64,000 nt of DNA, taken from Polytrichum commune (Eukaryota; Streptophyta; Polytrichopsida; Polytrichales; Polytrichaceae). The notes beneath the pieces are model-generated. The model saw only the letters and a list, made by a program, of their open reading frames with translations, was not told where the DNA came from and ran no database searches. Positions within the stretch are counted from its first letter, which is position 1; every line of letters begins with the position of its first letter. This document shows, piece after piece, positions 1-64,000 of the stretch. A program made the position numbers and the translations under genes. The stretch spans positions 58,171,554 to 58,235,553 of the forward strand of contig OX485803.1 in assembly GCA_950295325.1 (NCBI GenBank). The letters run 5' to 3'.

Positions 1-1038
1 CAATACTACTCGTAAGCCGGCATGTGTAGTATCACCAACACTAGACATAAATCTAACATCATTTGCCATTCCTTGTGAAATGATTCAAATGTTGTAGATT
101 TATGATGTTACTTATTGAGTGGGTTCTCATCCAAATTTCAATCGTCCATGACAATATTTTCATCACACAATTGTCGGATGCAGAATATACCAAACTTTTG
201 TTTCAATAATTGTCATGGGTTTCATCCAAAAGTTTAGTCATCCATGACAACACTTGTGAACTAAATTCATGAGAGGTGTCATTAGATTGTTACCGTAGCA
301 CTATAAAAACCCATATGACACTAAATACAACATTTAATGAAGTAATTGGGAACCGCCATTCCCGTAGTCATTGTTTTGTCAATGAAAATCAACCAATCAC
401 TTCTCAAAAGCATACACACATAATGGTTGAGAATAAGTCTCCCAATTAGACATGACGATAGTAAACCAACCACATTATCGTAACAAGGTGACACAATGGT
501 TTAGGGTTTACATACCCTTGTGTTAAAACCCTTCCAATCCCTCACTACTATACATGCCTAATAAGTTTACCATTCAGTAATTGAATTTCGTTCCTTTTGC
601 ATGATGCTAGGGTTTGGCTTTGCTTACCCTCTAATCTAGTGAGGACACTAAATAGTGTGTTTAGTGTCACATGGCCTTTTATGTCATTGTGGTAACTTTT
701 TCACCAATGACACTTCATGTGAATGAGTCTACAAGCATTCCGTCTTATTTTTATTTCATCTAGATGCCAATTATTGAAACAAAGTTTGGTATCTTTTGCA
801 TCCCAACAAATGTGCAATAAAATATGGGCACGGATGTTTAAAGTTTGGATGAAAAAACAACAACTTTGTGAGCAACAATAATGGCACCGTTGTAGATCTA
901 TAAGACCCCCAAAAAGTTACAAGGGAAAGACAAATAATGTTAGGTTTACATTTAGTGTTGGTGACACTACACGGGCGGTTCATAATTAGTATTGAGCAAG
1001 ACAAATAGATTTGGTAACACTAAATACCATATTTAGTG
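1..1038. mobile_element. TIR DNA element, left end beyond the window
   Basis: The first ~75 bases are an imperfect inverted repeat of about 925-1000: the segment around 25-65 (tgtagtatcaccaacac) matches the reverse complement of 945-985. The right end reads ...ATTTAGTG at 1038, followed by TA, the same terminus as the elements at 8845, 56669 and 61492. The left terminus should therefore lie roughly 40-50 bp before the window. No transposase ORF is visible. A second related end-like sequence at 311-345 (gacactaaatacaacattta) recurs at 61095-61130, so the interior may be nested. The class (TA-target, mariner-like) is inferred. Confidence 0.55.
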
Positions 1039-1360
1039 TAGTGATGTTCTACATCGCTTTGAATGACATTATCCACTTACAATCTTTTTGGGGTGGATGT
1101 TGAAGCAATGCTTGAAACCCTTACTTTTTCCTTGGTCATGGAATGTATCATTTACTACTATATAAAACACTTGTTTTAGGATGAACCATTATAAAGTCAA
1201 ATGGAACACTTCAGTTGATAATGGCTGGCTTGATTGGCAAAAGAACCAAAAGGAAATATGTCAAGGCCCCACGGGTTGCTCACTAACATAGCATCCTAGC
1301 CGGGAGAAATTCCATTTAGTGTGTATAACCCTTGTTCAATTCTATTTTCTTATCATGACA

Positions 1361-1362
<2 letters not shown>

Positions 1363-1420
<58 letters not shown>
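1363..1420. repeat. (TA)29 microsatellite
   Basis: An uninterrupted run of 29 TA units. The two short ORFs reading Tyr-Ile repeats across it are artefacts of the repeat. Confidence 0.99.
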
Positions 1421-1422
<2 letters not shown>

Positions 1423-1514
1423 TGGTATGTGATTTGGTGTGGCTCCAAAAACATATACCTATCAAAAGGATACGTGTATGAAAGAGACCATACCATGCTC
1501 AATAGTCTATGATT

Positions 1515-1871
1515 GGGGGGGGGGAGACCTATATGACCATTTGATGAGGACAAGAGTTTTACTTTGATACTGAATAAGATATTCATCTAAGCTTTAAAAA
1601 TTATGATGGAAGTTGCTTGATTAGAATTTGCTAACCATCTTGTACTAATTGTATGTTTCATATCCTATTAGAAGTGAGCCAGTTGTGTTGCCGGCGCAAG
1701 GGGTGGGGGGGGGGGGGGAGCATTTCATAACATTCTTGAGCAAGAATGTCCATTTTCTAACCCAAACCCATAGGGTCCCAGGGTAGTGTTGGCCCAACCA
1801 ATATTCTCCTATCTATCGTAGTGTAAGAGGCAAGTTTATGGTAATGTGATGGGTGTCATTGGGGGGGGGGG
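1515..1871. repeat. three poly-G tracts (10, 14 and 11 nt)
   Basis: G runs lie at 1515-1524, 1705-1718 and 1861-1871, within 360 bp of ordinary AT-rich sequence. They belong to a window-wide set of twelve G/C homopolymers of at least 10 nt. No gene is seen between 1039 and 2400. Confidence 0.97.
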
Positions 1872-2226
1872 TTACAAACACACAACGAGTGCATAACATT
1901 GTGCAGATCCATAACAATGTTCCATGGGACCAACAATATTCCACGTAATATTCTAGAATATTCCCCACATTCATACTGTGAGGGAGCACACACTCATATT
2001 CCCCGTCTCAAAAACTCCTTTCCTTCCCTCCCTTTTATTGGCTCAAAAGATTCTCGTTGTCAAATTTGGGGACTTGGTCACATAGGAAAAGTGGGTTAAG
2101 TTGTGTGACACCTACCCAGTGGGATAGTGAAAATTGTGACTAGTATCAAATTCCTAATATTTCAAATCAATTGAAGTCCCAAACTGGGGTCCCCTCGGTA
2201 GGTGTTGTGAATCAAAATCTAGGGAA

Positions 2227-2229
<3 letters not shown>

Positions 2230-2262
<33 letters not shown>
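2230..2262 (+). repeat. poly-A tract, 33 nt
   Basis: An uninterrupted A33 run. It is on the opposite strand to the LINE relic at 2401-2860, so it is not that element's 3' tail. It could be the tail of another, unrecognised retrotransposed copy. Confidence 0.95.
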
Positions 2263-2264
<2 letters not shown>

Positions 2265-2400
2265 TTTGAAAGTTCGGGAAGCTAAATGGTTTATCGGACT
2301 AAGATTACATCAGGATGGTGTCAAACCATGCTAGTTCCCTATAGTGACGGAGTGTAATTGCCTCCATGAGACATAGGCTAATGTCAACTTGATGGTTTAA

Positions 2401-2860
2401 TTAAAAGAAAGACCTAAGATTGCTTGAAACTACATCCTCAAAAATTGATTTAAATTTGTCTTCAATGGAGCTATACAAGGGACACTCCAACACAAAGTGC
2501 GCCTCATTTTCAACTACATTATAAGAGCAAAAACGGCATAATCTATTGTCTTTGAAAGTAGGGATAGTTGGCCACCATCCAATTTCAACGGGCAAGTCTA
2601 CGTTTTGAGGTGAAGGGAATCTAATTTATGCCCCAAGAGATGGAAAGAATTCCACTCTTTAGTCATAGAAACCTCCTTGGCAATGTCAAATGCGATACTT
2701 GATGTTGTTGGGTTGTCATAGGTTTTCTCAATGTGATAGACCCCTTGATGCCTTTCAATAAGAAGTTAGAAGGCACCCTATACCCGTCCACCAATATATT
2801 CATGCTACATATTAACATGCCCTTTCTTTTAGTCCCTTGCACAAGGGATCCCTACTAGAG
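2401..2860 (-). pseudogene. LINE (non-LTR retrotransposon) ORF2 C-terminal relic
   Basis: The open part, 2595-2401, reads 64 residues with the reverse-transcriptase-associated zinc-binding signature near the end of plant LINE ORF2: GWW at residues 6-8, then C20-x2-C23-x9-H33-x4-C38 in the context LCRFC...ENEAHFVLECPLY, ending at a stop. Translating upstream on the minus strand continues the similarity in shifted frames: KEWNSFHLLGHKLDSLHLKT followed by TAG, and further up LVDGYRVPSNFLL. At least two frame changes and an in-frame stop separate these pieces, so it is dead. The RT core and endonuclease are not present next to it. The family is known to copy by target-primed reverse transcription; this fragment cannot. 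Confidence 0.75.
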
Positions 2861-4379
2861 GAAGTTTTGGCCACAAATGCAGGAATTACGGGTCATCCTA
2901 GCCATCCTTAGGGTTGAATTTGATATGCAATAGGCCCATAACATGCAATAAATGAATATTCACGGTTTAATTTTCTCCACATCTACCAACTTGGATTAAG
3001 ATCTCTTCTTCTGATAGTCAACAATGCCCTCTCTCAATGATGTTACAATTATGAGAAACTCGTAGTCAATTTCTACTATATAACAAAGAAGAAGTAGAAA
3101 AGAGTGTTGCATACCAATTTAACCTTGAAACATCACAATGTTTTTGTGACAATGCTTTCGTTGAAGAAACACTTGGTGGCCTTGAAGGATTAATCCGCTC
3201 CATAACTACTTTATATACTTCTCCTTATACCTATAGTCAATTTCATTTGGCCTTTTGCAACATCCATGCACAATGCTCCAACTTCTCATGACATTCTCCC
3301 AATGTAGTAGCTTCCAAGTTTTTTTTTTCGGACAATGGAGTTATTTGTAAAGTCTTGGCATATAACTCATGTCGAGTTTGTTAAAATGCGAGTTATATGA
3401 GAGGTTGTGCATAAAGTCCACCAAGTTTTCTTAATGACCATATTATCATACTCAAAGAATGGATTTGGGCTAACAATAAAACAACTTTCTAACTTGTCCA
3501 ACTAGGATGGATGGTCCAAGCTAGTCTTGCATAGACATATCCGAGATTAAGGATGACCAGTCTCATGAGCATACATGATTTCACATCCTAAGATTATGTC
3601 AAAATTTGTTGAATGACAAGAGAAAGTCTAAAAAGTTTTAGCCAACTTTTAAAATAAGCCCCGACACATGACGAGCCCATGAGACTCTTAATAGAAGCAT
3701 TCTCAAAGACATATGAATCCCAAGGTTTTGTCCCTCTTTGAGGGACTTTACGGAGAGCTCTAATGGCCAAATATATATACTATGGATCTTTAAGGAAAGT
3801 TCCGGTGCCTTCTCGTCTCCTTTTTGTTTTCCCCATGTCAAAGAAGGTGGACTATGAAATCATAAACAAATTAAAGGGGAGCCCGTAAGAGCCTCCCCCA
3901 CCCTTGCCTCCACACGATCGTGTCCGAGAGTGTAACCAACAAATACCATGTAGATTCTTAATGTACGGATTATGCTATTTGGTGGGGGGGGGGGGGGGTA
4001 ACAAACAACGGTACAAGCTCATTTCTATTAGGGCGGTGTTTCCGGGAAGAGACGTACTATACCTACTCCATCTTTATGGGCTTCATTTCATTTTTTTGGT
4101 ACAAATTGAAAGGAATCAATTGCAAAATGATACCCACGTGCTAATGCATGGTTATTGCCATGGGGGAAAAACCTCCCAAAATGACACACGGCGCATTAGG
4201 TGATAGTACCCATATTGGGTATGTTCTCCAAGAAACACTAAAATACTTCCAGTGACAATATGGTATTTGACACATCACACCTTATCAAAAGTTATATCAA
4301 GTGTTTTCTTCAAGAATCTTAAGCGTCATTCAACATTCTTACACATTAGAGCTAACCATAAAGACACTAAACGTGGGTA
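2861..4379. other. AT-rich stretch without a gene
   Basis: No coding signal is seen. A G15 tract sits at 3984-3998. Short ORFs here (up to 99 codons) have no recognisable motif. Confidence 0.6.
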
Positions 4380-4760
4380 CTTGTTGGAAGGAATCTCCCA
4401 TATTTTGCCACTTCCACTACTTGTAGCAATGACCTTTAGAAAAAGAATAAAGAAAAATAGGGAGGGAAGTTGTTTGTTCTAGTTCTGGGCAACAAAACTT
4501 TTGAGAAATTTGATTTCTTTTTCTTGAGTTTGGTTCTATTTGAGGAGTACACAAGCGGCGAGAGGAGCAAAGAGATGCATGTGCACATAGGTGGCAAAGA
4601 AAATGGAAAACAATCATGGGCAAATAAAGTTAAAACATGTCACTCCTTAAAACTCAAAGAATCCCTCCATTCCAATCGTACTCAATCAAGGCCCCTTTTA
4701 GGCCATTTTGACTCATGTTCATCCCTATGCTTTACAATTAACTTTATTTAGAACTAGGAA
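4380..4760. repeat. dispersed repeat, copy 1 (partner at 37165-37480)
   Basis: The segment from about 4455 (agggagggaagt) through 4600 aligns by eye to 37230-37370: both contain cttgagtttggttctatttg and gagaggagcaaagagat at matching spacing. Same orientation. No terminal structure was resolved, and the ORFs on this copy are not preserved in the other, so it is not conserved coding sequence. Confidence 0.7.
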
Positions 4761-4908
4761 ACTAGGATGAGCCCCAAGATCGCCTTCCTATCCTCAAAGA
4801 AGACCATACTAGAGAGTGAATGTATGGTATCAGTAATCAACATCAATAAATGTACCAAAGAACCTACGTGCAGGTTATCATATTCTAATACCAATCAAGT
4901 GTGTACAT

Positions 4909-5441
4909 TTTGGTGGGTATGTTAGGGTGAGAGACTTTTTGTATGCCCAATTTATTATTTGGGTCAATACCATTCTAAATCTTATGATACTAGGGTGATT
5001 CTACCCATGTATGAAAGTGCTTGCATGGATATAGGCCCAAATGGTATCGAGAACAAAAATATCATCAATTAAATACCCTACTCGATCAAAAAACGTGACA
5101 TCCTCGTCAATTTCACCCAAACGGTAAAGAGAAGGACAATACAAGACCAACATTGGTAACAACAATGCAACATCAATATAGTAGGTCAATATTTGGAAGA
5201 GCATACTACATGTACTACAACTTTATTAGTTCAAAATATACGGATCTTCATCAGACTTACACATTTACAACTAGTAGGGTACGAGGATTTGAGATTATTT
5301 TGTTTTCGATCCAATTTGGGTCTATAGTACCACGCAAGAACCTCCCAAACCTGAGTAAAATCGTTGTAATATCAATATGGTTTAGAACGGTGCTGACCCA
5401 AATAATGGTAACTCATGTTTCACCTCGACACACCCACCAAA
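4909..5441. mobile_element. fold-back (inverted-repeat) element, ~530 bp
   Basis: The left end TTTGGTGGGTATGTTAGGG pairs with the reverse complement of the right end CACACCCACCAAA. Pairing resumes inward: attatttgggtcaataccattctaaa on the left against tttagaacggtgctgacccaaataat on the right, then tgcttgcatggatataggcccaaat against atttgggtctatagtaccacgcaag. Arms are about 200 bp and imperfect. No coding capacity. A diverged piece of the same family is at 17990-18085. Confidence 0.7.
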
Positions 5442-7567
5442 CCTCAATATTTGACTGGTATGACAAGATTGATACACATGAGCAGGGTCTTCAATGCCAT
5501 TGTTAATATTGATTATTGACGCCATGCAATCACCTACATAACGGTCCCACATTGGTAACTACGGGAACTCGGTTGGAAGTCACCATACAAAATACAAAAT
5601 TTGGTTGGATACAAAACACAAATATGGATGAATTGGACCATGGGTCGTTTGTGAGGTATATAACTTTATGGAATATTCCTTACACTATTGTGGGATTCCC
5701 AACATCATTTGTCCTAAAAGGCCTGACATCCGTTCAATTTGTACGTCCTTTCAATCTTGTCGCAATTCAATCGATCATATGGCAATGATATTTAGATCAT
5801 TTTTGGCCATGCCATAACTTGCCGTACCATGCTCTATTGGTCCACTACCTTTTTGGCGCCGTTTTTTTCCCCCTCCCACGGGGGATTATGTGCGGTCCCA
5901 ACCAATGAGACAATGACATGTGTCAACATGCATCAAAACACATCATCTAACCCCCTAAATGCCTAAGAAGCCAGAGAATGGGTTGTTGAGCATTCTTCAT
6001 ATATATCTTTCTAAGGCGGACTTACCTCTTTTCTTTTTTCTTCGTCTTGTTTCTTTCTTGCACTTTGAACTTACCATTTGTTTCCTAGCGGGACCTTGAA
6101 GTGGTTGGAGCCCTTAATTTCCTTTGTTACAAGTTTTACTACACGGGGGAAAGTAATGACGTCAATGACATTATTTTGTGTTTATTTCGTTTTCCCCACC
6201 AAATTATGAAACTCACAGTTTTAGCCAATCACGTCAAAAATCAATCAATTTTGATACATCTTGGAGTTTTAATTATATAATGAAGAGGAATGCTTTTGAA
6301 ATGACTTGATGGAGATCGAGGAAGTTGATCCTTATTGCAACCACATGAGCATGGTCTAAAATTATCTTTTTGCAATTTCCTTTTCTATGCTAAGGTCTCT
6401 AATTCATATATTGCAATAATGTAGCACAATAGCTGGTTCGTGCACCTCGAAACGTGCCAATCTAGCCATAGAGCCTACAAAGTTCAAATCGGTTGTTTGG
6501 GTATCATAGACAATTAACATCTTCACTTGGGTAGAAACTTATAGTAACAATAAAGTGTTTAGATAGCATTGCGTGACTCCAAATAGCAAGTGACTCTAAA
6601 TACCACCACATTTCCGGGTTCCAACATCTAGAAATTTGGAATGTGAGAAATATGATTTTGAGAAAAACTATTCAGACTCGTAGCTCGTCTTATGCCCCTC
6701 GTATGGAGAATTGAACATACGAGGTATGCACATGTTATTCGGTTGGTTTTTTAATTGGACACATATATTGAATGGCGTGTGGTTGGAGTGGGCCTAGTCT
6801 AAGTAGACAAAACTCACCATACTTAGCCCATTAGACCTCATATGGGCATTATTTCTTGATTTCCCCTTGGCTTGCGCTGGTTCTCCCAAGGTGGTTGTAG
6901 TTTGGTTTCGTTCTTGCAATTGGATTTTCAATTTGTGCCCCAATTTATTTATTTTTATATTAATAATAATAATATTTGTTAGCCCAATAGAACCCACCAT
7001 TCTTATAGAAATGGGAAGCGGGTGGGCAAAAACTAGGCTCATTTATGTTAAAACCTCATTTGTGTTGGTGGAAACACAATGGAATATATCATATCATGTA
7101 AATGACTATTTTTAGATGCATTGATTCCGGAAATAGCATCAGAGATCCCACATGAGTATGGTGGAGTCTAGCTGGAATGAATCAACCCTCTACCTTGTAG
7201 GAGACACGTTTTTACTAGAGCCCTCATCCATCCTGGATGAGGGTACATAGACACTATGATTTCCCAAGCCTATGGAGGGAGAGGGAACTATCACATGTGA
7301 GTGTACCTCTCATTCATCCAACACAAAAGCCTTGAAATAGTATGCAACCCAAAGGTTGCTTTTAAAGTGGATATGATGCCGGAATTAGTATTAAAGACCC
7401 CAAATTAGTGTCTTTGAGGTCATTTGGGATGAATCAGGAACAAACTTACATGGGTCAAGTTCTTACGTTGGATGGATGCAAGGTGCGCTTGTATAGTACG
7501 ATAAGTCCCTCTCTTCCCCTTGGACAACGTTTGTGGTCCACCTCCGCTACTTCAAGTTCTTGCTTTA
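5442..7567. other. gene-free stretch
   Basis: No gene recognised. Around 6560-6600 a fragment (gcgtgactccaaatagcaag) resembles the terminal region of the 217-bp MITE family found at 7784, 11932 and 54679. Confidence 0.55.
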
Positions 7568-7569
7568 TA

Positions 7570-7693
7570 CTCCCTATGTCCCAAAATGATTGTCCTACCC
7601 TCTGGAGTTTTTTTATCCCAAAATGTTTGTCCTACAAATAGTTTGGGACATAAAACTCCGGGGGGAGGGACAATCATTTTGGGACGGAGGGAG
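7570..7693. mobile_element. Stowaway-like MITE, 124 bp
   Basis: Starts CTCCCTATGTCCCAAAATG and ends with the inverted CATTTTGGGACGGAGGGAG, flanked by TA on both sides (7568-7569, 7694-7695). The arms fold through TGTCCTAC...GGACAATC and TTTTATCCCAAA...TTTGGGACATAAA. Length, terminus and TA target match the Stowaway group, which is mobilised in trans by Tc1/mariner transposases. Arms differ at several sites, so it is older than the copy at 55559. Confidence 0.9.
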
Positions 7694-7783
7694 TATAAGT
7701 TAAGCATGTCATAAGGTGTCACGAGATCAATGCAAAGGGCTAGGTTTATGAGCCCAACGCTTTGAGTTGGCCCCACCACTATA

Positions 7784-8000
7784 TTGTTTTGTCTAGTTAG
7801 TGTGGGTTACCATTTGAAGTTATGTGTTACTATAACTTTCTATTGACCTTATCATTTTTAAACCCACTAAGTTATATCACATTCATTGGTGTGCATACTA
7901 TCTACTTATGTTATTTGGGTAAAAAATGATACTCTCATTAAAATGCTAAAGCAATGCATAACTCCAAATGGTAACCCACACTAATTAGACAAACACATTG
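7784..8000. mobile_element. 217-bp TIR MITE family, copy 1
   Basis: Left TTGTTTTGTCTAGTTAGTG pairs with the right CACTAATTAGACAAACACA; inward, gggttaccatttgaagttat pairs with ataactccaaatggtaaccc. TA flanks both sides (7782-7783, 8001-8002). Two more copies, at 11932-12147 and 54679-54895, have nearly identical length (216-217 bp). Non-coding; probably mariner-type by its TA target. Confidence 0.85.
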
Positions 8001-8844
8001 TACTACCAAGGTAAAGGAGGTTTAGTAAATTTGTGACTCCCATAAATTTGTCGTCAATGTATTTCAAGTGGGTTTCTCTAGAATGATTCAAGATCTTTGA
8101 TGCTAACTTTGGGGTCAAATCGTCCAAAATCTACATGCTATTATATAATGTCAAGTGTTTTCACCTCATGTAGCAGTGGTAAGGGCCCAACTCAAAGAGG
8201 TGGGCATCCAACCATGGCCACCACAAAGGATCCATTTTATTTAGCCTAGTTAGTCCTTGATGCCAAATTTTATGCCAAAGCTCGTGGGGCGGGCCCAATG
8301 ATGAGCACATGTGATGTATTTGTATAATAAAATGTTATTTTATTGTTGATGTTGGCGGGGCTCTTGGGGATGCTCCTAAATGTGGAACTAAGAGCATACA
8401 CCATAAAGGCACACATCAATAGTCAAAATGATTGATCTACACCTTCAAATCGATTTACTACTCTACGTTCAACTATCCACACATTCGAGGGGACTTATAT
8501 GTATCAATGTAAAGAATCAACACACATGTACCTTTCATAACCATATTTCATTAACGGTAGGTCCGAGTCTCAATCCGTTCTATGTTGATGGTTCTACATA
8601 GATTTTCTAATGACACACATATTTCAAGACGGAAATTCGATCAATAGAAAATAGAGAATAGGACAAAGAAAAGGAAAAATAGCAAAGAAAGATGAAGAAC
8701 ACCTGCTAACCTTAGTGTAGAGATTCTTAATTTTTTAATTTTTTGGGGAAGAAATTCATAAACCCAAAAGAGAAAGATGAACTTTGGAAACTAGTGGCTG
8801 GAGAAGGTATCAATGGCAAGCACGTCTTCCTTGTCCAAACACTA
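8001..8844. other. gene-free stretch
   Basis: Nothing recognised. Around 8170-8260 the phrase on a hill of 'cccaactcaaagaggtgggcatc' type recurs in diverged form near 14780 and 14990, pointing to another old dispersed repeat. Confidence 0.45.
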
Positions 8845-9155
8845 CACTAAATAGGTGTTTGATTATATTTAGTGTTGTTACCACCCTACCCAACTCAACA
8901 CTAATTTTCAATTCCTTGACAAGTAGTGTTGACATAAATGTGCCGCTACCTTCCTAACTACCACCTATATATATATATATAATTTATTTCATATCATTAC
9001 TAACACTAAGTTCAAACATGTAACTTCCACGTATTACCATAGTTAATATTTAGTGTTTGAGTTTACATTGAATGTTACTTACTTTCATATGGTTATTGAC
9101 ATTTAGTATATGCGTTCGTATTTAGTGTATCAAACACTAAATATCCTATTTAGTG
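8845..9155. mobile_element. terminal-palindrome MITE, copy 1 (311 bp)
   Basis: Begins CACTAAATAGGTGTTTGATT and ends with ATCAAACACTAAATATCCTA followed by TTTAGTG, with TA at 8843-8844 and 9156-9157. The interior (caacactaattttcaattcc near the left end, catgtaacttccac near the middle) is shared with 61492-61809 in the same orientation and with 56669-57069 in the opposite orientation. No ORF. The end motif is itself close to a palindrome. Confidence 0.85.
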
Positions 9156-9827
9156 TAGTAGGATTGTGGGGCTTTTCTAGCACCCCATTTAGCCAAACAT
9201 CACCCACCATTGTTGTTTCCACAAGGCTCAAAGGTGGTGGACATCATGTACCATACAATACTCGCATGTGTGAATGGGGTCAAGTGCTATAGACCATTGG
9301 CAAAGGAGTCACATGGCATGTTCAAATTTTACTTGACTTCTATTCTCGGTGGTGCGTGTCAAAATCCAACATCGTGGCTAAATTAAGTAGAATATGTGCA
9401 TACTTGCTTGAATGTATTTTCCCAAAATAAACAATGCAATTAGTTTTTATTGTTAATTTTTTCAAAATATCTATAAGAAAAGGAAAATTATATTTCACTT
9501 TCCACATTTAAGGGGATCTTTCATATTTCTAGAGTTCCTACACAATGGGAGCCTAGGGTGATAGGCTAATAGGAATGGTAGCCAAGGGGTTTGAACCCAA
9601 CGCCACAGGGATCCCCAAAGCAAGTCTTTAGGCATCAACTTCACTCTCATCACATGTGCACATAATTAGAAGGTAAGACAGTTACATAGTTACCACACAT
9701 AGTTACCGCACACAATTATTGCACATACTTATTATACATAATCATGGGCAGTCAACATAAAGTGGATAGTAAATATGAATGGAGAGTGAAAGGCCCATTT
9801 CTCAAAAAGACTTTGCCAATTTGTGTG

Positions 9828-10225
9828 AGTTGCATATGATTTTTTTTTAAGTTTTTGAAAAAAAATACTAGAATCTTTATAGGTTTTCAGATCTATGGTT
9901 TTTTTTAAAAAAAAATCCAAGCTATCTAACATGCCTAAAAAGCCCATTTATTTAAAATAACTCTAGGAATCTATGTAGGTTGCATATGAATTTATTTTTT
10001 TAAGGGGAAAAACCATTTGATAATTCTTTAGAGTTTTTCAAATTTATGGAATTTTATTGAAATTGTTTCAATCCATTTAAATTGCCCAAAACACGCCTTT
10101 CCTATTGGGACTTTTTGTAGGTTTATTATGAGTTTATTATATTTTGAAAAAAAAACTATAAAATCTTTATAGGTTTCCAAATATATGGATTTTTTTAAAT
10201 TTTCTAAATGATTTAACATGCTGGA
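9828..10225. repeat. degenerate tandem repeat, three ~140-155-bp units
   Basis: Three related units carry, in order, (gttgca)tatga + T-rich block, then taggttttcagatctatgg (9879), gagtttttcaaatttatgg (10032) or taggtttccaaatatatgg (10169), and then an aacatgcc- or attgccc-type end. Spacing is about 152 and 138 bp. Units are strongly diverged. The ORFs on the minus strand across it simply read the repeats. Confidence 0.6.
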
Positions 10226-10689
10226 CATTCTTTTATCAAGCTTTTAGTTTTCATTACTATCCTAAGCTTTGCAAATTTGCCAAAAGTCACAGACCCAAAC
10301 AACGAAGCTTACAAAGTGGACATGTGCTCAAAGTAACCACATGCTCAAAATGACACAAATCTATCAACAAGTAACCACCCAAACGGTCCTCACATATATA
10401 CGACACAAAATTGTTTTGGCCAAGTGTCAAGTGTGCTCTAGACAACGTACACAAACCTACTAGTTGAAATATTGGCTTCACAAAATCCCAACGAAATTGC
10501 TTGGATTCTCCCACACACTCGAATCCACATAAAATACAAAACACTTCCCCACCATTAGTGGCTCCGGATTCTCCCACCTGCTCATGAATCAAAAGATTGT
10601 TCAACTTTTGGCAAAAGGGCCCAAAACGAGCCCAAGGTATCTCGCTACCTACACTATAATAGCTAGTACAAAGGCCACAACTTATGTAG

Positions 10690-10880
10690 TGTCCGGGAAG
10701 ATTTTTGGGCATAATCATGGGCCACAATCCTAGTGTTTCCAAGCCCCAACCGCTTACATGTTTTGATCTTTTGGGGTTTCTTTGTTACTTTGACGTATAT
10801 TCCATATAGATTCCTCTCAAGTCTTGAACTTCAACCGGTTATTTCTCAAGCTCAACCGGTTCATTTGCAAGTAGCGGTCG
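10690..10880 (-). repeat. AACCGGTT-bearing dispersed repeat, copy 1 of 6
   Basis: Reverse-oriented member of a ~200-bp family also found at 19295, 42950, 48300, 57740 and 59845. Landmarks here: gtgtccgggaagatttttggg, cctagtgtttcc, acttcaaccggttatttctc, aagctcaaccggttcat. The two AACCGGTT sextet-type sites about 20 bp apart are the hallmark of the family. Termini and class are unresolved. Confidence 0.75.
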
Positions 10881-11159
10881 GTTCTCCCCCCTTCATTGAA
10901 CGTATGTTGTATAATTGTGAATGTTGGACTTCGGGGCTCGGATTCCGTAGTTTGAGGTGTGAACTACATTGTTTAGGGTATTTGAGTGTCACTTAGGAGG
11001 CGCCATGCTTTACAAATAAAAAAACTTGGATTGCAAAGTCCTTGTGAGTAAAGTCTTTGATGTTCTATAATATCTAGACTACCCATTTGTACTTTGTTGA
11101 CAAAATTCAAAATTTATAGTAAGAGTTTTATAGCATCTTGTAACTACAAATACCTAGCA

Positions 11160-11445
11160 AGTGACACTAAATACACATAAACAATGTAGTGTGATATATG
11201 ATGTCATATTTGTATTTGAAATCACGCAATGAATTTTTTTTAATCGCTAATGTACATTTCAACCAAGTAAAGTCATTTATGTTTGATAGTGTCCAAACGC
11301 CTGGTTTAAGGGTAAACCCTAAACCCTTGTAAGGAAAAATAACATTAGATAATCCCAAATAGTAAGTGACATTTTTAGTGTCACTTACTAAAAATATATA
11401 ACGTCGTGTAACTCCAAATAATAAGTGACACGAAATATAATCTTT
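11160..11445. mobile_element. degenerate TIR remnant with internal perfect hairpin
   Basis: Left agtgacactaaatacac and right gtgacacgaaatataatctt are inverted relatives of the terminal-palindrome MITEs. Inside, TAGTAAGTGACA (11360-11371) and TGTCACTTACTA (11379-11390) form a perfect 12-bp inverted repeat with a 7-nt loop. Ends are not exact and no target duplication is clear. Confidence 0.5.
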
Positions 11446-11931
11446 AGTGTAAAGAATGAATTATGTAGTTAAGTAAATATGGATATATTTTCGAAATCTA
11501 GATTCTTTGGTTGCTTCAATTCTATCACAAGATCCTCTGATACACTTTTGATACATTATGCCTAAATTTTATGGGAGATATGTGAATCCTTAGTGATTAC
11601 TTTAATTTTTATGCTATTAAAATATGACGGAAAAAATCAAATACCTATTTTTTATGTTAAATACATCAAACTAAATGTTAAATAGTGAGAATTTGTTAAA
11701 AAACATTGGTACAATATTTACGTAGTCAACTCCGCATATTCTATTGGAGGAACTCATCATACAATCCTACCCGTAATCCTATGATAAAATTCAACATGTT
11801 ATAATTTTGGACTTCAACTTAGTCCAACTATACTTGAATACTTGTTATGACCAAAATGTCAAAGTCTTCAGACTTGTATAGGCTCCAGGTTGACCCACCC
11901 CTCACCCCATTTCAATTACTACAATGGTTTG

Positions 11932-12147
11932 TCTAATTAGTGTGGTTTACCATTAGAATTACGCATTGCTATAACTTTTTACCAACGGTCTCGTTCTTTA
12001 CCAACTAAGTAGTCATATCATATCATTTGATGCGCATACTACTACCTACTTATGCTACTTGAGTTTAAAATGATACTCGCAATAGAATGCTACAGCAATG
12101 TGTAATTAACTCCAAATGGTAGCCCACACTAATTAGAGTAAACAATG
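11932..12147. mobile_element. 217-bp TIR MITE family, copy 2 (216 bp)
   Basis: CAATGGTTTGTCTAATTAG at the left and CTAATTAGAGTAAACAATG at the right, TA on each side (11930-11931, 12148-12149). The middle keeps cgcatactactacctacttatg, matching tgcatactatctacttatg in copy 1. Confidence 0.85.
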
Positions 12148-12909
12148 TAGTTCAATATTATTTTGTGGCTTCCCAGGTGATGGGAACTAACTTAGAGTAT
12201 CCCACTTTTCATGGTTGCAGGAATCTGAATCCTTGTTAAAATTTAAGTGCCGATATTGGGTCGTTCATTCAGTCCAAATTCAACCTTTACAGGCAAGCAT
12301 GACAAGGTAAGGCATTCTCTTTAAGACACATACTAAAATAGTATTTGTACGGGTTTCTTGAGAATCATTGCAAAACAACCCAACCATTGTAACTTTGTAA
12401 GGCATCGAATCCAAATCAAGATGATCAACAAACTCTAAATTTCAACGACAAATGTCGCATAACACTATTTAGCGTGCGACTCTTGTTCCATGGGCCCTCG
12501 AAATATAGGAACGGCAAGCTCAAAAAGTTGCGCATGGTGACTCATATTCAGCCTGAACTCCCAACATCCCATTGTTATGTTCAAAGGGTTCATGTTACTG
12601 AGTGATGTTATGCAACATGATTCAAACGACATGACTTACATAACATTCCTACTTCCTTTGCACCCTTTCTAAAAGGGGGAGGGGAAGGTCCAAGACTCGA
12701 AGTTTTACCTGCGATTCAACCGCTAGTGTATTGCTCTGCTGCGAGAATAAACAAGGTATAATTCCGACTAGAATCTAGCTAATTCCCAACCCTACCTAGG
12801 GTACAAACTCAATTAAATGATGTTGTGGCATAGATCTAGGGCTTGGATATCTGACAAAATACAAGTGGTTTGTTTTATTTGAAGTCAAAATCCATGTCTC
12901 CATATATAA
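12148..12909. other. gene-free stretch
   Basis: No coding or repeat structure recognised. Confidence 0.5.
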
Positions 12910-13248
12910 GGGCCACTTCACACACAAGATTGAAGGTCCAAGACCATTACATTTTAAGATATCTCATTAGTCTATAAGGCTGAGATTGTCCAAGTTCACT
13001 TCACACTAGAAGGTGAAGGCCTAAGGGTCCAAAGAAATCATCATGGGTGAAAAAATCTACATGGTTTCTTTGCATGGCATGCCAAAAATAATATTTCATG
13101 GGTTGCTGGAGTTTGCGTTAGGCCCACCTCCAAAACATAGGCATGATGCAAATTCTGGAACACCATCTTAGTGGTACAACCTTTGGATGATTACAAAGGG
13201 CCCTCACAATTACATGGTCACATGCCTTGGCTTGTGTGTGAAGTGGCC
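12910..13248. mobile_element. PIF/Harbinger-like MITE, copy 1 (339 bp)
   Basis: Left GGGCCACTTCACACACAAG, right CTTGTGTGTGAAGTGGCC, flanked by TAA at 12907-12909 and 13249-13251. The same termini and TAA duplication occur at 59259-59775. A 3-bp TWA target duplication and a GG(G/C)CC-type terminus fit the PIF/Harbinger (Tourist) superfamily. Non-coding. Confidence 0.82.
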
Positions 13249-15266
13249 TAAGTACTCCACATGAAAATGAGCACGTACAAGATGTGTCCGGCATTGAATT
13301 TGAATTATGTATTATAAAGTATTGATTTACATTAGGGTAAGAAAGTTGCCTTTTAGTATACAAACGTTTAATTGAAGTGATTTAATTGGTCAAGAACAAA
13401 ATTTTGGACTCAAAGACTTTACACTAGGGTTTGAGTCTAAAGTATGAAATATTAAGTGGTGCTAGTGTGGTGTCACTTTCCCGCTATATTTTGTTTGTTT
13501 CAACTCAAGAATGTATCATACCCAATCAATTTGAAACACCAATCTAAAAGCGTGGGGGTCAGAAAAGGTCTGTGAAGAGGTGTTTGGGACTTGAGTTTCT
13601 TGGACATGGATCCTATTGTAATCCCGCCTTAAGAGCTCTAAGTCTATAACCTCCCAACATGCCATCAATCAATTCATAAATCTAGTGTAAGTGGGTTATA
13701 CCTTGGGACAACTTCCAATATTTGCAACTTCAGGACTTCAATAAATAATACATGGACTAGATTACCAATGGGAGGAGAGTGGACAATGAACTACGGGAAG
13801 GACGAGTCATCCACCTATTAGAATTGGTTAACTGAGCAACTCATGGACAAAATATGGGAATTATGGATGATATCGTACCTCCATGAATGAAACATACCAT
13901 GTGTGATCTCAATGGGTGCACCTATTGAGATATAGCCATGGTGCCAATGTCCTCAAATAAAGACTAGCGAACTAGTAGAAACACAAGCAACGATTTGAGA
14001 TGCATGTGGGTGTATAACCAAAACAATGTTGTGTCAACCAGGTGTATATACTTGGGTAATTTCTTCAAATGAGATATCAAGCACAAATGTTTACAAATAA
14101 CTTTTGGTTCACAAACATTCTAAACTTGTGTGAGCCTTATGTGATCTCATTTTTATGATTGGACGCATGTATTAGAGTGGGTACATAAAGTCAAGTGTCA
14201 CGATGAGACTAAACAGGACTACACTATATGCTCAAAATATAAACATCATCCTAAGTTTAACGGTAAACATAACTAGGAGTTATGTTTTGAAGAGTACATA
14301 AACAATTTTCACTTTGAACTCCTATAGTTTTTGCATATGAACTCCGAATACGATGAAACTTGAAATGAATTCTTCAAAGTTAATCACAATTGCTAATGGA
14401 GGAGACAAATCCCGAACCACGTTAACAATTCTAATTGTCAATTGTTATGGAGTTGGTAATGAATTTCAATACATAACCCCTGCCAGGGGAAATAGTAGAA
14501 ACATACCCCCTATAGGATTCATCCCAATTTAACTTCACTAGTCCAATTCAAATTCTTTGATCCCGATTTAGGAAAACCATGCTGCAAATATCAAGCCTTG
14601 AGCTCCACAATTCAACCTCCCTCTTGGTAAATATTGTGAACAATCACCCGTGGGAAGTGCCCACAATAGGGCCACATAGGATTTTGTTTCCCAACACCTA
14701 TCACAAAGGGTGCGGTGATAAACAAGCAACCTAAACCTTTAGATTTCTTACTCATTTATCCTAATTTAACCAACGCTAGATGCCCACCTCTTTGAGTTGT
14801 CCTCTACCACTATTACCAAGGTAAAATGGGTCTAGTAAAACCATGACCCTCATAGGTTTGTGGTTAATTCATCTCAAAGTGGGCCCCTCTAGACTAATTT
14901 GAGGCCTTTGATGCTAATTACAGGGTCACATTCTCTTTAAAAAGGAAATTCTAACAACGCTTTCGCCTCGGATAATAGTGGTCGGAGGTTGATGCAAAGA
15001 GGTGGGTGTCTAGTCCTGGCCCACTCGGTCACAAACCTAATGGAGTTAGTTGGAAATTTAAACCCTAACTACTTTTGGAGCCCGCTTCAAGCCTCTCATG
15101 TGTCATACGGTATTCCTAAAATTATACAATGTGATTGCTTAGTAATAAGTGAAAGCTTGTTATCTTCCACTGTTATTTTTCTTGACAATCGGATACAAAA
15201 CTACTTGGAGATGAAGATTTCATATCATCCAATATAAAGAGAGGATACACATCTACTTGAACATGC
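13249..15266. other. gene-free stretch, 2.0 kb
   Basis: No gene recognised; the longest ORF (14989-15237) has no motif and lies in repeat-like sequence. Confidence 0.5.
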
Positions 15267-15525
15267 TAAAACTGGCTTGGGATTCGTGGCGTCTACATAA
15301 ACTCATCATGGATGAAGAGGCTCATGTTAAAAAAACCTCCCCTACAAGATTGAAGGCCGGTCCATTCCAATTTGATAACACTAGACTAATTCAGAGTCTC
15401 GGACTCTACTTCCAGGATCAAATTGTTTGAAAACAATCATTTATATGTTATAATAGAATTGAGTACATTTTCATCTTTACAAAGGATGAGTTTACGTAGA
15501 CACCACAAATCCCCAGCTGGTAAAA
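15267..15525. mobile_element. small TIR element, 259 bp
   Basis: Left arm taaaactggcttgggattcg and on through tggcgtctacataaactcat pair with the right arm atgagtttacgtagacacca followed by caaatccccagctggtaaaa. Arms are about 40 bp with a handful of mismatches. No coding capacity, target duplication not certain. Only one copy seen in the window. Confidence 0.65.
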
Positions 15526-16014
15526 GCGTTAAGGGGTTGATATTCACAGCAATTCATAGGCGGCCAGGTTGGAAATTGGCAGTAGGCTAGTCCTTGTATC
15601 TTAGCATTCACGGGCAGAGATACTTTGGGATTTTTTTGTGGGTCATTCAATGAATTTCAATGCTGTCATGTTCGAGATCAGATTTGCTGGGCGCACTACT
15701 AATCGCCTCTCCTCTCCCACTAAGCAATGGGCACTTTGAAGCTTTCAGTCACATCCAACACTAACTTAAAGCCCTCCTCCTTACCCTCATTTTGTTTTTA
15801 ATCATCTCCCCTCCCTTTCACTTCCCATGGCTGCCAACCCTAGCTGGCTGCGTACTACATACGGCAACAGCTGGGGCAGAAATATCAATGTCCATTTCAA
15901 GGTGAGCCATTACTCTACGCAACACCACGTAGAGGGTGCTAGAACTGTGATTTAAAGCGACAAGCATGTATATAGTATTGTTAAGCTGATAAACTTTGAA
16001 TTTTGTCATTGGCA

Positions 16015-16170
16015 AATGAAAGGGGATTCCAACGCATCAAAGTATGTCTTATTTGGATTTTGTATGCATAAGTTATAAGGATTCAAAGTGTTATTGGTAG
16101 ATGATTCAAAATCATCAGAGAGGTATGATGTTAAGATGGTGAACATTCTCCAAAGCAATGTGTACTTATC
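16015..16170 (+). repeat. direct repeat, left member
   Basis: aaggggattccaacgcatca, tttgtatgcataagttataag and ttattggtagatgattcaaaa recur in order at 17588-17725 (gggactccaatgcaccgaag, gtgtatgcaacggttataag, ttattggtagatgatccaaaa). The pair brackets ~1.4 kb. They could be decayed long terminal repeats, but no primer-binding site, polypurine tract or pol fragment was seen. Confidence 0.6.
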
Positions 16171-16739
16171 GTGCGAGAGTTTAGGGTGTTGGTTTTAGCA
16201 CCCTCTTCCTTGTTCAGTTGTAAGTGGTCTCTCACTTGATATACGTTCATGTGAGTTTATATCCAAGTAGAGAAACCTTCTAGAAAGTGCTCCTTGTGGT
16301 TTTCTATCTTCACATAGAATGGTTGATCTAAAATCTCGTTTTTTTGGGGGTCCATGAGCAACCCCATGACCCCCCATAAAACGACTTGAGTAGGTGGTTG
16401 TCTTGTTGCTCTTGCAACTCACAATCCACTAATTTAATCTCTTGGCATACAAACAAGCATATCAACACCTTTTTCTGTAAAACATCTAACAAATGCAATC
16501 ACAATTGTTCACTCAACCAATACATGAGTGGAGAACCCTTCCAACAATTCCATGTTTAAAAAATAAAAATAATAATCTACGTTTAGAGAACGTTTCATCC
16601 GTAACCTCCAATCTTATATATAATGGAAGATATGGTGGTGTACGTGGCCGTTGCCCTATCATTCCCCATTGTTCTAAAAGGAGTGAGGAGTCCATTAAAG
16701 TGACGTGTCATATGCATGGTGCCAAAAACTGACACGACA

Positions 16740-17572
16740 CCAGTCCATACTGATCTATGTCCAAAAGCAGATCCATTTACGTGCCATAAACGACTCCCGT
16801 GTGAGGATGCATTGTTGTCGTTCGTACCACAACTCATCATCCACTCTCATCTCGCTGATCATGTAACCCATCGCTCTAAACATCGACAAAACAACAAACC
16901 CTAAAATCAAACCATGCAATCAAATGCACATCAACCGTCGATCTTGCGAGGGACCTTCTTTCGTTCCGTTGATTGCGTTCTCGGGACCACATTGCCGATT
17001 GGGTGGCTCTACCCTAGTGACCCCCTCAAACACGCTACGGTAAAGCGAAAGCCATATTGCAACCCCGGCTGCGTTGTGGTCCATTGCTGTTACCATCGGC
17101 CAAATCGTAAAGGTTGGTAAAGGGGGTGGTCCTAATGGAGACCATCGACGTTAACCCCTCCTTTCTCGACGCTTCTTTGGGAGTCCCCACGCCTCTTAAA
17201 GGTGAGCCCGGGAGCGTGACTCGAAGACGAGGGCCTTGCCGAGTCTTCCAAGTCTTCAAAGGTTTTCAAGCCGGTCGGAGTCACGTACCCACTTTCACCA
17301 CGACTCGTGCTTTCGGGGTTTAGGGTTTCACCGGGCGTGGCTTGCATGATCCCGCGAAGGGGGGGGGGGGGGTTTCCCGGACTCTCAAAACGGTCTAAAA
17401 GTGGGTTCCGTGAGTCACGAGGTTGTTCGGCCTTCCGTTCAACTTTCAAGAGCCTCGTTCTCACCAAAGAGGTCACGTGGACAGTGCATAAACCGTCGAT
17501 TAAAGCGATTAGTGTAGATGTTGTTATTGGAGACAACAAGTGCTTTTTTTGGTGGTGGTTGGGGGGGGGGGT
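16740..17572. other. CpG-rich non-genic segment
   Basis: This stretch has far more CpG than its surroundings (for example gagcccgggagcgtgactcg, ttcaccgggcgtgg). Overlapping ORFs of up to 151 codons exist on both strands (17132-17587 minus; 17307-17591 plus), but none carries a known motif, and both run through poly-G/C tracts (17359-17372, 17561-17571) that should shift frame easily. A diverged relative of 16640-16740 lies at 19040-19150. Confidence 0.5.
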
Positions 17573-17587
17573 TATTGTCGTTAGCAA

Positions 17588-17725
17588 GTGACTAGGGACT
17601 CCAATGCACCGAAGTGTGTTTTTTTACTTGAGTTGTGTATGCAACGGTTATAAGAGTGTGGAGTTTTATTGGTAGATGATCCAAAACCACCAACATGACA
17701 ACTCGGTGTCAAGGTGGCCGATTGT
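17588..17725 (+). repeat. direct repeat, right member
   Basis: Partner of 16015-16170 in the same orientation, at roughly three-quarters identity by eye. It contains the shared core ttattggtagatgatccaaaa followed by ccaccaacatgac, matching atcatcagagaggtatgat less well. Confidence 0.6.
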
Positions 17726-17989
17726 TCTCATAATCGATACCCATAGTTTCCTAGCAAGTTGTTTCACATAAAATATATAAGTAGAAGGGTGCTTGAATTT
17801 CTAGGAATTTATCGACATGGTTTGCCTAATTGTTTTTTTCCCTAAAGATCAAACGACCTCTAATGATTTTCTTTCAATTAAGTACATTTCAGACGTGGGT
17901 AGGTACTAATGTTGTATCATATTGGCTTTCTTAAATGAAAGCAAAGAAGTTTCTCATTTAAAAAATACCAATAGGATGTGGGTATTTGA

Positions 17990-18085
17990 TGTTTTTTTAT
18001 GAAATTTATACCATTCAATCTATACACCATGCAAGAACCTTCATATCTAGGTAAAATCGCCCTGCTATCAATATGGTGTAGTATG
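17990..18085 (+). repeat. partial copy of the 4909-5441 fold-back family
   Basis: accatgcaagaaccttcat, aggtaaaatcgccc and atcaatatggtgtag align to 5329-5390 (accacgcaagaacctcc, agtaaaatcgttg, atcaatatggtttag). Only one arm is evident. Confidence 0.6.
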
Positions 18086-18168
18086 CAGTGTCTATGTTTG
18101 ACAAATTTCATTTGACGTTCAACTTCAAATCCAAAGTGTCACGTGACGTTCTTAAAAACAAAAATGAA

Positions 18169-18753
18169 TGTCAATTGACATCTACATTTTATTCCAAAAT
18201 GTCACCTCAATTTTAGCTTACACAATATTTTAGGAAAACTAATATTTTGAATAATCAATATGCAATCTTGATTCGTAATTAAAAAAAAAACTTATCAATC
18301 GGGCGTAAGTATCCTTCGGTCTTGCATGTTTCTCCAAATGTTGAAGATGGTAGCCCAATCCATTGCATAAATTTCGAGCCCACAGATAGAAACCCACATA
18401 AGAGCATCAAGGGTCTTCAAGTTCAACCTATTGCGCAATTGGCTTTTGATTGCATTTTGTTTGGAAAATCCTCTTTCACATTGCCTCTCCTTGTTCCCAG
18501 TTAGTCTCGCTATCTCTGATCACCGTCTCAACTCCCGGTTACAAAGAAAATTGAAGCTGAATTTAAGTATGTAAGTGAGTTTAGGAAGTTCTCCTAATGT
18601 TATGGGTACTTGATACTTGAGCCGCAGTTTATAGTACTCAAGTTGCCTACTAATACATGTCATTTGAATTTCTAGTGTGTCAATTGACATGTGGTTTTTT
18701 TCTTCACAAGTCACAGTACGTGTCAACTTCTAAAATGTGCGTGTCAATTGACG
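18169..18753. promoter_or_regulatory. three TGTCAATTGACA palindromes
   Basis: The perfect 12-bp palindrome TGTCAATTGACA is at 18169-18180 and 18678-18689, with an 11/12 version (ending ACG) at 18742-18753. The half-site TTGAC/TGTCA resembles WRKY W-box and TALE-homeodomain cores. No gene is next to it, so a regulatory role is speculative; it may just be part of an old repeat. Confidence 0.3.
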
Positions 18754-19294
18754 TGCATTTATTTTTTGTGCAAGTTTTTGCGTGTCAAAAGAGAAAAACT
18801 TGCAAAAACTTTGTCAAACATATACACTGGTAGTATGGTACCGACCCAAATAGTAACCCAAGTATACAAATTCTCTCACCTGGCCACTACCATCAGATAC
18901 CAATGTTTGAACAATTTTACAAATTTAATACCCACACGTAGATTCTTTACACCAAGATTGGTGTCGATTACTAATACTATGCATTCACCTATATATATGA
19001 GACGTTATCTACTATATAGAGGACAACGTGATGATGATGGTGAGGCTATTCCCCCACCGTTCAGGCACCGTTTTGAAAAGGTTTGGGGGACTGCATTGAA
19101 ATGATGTGTCATACACGGGTGCAAATAGTCGGGACGGCATGGGTCCATACTAGTGTAAGTACGTATAAGAAACCATTATAAGTTATTGTCCACTTTCGAT
19201 GTACCCACCTTAAATATCCGGCAAAGATTCACTTCACCCCCTTTCACTCTGCACCTACTTTTGTAGTACATGAAGCACGCCTATAAACAAGGAG

Positions 19295-19505
19295 AACTAA
19301 CCGCTAGTTACAAGTGAACCAGTTGAGATTGAGAAATAACTAGTCAAAGTCCAAGACTTTGGGGAAATTACCATTCATTTTAGAGGAATGTAAAGAATAT
19401 ACCTTGAATTTATAAAGAAAAACCAAAAGATGTCAACTTGTAACCGGTTGGACTTGGAAACACGAGGATCTCGACCGACAATGCCCCAAAAATCTCCCCG
19501 GAAAT
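19295..19505 (+). repeat. AACCGGTT-bearing dispersed repeat, copy 2 of 6
   Basis: Landmarks in order: gctagttacaagtgaaccag, ttgagattgagaaataac, agaggaatgtaaagaatatac, aaccaaaagatgtcaac, tgtaaccggttggacttg, ggatctcgaccgacaatg, aaaaatctccccgg. This is the best-preserved forward copy. Confidence 0.78.
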
Positions 19506-19634
19506 TGAAGCATGCAATTAGGGTGAGATTATTAATAGATCCAAATCATGCCCATAAACATTTGTCTCGTAATTTTTAGAGATCATATGCATATCTTTCT
19601 TCATTACCAAAGTGAGGATTCTTATGCTCACTGA

Positions 19635-20390
19635 GGGTGACTTTTCATGTAGGTTGCTAGCCCACTATATTCTAGATAATGATGGGTGGGAGGTGTTCAC
19701 ATGTAGATAAGCACAAGCCACCAACCAACCAAGTTCCGGTGGCCTACTAGAATGTGGAGGCATGTGGACATTGATCGCTAGACTTCCATGCGTTCACTAA
19801 TGCACTTTTTAACCTACAAGTGTTGATCACTGGAGCATTGAAGACCGGTTTTAAAAGGAGAAGGAGGTTAGTAGGTGGGCCCATATTTGAGAAGATGAGA
19901 GTAGCTAGTTGGCACATATGAACCTTACCCCACCAGATTTGGGCGGGTTTGTCCATATTCCCACTAGAATATGATGGGCGAGCAACCTACATAGAAACTC
20001 ACCCTAAGATAATAGTGGGTTAGAGGAGTTCTCATGTAGTTAAGAACAAGCCGCCATCCAACCACAATCTGGTGGTCTGCTAGAATGTGGAGGGCCATAG
20101 ACACGGGCCGCTAGACTTCCGTGTGCCCACTAAAGAAACTTTAACCTACAAGTGCCAGTCACCGAAGGAGAAAGACCAGTTGAAGACTCAAGAGAACCAA
20201 TGTTTGCCTAGAACTCCATCCTTGGTAACCGGGAGGAGGAGGTTAGTAAGTGGGCCCATACTTGACAAGATGGGAGTAGCTAGTTGGCACACACGAACCC
20301 TAGCCCACCAGATTCCCTCTACACTTGGACGGGTTTGTCCTTATTCACACTAGAATATGATGGGCAAGCGGCCTACATGAAAACTCACCC
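19635..20390. mobile_element. composite PIF/Harbinger-like element, 756 bp
   Basis: Left GGGTGACTTTTCATGTAGG and right CCTACATGAAAACTCACCC, flanked by TGA on both sides (19632-19634, 20391-20393). An additional internal right end, ctacatagaaactcaccc followed by TAA, sits at 20004, after which the internal sequence starts again (ataatagtgggttagagg; compare gataatgatgggtgggagg at 19676). So the element is two partial units head to tail inside one pair of ends. No transposase. Relatives: 29800-30034, 62470-63368. Confidence 0.75.
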
Positions 20391-20393
20391 TGA

Positions 20394-22759
20394 GTCCACT
20401 AATCCCATCTACCTTAATATATTTGAAGTTTTTGATAAAATCCATTTGTGAGCCGCAAGGAATGTCTTTCATTTTGAAACTCAAGCTCTTGGGCACGTGG
20501 ATTTTCTTGCATAAAAAATTAAAGGTATTCGGTTGTTGTTTGGTGCTTTTCCTAATCAGACACCCATATTCGATTGATGTATGGTCATGTGAGGATCCAA
20601 AAAAAAAACATCACAAAGACACACATGTTTACCTAAGTTGATTACCTGAGTACTCCACACTCATCAGTGAACACAATTGAAAATATCTATGTATTTCAAT
20701 CAAAAAATCCACAAACATGCACATCTGATAACCACGACGAAATCACGAGACATCCGATTTTTGCTCAGGCTTCATCGTAAATTTCAGTGAAGCAAGACAC
20801 ACGTGTCATCGTGCAAATGGCAATCGGTAGAAGGTGGAGAAGAGCATGAAAAACGGAAGCAAATAACATACATGTATACCACTGCCACTGCCACACACTT
20901 GGTCAGTGAGTGAGAGGAGATGGATCTGACATTCAGCCGTCGCACATTGATGTATAGTAATAAGTGGGTTTCCATGTGTTGCAAACAGAGCCCATACAGA
21001 GCCTGCCTTACTAGACACATGGGAGGTCTTATCGAAAATTAAAGAATCCACGAGCAACATCAAGTAAGTTGGCTGCAAATACAGGACGATTTGTAACTGC
21101 TTGATTTGTAAGTAAGATTATTTTGAAATGGTCATTAAGGCCAATCCAACAAGATAATCACCATATAAATTGGATCACTACAATTATATATGATGCACAT
21201 CCAATCTCGATCAAGTGTGAGGAATAGGTGCAGTTTGCATTAGTTCTTGGAACAGATTCTCAACGACTTCTCAAATACATGATGTTTTGTAACTACTTGA
21301 TTTATGAGTGACGTTGTTTTGAGAGAGATAATCACCAAGGCTAATCCACCGAGATAATTGGCATGCAAATTGGATCACCAAAGTATGTGCATCCGAACTT
21401 GCTTGAGTGTTAGGTATAGGTGTAGTTGACTTGATTCTTGAAACAAATTTTAAACGACTTCTCAAGTTAGATGTACATACACCTTGATTGAAAGAAACCA
21501 TCAAGAAAAAGTAGATTCAGTTCGAGATGAGAGAGATTGGAAAGGGTTCGTCAATCTATAGAACCGTTCTTGCATGTTAGAGAGTTTTCCAAATTGTATT
21601 GAGGATGTGGTGTAATAGTTATTCCAATTTTTGTTTGGTTTCATGCCTATTTCGATCGATTGTTGAACTCTAACCTCCATTCATATAAGTCCATTGTTCA
21701 CTTGAAACCATCTTGTCAAATAACAATAAGTTCAAAGTGTAGTTGTGATGTCTCTTTAAATGTCCCTTGACCTCTAAAAGCCTAGGGGTTTCAGCTTGAA
21801 TCAAAGATGGAGTATGTATATGAATTAGAGACCGTATTTGGAGTTAGCTTACAAAAGAAAGTTATAACTAGTGAATTTGAGACCACACCCATACGGTTAC
21901 AATGAGGATGACTATACTTGATCTTCATCAATTTCTTCATACAAAAATGAGAATTTCAAGATGAATCAAAATTGATTGACCTTCGATTCGATCGGCTAAA
22001 AGTGTGAGTCTCTTCATGTTTGTGGTGGGAACAATCAAGAACATCCATGTCATTGACCTTGTTAATTGTTTCAAACAATGAATTTTGTAACATAGAAAAA
22101 TTAAGGGTTCCAATTATCTTAAAGTTGTTAATAGATCATCTTTATTGCTTTGGTCTAGGTAGTGTAGAACATTATTAGTTCAAAGAGCAAGAAACAAAAC
22201 TAAAAAAAAGCAAGTCCACCTTGAGAAATATAAAATTGAAAAATGTTTGCAACCACTTTATGGGTTTTTAGGCATTTAGGGGTTAGGTCAGCATCCATGC
22301 GTTGCAACAATGTGCATAACGTCATTAAGCCCGCTAGGCACACGTTGGGAGTTATGCCAACATGATGCTTTGGTGATGCACTTCCCAAACCATATTCAAA
22401 CTCTATCTTCTTGTCAAATAACAAGGAGTTCATAACATAATTGTGATGCCTCTTCATATCTCCCGTATACCAAAAAGTGTGAGTTGTCACATGCATAACA
22501 TTGTTGAGCCCACTACACCATTTATGGTGTTTAGTGTCACCTAAGTAGTAGTGTCACTTACCCTCTTATATGACATATCGTAGGTTATACTAATGACCAA
22601 CAAGGTTGACCATTAGTGTAACCACATCACACTTATCATCTGTATGCTCAAGAATATCTCTCTCTTTGCCTTCTCTTGGCCTCATCGTTATGTGGAAGTT
22701 GTCATTTACGTGGGCACATTACTTTCTTGCATATCAAAACACATAAAAACTAAACTAGG
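20394..22759. other. gene-free stretch, 2.4 kb
   Basis: No gene recognised. 21090-21250 and 21280-21450 look like a diverged tandem pair (gtaactgcttgatttgtaag / gtaactacttgatttatgag; aggtgcagtt / aggtgtagtt). At 22508-22540 an end-like palindrome (ctacaccatttatggtgttt) resembles the terminal-palindrome MITEs. Confidence 0.5.
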
Positions 22760-23000
22760 ATTTCAATGGAATTATGCATGAATTTTGGACAATTCCGACC
22801 GCCAACGTGACTTACACTAGATCGCAAAACTACACAAATATGATGGTTGGCGAACAATGGAATACAAACATTTGAAGTTGTTATTTTTGTTTTTGATGTT
22901 GTCATTTGATATTTTTGTCCCCACAAGTGCACATTCCCTATTTTTTTGGACAACTGGTTTGTCCAAATATACTTAGGTGTCATGTACTATTATCTCAAGC
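22760..23000 (+). repeat. dispersed repeat, copy 1 (partner at 44860-45080)
   Basis: ttatgcatgaattttggaca, cactagatcgcaaaactacac, atatgatggttg, cacaagtgcacattccc and tttgtccaaatatactta all recur in order at 44860-45080. Same orientation; class unknown. Confidence 0.75.
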
Positions 23001-23982
23001 ACCTCGATGTGCTATACTATATGTAATAATGTTAATAATTATGCGCTTGAATAAGTTACTTATCTTGACAAAGAGTGTCATGTTGACAATTAGCTGACTA
23101 ATATAGGTAATAAAGTGCACTCATGACTAACATCATTTTTAATCCTCAACCTAGTCATGTCGGACCAGTCGCTCCAAACAAAATGACTGGTCATATCGGA
23201 TAATTTTCGTTCCCCATAAGATTTTGGGACCTCATTTTGGATTGCCCCTTGATCCTTTGTCATTTATCACTATATTTAATCATGTGTAATCTTGTCCTTT
23301 AACTAAAATTAGTCATGTTTAGTATATACATGACTATATGATCTTCACTACGTGTAGTCATGTGACAAATACATTCGTTCATTAACGATTATTATTAGTC
23401 ATATTGTGACTAAAAATAGTTATATGATACATGATTGTTTGCTAAAATGAGCCATGTTTGGCGCTTTGCAATTTGAAGGACTAATAATTATTTTGGTATA
23501 GTAGTAAGCATTTTAATTTTGATGACTAAATGTAGTCATTTGATATGATTAAAAAATATATGATTAAGAAAACATTGAAGGTTATATTTATGATGATTAC
23601 ACTATTCATATGAACAAGATGATTAAGCATAATTATTATCTTCAAACATTATACTTCATAATATGACTTAATATAGTTATTATATTCAAAAAAACCTTAC
23701 ACCAAAATATAACTGAGCATAGCCATCATATTAAAACAATGGACTACAAGAGATAAATTTGTATAGTTGATATACTGAAATATTTTATTACAATAGATGA
23801 CAAAGCATAGTCAATATCTTCAAACACTTTACTATGAGATATTTCACGTACACACATCATCAACTGAGTAAATCCAAGCTACTGATTGCAAATGATATAT
23901 ATTATTATCCATCCTCTACCCAAAATGTGTTTATTATATTCACCTACGACTCTACACATGCATGGCGTAGAAATTCGGTGGA

Positions 23983-24282
23983 TTATATTATAGAATTCTT
24001 TACAACTTCTCCAATCTTTTTGATGGGAAGATCATCCAATTTTACGCTTTTGAAGAGGTTATACCCATCGCCATGGCTCCTCTGTACCTTTAGAAACACA
24101 CAACCTTCATATATTATAACTTCATAGTGATTCTTCTTTGTGTTGCTTTCCTCATTCATCTTTCTTATCCTCTTATGTTTTGCAATCCTTGTCATTGGCT
24201 TCCTTTGCTCCCTTGAGGTTCCTATGTTTGTCTTTGGCCTTCTTTGATAATCTACGCTAATTTGGAGCTTCTCCACCTCCAT
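23983..24282 (-). CDS. hypothetical basic protein within the CACTA element
   Basis: 99 codons, ATG at 24282, stop at 23983. Not recognised. The first 50 residues are rich in Lys/Arg (for example RRPKTNIGTSREQRKPMTR) and the second half is more ordered, with GCVFLKV and DLPIKKIGEVVKN. The composition is less biased than shadow ORFs nearby, and it shares the strand with the ORF at 25490-25975. It could be a surviving exon of a transposon-encoded accessory protein, or chance. Confidence 0.25.
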   Translation of the reverse strand: MEVEKLQISVDYQRRPKTNIGTSREQRKPMTRIAKHKRIRKMNEESNTKKNHYEVIIYEGCVFLKVQRSHGDGYNLFKSVKLDDLPIKKIGEVVKNSII

Positions 24283-25489
24283 GATACTTATTATCTTTTT
24301 CCAAACTTATGGAAGGGCCTTAGGCTCGATATTGAATGAACATTTTTTTTTCCTTGTTGCATTTGTTCGTTTCTTATTCCTTCATTTTTTTAGATTGTTC
24401 TTCACACTTGTTCTTCTTCTACAATGATTGTGTAGTGATAATAAGGATTTGCAATGATCAACCTCATCAACTGCGTTAAGAAATATCAAATTAATAAGTA
24501 CATCTAGTACTATTTCAGAAAATGATAACTACTACTAGTCATACACTTTACAAACATGACTACTACTAGTTATACACTACACAAATTTTACTATGCATTA
24601 CATCGCAAGCTTAATTACAAATAATCCTACATTTCTCACAGTTTATTCAAAGTCATGGTTTTTGTTCAATGTCCTCTCCATACTTTTAATTTCAAACTTA
24701 GGCGGGAACTATTATTCTTTGGGTTCTCTGCCAAGCTACTTGCAACATGTATTTGCTGCAATCTCTTTTGCACTATGAAAATATGATTTTTCTTATCACA
24801 CTGCTCTTTTTTTGTCACCCCTGCTAGTTGTTTCCTAGACACCTTCCGTCTTCAACTTTGTTGATCATATGTATGGTTCCGCAATAACACGTCCCTCTAC
24901 ACAATTGCACTTAGGGACGGTTGGCCTTGCTATCAACTTTGTCTACACAAATGGGCTCGTTTTGCAGTTAAGAGCTCCACCTCTAGCTTTGTTATTTGCA
25001 CGTCTAGGTTCTTCACCTCCAAGGTCATCAATATTCGAAGACGAGATCACTAGATCATCGATGTTGACATTTGTCTTCTAAGTAATCATGGTTGGATCCG
25101 TCATCGTGCCATGACTCCTTCAACATTTTGATTTGCTTGTGGGGTTATTTTCTACTCAATGTTTGGAAAGGAGACTTGGGCGCCTTAACCCCCTAGGGGA
25201 CTGCCGACATCGTCTACAATCGTCTTCTTATCTCTCAGATTTGAGGCTATGATGTTTGGTGTTTTTTTCTATATACATGGGCGATTCTCAAGTGAAAACA
25301 CAACCACCATTGATAACTAACTACATAACTAGTCATAATAGTGTTTTCTAGATTAATGACTATAATTAATCATAGTTATGACTTAGATGACTTATCTTAA
25401 TCACGTTTTCTATAGAAATGACTAGTATTAGTCATATTTTTTAAAGTAATAATTAGTCTTAGTCATATTGTTTAAACTAATGACTAGTC

Positions 25490-25975
25490 TTAGTTATGTT
25501 CTCTAAAGGTTTTGGGTTTAGGGTTACGCATCTTTGCTTTGGGTCGTTGACTCGGTGGCGGTGTTCGCTCTTTGTCTGACTTTGTCTTCTCGTTGTCATT
25601 GTCGTCCCCATTGCCTGTGGTGCAAAGGTCCTCCTTCCTTGGTCTAACACTGGATCTAGTTATGTGTCCCTTGGAAGAAGGTCCACACCCTGTTTTGGAA
25701 CAACTACTATGAGGACTTGACCTTTTCTTGCCCGAAATAGGGACATCCTTGAAGTCCTCAAACATTTTAGGCAACAACCTTGACATTCGATCTAAAACAA
25801 CACTCGATATCTGTGGCATTCTAGCAATTCCTTGGAACACCTCTCCCACATGCTCACCTTGTAAATTGGCTACGGACCTCAGTATCACATGTCTAGAAGA
25901 AGATGGTGAGAGTGGAGGTATTTGAGTCATTTTCTTTGCAGTGGAAGACCAATGTTGAGACAACAATTGATTCAA
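25490..25975 (-). CDS. hypothetical protein, 161 aa, within the CACTA element
   Basis: One of the two longest undisrupted frames (161 codons) outside the gene at 50976. Residues 1-75 are mixed with a hydrophobic/amphipathic stretch (MPQISSVVLDRMSRLLPKMF at about 53-72). Residues 80-161 are low-complexity, Ser/Lys/Arg/Pro-rich with an acidic patch (NGDDNDNEKTKSDKE), ending in Lys/Pro-rich sequence, so probably disordered and possibly nuclear. No known domain. A neighbouring open minus-frame segment around 24955-25080 (VNIDDLVISSSNIDDLGGEE) may be another exon of the same unit. Function unknown; presence inside the AGTCAT-rich element suggests transposon origin. Confidence 0.35.
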   Translation of the reverse strand: MNQLLSQHWSSTAKKMTQIPPLSPSSSRHVILRSVANLQGEHVGEVFQGIARMPQISSVVLDRMSRLLPKMFEDFKDVPISGKKRSSPHSSCSKTGCGPSSKGHITRSSVRPRKEDLCTTGNGDDNDNEKTKSDKERTPPPSQRPKAKMRNPKPKTFREHN

Positions 25976-26976
25976 AAGTTAGAGACACGTAAAAGCAAGC
26001 TTCACACTTCAATGTAGCAACAAAATTTCAACTAAGGAGATGAAGGAGAGGACCAAACAAGTTGGACCAAAAGGGAGAACGCCAAAGAATAAAGGGAGTC
26101 GAAGAACAACACATTGGAGCAAAGAGGGAAGCGGCCACGGAAATAGGTACTCGGCCACGGAATTATAAGGAAAATGCGTGATAATAAGGCAGGTAACCCA
26201 CGGGGATAGGGTAGGCAATGGCTTCAATGAAAAATATCTCCAATGTGCAAGGGGAATTATGAATAGCAATGTCATCAATTAAAGGACCAACTTATGAGGA
26301 CATTATAGGAGAATATAAGACTAGTCTTTAACATCCAACTTGAAATTTTCTTTGCCAACTCAAATCATTTTGATTATGTCATTTGCGCCCAATCTTCACA
26401 AGATTAGGTTAGACATAAACCCTCCAACTATAAGCAATTAAGGCAAGAAGTTGTGGACACGCCAACGTTGTAGTGAATGGCAATAACGGCTTAAATGTCG
26501 GTTCTAAATTTATAGTTCAAGTGTTTAATAGGTGGCAGATGTATTAGGGTTTAGGGTTTCTGTTGCATGTCATTCACGTTGCATGTAGGTTTTAGGTTTT
26601 TTTATTCTTGGTGATTAGATGTAGTCATCGGTTTACAAAGAGTATGACTACATTTAGTCATGGTTGTCCTACATGTATGACTAGTCTTAGTCACAAATCT
26701 TCGGTTAGGTTTAGGTCCTTCTTCATTGCTTACTACATTGATGATTATTAATAGTCATTTATCTATTTTATTGAGCACTACAACTAATCCTAAGTTGATT
26801 AGGCATAGACGTGATCGACTTCATTTATGGTGAAATTCTAAAATAATCAAATCGTCATCCCTGGACTTGTATTTGTCATTTGCAGGACTATCATGCACAA
26901 GAAAAATATTAGACCCCTTTCAATTGCATAGAAACATTTGGAAATGAATCCGAGATCACGAAAGGATATTCTATAG

Positions 26977-27141
26977 TTGCAATTGTGGGAAATAGAGGAG
27001 AAGAAAGCAAATAGACAACAACTCACAAATTACGGATGCCCATGTAAAACATATATGGGTGCAAAATATTATCAAGGAAAACCAACCGCAAACATCTTCG
27101 AGAATACAAGTGAGATCTTGAATTCAAGAAATCAATCATGA
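26977..27141 (+). pseudogene. open segment with CPC motif, possible upstream part of the SET relic
   Basis: 54 sense codons follow a TAG and run to TGA at 27139-27141. It reads EIEEKKANRQQLTNYGCPCK then TYMGAKYYQGKP. A CPC-x3-G cluster before a Lys-rich helix is reminiscent of zinc-binding regions in plant transposase-associated proteins, but the usual third Cys is Tyr here. It is in the same frame as the SET start at 27460. Weak evidence. Confidence 0.25.
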
Positions 27142-27169
27142 TATACTTGCTAGACATCGTTGATATTTT

Positions 27170-28010
27170 TTTTTCTCTTCTAACCAATGTCTAGGTGGGA
27201 TGGTGCGTAGCTTGCTATGTTGCATTCAAACTTGTAGGAAATGCGGAGACCTTATGTGCATGCCACATCAATTACTGCTTTACAATCTATAATTTCAACT
27301 ACTCTACTACTTCAAAGGGAGGGAGAGCCTAGTTCATTTAGCGACCAACAAAAGCTGGAGCATAATTTTGGGACGGATACTTTCTATGGGCAATGGGGCT
27401 CATGAGCAATTCCGAAGCTCACTTCCATTACATATTGGAATAAAAAGTGAAATGTTAGAGTGTTAGCGCATCGATACATGGGGTGGGGTGTGTTTGCATT
27501 GCAAGCAACAAAGGCCATGGATGAATTATTACCATTTGTAGGGCAATTGTTTTTTAAAACGGAGTTCAAAAGTATGTGCAAAGCCAACCCATGGTTTATA
27601 AAATTTGTGCTACAACTAAATAAAAACATCTACCAAGATAGGGATGTTTTGAATGGAAATATTGCATGATTCATTTATAACTCTATTGGGAGAGAGGAGA
27701 TTGCCAACGTGTAGTAGGACTATGTGTCGTTGTCTACACCGTGGAACCCCAAAGTTTGGGGACATGCCGTGTTGTAGTAACACGAGGAATTAAAGAGGGG
27801 GATGAGCTATTCACATATTACCCAAGTAAATCGAACCATTGTAGTGGCCTCGAGCGTTGGATGTTGTGGAAGAATATCCACATTTGGAAGATGATGTTGT
27901 TTGGCATTAGGAAGGGAGGTCGTATGACAAAGATAGAAGTTATAAGCGTATATCATTCTTTTTGTGATAGTATAGACTATGTATTTGTATATTGCAAAGC
28001 CAAGAAATAA
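27170..28010 (+). pseudogene. SET-domain (histone-lysine methyltransferase-like) relic
   Basis: Pieces of a SET domain occur in order. Frame 2 (27173-27466) has a Cys-rich run (CCIQTCRKCGDLMCMPH), a TAA, then IGIKSEMLE. A one-base shift at ~27460 leads to VLAHRYMGWGVFAL...LLPFVGQLF, matching the family's GWGVxA...YVGE start. NGNIA-stop-FIYNS at 27655-27684 aligns with the NIARFINHS cofactor motif, the Arg codon being TGA (CGA expected). A second shift leads to RVVVTRGIKEGDELFTYY (about 27777-27830), matching ATRDIxxGEELxxDY. SET proteins transfer methyl from S-adenosylmethionine to lysine; this copy cannot make one, having at least four lesions. It lies inside the CACTA element, so it may be a captured host gene fragment. 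Confidence 0.65.
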
Positions 28011-28431
28011 ACTATGATGTTGTGTAAAAATAATAAAACTCAAAAGCATTGCAAATCAATAAAATATTTTTGTATTGTCAAAATTAGTATACAACTAGCA
28101 AAATTGCTATTGCCTTAAAAACATTTGTTGAAAGGATCGAAGGCCGGGGACTCATGACATGAATAAGTACGTAGGAAATCCAAAAGCAATATAAAAACCA
28201 ATCCCTACTAGGACCCAAAAATCATAGTAAGCTAAGTATTAATCTTAGTCATGTGGTCCATTATGATTATCATGAAAAATAAAATATTGAGAGAACATGT
28301 TCCCAAAACGTTCTTTACACGGTTCCCATCTAGGTCATGTTTGATATAACTAAAAGCCTAGTCATATGATGATTGAAGTTACTTCTAGTCATCACTTTGG
28401 TTCAACATAACTGCCCTAAAACCAATAGTCA

Positions 28432-28479
28432 TATCCAATCATGTGGCCATAGTCATTTTTTCGTGTTTTCCTTGTAGTG
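28432..28479 (-). mobile_element. CACTA terminal region
   Basis: Read on the minus strand: CACTACAAGGAAAACACG, A-rich spacer, then ATGACTATGGCCAC with the first subterminal motif. Outer flank is ggt. A matching ggt-CACTA junction was not found to the left in the window. Confidence 0.75.
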
Positions 28480-28545
28480 GGTGGGGTAAGGTTTGTATGT
28501 GCCAAATAGCTAATCCTATCTTCTCAAATTTGGGATTACATCCTA

Positions 28546-29794
28546 ACGGGGGATGTTAAACTCCCCCCCACGAACTTTTCGGGGGAGGTAGATTCAGGTA
28601 GGGGTGGCCGCCCAAAGAGAAATCAAGATTTTTTGGACCCAACCGAAAACTTATGCCCGCCCGCCTGACTTTGAACAAACTGTTGCCCTTGCATTCTTGA
28701 AGGCCACTTATCCACAAATCCCATATTGAGTGCACTACACCTTCAAAGTCCAAAATCCAATATACATGTTCACTTCCATTGAGTAACTAAGCAATTGATT
28801 GGGATTTCATTATCCAAGTGAAACTGTCAATAAAACATGTAAGTAACTTGGAAGTCAAAATAATTACAAAACCCTCACTAGCATTGAGGTTATAATTTTT
28901 TAACTTGCCATTGAAAGGGTCTTTGTCATTCTTAAAATGGAACTAAATTTTACCATTTTATGTTTAGTATGTTAAATATTATAGTCTAGTTTATACCTTC
29001 TACTTTCACAAAGTATTCATGTGCATTTAAACTAATTAAGTGTGATTGAATGTAATAAGTCTAATTAATTTTGATTAATCCTAATTAAGCCCAATTAAAT
29101 CACAAAGTATGCTTACCAAATTAATCAAGACTAATTAATTATCTAATATAATTCCAGTAAATCATGATTAATTCTAGTGAGTACATTCTATAATTAATTA
29201 GGCTTGATTAATTTGGTAAGCATACTTTCTGATTTATTTGGGATTAATTAGACTTAATTACATTCAATCACACTTAAATTAGTTTAATTGCATATGAATG
29301 CTTTGTGAAAATAGAAGGTATTAACTACACTATAATATTTAACATACTAAAAATAAAATAAAATATATGTATTTCTATTTTGAGAATGACAAAGACCCTT
29401 TCAATGACAAGTCACAAAAATTATAATCTCAGTGCTAGTGAGGGTTTTGTAATATTTTTTACTTCCAAGTTAATTACATGCTTTATTGATGATTTCACTT
29501 TGATAACGAATCCCGGTAAATTGCTTAGTTACTCAATGGAGGTGAACATATATATATTGGATTTTGGCCCTTGAAGGTGAAGTACACTCAATATGGGATT
29601 TGTGGATAAGTGACCTTCAAGAATGCAAGGGCAACGGTTTTTTCGAAGTCAGGTGGCCGGGCAGAAGTTTTCAGTCGGGTCCAAAAAATTTGGATTTCTC
29701 TCTTGACAGTTGCCCCTGCCCGAATCTACCTCCTCTGAAAAGTTTGTGTGAGGGGGGGGGGGGGGCGGGGCGGGGGGAGTTTAACGTCCCCCCC
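28546..29794. mobile_element. 1.25-kb fold-back element with ~600-bp arms
   Basis: Left arm from ggatgttaaactcccccc (28551) pairs all the way to the centre near 29165 with the right arm ending ggggggagtttaacgtcc. Matching landmarks: ttgcattcttgaaggccact / agtgaccttcaagaatgcaa; attgagtgcactacacctt / aaggtgaagtacactcaat; caatgaagtaact-type; taccaaattaatcaagacta / ttaattaggcttgattaatt. The centre is an AT-rich series of taattaa blocks. A poly-G tract (29752-29765) marks the right end. ORFs across the arms (about 65-85 aa, both ends) are mirror images of each other, so not independent genes. A single arm is found at 60303-60680. Confidence 0.85.
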
Positions 29795-29799
29795 CTCCT

Positions 29800-30034
29800 A
29801 ACCTCCTGCTCTTTCTAAAACTGGACTTTAAAAACCTTTGTGACCGACACTTGTAGGTCAAAGATTGTTTAGTAGGTCCATGAAAGTATAGTAACTTGTG
29901 CCAACCGTTTTCTACATTTTAGCAGACCGCCACAATGTGGTTGAATGGCGGCTCACGCTTAAGTACATACGAACACCTATGAGCAACTATTTATTAGGAT
30001 CTAGTGGGTGAGAGGCCTACATGAAAACTCACTC
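29800..30034. mobile_element. truncated PIF/Harbinger-like element, right part
   Basis: ttgtaggtcaaagattgttta, agcagaccgccacaatgtgg and the right terminus ggcctacatgaaaactcac + TC then TAA match the 19635 and 62470 elements. The left terminus is absent; the sequence abuts the fold-back's right end. Confidence 0.65.
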
Positions 30035-30493
30035 TAAGACCTACCTAACCAACCAAGTCCATACATGCCAACCCAAGATGAACAAAATGGCCAAGTCATA
30101 AAGTTGCCAAATCAAGGCCACCAATTAACATTGGCAAATGAGGGCTTCCTAAGAACAACGCATCTTTAGAAACAAATAACAAAATTAAGGCCATGACACA
30201 ACATGGCAACTCCACAATAATGGCCACACTCTTTTTTGAGTGTGGGCCCACCATAAGGTTTGAGCATGCCACACTTGCACTAGGAAGCTTTAGTGAATAG
30301 GGAGAAATTTGAGTCAACTTGGTCGCTATCCTTACTTCTTAATTATCAATTGGTTATTCATTAAAATGCTTCAAATGGTTCCTTGTATTTTTACTCAAAA
30401 TAGTAAGAATCTTAAAATATAATTAATTTTGTTTCCTAAAGTTTTGAATTTGATTTGGTAATTGGGGAAAATGAACCGATTCATATGCAACTA

Positions 30494-31436
30494 GACTAAA
30501 TAGTCCTATTAGTGTGGGTGGGAAATTAGTGTGGGCCACGCTAATTTCCTATCCAAGGTGAGATTAATGTGGGTCCAAGACCCCAAGTCTTCCCCTAAGT
30601 CTTCATGAAAACTTTCGACCAACATATTGAATATTAGTTATAAGACAATAATAGCACAAAATGGAATGATCACCGACAATATTTTTCTAAAATGATCACC
30701 CTGATGTGTCCCATGCTAATTTTCTACTTGATATTTAGCATGGGGAAGCAAGCACAGTCAAGTATACATAAAATTGCTCCGGTATACTAAAACCATAATT
30801 TTTTGGTCAAATGCCTAAAAGTACTAGCAAAGTGTTGTTTAAATTAGTTTTTTCTTAATGTCGCCCTCTATTGTTGTGTTAGGTACTCAAATATAGAATA
30901 TCAAGATGAAAACCTCAAAATGTATCATTAAAAGTACTACTCAAAAGGTTATGCCTAAATTTGGTTTTGGACGTAGATTTCATGACCTTAAATATTTTGG
31001 AGTAATAGATTTTTTCATATTCCTTGAATTCATTGTAAACTTGAGGGCACCACTAAACGTTATTGTAGAAATTCATCAATTTAATATAATTTTATCATGT
31101 AATTAATCAAATTTTGGACAATTACATGTTCGATAAATCTACTTGCATGCTACTTGCACCGTCTTATAAACTTTGTAGACTTTTTGTAAGAAACTTTTGT
31201 CAACATGAATTACTTGGCTTTGTAGATCAATGTGTTATTCAAACATTTACGATTTTTTACTTCACAAAATTCATAGTTAGTATATAGTTTTGAATCATTT
31301 TCACTTAAATCATGTAGGGTACTGAAGTGGGTTGAAAAATAATGTGGCCCACATCAGTTTTCAATATGACAATTAGTGTGGACTCTAGAAAAATATCGTG
31401 ACCCACAATAATAGGATTATTTAGTGTAGTAGCCGG
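30494..31436. mobile_element. 943-bp TIR DNA element
   Basis: Left GACTAAATAGTCCTATTAGTG then TGGGT pairs with right ACCCACAATAATAGGATTAT then TTAGTG; inverse right end is CACTAAATAATCCTATTATT. TA at 30492-30493 and 31437-31438. Subterminal gtgggccacgctaattt / aatgtggcccacatcag also pair. AT-rich interior; a 66-codon ORF (30906-31106) has no motif. Related by its outermost bases to the terminal-palindrome MITEs. Confidence 0.78.
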
Positions 31437-31438
31437 TT

Positions 31439-33502
31439 CTCTTTATTCATTGGAAAGCTTTCCCTCCCACTGAGCTTGGGGCCTCATTTCTAATGGGTCC
31501 TCACCCTCCCTTCCAAGAGCCTCTTATCTCATTTTTGAGAAATGGCATGTGATCCCCCCCCCCCCCCCAAGGACTTCATTTGTGAGTTCAAGCACTCCAT
31601 AGTGTGATTTCGGGAGAAAAAAATCTTATTACTGAAAAATGATAATATTTCGAGTACTTTCAAGAGTTTTTGTTTTGTTTTGTTTTGTTCTTTGTTTTAT
31701 TTCTTTTCGGTTTTAGTTTGTGGTTGGTGGGTTAAGATGGCACAAAATGCAAACAATATTTTTACACTTAAACAAGATTTGTTACAAGTTATTTGAAGAT
31801 TACATCCATGCATTTGGGAGATAAATTCTACCATAACTCTCTAGCAACTTGGCCTGCTTTTCGTCTAAAAATTAATTAAAGTGCAAAAGTAAGTTAGGCA
31901 TCCCATAAAACAATATTCTAAAATTGGAAATATTAAAAAAGTAATTAAAAATAAGTTAGACACTCATCCAAGTCATTTTTATAATTCATGAATAATTTTC
32001 CTAATTTCATTTATGACAACTATAATTAACCACATGAATGTTAATTGCATTATTGTGATTTTAGACATTCTTTGAATTTAAATTTTTTTTGACACTCAAC
32101 GAAATTAATTTCCCACAAATTTAGGCACCTTTAAAATTATAATTTTCTACCCAATCTCCTAGAAAGCTACTGTTTATCTTGACATGTTGAGAAACCATGC
32201 CTTAAAATTCGATCAAAAACAAACCAATACATAGGTAATAAATGACTTAATTGCATCCCAAGGCTTAGGATAATATTATGTTGAATGTACTTGACCGTAT
32301 TTGCATGCTACATTCAAGTTATATCTTCAAAATTGTATTGGGCCAATTGATCCAAATGAATCTTTGTTATGTATCACATTCTAATTCTTCAATTTAGTGG
32401 ACTAGGCAATTTCTTGACATCCATTTCATTTTTTTTAAGTTCCAAACACCTAATTTACGAAAAGGACGAGCATGCTAAGCCTTAAAAATGAGACCAAAAA
32501 GAATCAATTCTGGTTTTTTGTTAACTTATCTTCAACACTTATTGTAAAAATAAGTTTAAGGTAAGAGAGCTTTTGTCTTCTAATGACAATCTTTCATGAA
32601 AGAAACAAGTTGAATATAGGATGCAAATGTGGTCAAGTACATTGAGCCTAAGCTATATCTAAGCATTGGAATGTGATTTCATCACAATATAAAGGTAGCT
32701 GACCCATTCCCAATCACCACCCCATTTTCACATCTCAAGCCGACCTATTTATGTGCAGCACAATATCAATCTTTGGTTAGTGCTGACATGTCATGGCTGA
32801 AATCCAACTTAGTCAAATGTCAATGACTAAGTCGATAGTTCAGTTTGGATTGCAAGCGTATGTAGATGCCACAATTTTCAATTATAGGAATTGAGCGTTC
32901 TCGGTTTTCTAACTGATTGGTGATCGAAAAGAAGTTACCCTATATCACCAATGTAGGCCCAAGAGAATATCCACGTAGAGAATTAATAATAATAATTTGA
33001 GAAATAATGAATTTCTTCTTAATTCTATTTCTTCACATGGGAATATTTCCTTTGATTATACCTAAACCACAAATATACTAAATTTTCAAATTGGTAAGGA
33101 ATGGGTCGGCTAATTTATTACCTTGGTATGGATTGTGAATGATCAAATTATGATGCATGGCTTTGTGACAAGTTTAGATGTTAGTTAAAGTATAGGTCTT
33201 GAATGTGTGGAAGTACTTTACATTACGGTTGGTCTTAGACATGCATGCAATCAAAATTTTAATTTTCAAGATGCTACATAAGATTTACAAACTCTTGTAA
33301 CCAATGACAACATGACATATGGCACTTGGGAAATATGGCATTCGTGAATAGAATCGATGATGTACAAATTTGACAGGTTCATCCGGTAATCTTCAAGTAA
33401 TGTATGACAGATTTTCTTAATGTTTAAGTGTGCTTGTGTTTTTCCTTGCCACCTTAACAACATTAAATCCAAGTTTCAAAGTTGTTTGAAGAAATATAAT
33501 GT
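31439..33502. other. gene-free stretch with C15 tract
   Basis: A C15 run at 31554-31568, then (TTTTG)n-like sequence near 31665-31690 and AT-rich DNA. No coding signal. Confidence 0.55.
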
Positions 33503-33515
33503 ACATTGCCAAGAG

Positions 33516-33884
33516 GCACCACGGGCCTTGGCTTGGTGGTTAGGGCTCATGGCCCCCAATGAGGAGGTTGTGGGTTCTATTCCCCATGCCGGCGTGGTGC
33601 TCACCACCTTAGTCCACCCAACTATGGTGGGGGGTCCTTGGACCTTGTTGTATGGGTACCTCAAAGCCCTTTGGGGGGATACCATGTCTGGTATTTTCAA
33701 GGCACTAGTGGCTAGCTAGGAACTAGTATAGTGTGTCACTATAGTGTCCATCCTCGAAAGGGGAGAGTAGTATTGTCCCAATCTCCCCTTGTCCAGTGGG
33801 CATCGGGTCATTGGCATTACGAACCGACACTTTATTCACGCCGGCCCCTTGCTAAAAAGGGACCGGAGTTTCTATCTATCTATC
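33516..33884 (+). mobile_element. tRNA-derived SINE, 369 bp, with 14-bp target duplication
   Basis: Flanked by identical TACATTGCCAAGAG (33502-33515 and 33885-33898). The 5' part carries an RNA polymerase III promoter: box A-like TGGCTTGGTGG (33529-33539) and box B-like GGTTCTATTCC (33573-33583), 33 bp apart as in tRNA genes. The 3' end is a (TCTA)n tail. ORFs here are incidental. SINEs have no protein; they are copied by LINE machinery. A partial reverse copy is at 47235-47400. Confidence 0.92.
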
Positions 33885-34068
33885 TACATTGCCAAGAGTT
33901 TGAACTCACATGCAGACATAGTCATGAAGGAAAAAAAAAAACTTGGCCACTTCTTAACTCTTATTATCCCTTGTGTTTTATGTATTTTCAAGATCAGATG
34001 TAAAATGAGATTTGTAAGCTTGTTTTATGAAATATTCATGAAGTAGGTCCGAGATGACCCTAAACTAC

Positions 34069-34310
34069 TGGGTGATAGTGGAGAGAGGTACCCATTTTCA
34101 AATGGAGTGGTTGGCGGTTCAATTCCCGCTGTGAAATTTTCTCTCTACTTGATGAAAGAAATTAGCTAGGTGGGTAGGAAACTGCCCAACACCACAAGGT
34201 AAGCAGTATAACCCCACCCTGCACCAAGAGAATTCTTGAGCAGGGTAGGGCCAACGGGCTCAAATTCACGTCAGATTACATGACGTTAGTTATTTATTTA
34301 TTTATTTATG
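34069..34310 (+). mobile_element. second tRNA-derived SINE, 242 bp
   Basis: Box B GGTTCAATTCC is perfect at 34116-34126; a box A-like TGATAGTGGAG is at 34073-34083. The 3' tail is (TTTA)n at about 34291-34308. AACTAC at 34063-34068 and 34311-34316 is a possible short target duplication. Body sequence is unlike the SINE at 33516, so this is a separate family. Confidence 0.78.
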
Positions 34311-34316
34311 AACTAC

Positions 34317-37164
34317 AATTATTGACACAAAGTTGGAAAACACGTCCATATAGTTGGATCTTTTGTATAAGGTCATGAGCTTTGTGTAAGCATTCTCAAA
34401 ACAAAAGTTTAAGAAGAACTTCATATAATAGAGATGGCATTAGTTTGCCTAGGTATTTTGTAGATATGTTCATCTTATTAAGATTTATGACATGCTATAA
34501 AATACATGAAAGAATATGATCCTATGTGTAGAGTGTGAACAACATTTGTCATCTCTACTTTACGATTCATTTTTTTTTAAATGCTCACACAAAGCTTGTG
34601 ACCTTCCATAAAAGATCCAACCGTATGAATGTGTTCTTTGACTTCGTGTCAACACATGAATGTTCAATAAAATAAGCTTGCAAATGCTTCTTTATAATTG
34701 ATCTAAGAATACATAAAATCTTAAGGTCATCAAGGATTAAATGTCTGGGAGACCTCAAACTAGACCTCTCCATGCACAAGAACATGTTTTGAGCTACATA
34801 CTTCCATTTGAAGCTAATCATATCAAAAGTGATGCTATCCAAAATAAAATCAGTTCACAAGTGCACTTTTGAATCAACAAGTATCTTGCCGTTATTGAAG
34901 ACTTAATTTCGGATATGCAACATTTGTACCCTTGGATGGAAATACATATATATTATAATTTGACATCAATGTCAAGTACGACTATATTTCTATTTTCTCC
35001 TTGACATAAGAAAATGTTTAGTATAATATTTCAACCCCGTATATTATATACAAAACACAAGGTCTAACTTGGTGAGGCCCGTACAAAGTGTACATGTGTG
35101 TAGCCGTATATCGAGACCCTTCACCCTTTAAGGCTTAAGCTCATATGTTGGAGGTTTTGGCGCCTCAATGCCACAGTGCATGAATTGAGTGATTTTGAAT
35201 TGGAATATGCACAAAGTGATAACTGTGCAGTTTGGAAGAATATCTCTAAAATGACCATGATCATTATAAGTTAGAGAATCGTAATGAGAATGAATCAACA
35301 TTGACAATATTTTTAAAGCGTACACATGAGAGAAGGTTTTTGGAAACTTGCTTAGCCACGACATCAAGATGACTACACTAAATAGTTGATTTAGTGTGGC
35401 ATTGAAATTGATGTGTCATGTTAATCAGAGTTGTCTTTATGATTTGTCATAAAGCATCAAGTGTCAGGTGACATTTTCTCTAGTTGCTACCCAATGAGCA
35501 TATGACAAATAATGTGGATCAATGATGAACAGTTTGGGCCAAACCAAATAAGATGTTTATATTTCTTCATTTTTGAGACATGAAATCAAAAAGCTAAGTC
35601 AAAATGCTTCCAAAGACAAGGAAGACATGTTATTAGCTCTTAAAGGCCAAAGCAAAATCTTTCTAGAACTACCTAAAACATTTTAGTCCAGTTTAAAAGC
35701 TTGTTGAAGAAACAACACCTCTTATGGTGGACCGAACCGTATAGATGGAAGCTTTGTAGAATTAGGATTTGTTCACACAAAATGTTAGCCATCCAAGTGT
35801 CTAAAATAAAAACATCATAATATAAATACGTACCCTAGTATTCTTGGGCAATCACCTCTACTTGGACAAAAATGTCCGCCATGGCCTTTAGGGTTTAAAG
35901 AGGGGAAGCGGAACCCCTCGGGTGTGCCAAACTGCCACGTAATTTAAGGAACCAACAACATGAACTAAAGAACTTTATCAAGACGTTTAGTGTAACACAT
36001 GATTGTTGAAAAAAATATGTACATTAATACATGCAATTAAATTGCCTTTGTGAATAAGTTGTCTCTTTACCCATGCAAACTACCTTGGATCAGATCCAAA
36101 TAGCAAGATATTGTAATTATATTTATTTATCCATATAGAAACCATCAAAGAGAATATATTTTTGTTATTATGGTAGTAGATATTAAAAATAGTGTGGGAT
36201 GGTGATTTATTAGTGTGAGGCAACTCTTTGCTAAATGAGGTAACCTTGGTCCTCGGAAGTCTTTCTCAATGATGTAATGTTTTTTAAAAAAAAATCAACC
36301 CCTTAGCAAATTAATGAAATTCTTCAGTCTTTTTTGGTTTTTCTAGAGGAGTGGTCTCATGTGGATTATCTAGCGCCAACAAAATGATTTGGTCTTTAAT
36401 GCCCTTCAATGGCATGATGAAACACATCAAATTGTGTGGGACCCCTTGGTTGACCTTGACAAACTTGAGTGGCAATGTACTCTTCAGGACTTGGAAAAAG
36501 CTCCACACCATTGGGCACAGGTGAGGCACCCCCTTCACAAATTTGGCAACACTCTTAAGTTTTGTATTTCATCTTTCTTCAAGTTTTTTGTATGTTACTA
36601 AGGTATTCTACAAGACAATTTAGAATACAAATCATATGGTTTTAAGGCAAACATTTGAAGCTCTATTGATTATGTCTTGCACACGTTTTTGAACTTGAAC
36701 ATGTAAACTTTGGATATTTAGCACAACACTTTTGATGATTGAGGTTGTAATTTTTTACTTTGAGGAGACAAACTTATATGAGGAAACACCAAGTTAGGGA
36801 AGATACTTGAACATAGATTTTCCTTAAGGGATGGTCCCCCCCACCCTCCTGGGTATTGAAGGATACACAAATATGTAGAAGAGTGGAATGGCCTCTAAAC
36901 AAGAGGATGTGCTAAGAAATGACTAAGCTTGAAAGTAAGGATAGAATTGCTCAAGAATTGCCCAACTCTCTCTCTTGTACATACTACAAGCATCCATTGA
37001 GAAAGAGAAATGAAAAATCTAACATATATGGCAATAACCAATGCAATATCTAAGTTTGTAGTGTGTCGTTACCATGAGAGGATTACATCCTTGGAGGTGT
37101 GAGTTTTAGTTTTTTTTCCACAAATTAGAGTTAATAGTAAAGTCACAAAAAATGGGGACCAACT
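34317..37164. other. gene-free stretch, 2.8 kb
   Basis: One isolated terminal-palindrome end (actacactaaatagttgat then ttagtgtgg) at 35372-35400, with no clear partner end. No coding signal. Confidence 0.5.
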
Positions 37165-37480
37165 CAAGTTTTTTGAAGGAAGTTTTCATATATAACACTT
37201 CCAACACTTCTATCAGTGGTATGCGAAAAACTAGGGAGGGAAGTCGTATTGTTCTATTCTAGGACAACAAAACTTTGAGAGATTTTTGAAAGCTTTCCTC
37301 TTGAGTTTGGTTCTATTTGAAGACTACAAAAGTGGTGAGAGGAGCAAAGAGATACACATGCACATAGAAAATGAGAAGATTTTAGTTATATTAAAAATAA
37401 TACATGTTGGCGCTTAAAACCCATAGAAGCTCTTTAAGAATTTCCGGTTACACTTGAACAAGAGACCATTAAGGGACATT
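37165..37480. repeat. dispersed repeat, copy 2 (partner at 4380-4760)
   Basis: gggagggaagtcgtattgttc, cttgagtttggttctatttg and gtgagaggagcaaagagata match copy 1. (TAAA/GATA)-type short repeats follow at 37500-37522. Confidence 0.7.
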
Positions 37481-38049
37481 GACCCTAGTTTATACCCAAA
37501 TATATAAATAAATAGATAGATAAACGTTATTTATGATATGGAGCAAGCATGAATGAAAAGCCTCTTTGCCCTTGGGTGACTTTGCCCTTTCAGGGGATGG
37601 GCTCTATGTGTAGTATCCGAGTAGTACAACTACATGTGACAATTTATAAGGGGTCTAGGGATATCTTTAAATGCCTTGGTCATGTGAGTTTGGACACCTT
37701 AGAGCTAAGTAAGTTGGTTGCTAGGTGTTGTTGGTGATACAATTGTGAAGGTCCAAGTTTGAACTCCATGCATTCCTTGAAGAAGCTAGTGCCGCAAGAG
37801 AAACCTATCCCTTATTGTCCATCCCCATATGTTATGGTTAACACTATTACATGCAGCCAATTTCTTTGCAATTCCAAGCTCTTGTGCATTGCAATAGCAT
37901 GTACATTAGATTGGCCTTTTGGTGTGGGCCACAATAATGATCAGGAGCCCACATTAATTTCAACCCCCACACCAAAACTCTAGTTTACAAATTAGTGTGG
38001 ACCATTTTGAGCTACATGAAAGGCAACCATACTATGGTGATACTTTATC

Positions 38050-38140
38050 AAAGCCAACAAAAAAAATTATTTTCTTGAGTGAGGGTGCCACATGTCATGC
38101 AATAGTTGGTTGGAACATTTGACAAAGTTGATGTGGTATG
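38050..38140 (+). repeat. short dispersed repeat (partner at 48035-48110)
   Basis: tcttgagtgagggtgccaca, tgtcatgcaatagttggttg, aaagttgatgtggtatgg match 48037-48107 (tcttgagtgagggcgcccac, tgtcatgtaatagttggatg, aaagttgacgtggcatgg). Confidence 0.7.
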
Positions 38141-39122
38141 GGAATCTACTTAATTTTGGCATGCCAAGTGTCTAATTTCATAAGGTGCTAAGGCGGGTGA
38201 TGGGAGTCCTTGTGAGGTCTATGGTTGAGGCATCCATAGTCGACCATGCCCATTTAACCGCTCACTAAGGTACTTGTAATGTTGACATGGATGAGATCTA
38301 TATTTTTTCAGGTGATGAAGTTAAGGTTTATGGTGGCTTGTGATTAATTACCCTCGTAAGAGTTTTGATAATTGTCATAGCCAAAATTTAGCATTTAGAT
38401 GAGCAATTATGAGTTAACTTATAGATTGATTGTGTGTACCAATCAGCTTTACCACTTTGAAATTTGTAGTAATTTTTGTATTCATGGAATATTATAAAAA
38501 AATTGCATTTTCCTTGGAATATGTTTCTCTTTCACAAGCAAATAATTCCCCACTATCACTCTTCTTAACGTAATATTGTTCAGCTGTGTCTATACGTTGG
38601 GTGAAACTGAGAGTAAACCAAATTGTATTTGAAATTATACTCACAGTAGAACACTGCATCGTCAAATTCAGGTTGAAAAACTTGGGTGAAGTAGTGTACG
38701 AGTTTTTCAACCTGAATCTAATATCAATTGAATAATGTTATGAAACAATTGCAAATTCTCTTATTTTATCGGTCATAAAAGCCTCAATCTTTATTGTCCA
38801 ACATATCCATGCAACTATCTGTGATGGTTATTAATAGTGCTCCTTTTTTATAAGTCCACCTTCATTTTAAGTGAAGATTTTTTTTAAATAATTTGTTTTG
38901 AGTGCTTGTGCCTTCCAATGTGACGGACAACATCAAATACTACTTTTCAAATGATGGGTTGAGAAAATCTTAATTTTCCACACAAAATTGAAGATCAAGT
39001 CACATTCTTTCAAAAGTAAATATAGTGAAGTTCGATTTCCTTACAATATTTAGTCCAAACTATGAACTCTCCAATTCCTCATGTTGCGCCATAACTCACA
39101 TATTGCCCTCCTATCCATATCC

Positions 39123-39475
39123 TCATACTCTATGCCACATAATGATACTTACATCAAAGCATCCAAAGTGTTCAACTTCAATGAAGCTTGCAAGCGGCTC
39201 TTGATAGTATTTGTCTTGAAAACGTCCATTTACAAATTGCAATGCTTGAGGGAATGACAAGTATTTTTTGGCCAGAGTTTCATGAAATATGGCCAATTGG
39301 TATACCACTTGTGGATGCCCCCCCCCCACACACAAAATTGCCATGCCTCATGCATGATTTGTTTTCATATCCATGCCTCAAAGTTTCTAGAAACTCAAGC
39401 AACTTGGCTCTACGTTCATCACTTTCAATTGATGTCAACCCAAATTTTATGATCAATCTCTCCAACCATTGCTTT
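39123..39475 (-). pseudogene. unrecognised coding-like fragment broken at a poly-G tract
   Basis: Minus-strand frame from about 39475 reads KQWLERLIIKFGLTSIESDE then RRAKLLEFLETLRHGYENKS, reaching the G10 run (plus-strand C, 39318-39327). Beyond it the protein-like reading continues in another frame as YQLAIFHETLAKKYLSFPQA then LQFVNGRFQDKYYQEPLASF to a stop at 39123. A length change in the homopolymer would join or split the two. The amino-acid texture resembles real protein, but I know no family for it. May be an old exon. Confidence 0.3.
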
Positions 39476-41553
39476 CCAAGTGCTCAAAGACCCTAAACCT
39501 TAAACCCTGAAAGTGCTCTTCCAAGAGCTCAAAGTCTCATTATAGGCGAATCTAACTTACTTTCAAAAGATTCTTGATATTTCATATTAAGAATGCATAT
39601 GGTGACGATGAGCAAGATGGCTTCATGTAGTAGAAAAAAAATATCAACTCACTTAAGAAAGAAGCTATCACCAAAAAGTAACCCAAACAAACTTCGATTG
39701 TTGAATCAAAAGTGTGCATTATGAGTATACAAATTTGCAAAACAAGACATTCACTTTGCATGATATTTATATAAAGTGTGATATTATGCTCATCCAAAAA
39801 ATTATGCATTTGCTTGTTTGAACATTCAATTTAAACCCCTGGACATTTATGAGGAGTGTTTTAGTCGTTGAATACACTTGAACATGGAATCTCAAAATTC
39901 TTAAAGGTTGAGGTTGTGATTATAAGGACTTCATAACAAAAAAAATAATTCAAACGAAGATACACAAACTTTGACATAGCAAGCTACAACTGATGATGAA
40001 TGAATGCAAAAAAATTTCTCCTTTAATTCTCCAATTGCTAATTGGGTATAAGCAAACCATACTATCCTTATTTTGATGTCACACTATAATTTTCTACAAC
40101 CCAATGATAAGCTACAATAAATCCTACACTCATTGGTATTTGCATCATATAAATTAAGACTCATTATAATATTAATAAAAAGACATTTAGAGAAAATATA
40201 TTGTCTTACCAAATGTTACATCATATAAAGGATTTTATGTCAATTACATATCCAAGGTCACAGTCCCTATGAAACATGATTATCGACTTATTCTTTTCAA
40301 CTTGTGTAAAGAAAATGTACAATATTTGTTTTAAAATTCATGAATATAGTATGAATTATATAATTGATGTTTGTAAACAATTTTGAGGACATGTTTGAAG
40401 GCTTAGGACTTTTCGAATGCCCACTAACAACATGCAATGATGAAGTCTCAAATAGCTTCATAAATATGTCTTTGCATATGTTCTTTTCATTGAAGTTATA
40501 TTATATGATGCAAAACATGATTCCAAGTACTCACCTCTTTTTTTTAAAGTATTTTTCTACATCTATTCTATACAATGATAATGTCAGTACTATGCCGTAT
40601 GTGGTGGATAGGGAGATTGGTTTGGTACATACATAATGGATAGAGTTCTGGTCTTGAATATGTGGTGGATAGGGTTTTGGGCATGTGTAGGGTTCATCCA
40701 TGGAAGTGCTTAATGGGACTTCAAAATTCCCCCAAAAATGGATACTCTAGCTTGCTTTCACTCAATTTTGGAGAACCTCAAAATTGGAAATATACAAACA
40801 CCTTGAAACCTTCAATGTATAACTAAGCCAACATCCCAAGCAAGAAATATAGAAATAGTTACTGAAGGATTTTAATGCAAAAAATCCAAATTAACCTAAA
40901 TTTGTATTGCCCTCGCATAGAATACATCAAACCAAAATTAGGTGGATGACTTGTGGAGTGTAATCAGAGCTCCTACAAATTTGCAACTCAAAGATTTCAT
41001 GGAAAAAACCAAAGCAATATTATGAACATCTTCAAATTTGACACTGTAGTTGGCATGGTTGTAAATGATACATGTTGATGCGGAGAATTTGAAGAAAGAG
41101 TGTTTTCTACATACTCGGGAAGAAGGTTTACATGTCATGTATGATGCTAATGCTAAAGCTCAAGCAAAAGCAAGGGAGGGGGGGGGGGTTAGTCTATACC
41201 ATTAAGAGTTTCTCAAACATATTTGTTTATGCCTATACAACAAGTTTTGGGTGTTTTCTTCTCTACTTACTTCTAATGTACAAGAATAAAGTTGTGCTTG
41301 AAAAATGCACTTACTTCCAATCAAGAACCTCCAACATAAACAATTATGTCCAATCCAAAATTTATGTTCGGATCTTGTTTGTGAGCATGTTGATTGGCAA
41401 TCTCCCGGAATAGTTTGAGATTGGAAACTGGAATTCACCATTGTAGATATAATTCAATTTACTATGAGAGCATGTACATAAAAAACTCAACACAAACTCA
41501 AATTGGGTTTGGTTAGGTGCCACTTATAGGTGTAGAAATTGACTCCTGTCTCC
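39476..41553. other. gene-free stretch
   Basis: G11 tract at 41178-41188. ORFs up to 93 codons, none with motifs. Confidence 0.5.
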
Positions 41554-42060
41554 CCCAGGGGGTGGACTCTTCATTGGAAACCTAAATGATGTGTGTGGAT
41601 GACCATGAAATAAAACCCCCTATATACGAGAATTTTATAGAGAAAAAAAATGTATAAGTACTTAATAGTAGGTTAAAAAATGGACCCATGTATTTATATT
41701 AAGCTTTTCAATATAATGTGATAAATGCTTCACGACATACGCAAAATATAAAACATTAAAATAAATAAGTCTATATAACGTATACAAGTCATCGGGTACT
41801 ATTACCATATGATAGCAATGGATGAACATGTAAACTAGATGAAAGTAGCACATCTATTGTCAAATTTCTCTCTAAACCATACAACCCCCTTTTGTACATC
41901 TGGATCTACTTCAAAACTCTTAATGGCCTTTTCAAATGTACACTCTGGGGGAAGAAATTACCTCTCCCTTATGTATATTGTATATGCTAATGCCTCAAAT
42001 AATACCCCCTTATTACAGTCACATTAGTTCCTACATGGTTGGAAGAGTCCACCCCAAGGG
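41554..42060. mobile_element. TIR element with GGGGTGGACTCTTC ends, copy 1 (507 bp)
   Basis: Left CCAGGGGGTGGACTCTTC pairs with right GAAGAGTCCACCCCAAGGG. Interior landmarks (tttcaatataatgtgataaa, tcttaatggccttttcaaat, cagtcacattagttcctaca) recur in the same order in the second copy at 43575. Non-coding; superfamily not assigned because no clean target duplication is visible. Confidence 0.75.
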
Positions 42061-42184
42061 TATCCCCTAAGTCAGTATGAACTCAAAGTGTGGCTTATAT
42101 ATTACGGGAAATTAAAAGTTTGCTTGTCCATATTTATGGGATATGGTTTAGGATAATGGTTGAGGGGACCTTTCTTTTAACATG

Positions 42185-42232
42185 TTGATTATTATTATTA
42201 TTATTATTATTATTTTTATTTTTATTTTTACC
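42185..42232. repeat. (TTA)n / (TTTTTA)n microsatellite
   Basis: About nine ATT/TTA units followed by T-rich TTTTTA-like units. Confidence 0.9.
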
Positions 42233-42467
42233 TTTCCATGTGACAGGCAAGATGAATTTCAAACTCTACATGCCTTTCTTTTTTCTTGTGACGGGTGCAA
42301 AATGGAGGCTTTGTTACTAATGTTGAATGCAACCCTACTTTTGAGAATGCTTTTTGTGGTTCATATAAACATCATAAACTAGGTTTTTTTTAAAGGTTAT
42401 TGTAGACATTAAAAATGTTGTTCGTTGGCTTCATCAGAGCTAAGCTTACTTCCTTGAATCTAAGTTA

Positions 42468-42916
42468 CAGTTTACCCTCTATAAATGTTAACCCTCGGGA
42501 GTGGATCAAAGTTAACATTTATAGAGGTGTTAACAATTAACAATTATAAAATTATTTTTTTGAGCAATATACAAATCTTAACATTTATAAATATAAGCAA
42601 TTGTGAAGAGTCCTTGTGAGAGAATACCATTCATAAAATTGCAAACCCAATCAAAACTTTATTCAATATCAAGTTTACAAATCACAAGTGAAGTATGAAT
42701 CAATGGTTCTTTGGTGAGATTCATCTGCATGCACAACTTGCAAATTGTGTTAACTCGTTAACATTTATAAAGTCAAATTTACAAAGAAGGGAGTACCATT
42801 TTGTTAAAAGTTAACACGTTTAACATTTATAGTGTGCAATATGTGGGGAGTAGAAGAAAGTTAACATTTAGAGAGGGTTAACACTTATAGGTGTAACATT
42901 TATAGAGGGTGGACTG
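42468..42916. mobile_element. Emigrant/pogo-like MITE, 449 bp
   Basis: Left CAGTTTACCCTCTATAAATG, right CATTTATAGAGGGTGGACTG, flanked by TA (42466-42467, 42917-42918). These ends match the CAGT(A/T)..CCTCTATAAAT termini known from Arabidopsis Emigrant and Medicago Lemi1-type pogo elements. About eight subterminal TTAACATTTATA-like motifs in both orientations fit transposase-binding repeats of that group. Non-coding; would need a pogo-type transposase in trans. Confidence 0.85.
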
Positions 42917-42949
42917 TACTCTCCATGAAGATTCTCATTTGGATATTGG

Positions 42950-43195
42950 ATCACAACAGTGCCCGGGAAGGAAGTTTTGGGGCATAGTTGGTCAAGATCC
43001 TAGTGATTCTAAATCCAACCAGTTACATGTTGACATCTTCCGGTTTTGCTTTCATTCATTTGAGGTATATTCTTCCATAGATTCCTCTAAAATGATCAGT
43101 AATTCTCCTCAAGTCTCCAACTTCAACCGGTTATTTCTCAAACTCAACTGGCTCATCTGCAATTAACTAATCACCGGTTCTTCCCGGACATAGGT
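42950..43195 (-). repeat. AACCGGTT-bearing dispersed repeat, copy 3 of 6
   Basis: Reverse-oriented: gcccgggaaggaagttttgg, tcctagtgattc, accagttacatgttgacatc, acttcaaccggttatttctc, aaactcaactggctcatc. It begins ~35 bp beyond the pogo-like element. Confidence 0.75.
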
Positions 43196-43574
43196 TCACA
43201 ACACCTACCATTGGAAGGGGCACATGGAGGTATAAAACCCCACTCGCCCAAGCTTGTTTTTGAGTCCATTTCAATTGGGTACCGCTAGATGAAATCGGGT
43301 GTCCAACCCCAAGCTAGGGGTCACTTATCTTTAAAATAGAAATGTTTGGAGTATCTATTCAATGGTTCCCACCGGTAGGCAACTCAAAAAGGTACTTGCC
43401 CTCTTCTATGTGTCACATTAAGGTTTTGGAGAATATGATCAATAAATATTGTACAATATTCATCTGTATTATGTAAACCAATTGTTTTTGGTTTCATTGG
43501 CATCGAATTTGTTAAAGAGTGCTAAATCATATCATTGAAGTTTGAAACAATTTTCACAAGCCATGTGTTCATAA

Positions 43575-44284
43575 CTTGGGGGCTGGACTCTTCATTGAAA
43601 ACCTAAATGACATGCATGGATCACTGTGAAATAAACCCCCTGTATATGAAAAGTTTATAGAGAAAGTAGATGTATATGTACTAACGGCAAGCTAGAAAAT
43701 GGACTCATGTATTGATATCGAACTTATCAATTTAATGTGATAAATGCCTCCACTACATATACAAAATATACACCATGAGTTAATTATGCCTTCATTGCAT
43801 ATAAAATCCATGTTCACTTTCTAATGAGAAAGTTAGTGAACGTTTTTCTCATAGATAGCATGTAACTTAATGATTGCATCAAACAAACAAAGACAAAAAG
43901 CACAATACTTAGCCACAATATGGAGAGCAATACTCAAGGGAGCCCATGTGCACTCCAAGAGGTTCTAGCTTGTCATGAACGCCTAATGTGATCCCTATCA
44001 AGAATGGACAAGGGAGTCATTCAAGAGTATGACCATGTGAGAACAAGGAGTGATTGTAAATTGGATGAAACTAACACATATTGTCAAATTTTATTTCTAA
44101 ACCTTAGGGCCCCCTTTTGCACATCTACCTTTGCTTCCAAACTCTTAATAACTTTTTAAATGTACACATTAGAGAAAGTGAATACCTCTTCCTTATGTAG
44201 ACTATGCACACTAGTGCATCGAATAATATCCCTTCTTACAATCACATTAGTTTGTACATGGTATGAAAAATCCACCCCCAGGGT
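43575..44284. mobile_element. TIR element with GGGG-TGGACTCTTC ends, copy 2 (710 bp)
   Basis: Left CTTGGGGGCTGGACTCTTC, right GAAAAATCCACCCCCAGGG. Same orientation and order as copy 1, but about 200 bp longer; the extra part lies around 43795-44040, after the shared atgtgataaatgcctcc. Confidence 0.72.
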
Positions 44285-44330
44285 CCAAAACAAGCTAATC
44301 ATCCTAGCACTCCTATGTAAGGTTAGGCAT

Positions 44331-44429
44331 ACCCAAAACCAACACTATGTACCAACATGTCATACATTTGAAAACCTCCAAATGTAGTGGTACATAATGT
44401 TGGTTTCAAGCTTGGTGTTGGTTTTGGGT
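44331..44429. repeat. 99-bp hairpin, miRNA-precursor-like
   Basis: ACCCAAAACCAACAC (44331-44345) pairs perfectly with GTGTTGGTTTTGGGT (44415-44429), and inner blocks ATGTACCA / TGGTACAT and ACATTTG / CAAATGT continue the stem. Could be a tiny fold-back transposon or a small-RNA precursor; no conserved plant miRNA is recognised. Confidence 0.6.
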
Positions 44430-44859
44430 GTCCGTGTTTGACATCTCTTCATCTTATATAATGGAAACATCTTTAAAATATAGCAAGCTTTGATCAATTC
44501 ACTCATGGCCACTTTACACTATAGCCTAGGGCCGTGATTTTGAAATTGTGACTACATGGTCCTTGGAACCTTTCCCAAGGCCATACCATGGAAAATTGAA
44601 GTTGATTTGTTTATGCTCACAAACCTTCAAGTGTAGTGCCAAAATGTATGTGATTAGACTTGGTGACCAAATGCTACTTCAATAACATCCTACTTATGTG
44701 GACCCTTCCACAAAAACAACTTTTAAATAATCAAGGGTTGCAAGATGCCGGAGAGTCATGAATTCTTGGTTTTGTGTTGAACCCACCTTTTAACGATGGG
44801 CTTGATGCATAATTTGGTAGACCATGAAACATATCTATTAGTAAGGTTTTAAGTATATT

Positions 44860-45080
44860 TGGATTTATGCATGACTTTTAGGACAGTTCCAATGTACACT
44901 AGATGGCAAAGCGAACACTAGATTGCAATACTACACACATATGATGGTTGAAGAACATGGAATACAAAAATTTGAAGGTGTGGTTGTTGTTGTTGTTGTC
45001 AGTTGATGTTTTTGTCCTCACAAGTGCACATCCCTTATTATTTTAAACAAGTGGTTTGTCCAAATATACTTAAATGTCAA
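44860..45080 (+). repeat. dispersed repeat, copy 2 (partner at 22760-23000)
   Basis: ggatttatgcatgactttta, cactagattgcaatactacac, atatgatggttg, cacaagtgcacatccc, tttgtccaaatatactta in the same order as copy 1. A (GTT)n stretch replaces ttgttatttttg. Confidence 0.75.
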
Positions 45081-47126
45081 TTTATTGCATGCCATGTAGG
45101 ACTCTATGTATATTTACTCACCCATTCAAATCTCCTTGGTCCTTGAATCCCTCGAACTCTAATAAATAATGTTTGGTAATAACACTTGAAAATAATAAAC
45201 TCTAATGCATTACATTGAAGTGGAATGTTCTCCATTTTTTTTATTGACAGTGAGAGATTTTAGATTTCAATGGTCACGGCCCCTCAAGCTCCAGTGGAAA
45301 GTGCCCCTTCATCCCAACGCTCAGTTTGCATAACTGAAAAAAATTTCCTCCCTAAATCTACACAATTTAAGCACTAGATTTGGCACTCAAAGTGAGGGTT
45401 AAAAAACCAGTCTGTTGTCACTTGGAGTTATGTGGTTCTATGGTTTATCTTGAGAACAACAATTATCTTCTATGAAGCATGTTATCTTAAGTGTTTTGCA
45501 TGCTGTAATTTTTTGCCACTCTGTCACCAATTAAGTACATAGTAAAAATACACATTAATGTGTAATCTTAAATAAATACCTTACACTATACGTATGACAT
45601 AGATATTCCAAATGTATGATCATTTACCTTTTGTATTCTGGTCCTAGTTACATAATATGGCTACATCATTTTAACTCATAATGCCATTTGTACCATATAA
45701 GGTTCCTTGAGTTCTACATACTGCAAATTTATCTATAGGTGTTTTGTAGTGAGGATTAAAATCACACCCCAGAAATGTTGAAGATAATTGGATGAAATAA
45801 AACCACATGTTTTTTTTTACCTCTCTTGCAATTGATTTTTCAATTTGTACCAAAAATAAAACAAAAAAACACATGTTTTTGTAGGCTTGAACTTTATGCT
45901 TTTGTGTGTGATTACGTTAGTAAAGTCTTTTTTTTTATAGGAAGTTGTTGTGCATGTTTGAGGTTGCAATTTGCAGATGGTGAAATTAGACTATTAGCAC
46001 CTTGACCAATTAAGTTTATAGGAATTTTTGGCCATGAATAATATTAGTTGCATGTTTCTAAGCACTTCTCATGCTCATAAGAACAATGATGCACGTAGAG
46101 CTATGATGAAGGGGTGCATACACGGGTGGGGCACCCTATTAGGAATCATGAATGTTTTCTTGTGATTGTTGCAAGGAATCTAAAAATGCCTCCCACATAT
46201 AAAATTATGTCACACAAAGTTGGTAGGGATATACAATCAATTTTATAACTTGAAGTTTTGTCCACGACCACTTGCATACTATTTCTTATGGTTATATTAT
46301 TATACACCTCATGCTTCAAGATGAATAATTGTACATGTTTTCTATGTGGTTGATATTACTTCATGTTTTAATCACTCCCTTACATCCTCATTTGGATGAA
46401 GGTCCTTTCTCATGTTGGCCTATAGTGGATAATTTGATGTCTGTGTTCAAAATCTAAAATCTATAAAAACATGGGTTTTTACAAATGTATAAGCTCCGTA
46501 GCTTTGTTATTTATAGATTGATTGAACTATGTTGCATCTTATAATATATGATATCACACGAAATAAAATAGTTTGCTCCCCTTTAAGAAAAACATGCAAT
46601 TGTGTCATTGATGCAATGGAAAGGACATTTGAAATAAATCAAAAACACTAATACTTTCAATTTTGGTGAATTTTTTTTATAAGGTAAACAAACTCAACTA
46701 TTTTATATTTACCTTTTCAGATGACCGACATACAACACAAGATGGCAAAATACACGCCCCTCATTGAAACCACTGCATCTTTAGGATGGCAAATTTGGCC
46801 ACTTATAGTCCTCACGCCATGAGAACGAGGGGGTTTACAAAAATAACCTCAACAACCTCAACCCATTCCATCAAAAAAAATCCAACTACAACTCCATACA
46901 ACTACCATCCAATCTCTCTTTGTCATCATCCTAAATAAATGGAGACTTGAAAGCAAAACCATGGTTACCTAGCAACCAAGCCACAAAAAAACCTTGTGCC
47001 AACGTTGACCCATTGGAGAAGGCATTCCTAAGCTCACATTGCAGTAGAAATAATGGTACTTGCTCTCACATATCTCTTAGTGCCCCCCCCCCCTCTAGGA
47101 TTCCTAACCGCAAACCTTCGTTACAA
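45081..47126. other. gene-free stretch, 2.0 kb
   Basis: C11 run at 47083-47093 near the end. No coding signal. Confidence 0.5.
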
Positions 47127-47437
47127 CAAGAACACACCCTCTCCACCATCAACAACCCTGACCCAAGGTACATGCATTCCTATCTTGCATAGGGAGAGAA
47201 GAAACGTTGACCATGTGATCAGCGTGATTGGAATACCCGTTCGACCCACCCTTGGCATTAAACCCTCAGGTCATAATACCAGTGGTGCAGGATTACTAAC
47301 CCCTCTCGGGGTGGGCACTATAGTGACACACTATACTAGTTCCTAGCTAGCCACTAGTGCCTTGAGGATACCGGACATGGAATCCCCCCAAAGGGCTTTG
47401 GGTTAGGGTTGTTGATGGTGGAGAGGGTGTGTTCTTG
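47127..47437. repeat. 38-bp inverted repeat flanking a SINE fragment
   Basis: 47127-47164 and 47400-47437 are reverse complements with one mismatch in 38 (caagaacacaccctctccac at one side, gtggagagggtgtgttcttg at the other). Between them, 47235-47400 is a minus-strand piece of the 33516 SINE (caaagggctttggg..., cactatagtgacacactata, ctagttcctagctagccact). Confidence 0.85.
47235..47400 (-). mobile_element. SINE fragment, reverse orientation
   Basis: Its reverse complement reads aaagccctttggggggat, ggcactagtggctagctagg and tatagtgtgtcactatagtg, as in 33664-33750 of the intact SINE. The pol III promoter half is missing. Another TCTA-tail-like run at 47632-47650 may belong to a further SINE copy. 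Confidence 0.8.
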
Positions 47438-48299
47438 CATACATATATTGACCACCCTCAACCCACCCACCCCGTCAACAGACCGTCACAACCGCCCAAT
47501 GTAACCCAACCACCCCTTGTAAGTAATTGTATTAGTTCAAGTTATAGATGCAACCACCAACATGTAGTAATAGCCTTCGGGTAGAAAGACTCTTCATGTT
47601 TGCTTGTCTCCTTGGGGGATGACATATGTATTTATCTGTCTATCTATCTTACATCCATAAAAAGTAATTCTATCATATTCATGTTTACAAGAAGGTGTAT
47701 TTATAGGTTATATTAAATCTTTTAAAATTCGACAATTTTGGTGTGATATGTTTTTTTTGGATACCCCAAACATGCATGTACCCAGAGTGGAAAATTCAAG
47801 ATTATCATGGCCGATTTTTGGACCTCTAGATGCTCCACATTTACTTACACCTTTATCAAATTATATTGGAAATCATTTAAACCAATAAACAATGTGAAAA
47901 TTTGTTATTAATGTGACACTAACGGTGTAAAAAGTCCCACGGAGGGTCCTCATTGTAAACTCCTCTCGGATTTATTTCCTAATTAAATCGATTAAAATGA
48001 ACCGTACTACCATACCAATTAACACATGATAGTTATCTTCTTGAGTGAGGGCGCCCACATGTCATGTAATAGTTGGATGGAACACATGAAAAAGTTGACG
48101 TGGCATGGACGTGCACAAGAGCCCGTGTGAAATTAAATGCCACATGCTCCAAGAGACATGCGAGTTTTGGCAGTATTCAGGGTGATGATAGATAGTGGTA
48201 TCTTCCGGCACACAAATCACCTACCTCTCTCCAGATCATGGCCTTTAAGTTACTAGGGGGTCATCACGAGTACACCCACATGCAATGCAAGCAACAATG

Positions 48300-48500
48300 A
48301 ACAGGGAGAAGTGGCTGCTAGTTACAGATGAACCAGTTGAGTTTGAGAAATAAGCGGTTGAAGCTCGAATCTCCAGGAAAAATTACTCATCATCTTAGAG
48401 AAATGGATGGAATATACCCCAATTTAATAGAGGAAAATTGCAAGATGTTGACATGTAACCGGAAACACTAGGATTTCGACCGATGATGCCCAAAACCCTT
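48300..48500 (+). repeat. AACCGGTT-bearing dispersed repeat, copy 4 of 6
   Basis: gggagaagtggctgctagtta, cagatgaaccagttgagttt, gagaaataagcggttgaag, aatataccccaatttaatag, aagatgttgacatgtaacc, ggatttcgaccgatgatgcc. Confidence 0.78.
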
Positions 48501-48599
48501 GGCCGACAATGCCAAGCAACAACGAAATCGACCAAAACAGCCCCAGACAGGAATTAGGCAGGAATTTCATACCCAAGCTAAGCTGTTGGTGATGTTGGG

Positions 48600-50975
48600 G
48601 AAAGTGGACGCGTTCAATTACTTGGAATGTACTTAACTGTACTTAAGCGGCAGGAATGCATTTAATCCGTTTGCAGATGTGAATCAACTTGGGTTTCTCC
48701 TTCCCCCCCAAACTACGTGCACTGTATATTACATTAATCTGACACACATTGTTAAGGCGTTGGAGACATCCAAACCAAATAATTCAATGAGACCTGCCAT
48801 GTTCATAGTGGAAAGGACACCTTTTTCACCTGCCAGCTCAACCTTCTTCGTCTCCCCCTTCAGACAGGAAGAAACTCACCATAGCAGAGCTTGCATAGCC
48901 TATAGGCTGACATTCTTGCAGCATTTTGCATTCTGGCATTTTGCACTTTGGAGTCGGTGGACGTTAACCTCTGGGAGAACTGTTTGTCTACAAGCATCCA
49001 TCTTCTTCATCCGCTCCGCCCAACTCACGCAAGGTCGGAATGCAAACCTACCGGAAGTTTGTGTGAATGTGTAGGCTGGCCGATCAGTGAGGACATGGCG
49101 ACATGGTGCTGGAAATGCTTGCAAACCAACCGATCACGAATGTGAGAGCATTCGTGATCATAAGTTGTGTGCAAGGTGATTGTAATGTGAGGCGGCAATT
49201 GTAGTTGAGAGGAGGAGAGCTCTGTCTTTGTCTTTCTCTCTGTCGACTCTGTCTCTCCCACTTGTGAGTTGGATGATGATTAATTGTATTGTAAAGCAGG
49301 CGGCATTGAGTGGCTGCTTCTTGACTTGGACCACTTTGGATGGAAATGCTTGCATATAATCTGCAGTCATGAATCTGAGGGGCTCTGTCCAGTTGCCCGG
49401 GAGCCTATAACAACAATGTAGGGTTAAGCATTGGAAGCGTCTCCTCTGTCTCTTGGTCTGTCTTGTCTCGCAACCGGCCCGACTCCATGTGGCTTGGATG
49501 GTTCTTAATTAGCAGCAGTTGCTACTTGATGACATGGATCACCCAAGACGGAAATCGCGTGAATCCGTCGTGCAATCTATCTCGAGTTATGCAGAACCAT
49601 GGAGTGTGCGAGGCAATTCTGGCTAAGAGAAAGAGAGAAAGACAGTGCTCTCGACATTGTCTCTCCCTCCAGTCGGAATCCACATTTACTGAATGTAGCA
49701 CAAAGAGTGGCTGCCTCCATTCCGTCGTGAGGCTGGTAGAGAGTGAAATGCTCATGACATGCTCCGCCGACTGACTTGCAATCACATTTTGTATGTATGT
49801 GAAGAACTGCATGTAGCATTTCCATGGATCATTTCCTTAGCGTTCATTGGGTTGAAGCTAGAGAGTTAGGCCATCTCCATGTGGCGTTCCACTTACCTTT
49901 GTCCGTAGAGCTGAAGGTGATGGTAACGGATTCCGAGCAGGTGTTCTGCTCCATGGAGTCGCGTAATCTTGTGCATCCAGTGCAATTCTTCTTAGCCTGC
50001 TGTATGTGAACCGGAGTGCACATCTCTCTAATGCAGCAGTAGGATTGGCTACTTCGATTCGGTCTCGAGGTAGCGCACATCACTGGAGGTGGAGCTAGCC
50101 ATGCCAAGTGTAGCACAGGGGAATTACGAAATGCTCACCGGCGACATGCTCCAGTGACTGATTTTCACCGCACTCTGTCTGTAGCAGCAGTGCCATATAC
50201 TTAAATGTCCACGGGATTAAGGGTGTAAGGGATTAAGGATTCCATCTCCATTTGGGCTTATATGGAGATTAAGGACTTAAGGATGCCATCTCCATGTGCC
50301 GGCTTCCGTAATACGTGACCTCTCTGGAAAGGGTGGTAAGAAAGCCACGCATTCGGACTAGGCGGCTGGTTGGTCCATTCAGTGGCTGGCTCTAAAGTGC
50401 TGCATTGTCACATAGTCGCCGCACAATGCCGCAAAATGACGCACTATGCCGCACTGTGTCACTGTCTCGAGATCGACCGATCGCTCGGTTGGTCGGTCGA
50501 GGGCATTAATCTAGACACGGTACAGGAAATGTAGAGCTTGCTTCAAGAGGTGACGTAATGCAGTTAGTTCACTGCTTCAATTCGTCCATCTCCAGATAGT
50601 GAGCCAGACATACTTCCCTCACCTCTCGATTTTCCAAGTGGAAACCTTTGTCATGTGCAGAACCTATGTGCCGAGTCACCTTACCGCGCCTGTACATGCC
50701 TGGCCTACACCTAATCCCGTGCAACCCTGTGACTCTGTGACGTCTAGTTCTGCGTTTTAGATCGATCGGTACTACTCCCCGGGGCTGTAGTTTGAAAATG
50801 TATGTAAAGGGTTTAGCTTGCTGCTGCATGCTACTGTGGCTGGTGTTTACCTAATCTCTTGCAACGTTCATTCATGCCAACGTTCCGACTGACTCTGCGT
50901 ACTTAATTGACTCTCTGCATTTCATGATTATTCCAGGTCGCGCAACCTGCAGTCAGCGACTCAGGCCGATCAAGG
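48600..50975 (+). promoter_or_regulatory. CpG-richer region upstream of the 318-aa gene
   Basis: Base composition is less AT-rich than the flanks, with CT-rich tracts (tctgtctttgtctttctctc at 49221). Short ORFs up to 131 codons carry no motif. Structural features: recurring GAAATGCT-centred blocks near 49108, 49340, 49744 and 50129 (the last two share gaaatgctca and catgctcc); a doubled segment with ccatctccat at 50242-50300; four 10-bp GCCGCACAAT-type units at about 50420-50460; a tcgaccga / tcggtcga hairpin at 50472-50500. Promoter and transcript start cannot be fixed from sequence. Confidence 0.4.
50901..50936 (+). promoter_or_regulatory. possible 3' splice site upstream of the ATG
   Basis: acttaattgactctctgcat then ttcatgattattccag ends with AG at 50935-50936: a branch-point-like TTAATTGAC, pyrimidine-rich run and CAG. 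It would place an intron in the 5' leader 39 bp before the start codon. Unproven. Confidence 0.35.
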
Positions 50976-51932
50976 ATGTCTTCCAGCGACGACCTTTTTT
51001 ATTTAAATCCCCGCCGCACCATCGCGGTATGGTGCTGGGCCCAGATGGATGCCACCATGGAGGGAGTAACCCACCTTCTGTTTCTCCTAACGACCCGAAA
51101 TCTGTGGAATGCTGGGATTCCACCCCAGCTGGAGGGTTGGGGCCCGGGCTTCCACCGTCGTGGCGGATCCCTGTTTCTCGAGCGCCTGTGGCTTTACCAT
51201 GCGGCCATGATTCTGCACTTGGTGGATGACTTTTCTGACCCATGGCAGATCCTGGACGAGGGGCGTCAGCCTGGCCAGGTGTGGCCGGGGGTGCTACGTC
51301 TGCTCAGAAGCTTCTTCTTCCCGGAGCAGCCGATCCGATCGCCTCCACCCGTTCCATCCCGCCGGCGAGCTGCGCCAACGGAGCCTATTTATATAATATC
51401 CCTACCGACTATCACCGAGGTCTCCTCAGATGAGGAGCTCTTTGATGAGTACTCACCGAGGTGCACCGATCATCGCGATGCACCGCCCAGTGTAACTGAA
51501 TCGGAGGTCTCCGAATTCGAACTAGTCGAGGAGGATGCGGAGGAGGCAGAGCAACTGATCTTTGGGCCTATGTCTCCAAACCACAGTCCACGTCCTGAAA
51601 CCATGGCAATTGCAGATGAAGATCTCCATGGATCAGTACTCCCCATGACAACTAAGCCGCATCCTCCTCATGCGATCTTTTCATTCGATGAGGAGTTCTC
51701 CGGACCCATCTCGCCGCCGAGGGCGAATCCTGTCATGATTGTTACTTTTCCAGATGATGACCACTTTGCACCGATGCCGCCGGTGGAAACTAGAGAGGTT
51801 GTCCACGGAGTTGACCACTTTCCACCGCTGCCGCCGGTGGTAATTACCGAGATCCTCGACGAAGAGGAACTCTTTCCGCCGCTGCCGCCGGTGACAGTTA
51901 CCGAAATCTTTCTCGACTCCGACTTGGCTTGA
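50976..51932 (+). CDS. unrecognised 318-aa protein with C-terminal 18-residue tandem repeats
   Basis: Longest and most convincing frame of the window. ATG at 50976 has A at -3; no earlier in-frame ATG was preferred because 5' sequence turns non-coding. Residues ~15-118 look globular: Trp-rich (VWCWAQMD; WNAGIPPQLEGWG), with helices such as THLLFLLTTRNLW and LFLERLWLYHAAMILHLVDD. Residues 119-135 are Pro/Arg-rich. Residues 136-318 are acidic and Pro-rich with repeats ending in three exact 18-residue units (54-bp period): HFAPMPPVETREVVHGVD, HFPPLPPVVITEILDEEE, LFPPLPPVTVTEIFLDSD. Looser earlier units include TITEVSSDEELFDEYSP and FSFDEEFSGPISPP. No signal peptide; net acidic; probably nuclear or cytosolic. 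Several hydrophobic-plus-acidic cores resemble SUMO-interacting motifs. No family recognised. Possible upstream exon; no clear AATAAA after the stop. Confidence 0.7.
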   Translation: MSSSDDLFYLNPRRTIAVWCWAQMDATMEGVTHLLFLLTTRNLWNAGIPPQLEGWGPGFHRRGGSLFLERLWLYHAAMILHLVDDFSDPWQILDEGRQPGQVWPGVLRLLRSFFFPEQPIRSPPPVPSRRRAAPTEPIYIISLPTITEVSSDEELFDEYSPRCTDHRDAPPSVTESEVSEFELVEEDAEEAEQLIFGPMSPNHSPRPETMAIADEDLHGSVLPMTTKPHPPHAIFSFDEEFSGPISPPRANPVMIVTFPDDDHFAPMPPVETREVVHGVDHFPPLPPVVITEILDEEELFPPLPPVTVTEIFLDSDLA

Positions 51933-52042
51933 GATTCTTGGAGGGAAGGGAGGCTGGCTGGCTGGCTGGACACCCTCATCACATACTTACCGTCTTCCGA
52001 CCTTCGTCCGCCTTTACATGTACATGGGCAATATCAGCACGC

Positions 52043-52064
52043 AGATAGATAGATAGATAGATAG
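52043..52064. repeat. (AGAT)5 microsatellite downstream of the gene
   Basis: About five and a half AGAT units, 110 bp after the stop codon and so probably in the 3' UTR. A GGCTGGCTGG run is just after the stop (51951-51967). Confidence 0.95.
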
Positions 52065-52245
52065 ACGACTCACTGCAGGCACAACACCTGCTTCAGAATA
52101 GTGTCCATTTCTAGAGTTTCAGGTCCAGGATGAACACCTTGTCATTCCCTTATGTCTTTACGTGCAATCCCAAATGCATCCACTACTGTAGTGTAAGACT
52201 GTTGTTAGGCGCTGCAATGAGAGATACTCTGATTGTGGAGCACTA

Positions 52246-53613
52246 CACTGTATTCAGTGTCACGCACACTATTTTGCAAAAGGCCTAAACTGGATGCCTG
52301 GAGGTCTCAAAGTGTTGCACCTGCTAATCATCAATATGACACTATTTGTCAACCTAAGTAGAAAAATTTCAAGTAAAAATTTACCTATAGTATGACATCT
52401 ACCGTAACATATTGGGAGACTTGAGATTCTAGTTTTGCGTCTTAGTTTGCAAGGGGAAGATGTTGTTGAGCATTCTAATGTCAAGTGTCGATAATGTACA
52501 CTTTAGTCAACTTGTAGACCATTATGCAAGATAGGCATAGAGCCCATACCACTATCGAACATACTCATGCCAAGATATTAGGAAGCTCACTTGAACGCCG
52601 AGTGTCATGAGGTGACACTAATGACGAAGTTGTTGATCATTAGTGCAACCTAACATATGCCTCGAACTAGGGTAAGTGACACTGTTACACATGTCACACT
52701 GAATACCATAAGCGTCGTAGCACCCATGGAACATGGTTTGAATGAGTATAATGCGCGATACGTTCTGTGGTTGGTCGGACACACACACCATAGCCGAAGA
52801 ATCTTGGCGTTGTGTTTGAATAGTAGGTGACATGAGTACGACCTCCTGTTGAGGACACCAGTGTGCAACTAGATATGATATGTTTATGGATGATGGCTTC
52901 ATCAGTGGCATGATCCAGTTGTTCCTCAATACGGCTCCCTTGGAGGTGGAGAACTGTTGGGTGAATCGAAGTTACTCCGAGTCTTCCAGCGTAATTGATG
53001 ATTGAATGATGGCTGCATGCTGGTACACCCTACTACTGTGTCTTCCATCCACTCACCCTGGCAGTGCCGTTGCCTTTGTACAAGTCAATAGGCACCATAA
53101 ACATCTTTGTTTAATACTGTGGGCCACACTATTTATCATCATCAGCCCACATTAATTGTCTTGTGATGATGATTTGAAGGGAGGCTAGCTAGAGAGGGTG
53201 TCACATGGCACTTGGTGTAGCTACATCACAAGTCACGAAGACCATTGTGGTTAACATGACACACTGACTCCAATCTCACATTTCATAATAATAATAATAA
53301 TAATATAGGTGATGCACTTAGAGGAGTTACAGTTCTTGACATAGGTACTTGCCATTGTGTCATCCATCCACCTGTCTTTGGATATGTTGTTGTCTTTGTA
53401 CAAAGTCAATAGGCGCACTAAACATCCATGTTGAATAGTGTGGGCCACACTATATATCATCGTCAACTCACATTGATTGTCTTGCAATGACTTGGGGGCA
53501 AGCTAGAGAGGGTGTGACATGGCACTTGGTGCAGCTATATGACAAATCACGAAGGCTGCTCTAATTAACATGGCACACTGATTTGAATCATGCATTAAAT
53601 CAAATATTTAGTG
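52246..53613. mobile_element. candidate 1.37-kb TIR element containing a tandem duplication
   Basis: Left CACTGTATTCAGTGTCACG and right end AAATATTTAGTG carry TA on both sides (52244-52245, 53614-53615) and resemble the terminal-palindrome MITE ends, but pairing is short. Inside, 53030-53290 and 53340-53600 are a tandem pair: gtacaa(a)gtcaataggc, gtgggccacactat, agagagggtgt(c/g)acatggcac and acatg(a/g)cacactga at matching spacing. ORFs up to 103 codons lack motifs. Confidence 0.5.
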
Positions 53614-53615
53614 TA

Positions 53616-54678
53616 GCTATTGCATTTACAGGAAGTTATAGCTTACATTCTTGGCATATAAGTGTCAAGGTTCACTGCCAAGTTGTTTACATGGCTTTTT
53701 CTTGTTTAATTGTAGAATTTTGCGTGTGAACATGATCTGTATAAGAAAGATGTTAAGGTGAGAATGAGTGTTTCAAAGTGGGCAACTATATACTTCACAA
53801 TGAATACTATTGATTATAAGGATTTAAAAAACACAATTCATCTGTTGAGTTTGCCAAAAATCAACACTTAACACTATCCATTTTGGTGGGGGCCTAGGGG
53901 AGCATAACCACTTTGGAGTAAAGGCGCCCATAACCAATCACTTAAGAGATCATGTGCCAGATTTGGAGACGTATAAGGTGGTGCAGGTGGTGCATGACAT
54001 TAAAGTAAAGGCGCCTACTCTCGGTCCAGATCCCATGGGCAATCTATAGGGTATCGGAATTTCTATCAGGTTAGGACTAAGTCTTGATCATGCTGGGGTT
54101 GAATTTTGATCAAGCCGGAACCAATAATGTCATGGCACATGTCCTAATGCTTTTGAGTGCTAATGTGAAGAGGAACGAGTAGTTATGACAAACTCTAGAC
54201 ATTGGTAATGTGTTCGAGTCAAGTTTTGGCTTCAAAAATTCATAGGAATTTCAATTTAAGAAATAATATTACCGAAAAATTTACAGTCCTCCCAATTTCT
54301 ATCTTCCTGCACGGAAAAAATTACACCGCCTTATTTTTCTCCAGATTTGACACAAAATCTCTTAAGTGATCGGTTATGAAACGCCGAGGGCTGCCAACAT
54401 GAAGGTTTGGGCACTTGGCTCCTAGTTGGTGGGACCAAGAAGGCATTGGGTGGCAAGTAGGCTACGGTGAAGGCAGGCATGTGGGAAGCAGCTCGAGGGG
54501 TTTCCGTTTACAATAGGCCCCGCAATTCAGGGCCATGGCTATAAGGAAGATGCTGGCTGTTAAGCAACGCCATGCCTACATGCCTTGTTGTCCAAGCTAG
54601 GCCCCAAACTAAATTAATGGGGGCAATTTAACCACAATTTACTTAGGGGGGGGGGGGTGGGGGGTTGAGTTTGTACTA
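53616..54678. other. gene-free stretch with G12 tract
   Basis: Poly-G at 54646-54657. 53890-54060 contains gcctaggggagcataacc and ggcgcctactctcggtcc-like repeats, no ORF. Confidence 0.5.
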
Positions 54679-54895
54679 CACCGATTATCTTAAGTAGTGT
54701 GTGTTACTATTTGGAGTTATGCAGTGCAATAACGTCTTACTCATGAGTTTCATTTTTACTAACAAAAGTTCAATAAGTTGTTCAAACATTATAGGACATA
54801 AAGGATTTTGCTTGGTTAAGTATTACATTCTCAATAAATAGTTATAGGACTACGTGACTCCGAATAGCAACATGCACTAATTGGGGTGATCGATG
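54679..54895. mobile_element. 217-bp TIR MITE family, copy 3
   Basis: Left CACCGATTATCTTAAGTAGTG, inverse right CATCGATCACCCCAATTAGTG, TA on both sides (54677-54678, 54896-54897); inner gttactatttggagttatgc pairs with cgtgactccgaatagcaac. Exactly 217 bp like copy 1, though its ends have diverged more. Confidence 0.8.
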
Positions 54896-54897
54896 TA

Positions 54898-55556
54898 GAT
54901 TTCTATTGTCACAGTAAAAGTGATGAGGGTGCATGGCCTAGTTCAAAGAGCATGGCATCTAGCCTTGCCGTCGATGAGTGAGGGCCAAGTAGACCCATTT
55001 TATACATGGCTTGGGGCCAACCCGAGCATCGGCCTGATTCATGTGCAATCAAGATTTCAATCTAGCCCAAACTTTATCAACTGTTTGTAGGCCCAACCTT
55101 GTCACATGTGAAGTGATGAGGCCCGATTCTAGGTCATGATATTCTTGAGGGGAAAGTGTAGTGGAGAGAATTAACCTTTTATGGACTGACGGTAGAGATG
55201 TTTAGTTTCCAATGGATAAGCCCAATCCGGCCCATGTTGAGATTTCAAGCCAAGGAAAAGCTTGTCCCGATTTCTTCAAGCCGGCCCAAAAGGTTGGCGC
55301 CAAAATTATGCCACCTTGGATGCCACATGGGATGAGTGAGCGTTTGGGCCCAACTTTAGTATAAAACCTTTGGGTTAGATTTGATAAATCAAGCAATCCT
55401 ATTGGGCCATAATTTTAGAGTTTGGGTTGACCCTCAATCCAACCCCAGGTATAAAGTGGGCACAATCATTTCCATATTAAGGGCGTTATGGTCTTGAAAG
55501 GCAATTTTCGGTCTCTTTGAGAGTCCTTGGATTCTTTTCCCACACTTGTAATAAGA
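54898..55556. other. gene-free stretch
   Basis: No gene; gcccaa-rich sequence around 55000-55450 appears to be old repeat. Confidence 0.45.
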
Positions 55557-55558
55557 TA

Positions 55559-55665
55559 CTCCCTCCGTCCCAAAATTATAGTCCTACTCCCCGGAGTTTA
55601 ATATCCCAAACATTTTGGGATATTAAACTCCGGGGAGTGGGACTATAATTTTGGGACGGAGGGAG
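55559..55665. mobile_element. Stowaway-like MITE, 107 bp, nearly perfect hairpin
   Basis: CTCCCTCCGTCCCAAAATTA at the left and its exact inverse at the right, TA at 55557-55558 and 55666-55667. The ~50-bp arms pair throughout with a single T/C mismatch and a tiny loop near CATTT. Same terminal core as the copies at 7570 and 61208 but far better preserved. Confidence 0.95.
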
Positions 55666-55679
55666 TATATGTTTACGAA

Positions 55680-55706
55680 AACGAAAGAAAAGAAAAGAAA
55701 AGAAAA
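55680..55706. repeat. (GAAAA)n tract
   Basis: acgaaagaaaagaaaagaaa then agaaaaaa, directly after the Stowaway-like element. Confidence 0.9.
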
Positions 55707-56666
55707 AACACCTCTTCTTTGTTGAGGAACTCATTCACATATGCAAAAATGACTTTAAAAGGAGGTTGGAAACAAGGTTTGCTTCATATGGAAAATTTTA
55801 TGTTTTTTCTACATATCTCTTTTCCATCACTTCCCAATACATGTTACATACTGTGAGGGATCAATGTCATTCATTCATTCAATGTTTGGGAATAAACCCA
55901 TAGTTTAATCTCCTTTCCTTTACCAATGACTTTTAACATGCTCAAAATAAAAACACTTGGATATATACCAAGCGGATATTGGCCAATTCCGGTATAGAGT
56001 CTCATTGCGTAATTTTAGCAATTGCATGAACTTTGAAGTACATACAAAAGCTAGCTTGCGTATCCAGCTTCCCTTTTGTAGTACCCGGCAGTACAAATTC
56101 CCACATGTACTACTACTCCACTTGTAGTACGTGTGTGCCCCCATATTGTGGGCAAAATATAGGAGAGTGGCGTTTGGCTGGCATTACTTAAAAACCCACT
56201 CCAATTCATTGCAACTCCTAATAAGTCCATTGTATGAGGCCGCCGCCTGTGGAATAAGCGAGCCTGAATAATAATTTGTTGTTCCCCTAATTTTGAAGAG
56301 AGGACCACTTGTTACAATTTTTGGACTCACGAAGCCCCATGTGGATGAATTTACAAAACTACATCCATATGTACACTACACACATTCGTCCCAAAGTTTA
56401 TTTTTAAAAAAAATCATCCAATTTCTACGATTATTTGCTCATTTGGCAGTTCATCCATGGAAAGACATGAAAATTCATAAACCGTTTCGTTTCCATTTCT
56501 AGAATCACAAAGTAGCAATTGATTCTCAGGTTAAACATCACTGATGCCCATACCATGGTGTCATGTTTTTTGGTTTTATTACCAAGCCATTGCTTATGGA
56601 GGAATTTGTAGAGATTCCATACCATTAACCCATTGGTACCTCTTAAAGGAGAAACGAGAGCAACAT
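55707..56666. other. gene-free stretch
   Basis: No coding signal; ORFs below 86 codons without motifs. Confidence 0.5.
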
Positions 56667-56668
56667 TA

Positions 56669-57069
56669 CACTAAATATGATATTTAGTGTTTGATATACT
56701 AAATACGAACGCATACACTAAATGTCAATAACCCTATGAAAGTAAGTAACATTAACTGTAAACTCAATCACTAAATATCAACTATGGTAATATGTGGAAG
56801 TTACATGTTTGATTTTAGTGTAAGTAAGGATATGAAAAGAATGACATCGACTTCGGCAGATGAGAAATCAACGAGTAGGAAGGTGGGGCGCCATCCCTAA
56901 AGTCACTAGTCCAATGAAATTCATGCTTCACAAGAAGGGAGGTGCCAATAGGGAAGGTATCGGCACATTTATGTCTAACACTTATTGTCTAGGAATTGAA
57001 AATTTGTGTTGAGCAATTGGGGTGTTAACATTATTAAATATAATCAAACACTAAATATCATATTTAGTG
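56669..57069. mobile_element. terminal-palindrome MITE, copy 2 (401 bp, inverted relative to copy 1)
   Basis: Both ends carry CACTAAATATGATATTTAG-type sequence and its inverse, TA at 56667-56668 and 57070-57071. Each end is a perfect 11+1+11 palindrome around a central G or C. Interior gtggaagttacatgttt and ggaattgaaaatt match the other copies in reverse. It has ~85 bp more than copy 1, including 56860-56945 (gtaggaaggtgggg). Confidence 0.87.
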
Positions 57070-57739
57070 TAGTTCAAACATCTGCAAGGTGAAATGTTGA
57101 CATCCGGACTTTGACCAAGGGTTGAATAATTGGGTTACACTACTAAGTTGGTACCATGCAATGACTTAGAGGGATTCATGGTTTAAGAATGCCATTTGAT
57201 ATTAAAGCAAAACACACACTTTGTTTATTACATTGGAGAAACTTACCACAACACTATGGGCGGACCACTTTTTATGTTCATTTCAATATTACCCTGCTTA
57301 TACCCTTCAAAAAGTATTCTCCCAATCCTATTTATCATTATTACAAATTCTCAATATATACATATAAATAAAAAGCATATATAAATCACATACAAGATCT
57401 CACAAGATAAATGAATAAGTGAATCATGTATTATCTGCAATATTTTAGAGTTTAGTAGAGGATATCTAATTCACTTTCTAACATCTACTTTAGAATTTTG
57501 AATGCACCATATGACTTCACGTTATTCTTAAATACATTTTAATAAATGAAAATACCGCTTACTTCGATTCAAAGGGGTAATTGACCTTCGTTTGTAGGTT
57601 ATAGCATTGCAACCTTACTGGGTTTGGAGGTTAAAATGTCAATGGCAACTGGCCTCTGCATCCATTGTTAGTGACTATTTGCATCTGGAGCTTCAGTTTT
57701 AGATCAACTGCTTACAGAGTAGTTTGGGCGTCATGTGGC

Positions 57740-57895
57740 AATGAATGGGCCTTCTATCATTTTAGAAGAATCTATAGAACATATCTCAAATTTTATAAAG
57801 GAAATCCAAAAGATGTCAACATGTAACTAGTTGAACTAGGAAACACTAGGATTGTGACCGATTGTGCCCAAAAATCTCCCTGGACAATGTTATGT
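57740..57895 (+). repeat. AACCGGTT-bearing dispersed repeat, copy 5 of 6
   Basis: tagaagaatctatagaacat, aatccaaaagatgtcaacat, gtaactagttgaactagg, aaacactaggattgtgaccg, aaaaatctccctgg. The paired AACCGGTT sites of the 5' half are lost. Confidence 0.7.
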
Positions 57896-59258
57896 AGTAC
57901 CTCTTCTTAACCTTCTATTGTCCACACGTGCATTCCAATGAACTTGGAACTTTCATACCACCCTTGATGTTGAGGGCTTTTCAACTAACATATTCTATGA
58001 TTTGCCACTTATATGTGGAAACTTCCAACTCCATAATGAAGATATGAGAAGTTTTCTTTTTTTCTTTTTTTCCGTTTCAACAGAAATTTGTGAAGATCCT
58101 AGGGTTACAAAGTTGAAGTTCTCATGAAGTTGGAGCAACTAATGAGAATATTTTTTCTAAATTTGGATGATGGGATGGATGAGGACCCTTAAAACTAGAA
58201 CTCGTCTTACATGTTTAGAATACATATGTGTGATAACTTAATTGTTTGAATTTGAAGTTCATATGCCTGCTCTAGAGGTGGTCAAAGTTCATTGACCAGA
58301 TGATGAGTGTCCCTCACAATGAGCTTGAATATTATTTATGAATCATGTTTGCTTTAGGGTATTTTTCGCATCACTAATTTGATGGTTGATTTTACAATGA
58401 CCAACACCCCACTGGCAAGAAAAAAAGTGCTTCCTCAATCAAATCGTAGTGACCTATGAGTTCCCGAATCACCTTGGAGCATCATTCCTTCTCAAATTAA
58501 TATAAAATAGAAACTCGCACTCATTTGTTCCTGAAATGTAGAATGGTTGTTATACGGTGACTTCTCTATTTGAGGGATGGTGTGGCCAATATATAAAGGG
58601 TCAATTAGACACTAGTATTTAAGTGGTAGATGGCAAGGCTTGTAGTTCCTGACCCCCCAAAAAAAATGTATGTTAGAATGAGCTTGGAGTATGTGCACAT
58701 CATATAAACATCATTTCCAGTTCAACAATGAATGCATACAAGAGAACCTACATGATGCTTCAAAAAAGAAGAAAACAACATTAACTTTGATCCCTCATAA
58801 CTTTTGCATTTCAACTCTAATTACGAAACTTCAAACGACAATTTCCGTTATTTACAATTGCAAACTCGATGAGATGATTCCCTATCCAATCCAAGGGCAA
58901 AAGGATTGATTGCAAGTGCAATTGGAAGTTGGAAGAGACCACAATAAGGCCACATACCTTGCTTACTCGCAACTCCTGCTATTTACTTACTTATTTATTT
59001 ATTTATTTAGAATTGACAACTAACTACAACGTACAGGGCCAGAACAACAGTACTTGAACCTTTTAATTTTGGTGATAAGGCTTGAGCACTTATAGCTTAT
59101 AGCAGCACTCGCATGGCAAGGCATGGCAGGCTTATACGGAAATGTGCAGAATTGAGCCCTGAACATAATAATAATAAAAGAGTACTAGAACTAAGTACCA
59201 ATAAATGAATGAATGAATGAATGTGAGGAGCATGGAAGCTCATGACTTGAATGTGTAA
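57896..59258. other. gene-free stretch with short tandem repeats
   Basis: (TTTA)n at about 58983-59011 and (ATGA/TGAA)n at 59205-59223. No coding signal. Confidence 0.55.
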
Positions 59259-59775
59259 GGGCCGCTTCACACACGAGACTAGGAGCCGTGACCATGAAAT
59301 TGTGAGAGCCCAAAAGAAAAGTGTCCAAAGGCCGTCCCCAACACACTTCCACATGATGCATGTAGTGTGGTCACGGGCCCTCAAGTGTAATGTGAAGTCA
59401 TATGTGACCGGCTCCTGAATCAAATGCTATTTCAATGAATTTTTATTGATGCGGGACCTCACGCATGATAAAGTAGAATAAACCAGTGATTGTGAATGTT
59501 TGGAGTGGCATGGTCTCCCAGTGCTTTTGTGTTAGGCCTACCTCCAAGAGGTGGTTTTTAAAAATAGTCTAAGTGATCATGAAACATGGTCCATTCGATG
59601 CCATGTACGAATCCATGTAGGCTTTTACATCCATATTGCATTCGCTTATATACTCCGTCGGTCCCTCAAGCGTAGTGTGAAGCAGTGAACTTGGACCGGC
59701 TCCACCTTTTGCACCAAATGAGAGTGCTTGAAGTGCAATGGTCATGGGCTCTCAGTCTCGTGTGTGAAGTGGCCC
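59259..59775. mobile_element. PIF/Harbinger-like MITE, copy 2 (517 bp)
   Basis: Left GGGCCGCTTCACACACGAG, right CTCGTGTGTGAAGTGGCCC, TAA on both sides (59256-59258, 59776-59778). Further pairing: gtgaccatgaaattgtgag against cttgaagtgcaatggtcatg. Ends match the copy at 12910. A 108-codon ORF on the minus strand spans the left arm and has no motif. Confidence 0.85.
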
Positions 59776-59844
59776 TAAGTTCTTTAGGTCCACATGGTAG
59801 TTGGTGTGCCTGTTGACAATTCCTAAACCCAAAGACTTTAACAA

Positions 59845-60055
59845 TTAACGGGGAGAACCAAATGCTAGTTACAGATGAGCTGGTTGAGTTTGGGAAATAA
59901 ACGGTAGCAGTTCAAGACTTTAAAAAAATGACCGATCCTTTTAAGAGGAATCTATGGAATATACCCCATTATCAAGAAAAACCAAAAGATGTCAACATGC
60001 AACACTAGGATCTCAACCGATTATTTCCAAAACTCTCCCCGGAGATTGGACTTTA
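59845..60055 (+). repeat. AACCGGTT-bearing dispersed repeat, copy 6 of 6
   Basis: ggggagaaccaaatgctagt, acagatgagctggttgagtt, gaggaatctatggaatatacc, aaccaaaagatgtcaacat, actaggatctcaaccgatt, aaactctccccgga. Confidence 0.78.
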
Positions 60056-60302
60056 ACAACCAAGTAAAGTAAGTGGGTCTTGAACGAACATTTTTTAAGT
60101 TGCACCCACTTATCATAGGATATGAAACACACAATAAGTGTGAGATAATTAGCAAATCCAAAATGTGCATGTAGCCACCTTCCGGATAATTTTGGGAGTT
60201 CATATGAATATCACATCCATTGTCTCGGCAGAGCTTTGCAAGTTAGTAATAGATCCTCTCAATTATGTTGACTATTAAGTTTAGAATGGGTAACAAGTTT
60301 TG

Positions 60303-60680
60303 GTGGATGTTAAACACCCCCGCACGAACTTTCGGGGGTGTCAGATCCGGGCTCAGGCAACCCTCTAGGGAAATTTCTGAACCCGACCGAAAACTCTTGC
60401 CCGCCCCGCCCAACTTCGACCAAAAAAAAAAATCGTTGTTGCATTCTTGAAGGCCGCTTGACCATATTGAGTGCACTTCAACTTCAAGGTCTAAAATCCA
60501 ATATATATGTGCACTTCCAATTAGTAAATAAGCAATTGATTGGGATTTCATTCCGGAAGTGAAACCATCAATGAAGCACGTAATTAACTTGGAGGTCAAA
60601 AACATTACAAAAATCTCATTAACATTGAGGTTATATTTTTTGTGACTTACCATTTGAAATTGTCTTTGTCATTGTCTCTT
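60303..60680 (+). mobile_element. single arm of the 28546-29794 fold-back family
   Basis: gtggatgttaaacacccccgc, gttgcattcttgaaggccgc, attgagtgcacttcaacttc, aagcaattgattgggatttc and ctcattaacattgaggttat follow the order of 28551-28930. The second arm is absent. Confidence 0.8.
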
Positions 60681-61131
60681 ACTAAGTGAATTTTCATCCA
60701 AATGTCAACCATCCCAGAGAATTTTTTGTTACAATTACTTTTGATTTTTTTAAATTTTGAGACATTTAAAACATTTATTCCAAAGCCAAAAAATCATACA
60801 AAGTCACCATGACATGTGCAAGAGAGTGTGGTGAGCTCTCTTGGGTGCACTCAGCGAAATCAAAACAACCCCTGTCTCGTAAACACCCTATACATGGTCA
60901 ACTAAGCCCACATCATGCACTCTAATATTCCAATGCATGGTTCTAGTGCTATCCTATGATAGAGGAGTTTGTGTCTTCCCCACGTGCTAAGATGCTAAAT
61001 ATACCAAACTTTGTTTTAATAAAAGTAAGTTGGGATGATAGTATTTGTATACTTATTCATAAGAAAAGTCATTAAAAAGGTAACCGCAGTGATATAAAAT
61101 GCCATATGACACTAAACACAACATTCAATGT
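60681..61131 (+). repeat. relative of window positions 112-341
   Basis: ttttcatccaaatgtcaacc, aaatataccaaactttgttt, gccatatgacactaaacaca then acattcaatgtag match 127-150, 188-205 and 311-345. The same element end is therefore present twice in the window. Confidence 0.6.
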
Positions 61132-61207
61132 AGTGTTGGGCTAGTATATAGATGGGTGCATAATGCCAATATACAAGATCAACAAATTATGATATCAAAA
61201 CTACCTA

Positions 61208-61485
61208 CTCCCTCCATCCCAAAATGATTGTCCTACCTCCTGGATTTTTTTTGTCCCAAATTGATTGTTCGGCTTATCTGCCCAGCTAGAAATTTGAGGC
61301 TCAAAGTCAGATATTTTCGCCAAACTTTCATCATCAAGAAGTCTTTCAACATTGCAACTTCGGGGGGTGTTTTGGAGCAGTTGATGTTTTCTATTTTAAG
61401 ACTCTTACTTATACCTACTCGGTCAATGGTCAACAGAATCTCACCAAAGCTAGGAACACATACAATCATTTTGAAACGGAGGGAG
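61208..61485. mobile_element. Stowaway-like element with internal filler, 278 bp
   Basis: Left CTCCCTCCATCCCAAAATGA, right TCATTTTGAAACGGAGGGAG, TA on both sides (61206-61207, 61486-61487). Interior is not foldable like the other two copies and contains ORFs of 78-86 codons without motifs; it may be an acquired segment or the remains of a longer mariner-type parent. Confidence 0.82.
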
Positions 61486-61491
61486 TAACTA

Positions 61492-61809
61492 CACTAAATA
61501 TGATGCTTAGTGTTTGATTGTATTTAATGTTATTACCATCCTACCATGTTCAACACTAATTTTCAATTCCTTGACAATTAGTGTTAGAAGATATGCTAGA
61601 AGATATGTTGGAATTCTCCTTTTATCATTGTAATATTTTTTCCCATAAATTTTCTAACACTAAATTGAAACATGTAACTTCCACAGATTACCATAGTTGA
61701 TATTTAGTGTTTGAGTTTACATTTAATGTTACTTACTTTCATAGGGTAATTGACATTTAGTGTATGCGTTCGTATTTAGTGTATCGAACACTAAATATCA
61801 TATTTAGTG
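61492..61809. mobile_element. terminal-palindrome MITE, copy 3 (318 bp)
   Basis: CACTAAATATGATGCTTAGTG at the left, inverse at the right, TA at 61490-61491 and 61810-61811. It lies six bases after the end of the Stowaway-like element at 61485. Interior order as in copy 1. Confidence 0.87.
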
Positions 61810-61811
61810 TA

Positions 61812-62469
61812 GTATCAAAATGATACTACCAGTCAAATATCATTATATTCGGTAATCGGAGACTTTTTCATGATTTTGAGATTATTTAAGGATGTGGTTT
61901 TCAACTAAAGAACAAGAAAAACACAAAATATATTCAATGTGACTTTATAAAGTGATTTGCATGGGCGGCACTAACCAACTTGGCACAAATACATGTCATC
62001 AGAATAAGAAATTGAACTAGATATTAAACCATTTGGATTTATTATTTTGAGACTTTCCAAAATCTCTAATTAACGAATATAGTGATAAATGTTAAAAATG
62101 TGGAACACCGGTAAGATACATGGCATTGTGTTGGTTTCAAGTGAGTGGCTTTAATTTCGATGGAGCATTTCCCGCGTTGAATGTAAGGATGCTCAAAGCT
62201 GGAAATGTGCATCAAGAAACTGCAAATGTGATGGATTGGGAGAAAATAATAAGAACACCGGATTTGCTGCAAAATGAATTGGAGTATTGAGCCATTCCGG
62301 TTTCTCGGAATGAATTTGAACGTGGACTTTGAAATTTAAGGGGGCCATAAGATTCTTTGACCCGCGTATGCGATATGCATAGTAGACATGGGTAGAGGGC
62401 AAGTCAAGGACGCAAGTCGCTCATTTGATCTTTGTTGACTCCCTCGCTCGTCCGATTCCATAAAACTTA
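61812..62469. other. gene-free stretch
   Basis: No gene recognised. Confidence 0.5.
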
Positions 62470-63368
62470 GGGTGAGTTTCCATGTAAATCTCTTGTCCAC
62501 TAGATTCTAAAGAATAGTGGGTTGGAGGTGTTGGCATGTCGTTATATAAGTGCAAACGCTATCCAACCACACCATGGCGGTCTGCCGGACTTCCGTGCGT
62601 CCACTAAATAGTCTTTAACTTAGAAATGATGGTGATTGAGGAATTAAGACTTGTTGGAAACTTAAGAGAATCGATGATGGTCTAGAATTCCATCCTCAGT
62701 AACCGGGGGGAGGTTAGTAGGTGGGCCCAAATGTGAGATGATGGGAGTAGCTACACTAAGGGTGAGTTTCCACGTAGGTTGCTTGCCCACCATATTCTAG
62801 TGTGAATAACGACAAACTTGCTCAAATGTAGAGGGAGTCTAGTGGGACAGGGTTCGTATGTGCCAACTGGCTACTACCTTTCGTCTCATATCCAGGTCCA
62901 CTGACTAACCTCCTCCTCCTTCTAAAATAGGTCTTCAATCCTTTGGTGTCCGGCATTTGTAGGTAAAAGATTCTTAGTGAACACATGGAGGTCTAGCGGT
63001 TTACTAGAATGTGAAGGGCCGTGGACACGGGCCACTAGACTTCCATGCGTCCACTAAAGAATATTTTACCTACAAGTGCCAGTCACCAATGGATTGAAGA
63101 CCAAGTTTTACAAGGAGGAGGAGGTTAGTCAGGTTCGCTACAGGGCATGCTGACCCGAAAAGAACTTTGATTCTTTATAGAAGCTCTATGATCTTGTTAT
63201 ATATATATAAATAATTTAGCAAGCGCCAGTGACCTAGATATGAGAAAATGGGAGTAGTTAGTTGGTACATAGGAACCCTACCTCATTAGACTCCCTCTAC
63301 ATTTGGAGAGATTTGTCCTTATTCACACTAGAATATGATGGACCAGCGGCATACATGGAAACTCACCC
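62470..63368. mobile_element. nested PIF/Harbinger-like elements, 899 bp
   Basis: Outer left GGGTGAGTTTCCATGTAAA and right CATGGAAACTCACCC, with TTA on each side (62467-62469, 63369-63371). A second left end, GGGTGAGTTTCCACGTAGG preceded by TAA, starts at 62760; from there to 63368 the sequence folds back on itself (taacctcctcctccttc / aaggaggaggaggtta; ttcttagtgaacacatggag / tccatgcgtccactaaagaa). About 95 bp at 63138-63228, absent from the opposite arm, interrupt the right arm. No transposase. Confidence 0.78.
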
Positions 63369-63371
63369 TTA

Positions 63372-64000
63372 GACCACTTCGAGACCCGCCATTATAAGAA
63401 TCTTGAATTTTGGGTTGTCAACCTTAGGTGAAGGGAGTGCTTGGGCTTCTAGTTCCGTTGCCTTCCTTTATGAATTGAAAATGGACTCCAAGAGGCTCCA
63501 AGAGGCTCATGAAACCTTTGGATGGAAACGGACTGCCACATCGGCTAAAGTTCATTAACTCAATCAAGAAATATGGATCTAGCCCAACAACATTTCCCGT
63601 AAATTTTTATGGGCAAGGTCACTCCCAGGCTGTTCACATAGGATGAATCATCAACCCCTTCATCAAGTATGGCTTGGAACAATGTGACACAAAGTTGAGT
63701 TTGAATGTGTGATTGAGGGACAACATTTCCCCTGTTGCGATATTTGAAGCATACACTTGGACTTGGTTTCATCATACCTACCAAGGAGGTCATAATATTA
63801 ATTAAAAATTAAAAATAACGGCATGAATGTGAGTCTGTTGATCTTGTGCTGATCACAGCGTTCTGTGATGCAACATAAGGTTTTTTTGCCTTCTTTAGGA
63901 GGTGAGCTCTGATGGTGTAATAGTTATCTCTTTTCAATAGGGTGGGGAAACCAGTGCTTATTTGTTGTCTAGTTTTCTTTTGTTTAAGATTAAGTGAGGT
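63372..64000. other. gene-free stretch to window end
   Basis: A 77-codon minus-strand ORF (63560-63793) shows no motif. Nothing else recognised. Confidence 0.5.

What the first reader, a model, noticed from the sequence alone, without database searches (positions are those of the whole stretch)
50976..51932. Orphan-like gene whose C-terminal half is built from an 18-residue tandem repeat
The 318-codon frame stands alone in repeat-filled DNA. Three consecutive 54-bp units encode [HL]F-x-P-[LM]-PPV-x3-E-[VI]-x5, and looser units reach back to about residue 144. Keeping frame through repeat growth suggests selection on the protein. The N-terminal ~110 residues are Trp-rich and probably folded, with no family I recognise.
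Basis: partly seen in the sequence, partly recalled or inferred. Interest (0 to 1): 0.75.

Follow-up and report, generated by a model that had tools for sequence, protein, structure and literature searches.

The report
Single-copy plant gene with acidic repeat tail
A lone stretch of DNA in a plant genome very probably encodes a protein without recognised relatives, made of a tryptophan-rich front part and a long acidic tail carrying three copies of an 18-residue proline motif; genes of this sort are common, so it looks real but fairly ordinary.

Summary
Window 50976-51932 (+) is a 318-codon ATG frame (334 codons stop to stop), the longest in the window, ending in a 54-bp tandem repeat of 2.7 copies. 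The genome (407.8 Mb, seven large contigs plus a plastid contig) is a plant; moss is my inference.

Coding is well supported though not proven. Three-base periodicity exceeds the other window segments sampled, and stays high with the repeats removed. The frame is longer than nearly all simulated frames of equal composition, and the island retains CpG. The gene is single copy, with no match in Pfam, PDB (one chance-level score), NCBIfam, PHROGs, phages, viral or prokaryotic contigs. No plant protein database was available, so 'orphan' is untested.

The looser units are only weakly supported.

Best reading: a lineage-restricted protein with a helical N-terminal part and an acidic, probably disordered tail that repeats a binding motif. 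Function is inferred from composition only.

The parts
50976..51932 (+). 318-codon reading frame incl. stop (protein P0001); open without ATG from 50928
   Evidence: periodicity; single copy
50976..51329 (+). residues 1-118: Trp-rich (7 W), near-neutral part, predicted helices at low confidence
51393..51929 (+). residues 140-318: acidic (net -33), 15.6% Pro tail on the disordered side of the charge-hydropathy plot
   Evidence: low pLDDT throughout
51749..51893 (+). 54-bp tandem repeat, 2.7 copies
   Evidence: also D1/D2
51762..51923 (+). three 18-residue units from residues 263, 281, 299: HFAPMPPVETREVVHGVD, HFPPLPPVVITEILDEEE, LFPPLPPVTVTEIFLDSD
51687..51719 (+). weak fourth copy (DEEFSGPISPP), 66 bases before the first 33-base copy of the array, same codon phase
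   Evidence: 20/1000 codon shuffles
51411..51443 (+). weak older unit (residues 146-156, ITEVSSDEELF), in-frame match to residues 290-300
   Evidence: 1/300 and 9/5000 codon shuffles; the tests not significant
50800..50936 (+). possible 5' UTR or upstream intron: GTATGT donor-like and TTCCAG acceptor-like sites
   Evidence: consensus reading only, not evidence of splicing
50522..50611 (+). about 90-bp low-copy element shared with other loci, ending 365 bp before the ATG

Best explanation
The frame is a real protein-coding exon (probably the whole coding part) of a single-copy, lineage-restricted plant gene lying in a roughly 3.7-kb unique, GC-rich, CpG-retaining island between repeats. The protein has two parts: a Trp-rich, mainly hydrophobic and probably helical N-terminal part of about 118 residues, and an acidic, proline-rich, probably disordered tail of about 180 residues. 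The last 60 residues of the tail repeat the motif [HL]F-x-P-[LM]-PPV, preceded by acidic residues, three times by 54-bp tandem duplication. The most likely working mode is that of a multivalent binding tail: acidic residues keep aromatic and proline residues exposed so that several weak sites can dock a partner, for example a transcriptional coactivator or a proline-recognition domain. Shown here: frame, repeat, single copy, coding-like periodicity. Inferred: translation, lineage restriction, disorder, binding, partner.
For: Three-base periodicity chi2 47.2 over the frame versus a maximum of 17.2 in 122 other 954-base segments of the window; with the tandem repeat left out (residues 1-255) 25.2, reached by 0 of 242 simulated chance frames of at least 200 codons; 14 of the 15 most periodic 240-base steps of the window begin inside the frame. 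Residues 1-125 alone 17.9, reached by 1 of 308 segments. Length beyond chance: 2 of 1000. Island CpG o/e 0.87 against a median of 0.45 in 147 other windows, 2 of which reach it; 25 kinase-domain matches of this genome have a median of 0.71 (range 0.31-1.19). Single copy. Tail net charge -33 over 179 residues and on the disordered side of the charge-hydropathy boundary. The relaxed acidic activation-domain rule of PMC10550315 (eq. 3) is met by 7 tiles within residues 262-318 and in 0 of 54 other long frames. Residues 282 and 300 match the EVH1 ligand pattern [FWYL]PxPhiP given in PMC8789275.
Against: Synonymous codon choice does not resemble 25 kinase frames of this genome more than shuffles do (score -0.029, z -0.76), although the genome's codon bias is weak. 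Periodicity does not tell strand: two antisense frames over the repeat score 24.0 and 25.4, and a frame outside the island, 47032-47343 (+), scores 20.9. No purifying signature between repeat units. The strict activation-domain rule (eq. 1) is not met, and the relaxed one is met by 1941 of 2000 shuffles of the tail, so it reflects composition only. AlphaFold2 gives no confident structure. No transcript, relative or protein evidence could be obtained. No WH1/EVH1 match in the genome, though that search is inconclusive.
Confidence: 0.55

Rival explanations
1. It is a member of a conserved plant or moss family, or one exon of a longer multi-exon gene, that only looks orphan because no plant protein set was searchable here.
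For: The frame stays open for 16 codons upstream of the ATG, across a TTCCAG acceptor-like site, so an upstream exon is possible; outside Pfam and PDB the libraries used hold few plant proteins.
Against: No Pfam match even at E 10, for the whole or for the halves; no paralogue found in its own genome; the frames of at least 85 codons in the island 5' of it score 3.1 to 11.7 for periodicity against 44.6.
Confidence: 0.25
2. It is a chance or decayed frame in a GC-rich, non-coding or RNA-only island; the 54-bp repeat is an ordinary minisatellite that happens to keep frame.
For: Codon choice uninformative and dN/dS between units 0.8 to 2.1; GC of 56% makes long frames easier; upstream island DNA also has CpG o/e 0.68 without frames of comparable periodicity.
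Against: Periodicity without the repeat exceeds all 242 simulated chance frames; 2 of 1000 composition-matched sequences reach this length.
Confidence: 0.14
3. It is a nuclear regulator whose tail is an acidic transcriptional activation domain.
For: Acidic/aromatic clusters DEELF, DEEF, DDDHF, DEEELF; relaxed rule of PMC10550315 met within residues 262-318.
Against: Strict rule not met; relaxed result follows from composition alone (1941 of 2000 shuffles); no DNA-binding family.
Confidence: 0.2
4. It is a ligand scaffold for an EVH1-type, SH3-type or WW-type domain through the FPPLPP repeats, comparable in layout to proteins with repeated FP4 motifs.
For: FPPLP at residues 282 and 300 fits [FWYL]PxPhiP, with flanking acidic residues, which PMC8789275 says can raise affinity.
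Against: Only two of three units fit; no WH1 match in the genome at E 10 (inconclusive: searched exon by exon, and the family rang in none of the 14 control genomes).
Confidence: 0.1
5. It derives from a transposon or an integrated virus.
For: The surroundings are rich in repeats; one weak inverted pair brackets the frame (50591-50620 and 51941-51970, 30 bases, 73% complementary), which I take as chance.
Against: The island matches elsewhere in the genome only over a 90-bp element; no viral, phage or Pfam transposon match.
Confidence: 0.05

Closest known systems
Moss orphan / lineage-specific genes (Physcomitrella; PMC4301180, passages read; YAN/AltYAN, PMC5908804, abstract and outline read, section 7)
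   Same: Plant gene without recognisable family; PMC4301180 reports that 12% of cold-responsive P. patens genes lack orthologues in other Viridiplantae, and PMC5908804 that such a gene can be functional.
   Different: Here there is no transcript or mutant and the species is not identified; no older gene read in another frame was found in four overlapping frames. YAN/AltYAN arose from a hemerythrin gene by frame shift.
Acidic activation domains, acidic-exposure class (PMC10550315, passages read)
   Same: Clusters of acidic with aromatic/leucine residues; 7 tiles within residues 262-318 meet the relaxed rule.
   Different: Strict rule not met; no DNA-binding domain found; proline-rich.
FP4-motif proteins that bind Ena/VASP EVH1 domains (PMC8789275, passages read)
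   Same: FPPLP twice, flanked by acidic residues, in a tandem layout.
   Different: No EVH1 partner found in this genome (inconclusive); no homology shown.

Membership tests
Protein-coding gene | Long stop-free frame beyond chance | tested here: met
Protein-coding gene | Coding-type three-base periodicity not due to the repeat | tested here: met
Protein-coding gene | Codon usage like other genes of the genome | tested here: inconclusive
   genome bias weak, z -0.76
Protein-coding gene | Transcript and translation | not testable with these tools
   no RNA or protein data on hand
Protein-coding gene | Purifying selection between relatives | not testable with these tools
   no related plant genome held; between-unit dN/dS of 0.8 to 2.1 does not show it
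Orphan / lineage-restricted gene | No homologue outside the lineage | tested here: inconclusive
   none in Pfam, NCBIfam, PHROGs, phages, viral or prokaryotic contigs, and one chance-level PDB score (the contig scans reach close relatives only); plant proteomes not searchable
Acidic activation domain | Charge <= -9, W+F+Y+L >= 7, diagonal (eq. 1 of PMC10550315) | tested here: not met
Acidic activation domain | -13 <= charge <= -8 and W+F+L >= 6 (eq. 3) | tested here: met
   7 tiles within residues 262-318, but composition alone explains it
EVH1 (FP4) ligand | [FWYL]PxPhiP core | tested here: met
   residues 282 and 300; the first unit has FAPMP and does not fit
EVH1 (FP4) ligand | EVH1 domain present in the same organism | tested here: inconclusive
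   no WH1 match at E 10; it rang in no control genome either

The most novel reading that the evidence does not exclude
A recently born, lineage-restricted plant gene whose tail is still growing by 54-bp in-frame duplication, each duplication adding one acidic-FPPLPPV docking site, so that binding valency evolves by repeat number; the even spread of differences over codon positions would then reflect diversification of the spacer residues around a fixed core.
Probability: 0.12. Interest if true: 0.5.

Novelty: new member of a known kind. Interest (0 to 1): 0.27.

Why it matters
If translated, it is another plant gene of no known family with a repeat-built tail, a testable example of how a lineage-restricted gene acquires binding sites by tandem duplication. 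It would matter more if relatives differ in repeat number under selection. As it stands it is probably one of many such genes, and its function rests on inference.

Tried and rejected
Viral, phage or transposon origin: no match; the 3,721-base island matches elsewhere in the genome only over a 90-bp element. A resemblance of residues 20-44 to a zf-RVT (LINE) tail came to mind from memory; Pfam at E 10 gives no match, so dropped. Other frames over the same DNA as an older gene read in another frame (as in YAN/AltYAN): no Pfam family over cut-off in the four overlapping frames scanned; one antisense frame has a score below cut-off (DUF7172, E 0.035). Six further frames around the island and ten elsewhere in the window, chosen by me from the 59 listed, gave no match over cut-off. 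A weak C5 match to the tail (E 0.28, 32% over 69 residues) falls in a His/Asn/Pro-rich frame and is taken as chance. The PDB match to residues 144-215 (nisin immunity protein, E 2.5) is taken as chance. Rfam scores at 48321, 49625 and 51055 are below gathering. Fold search was not run because both AlphaFold2 models are low confidence. Organism: seven large contigs of 42-78 Mb and a 146.6-kb plastid contig made me think of a moss with n = 7 such as Polytrichaceae; this rests on recall, no matching genome paper was among those listed (8 of 8 papers, 10 of 33), and a plastid of 146.6 kb would, by recall, be large for a moss.

Full report
What was checked. The frame 50976-51932 (+) translates without a stop into 318 residues and is the longest frame of the window. 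Tandem Repeats Finder reports a 54-bp array at 51749-51893, 2.7 copies. The looser units upstream are marginal. Protein-level tests do not beat shuffles (1330 of 2000; 157 of 1000) and a DNA Smith-Waterman is borderline (61 of 1000). Codon-shuffle tests of in-frame DNA similarity are significant for residues 146-156 against 290-300 (1 of 300; 9 of 5000), but depend on window length (827 of 2000 at 8 codons; 5, 18, 43 and 20 of 2000 at 10, 12, 14 and 16). A fourth copy at 51687-51719 reaches 20 of 1000 codon shuffles and 21 of 1000 Markov sequences.

Where it lies. The window is part of a 407.8-Mb assembly of 64 contigs. Seven large contigs of 42.1 to 77.9 Mb, and a 146,561-base contig (C8) with psbA- and psbD-type hits (gene names partly by recall), with a matK-like frame before psbA (matK named by recall), show a plant. 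The best PDB matches to its psbA are photosystem II D1 proteins. Land plant and moss are my inference from recall.

Is it coding? Periodicity: chi2 47.2 for the frame against a maximum of 17.2 in 122 other segments of the window. With the repeat removed (residues 1-255) it is 25.2, against a maximum of 23.2 among 242 simulated chance frames. Residues 1-125 alone: 17.9, reached by 1 of 308 segments. Of the 15 most periodic 240-base steps of the window, 14 begin inside the frame. Reference kinase frames of this genome give 11 to 130 over their first 954 bases. Like them, the frame has high G at codon positions 1 and 3 and low G at position 2 (0.33, 0.14, 0.32 against 0.33, 0.18, 0.30), but its A at position 1 is lower (0.18 against 0.28) and its C higher (0.32 against 0.20). 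The length is rare by chance: 2 of 1000. CpG o/e of the island is 0.87 against a median of 0.45; 2 of 147 windows reach it. Loss of CpG in the rest would fit methylated repeats (established knowledge of plant genomes, not tested). Against: codon choice is uninformative (z -0.76), and periodicity does not settle the strand, since two antisense frames over the repeat score 24.0 and 25.4.

Selection on the repeat. Differences between units are 5/5/4, 5/4/6 and 7/7/7 over codon positions 1/2/3; NG86 dN and dS are 0.37/0.17, 0.36/0.31 and 0.51/0.66. This gives no support for purifying selection on the repeat. That the three units align without gaps is mild support for frame keeping (inference).

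Relatives. In its own genome the frame is found once: one match each for the whole protein at E 1 and for residues 1-125 at E 10, of 2 candidates scored each; the tool warns that weak matches may be missed. The tail search at E 10 gave the frame itself and one chance-level match on C5. The 3,721-base island matches elsewhere only over about 90 bases at 50522-50611, three places listed. There is no Pfam match at E 10, no PDB relative (one chance score at E 2.5, none), no NCBIfam or PHROG match at E 1, and none in phages, viral contigs or the 84,980-species prokaryotic collection; the contig scans reach close relatives only. No plant proteome could be searched, so restriction to a lineage is not shown.

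Protein layout. Residues 1-118: 7 Trp, 40.7% W/F/Y/L/I/M/V, net charge -3, on the folded side of the charge-hydropathy plot. Residues 140-318: net charge -33, 15.6% Pro, on the disordered side. No strong transmembrane-like stretch (highest 19-residue hydropathy 1.18). AlphaFold2 without an alignment suggests six helices within residues 12-114 at low confidence (mean pLDDT 47.7 for residues 1-137; 40.0 for the whole protein).

How it may work. The tail repeats acidic-aromatic-proline clusters. The relaxed acidic activation-domain rule of PMC10550315 (passages read) is met by 7 tiles within residues 262-318 and in none of 54 other long frames, but also by 1941 of 2000 shuffles of the tail, and the strict rule is not met. 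Two units carry FPPLP, which fits the EVH1 ligand pattern quoted in PMC8789275 (passages read); no WH1 domain was found in the genome, inconclusively. I favour a multivalent docking tail, with the partner open.

Novelty. Genes of no known family are common in mosses: PMC4301180 (passages read) gives 12% of cold-responsive P. patens genes without orthologues in other Viridiplantae, and PMC5908804 (abstract and outline; section 7) describes one origin by frame shift. I therefore rate this a new member of a known kind. I did not search for a published description of this particular gene, because the species and any gene name are unknown; the five paper searches were general.

Noticed in passing
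window 50522-50611: About 90-bp low-copy element, 82% identical to a copy at C1:10.33 Mb and 78% and 76% to two tandem copies at C7:18.278 Mb, which lie before the HLH match of a bHLH-like frame (E 4e-4, 20.5 bits against a cut-off of 20.7); a weaker third copy follows that frame, and C1:40.63 Mb holds a copy 77% identical to one of the C7 copies. The core holds a small inverted repeat; the window copy folds better than shuffles (z -2.6), the two others tested do not (-0.1, -0.4). No Rfam match up to E 1 lies on it.
   Followed up: partly
window 48304-48495 and 52250-52720: Two repeat fragments bracket the unique island; the second belongs to an abundant dispersed repeat (7,415 first-look candidates for the whole 4,901-base query, 40 scored; best rows 76-80% identity). 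On C7:28.71 Mb the two lie 163 bp apart in the same order and strand, against about 3.75 kb here; in other places listed their order or strand differs.
   Followed up: partly
window 49240-50393: Diverged direct repeats of 17-25 bases, several at spacings of 371-408 bases, upstream of the frame; may mark old tandem duplication of non-coding DNA, or chance (D3, D4, D7, D11).
   Followed up: no
window 53037-53275 and 53356-53589: Direct repeat, 78% identical over about 240 bases, starts 319 bp apart.
   Followed up: no
window 55548-55676: 129-bp inverted repeat (91% identical to its own reverse complement), with related copies near 7,566-7,701 and 61,206-61,267.
   Followed up: no
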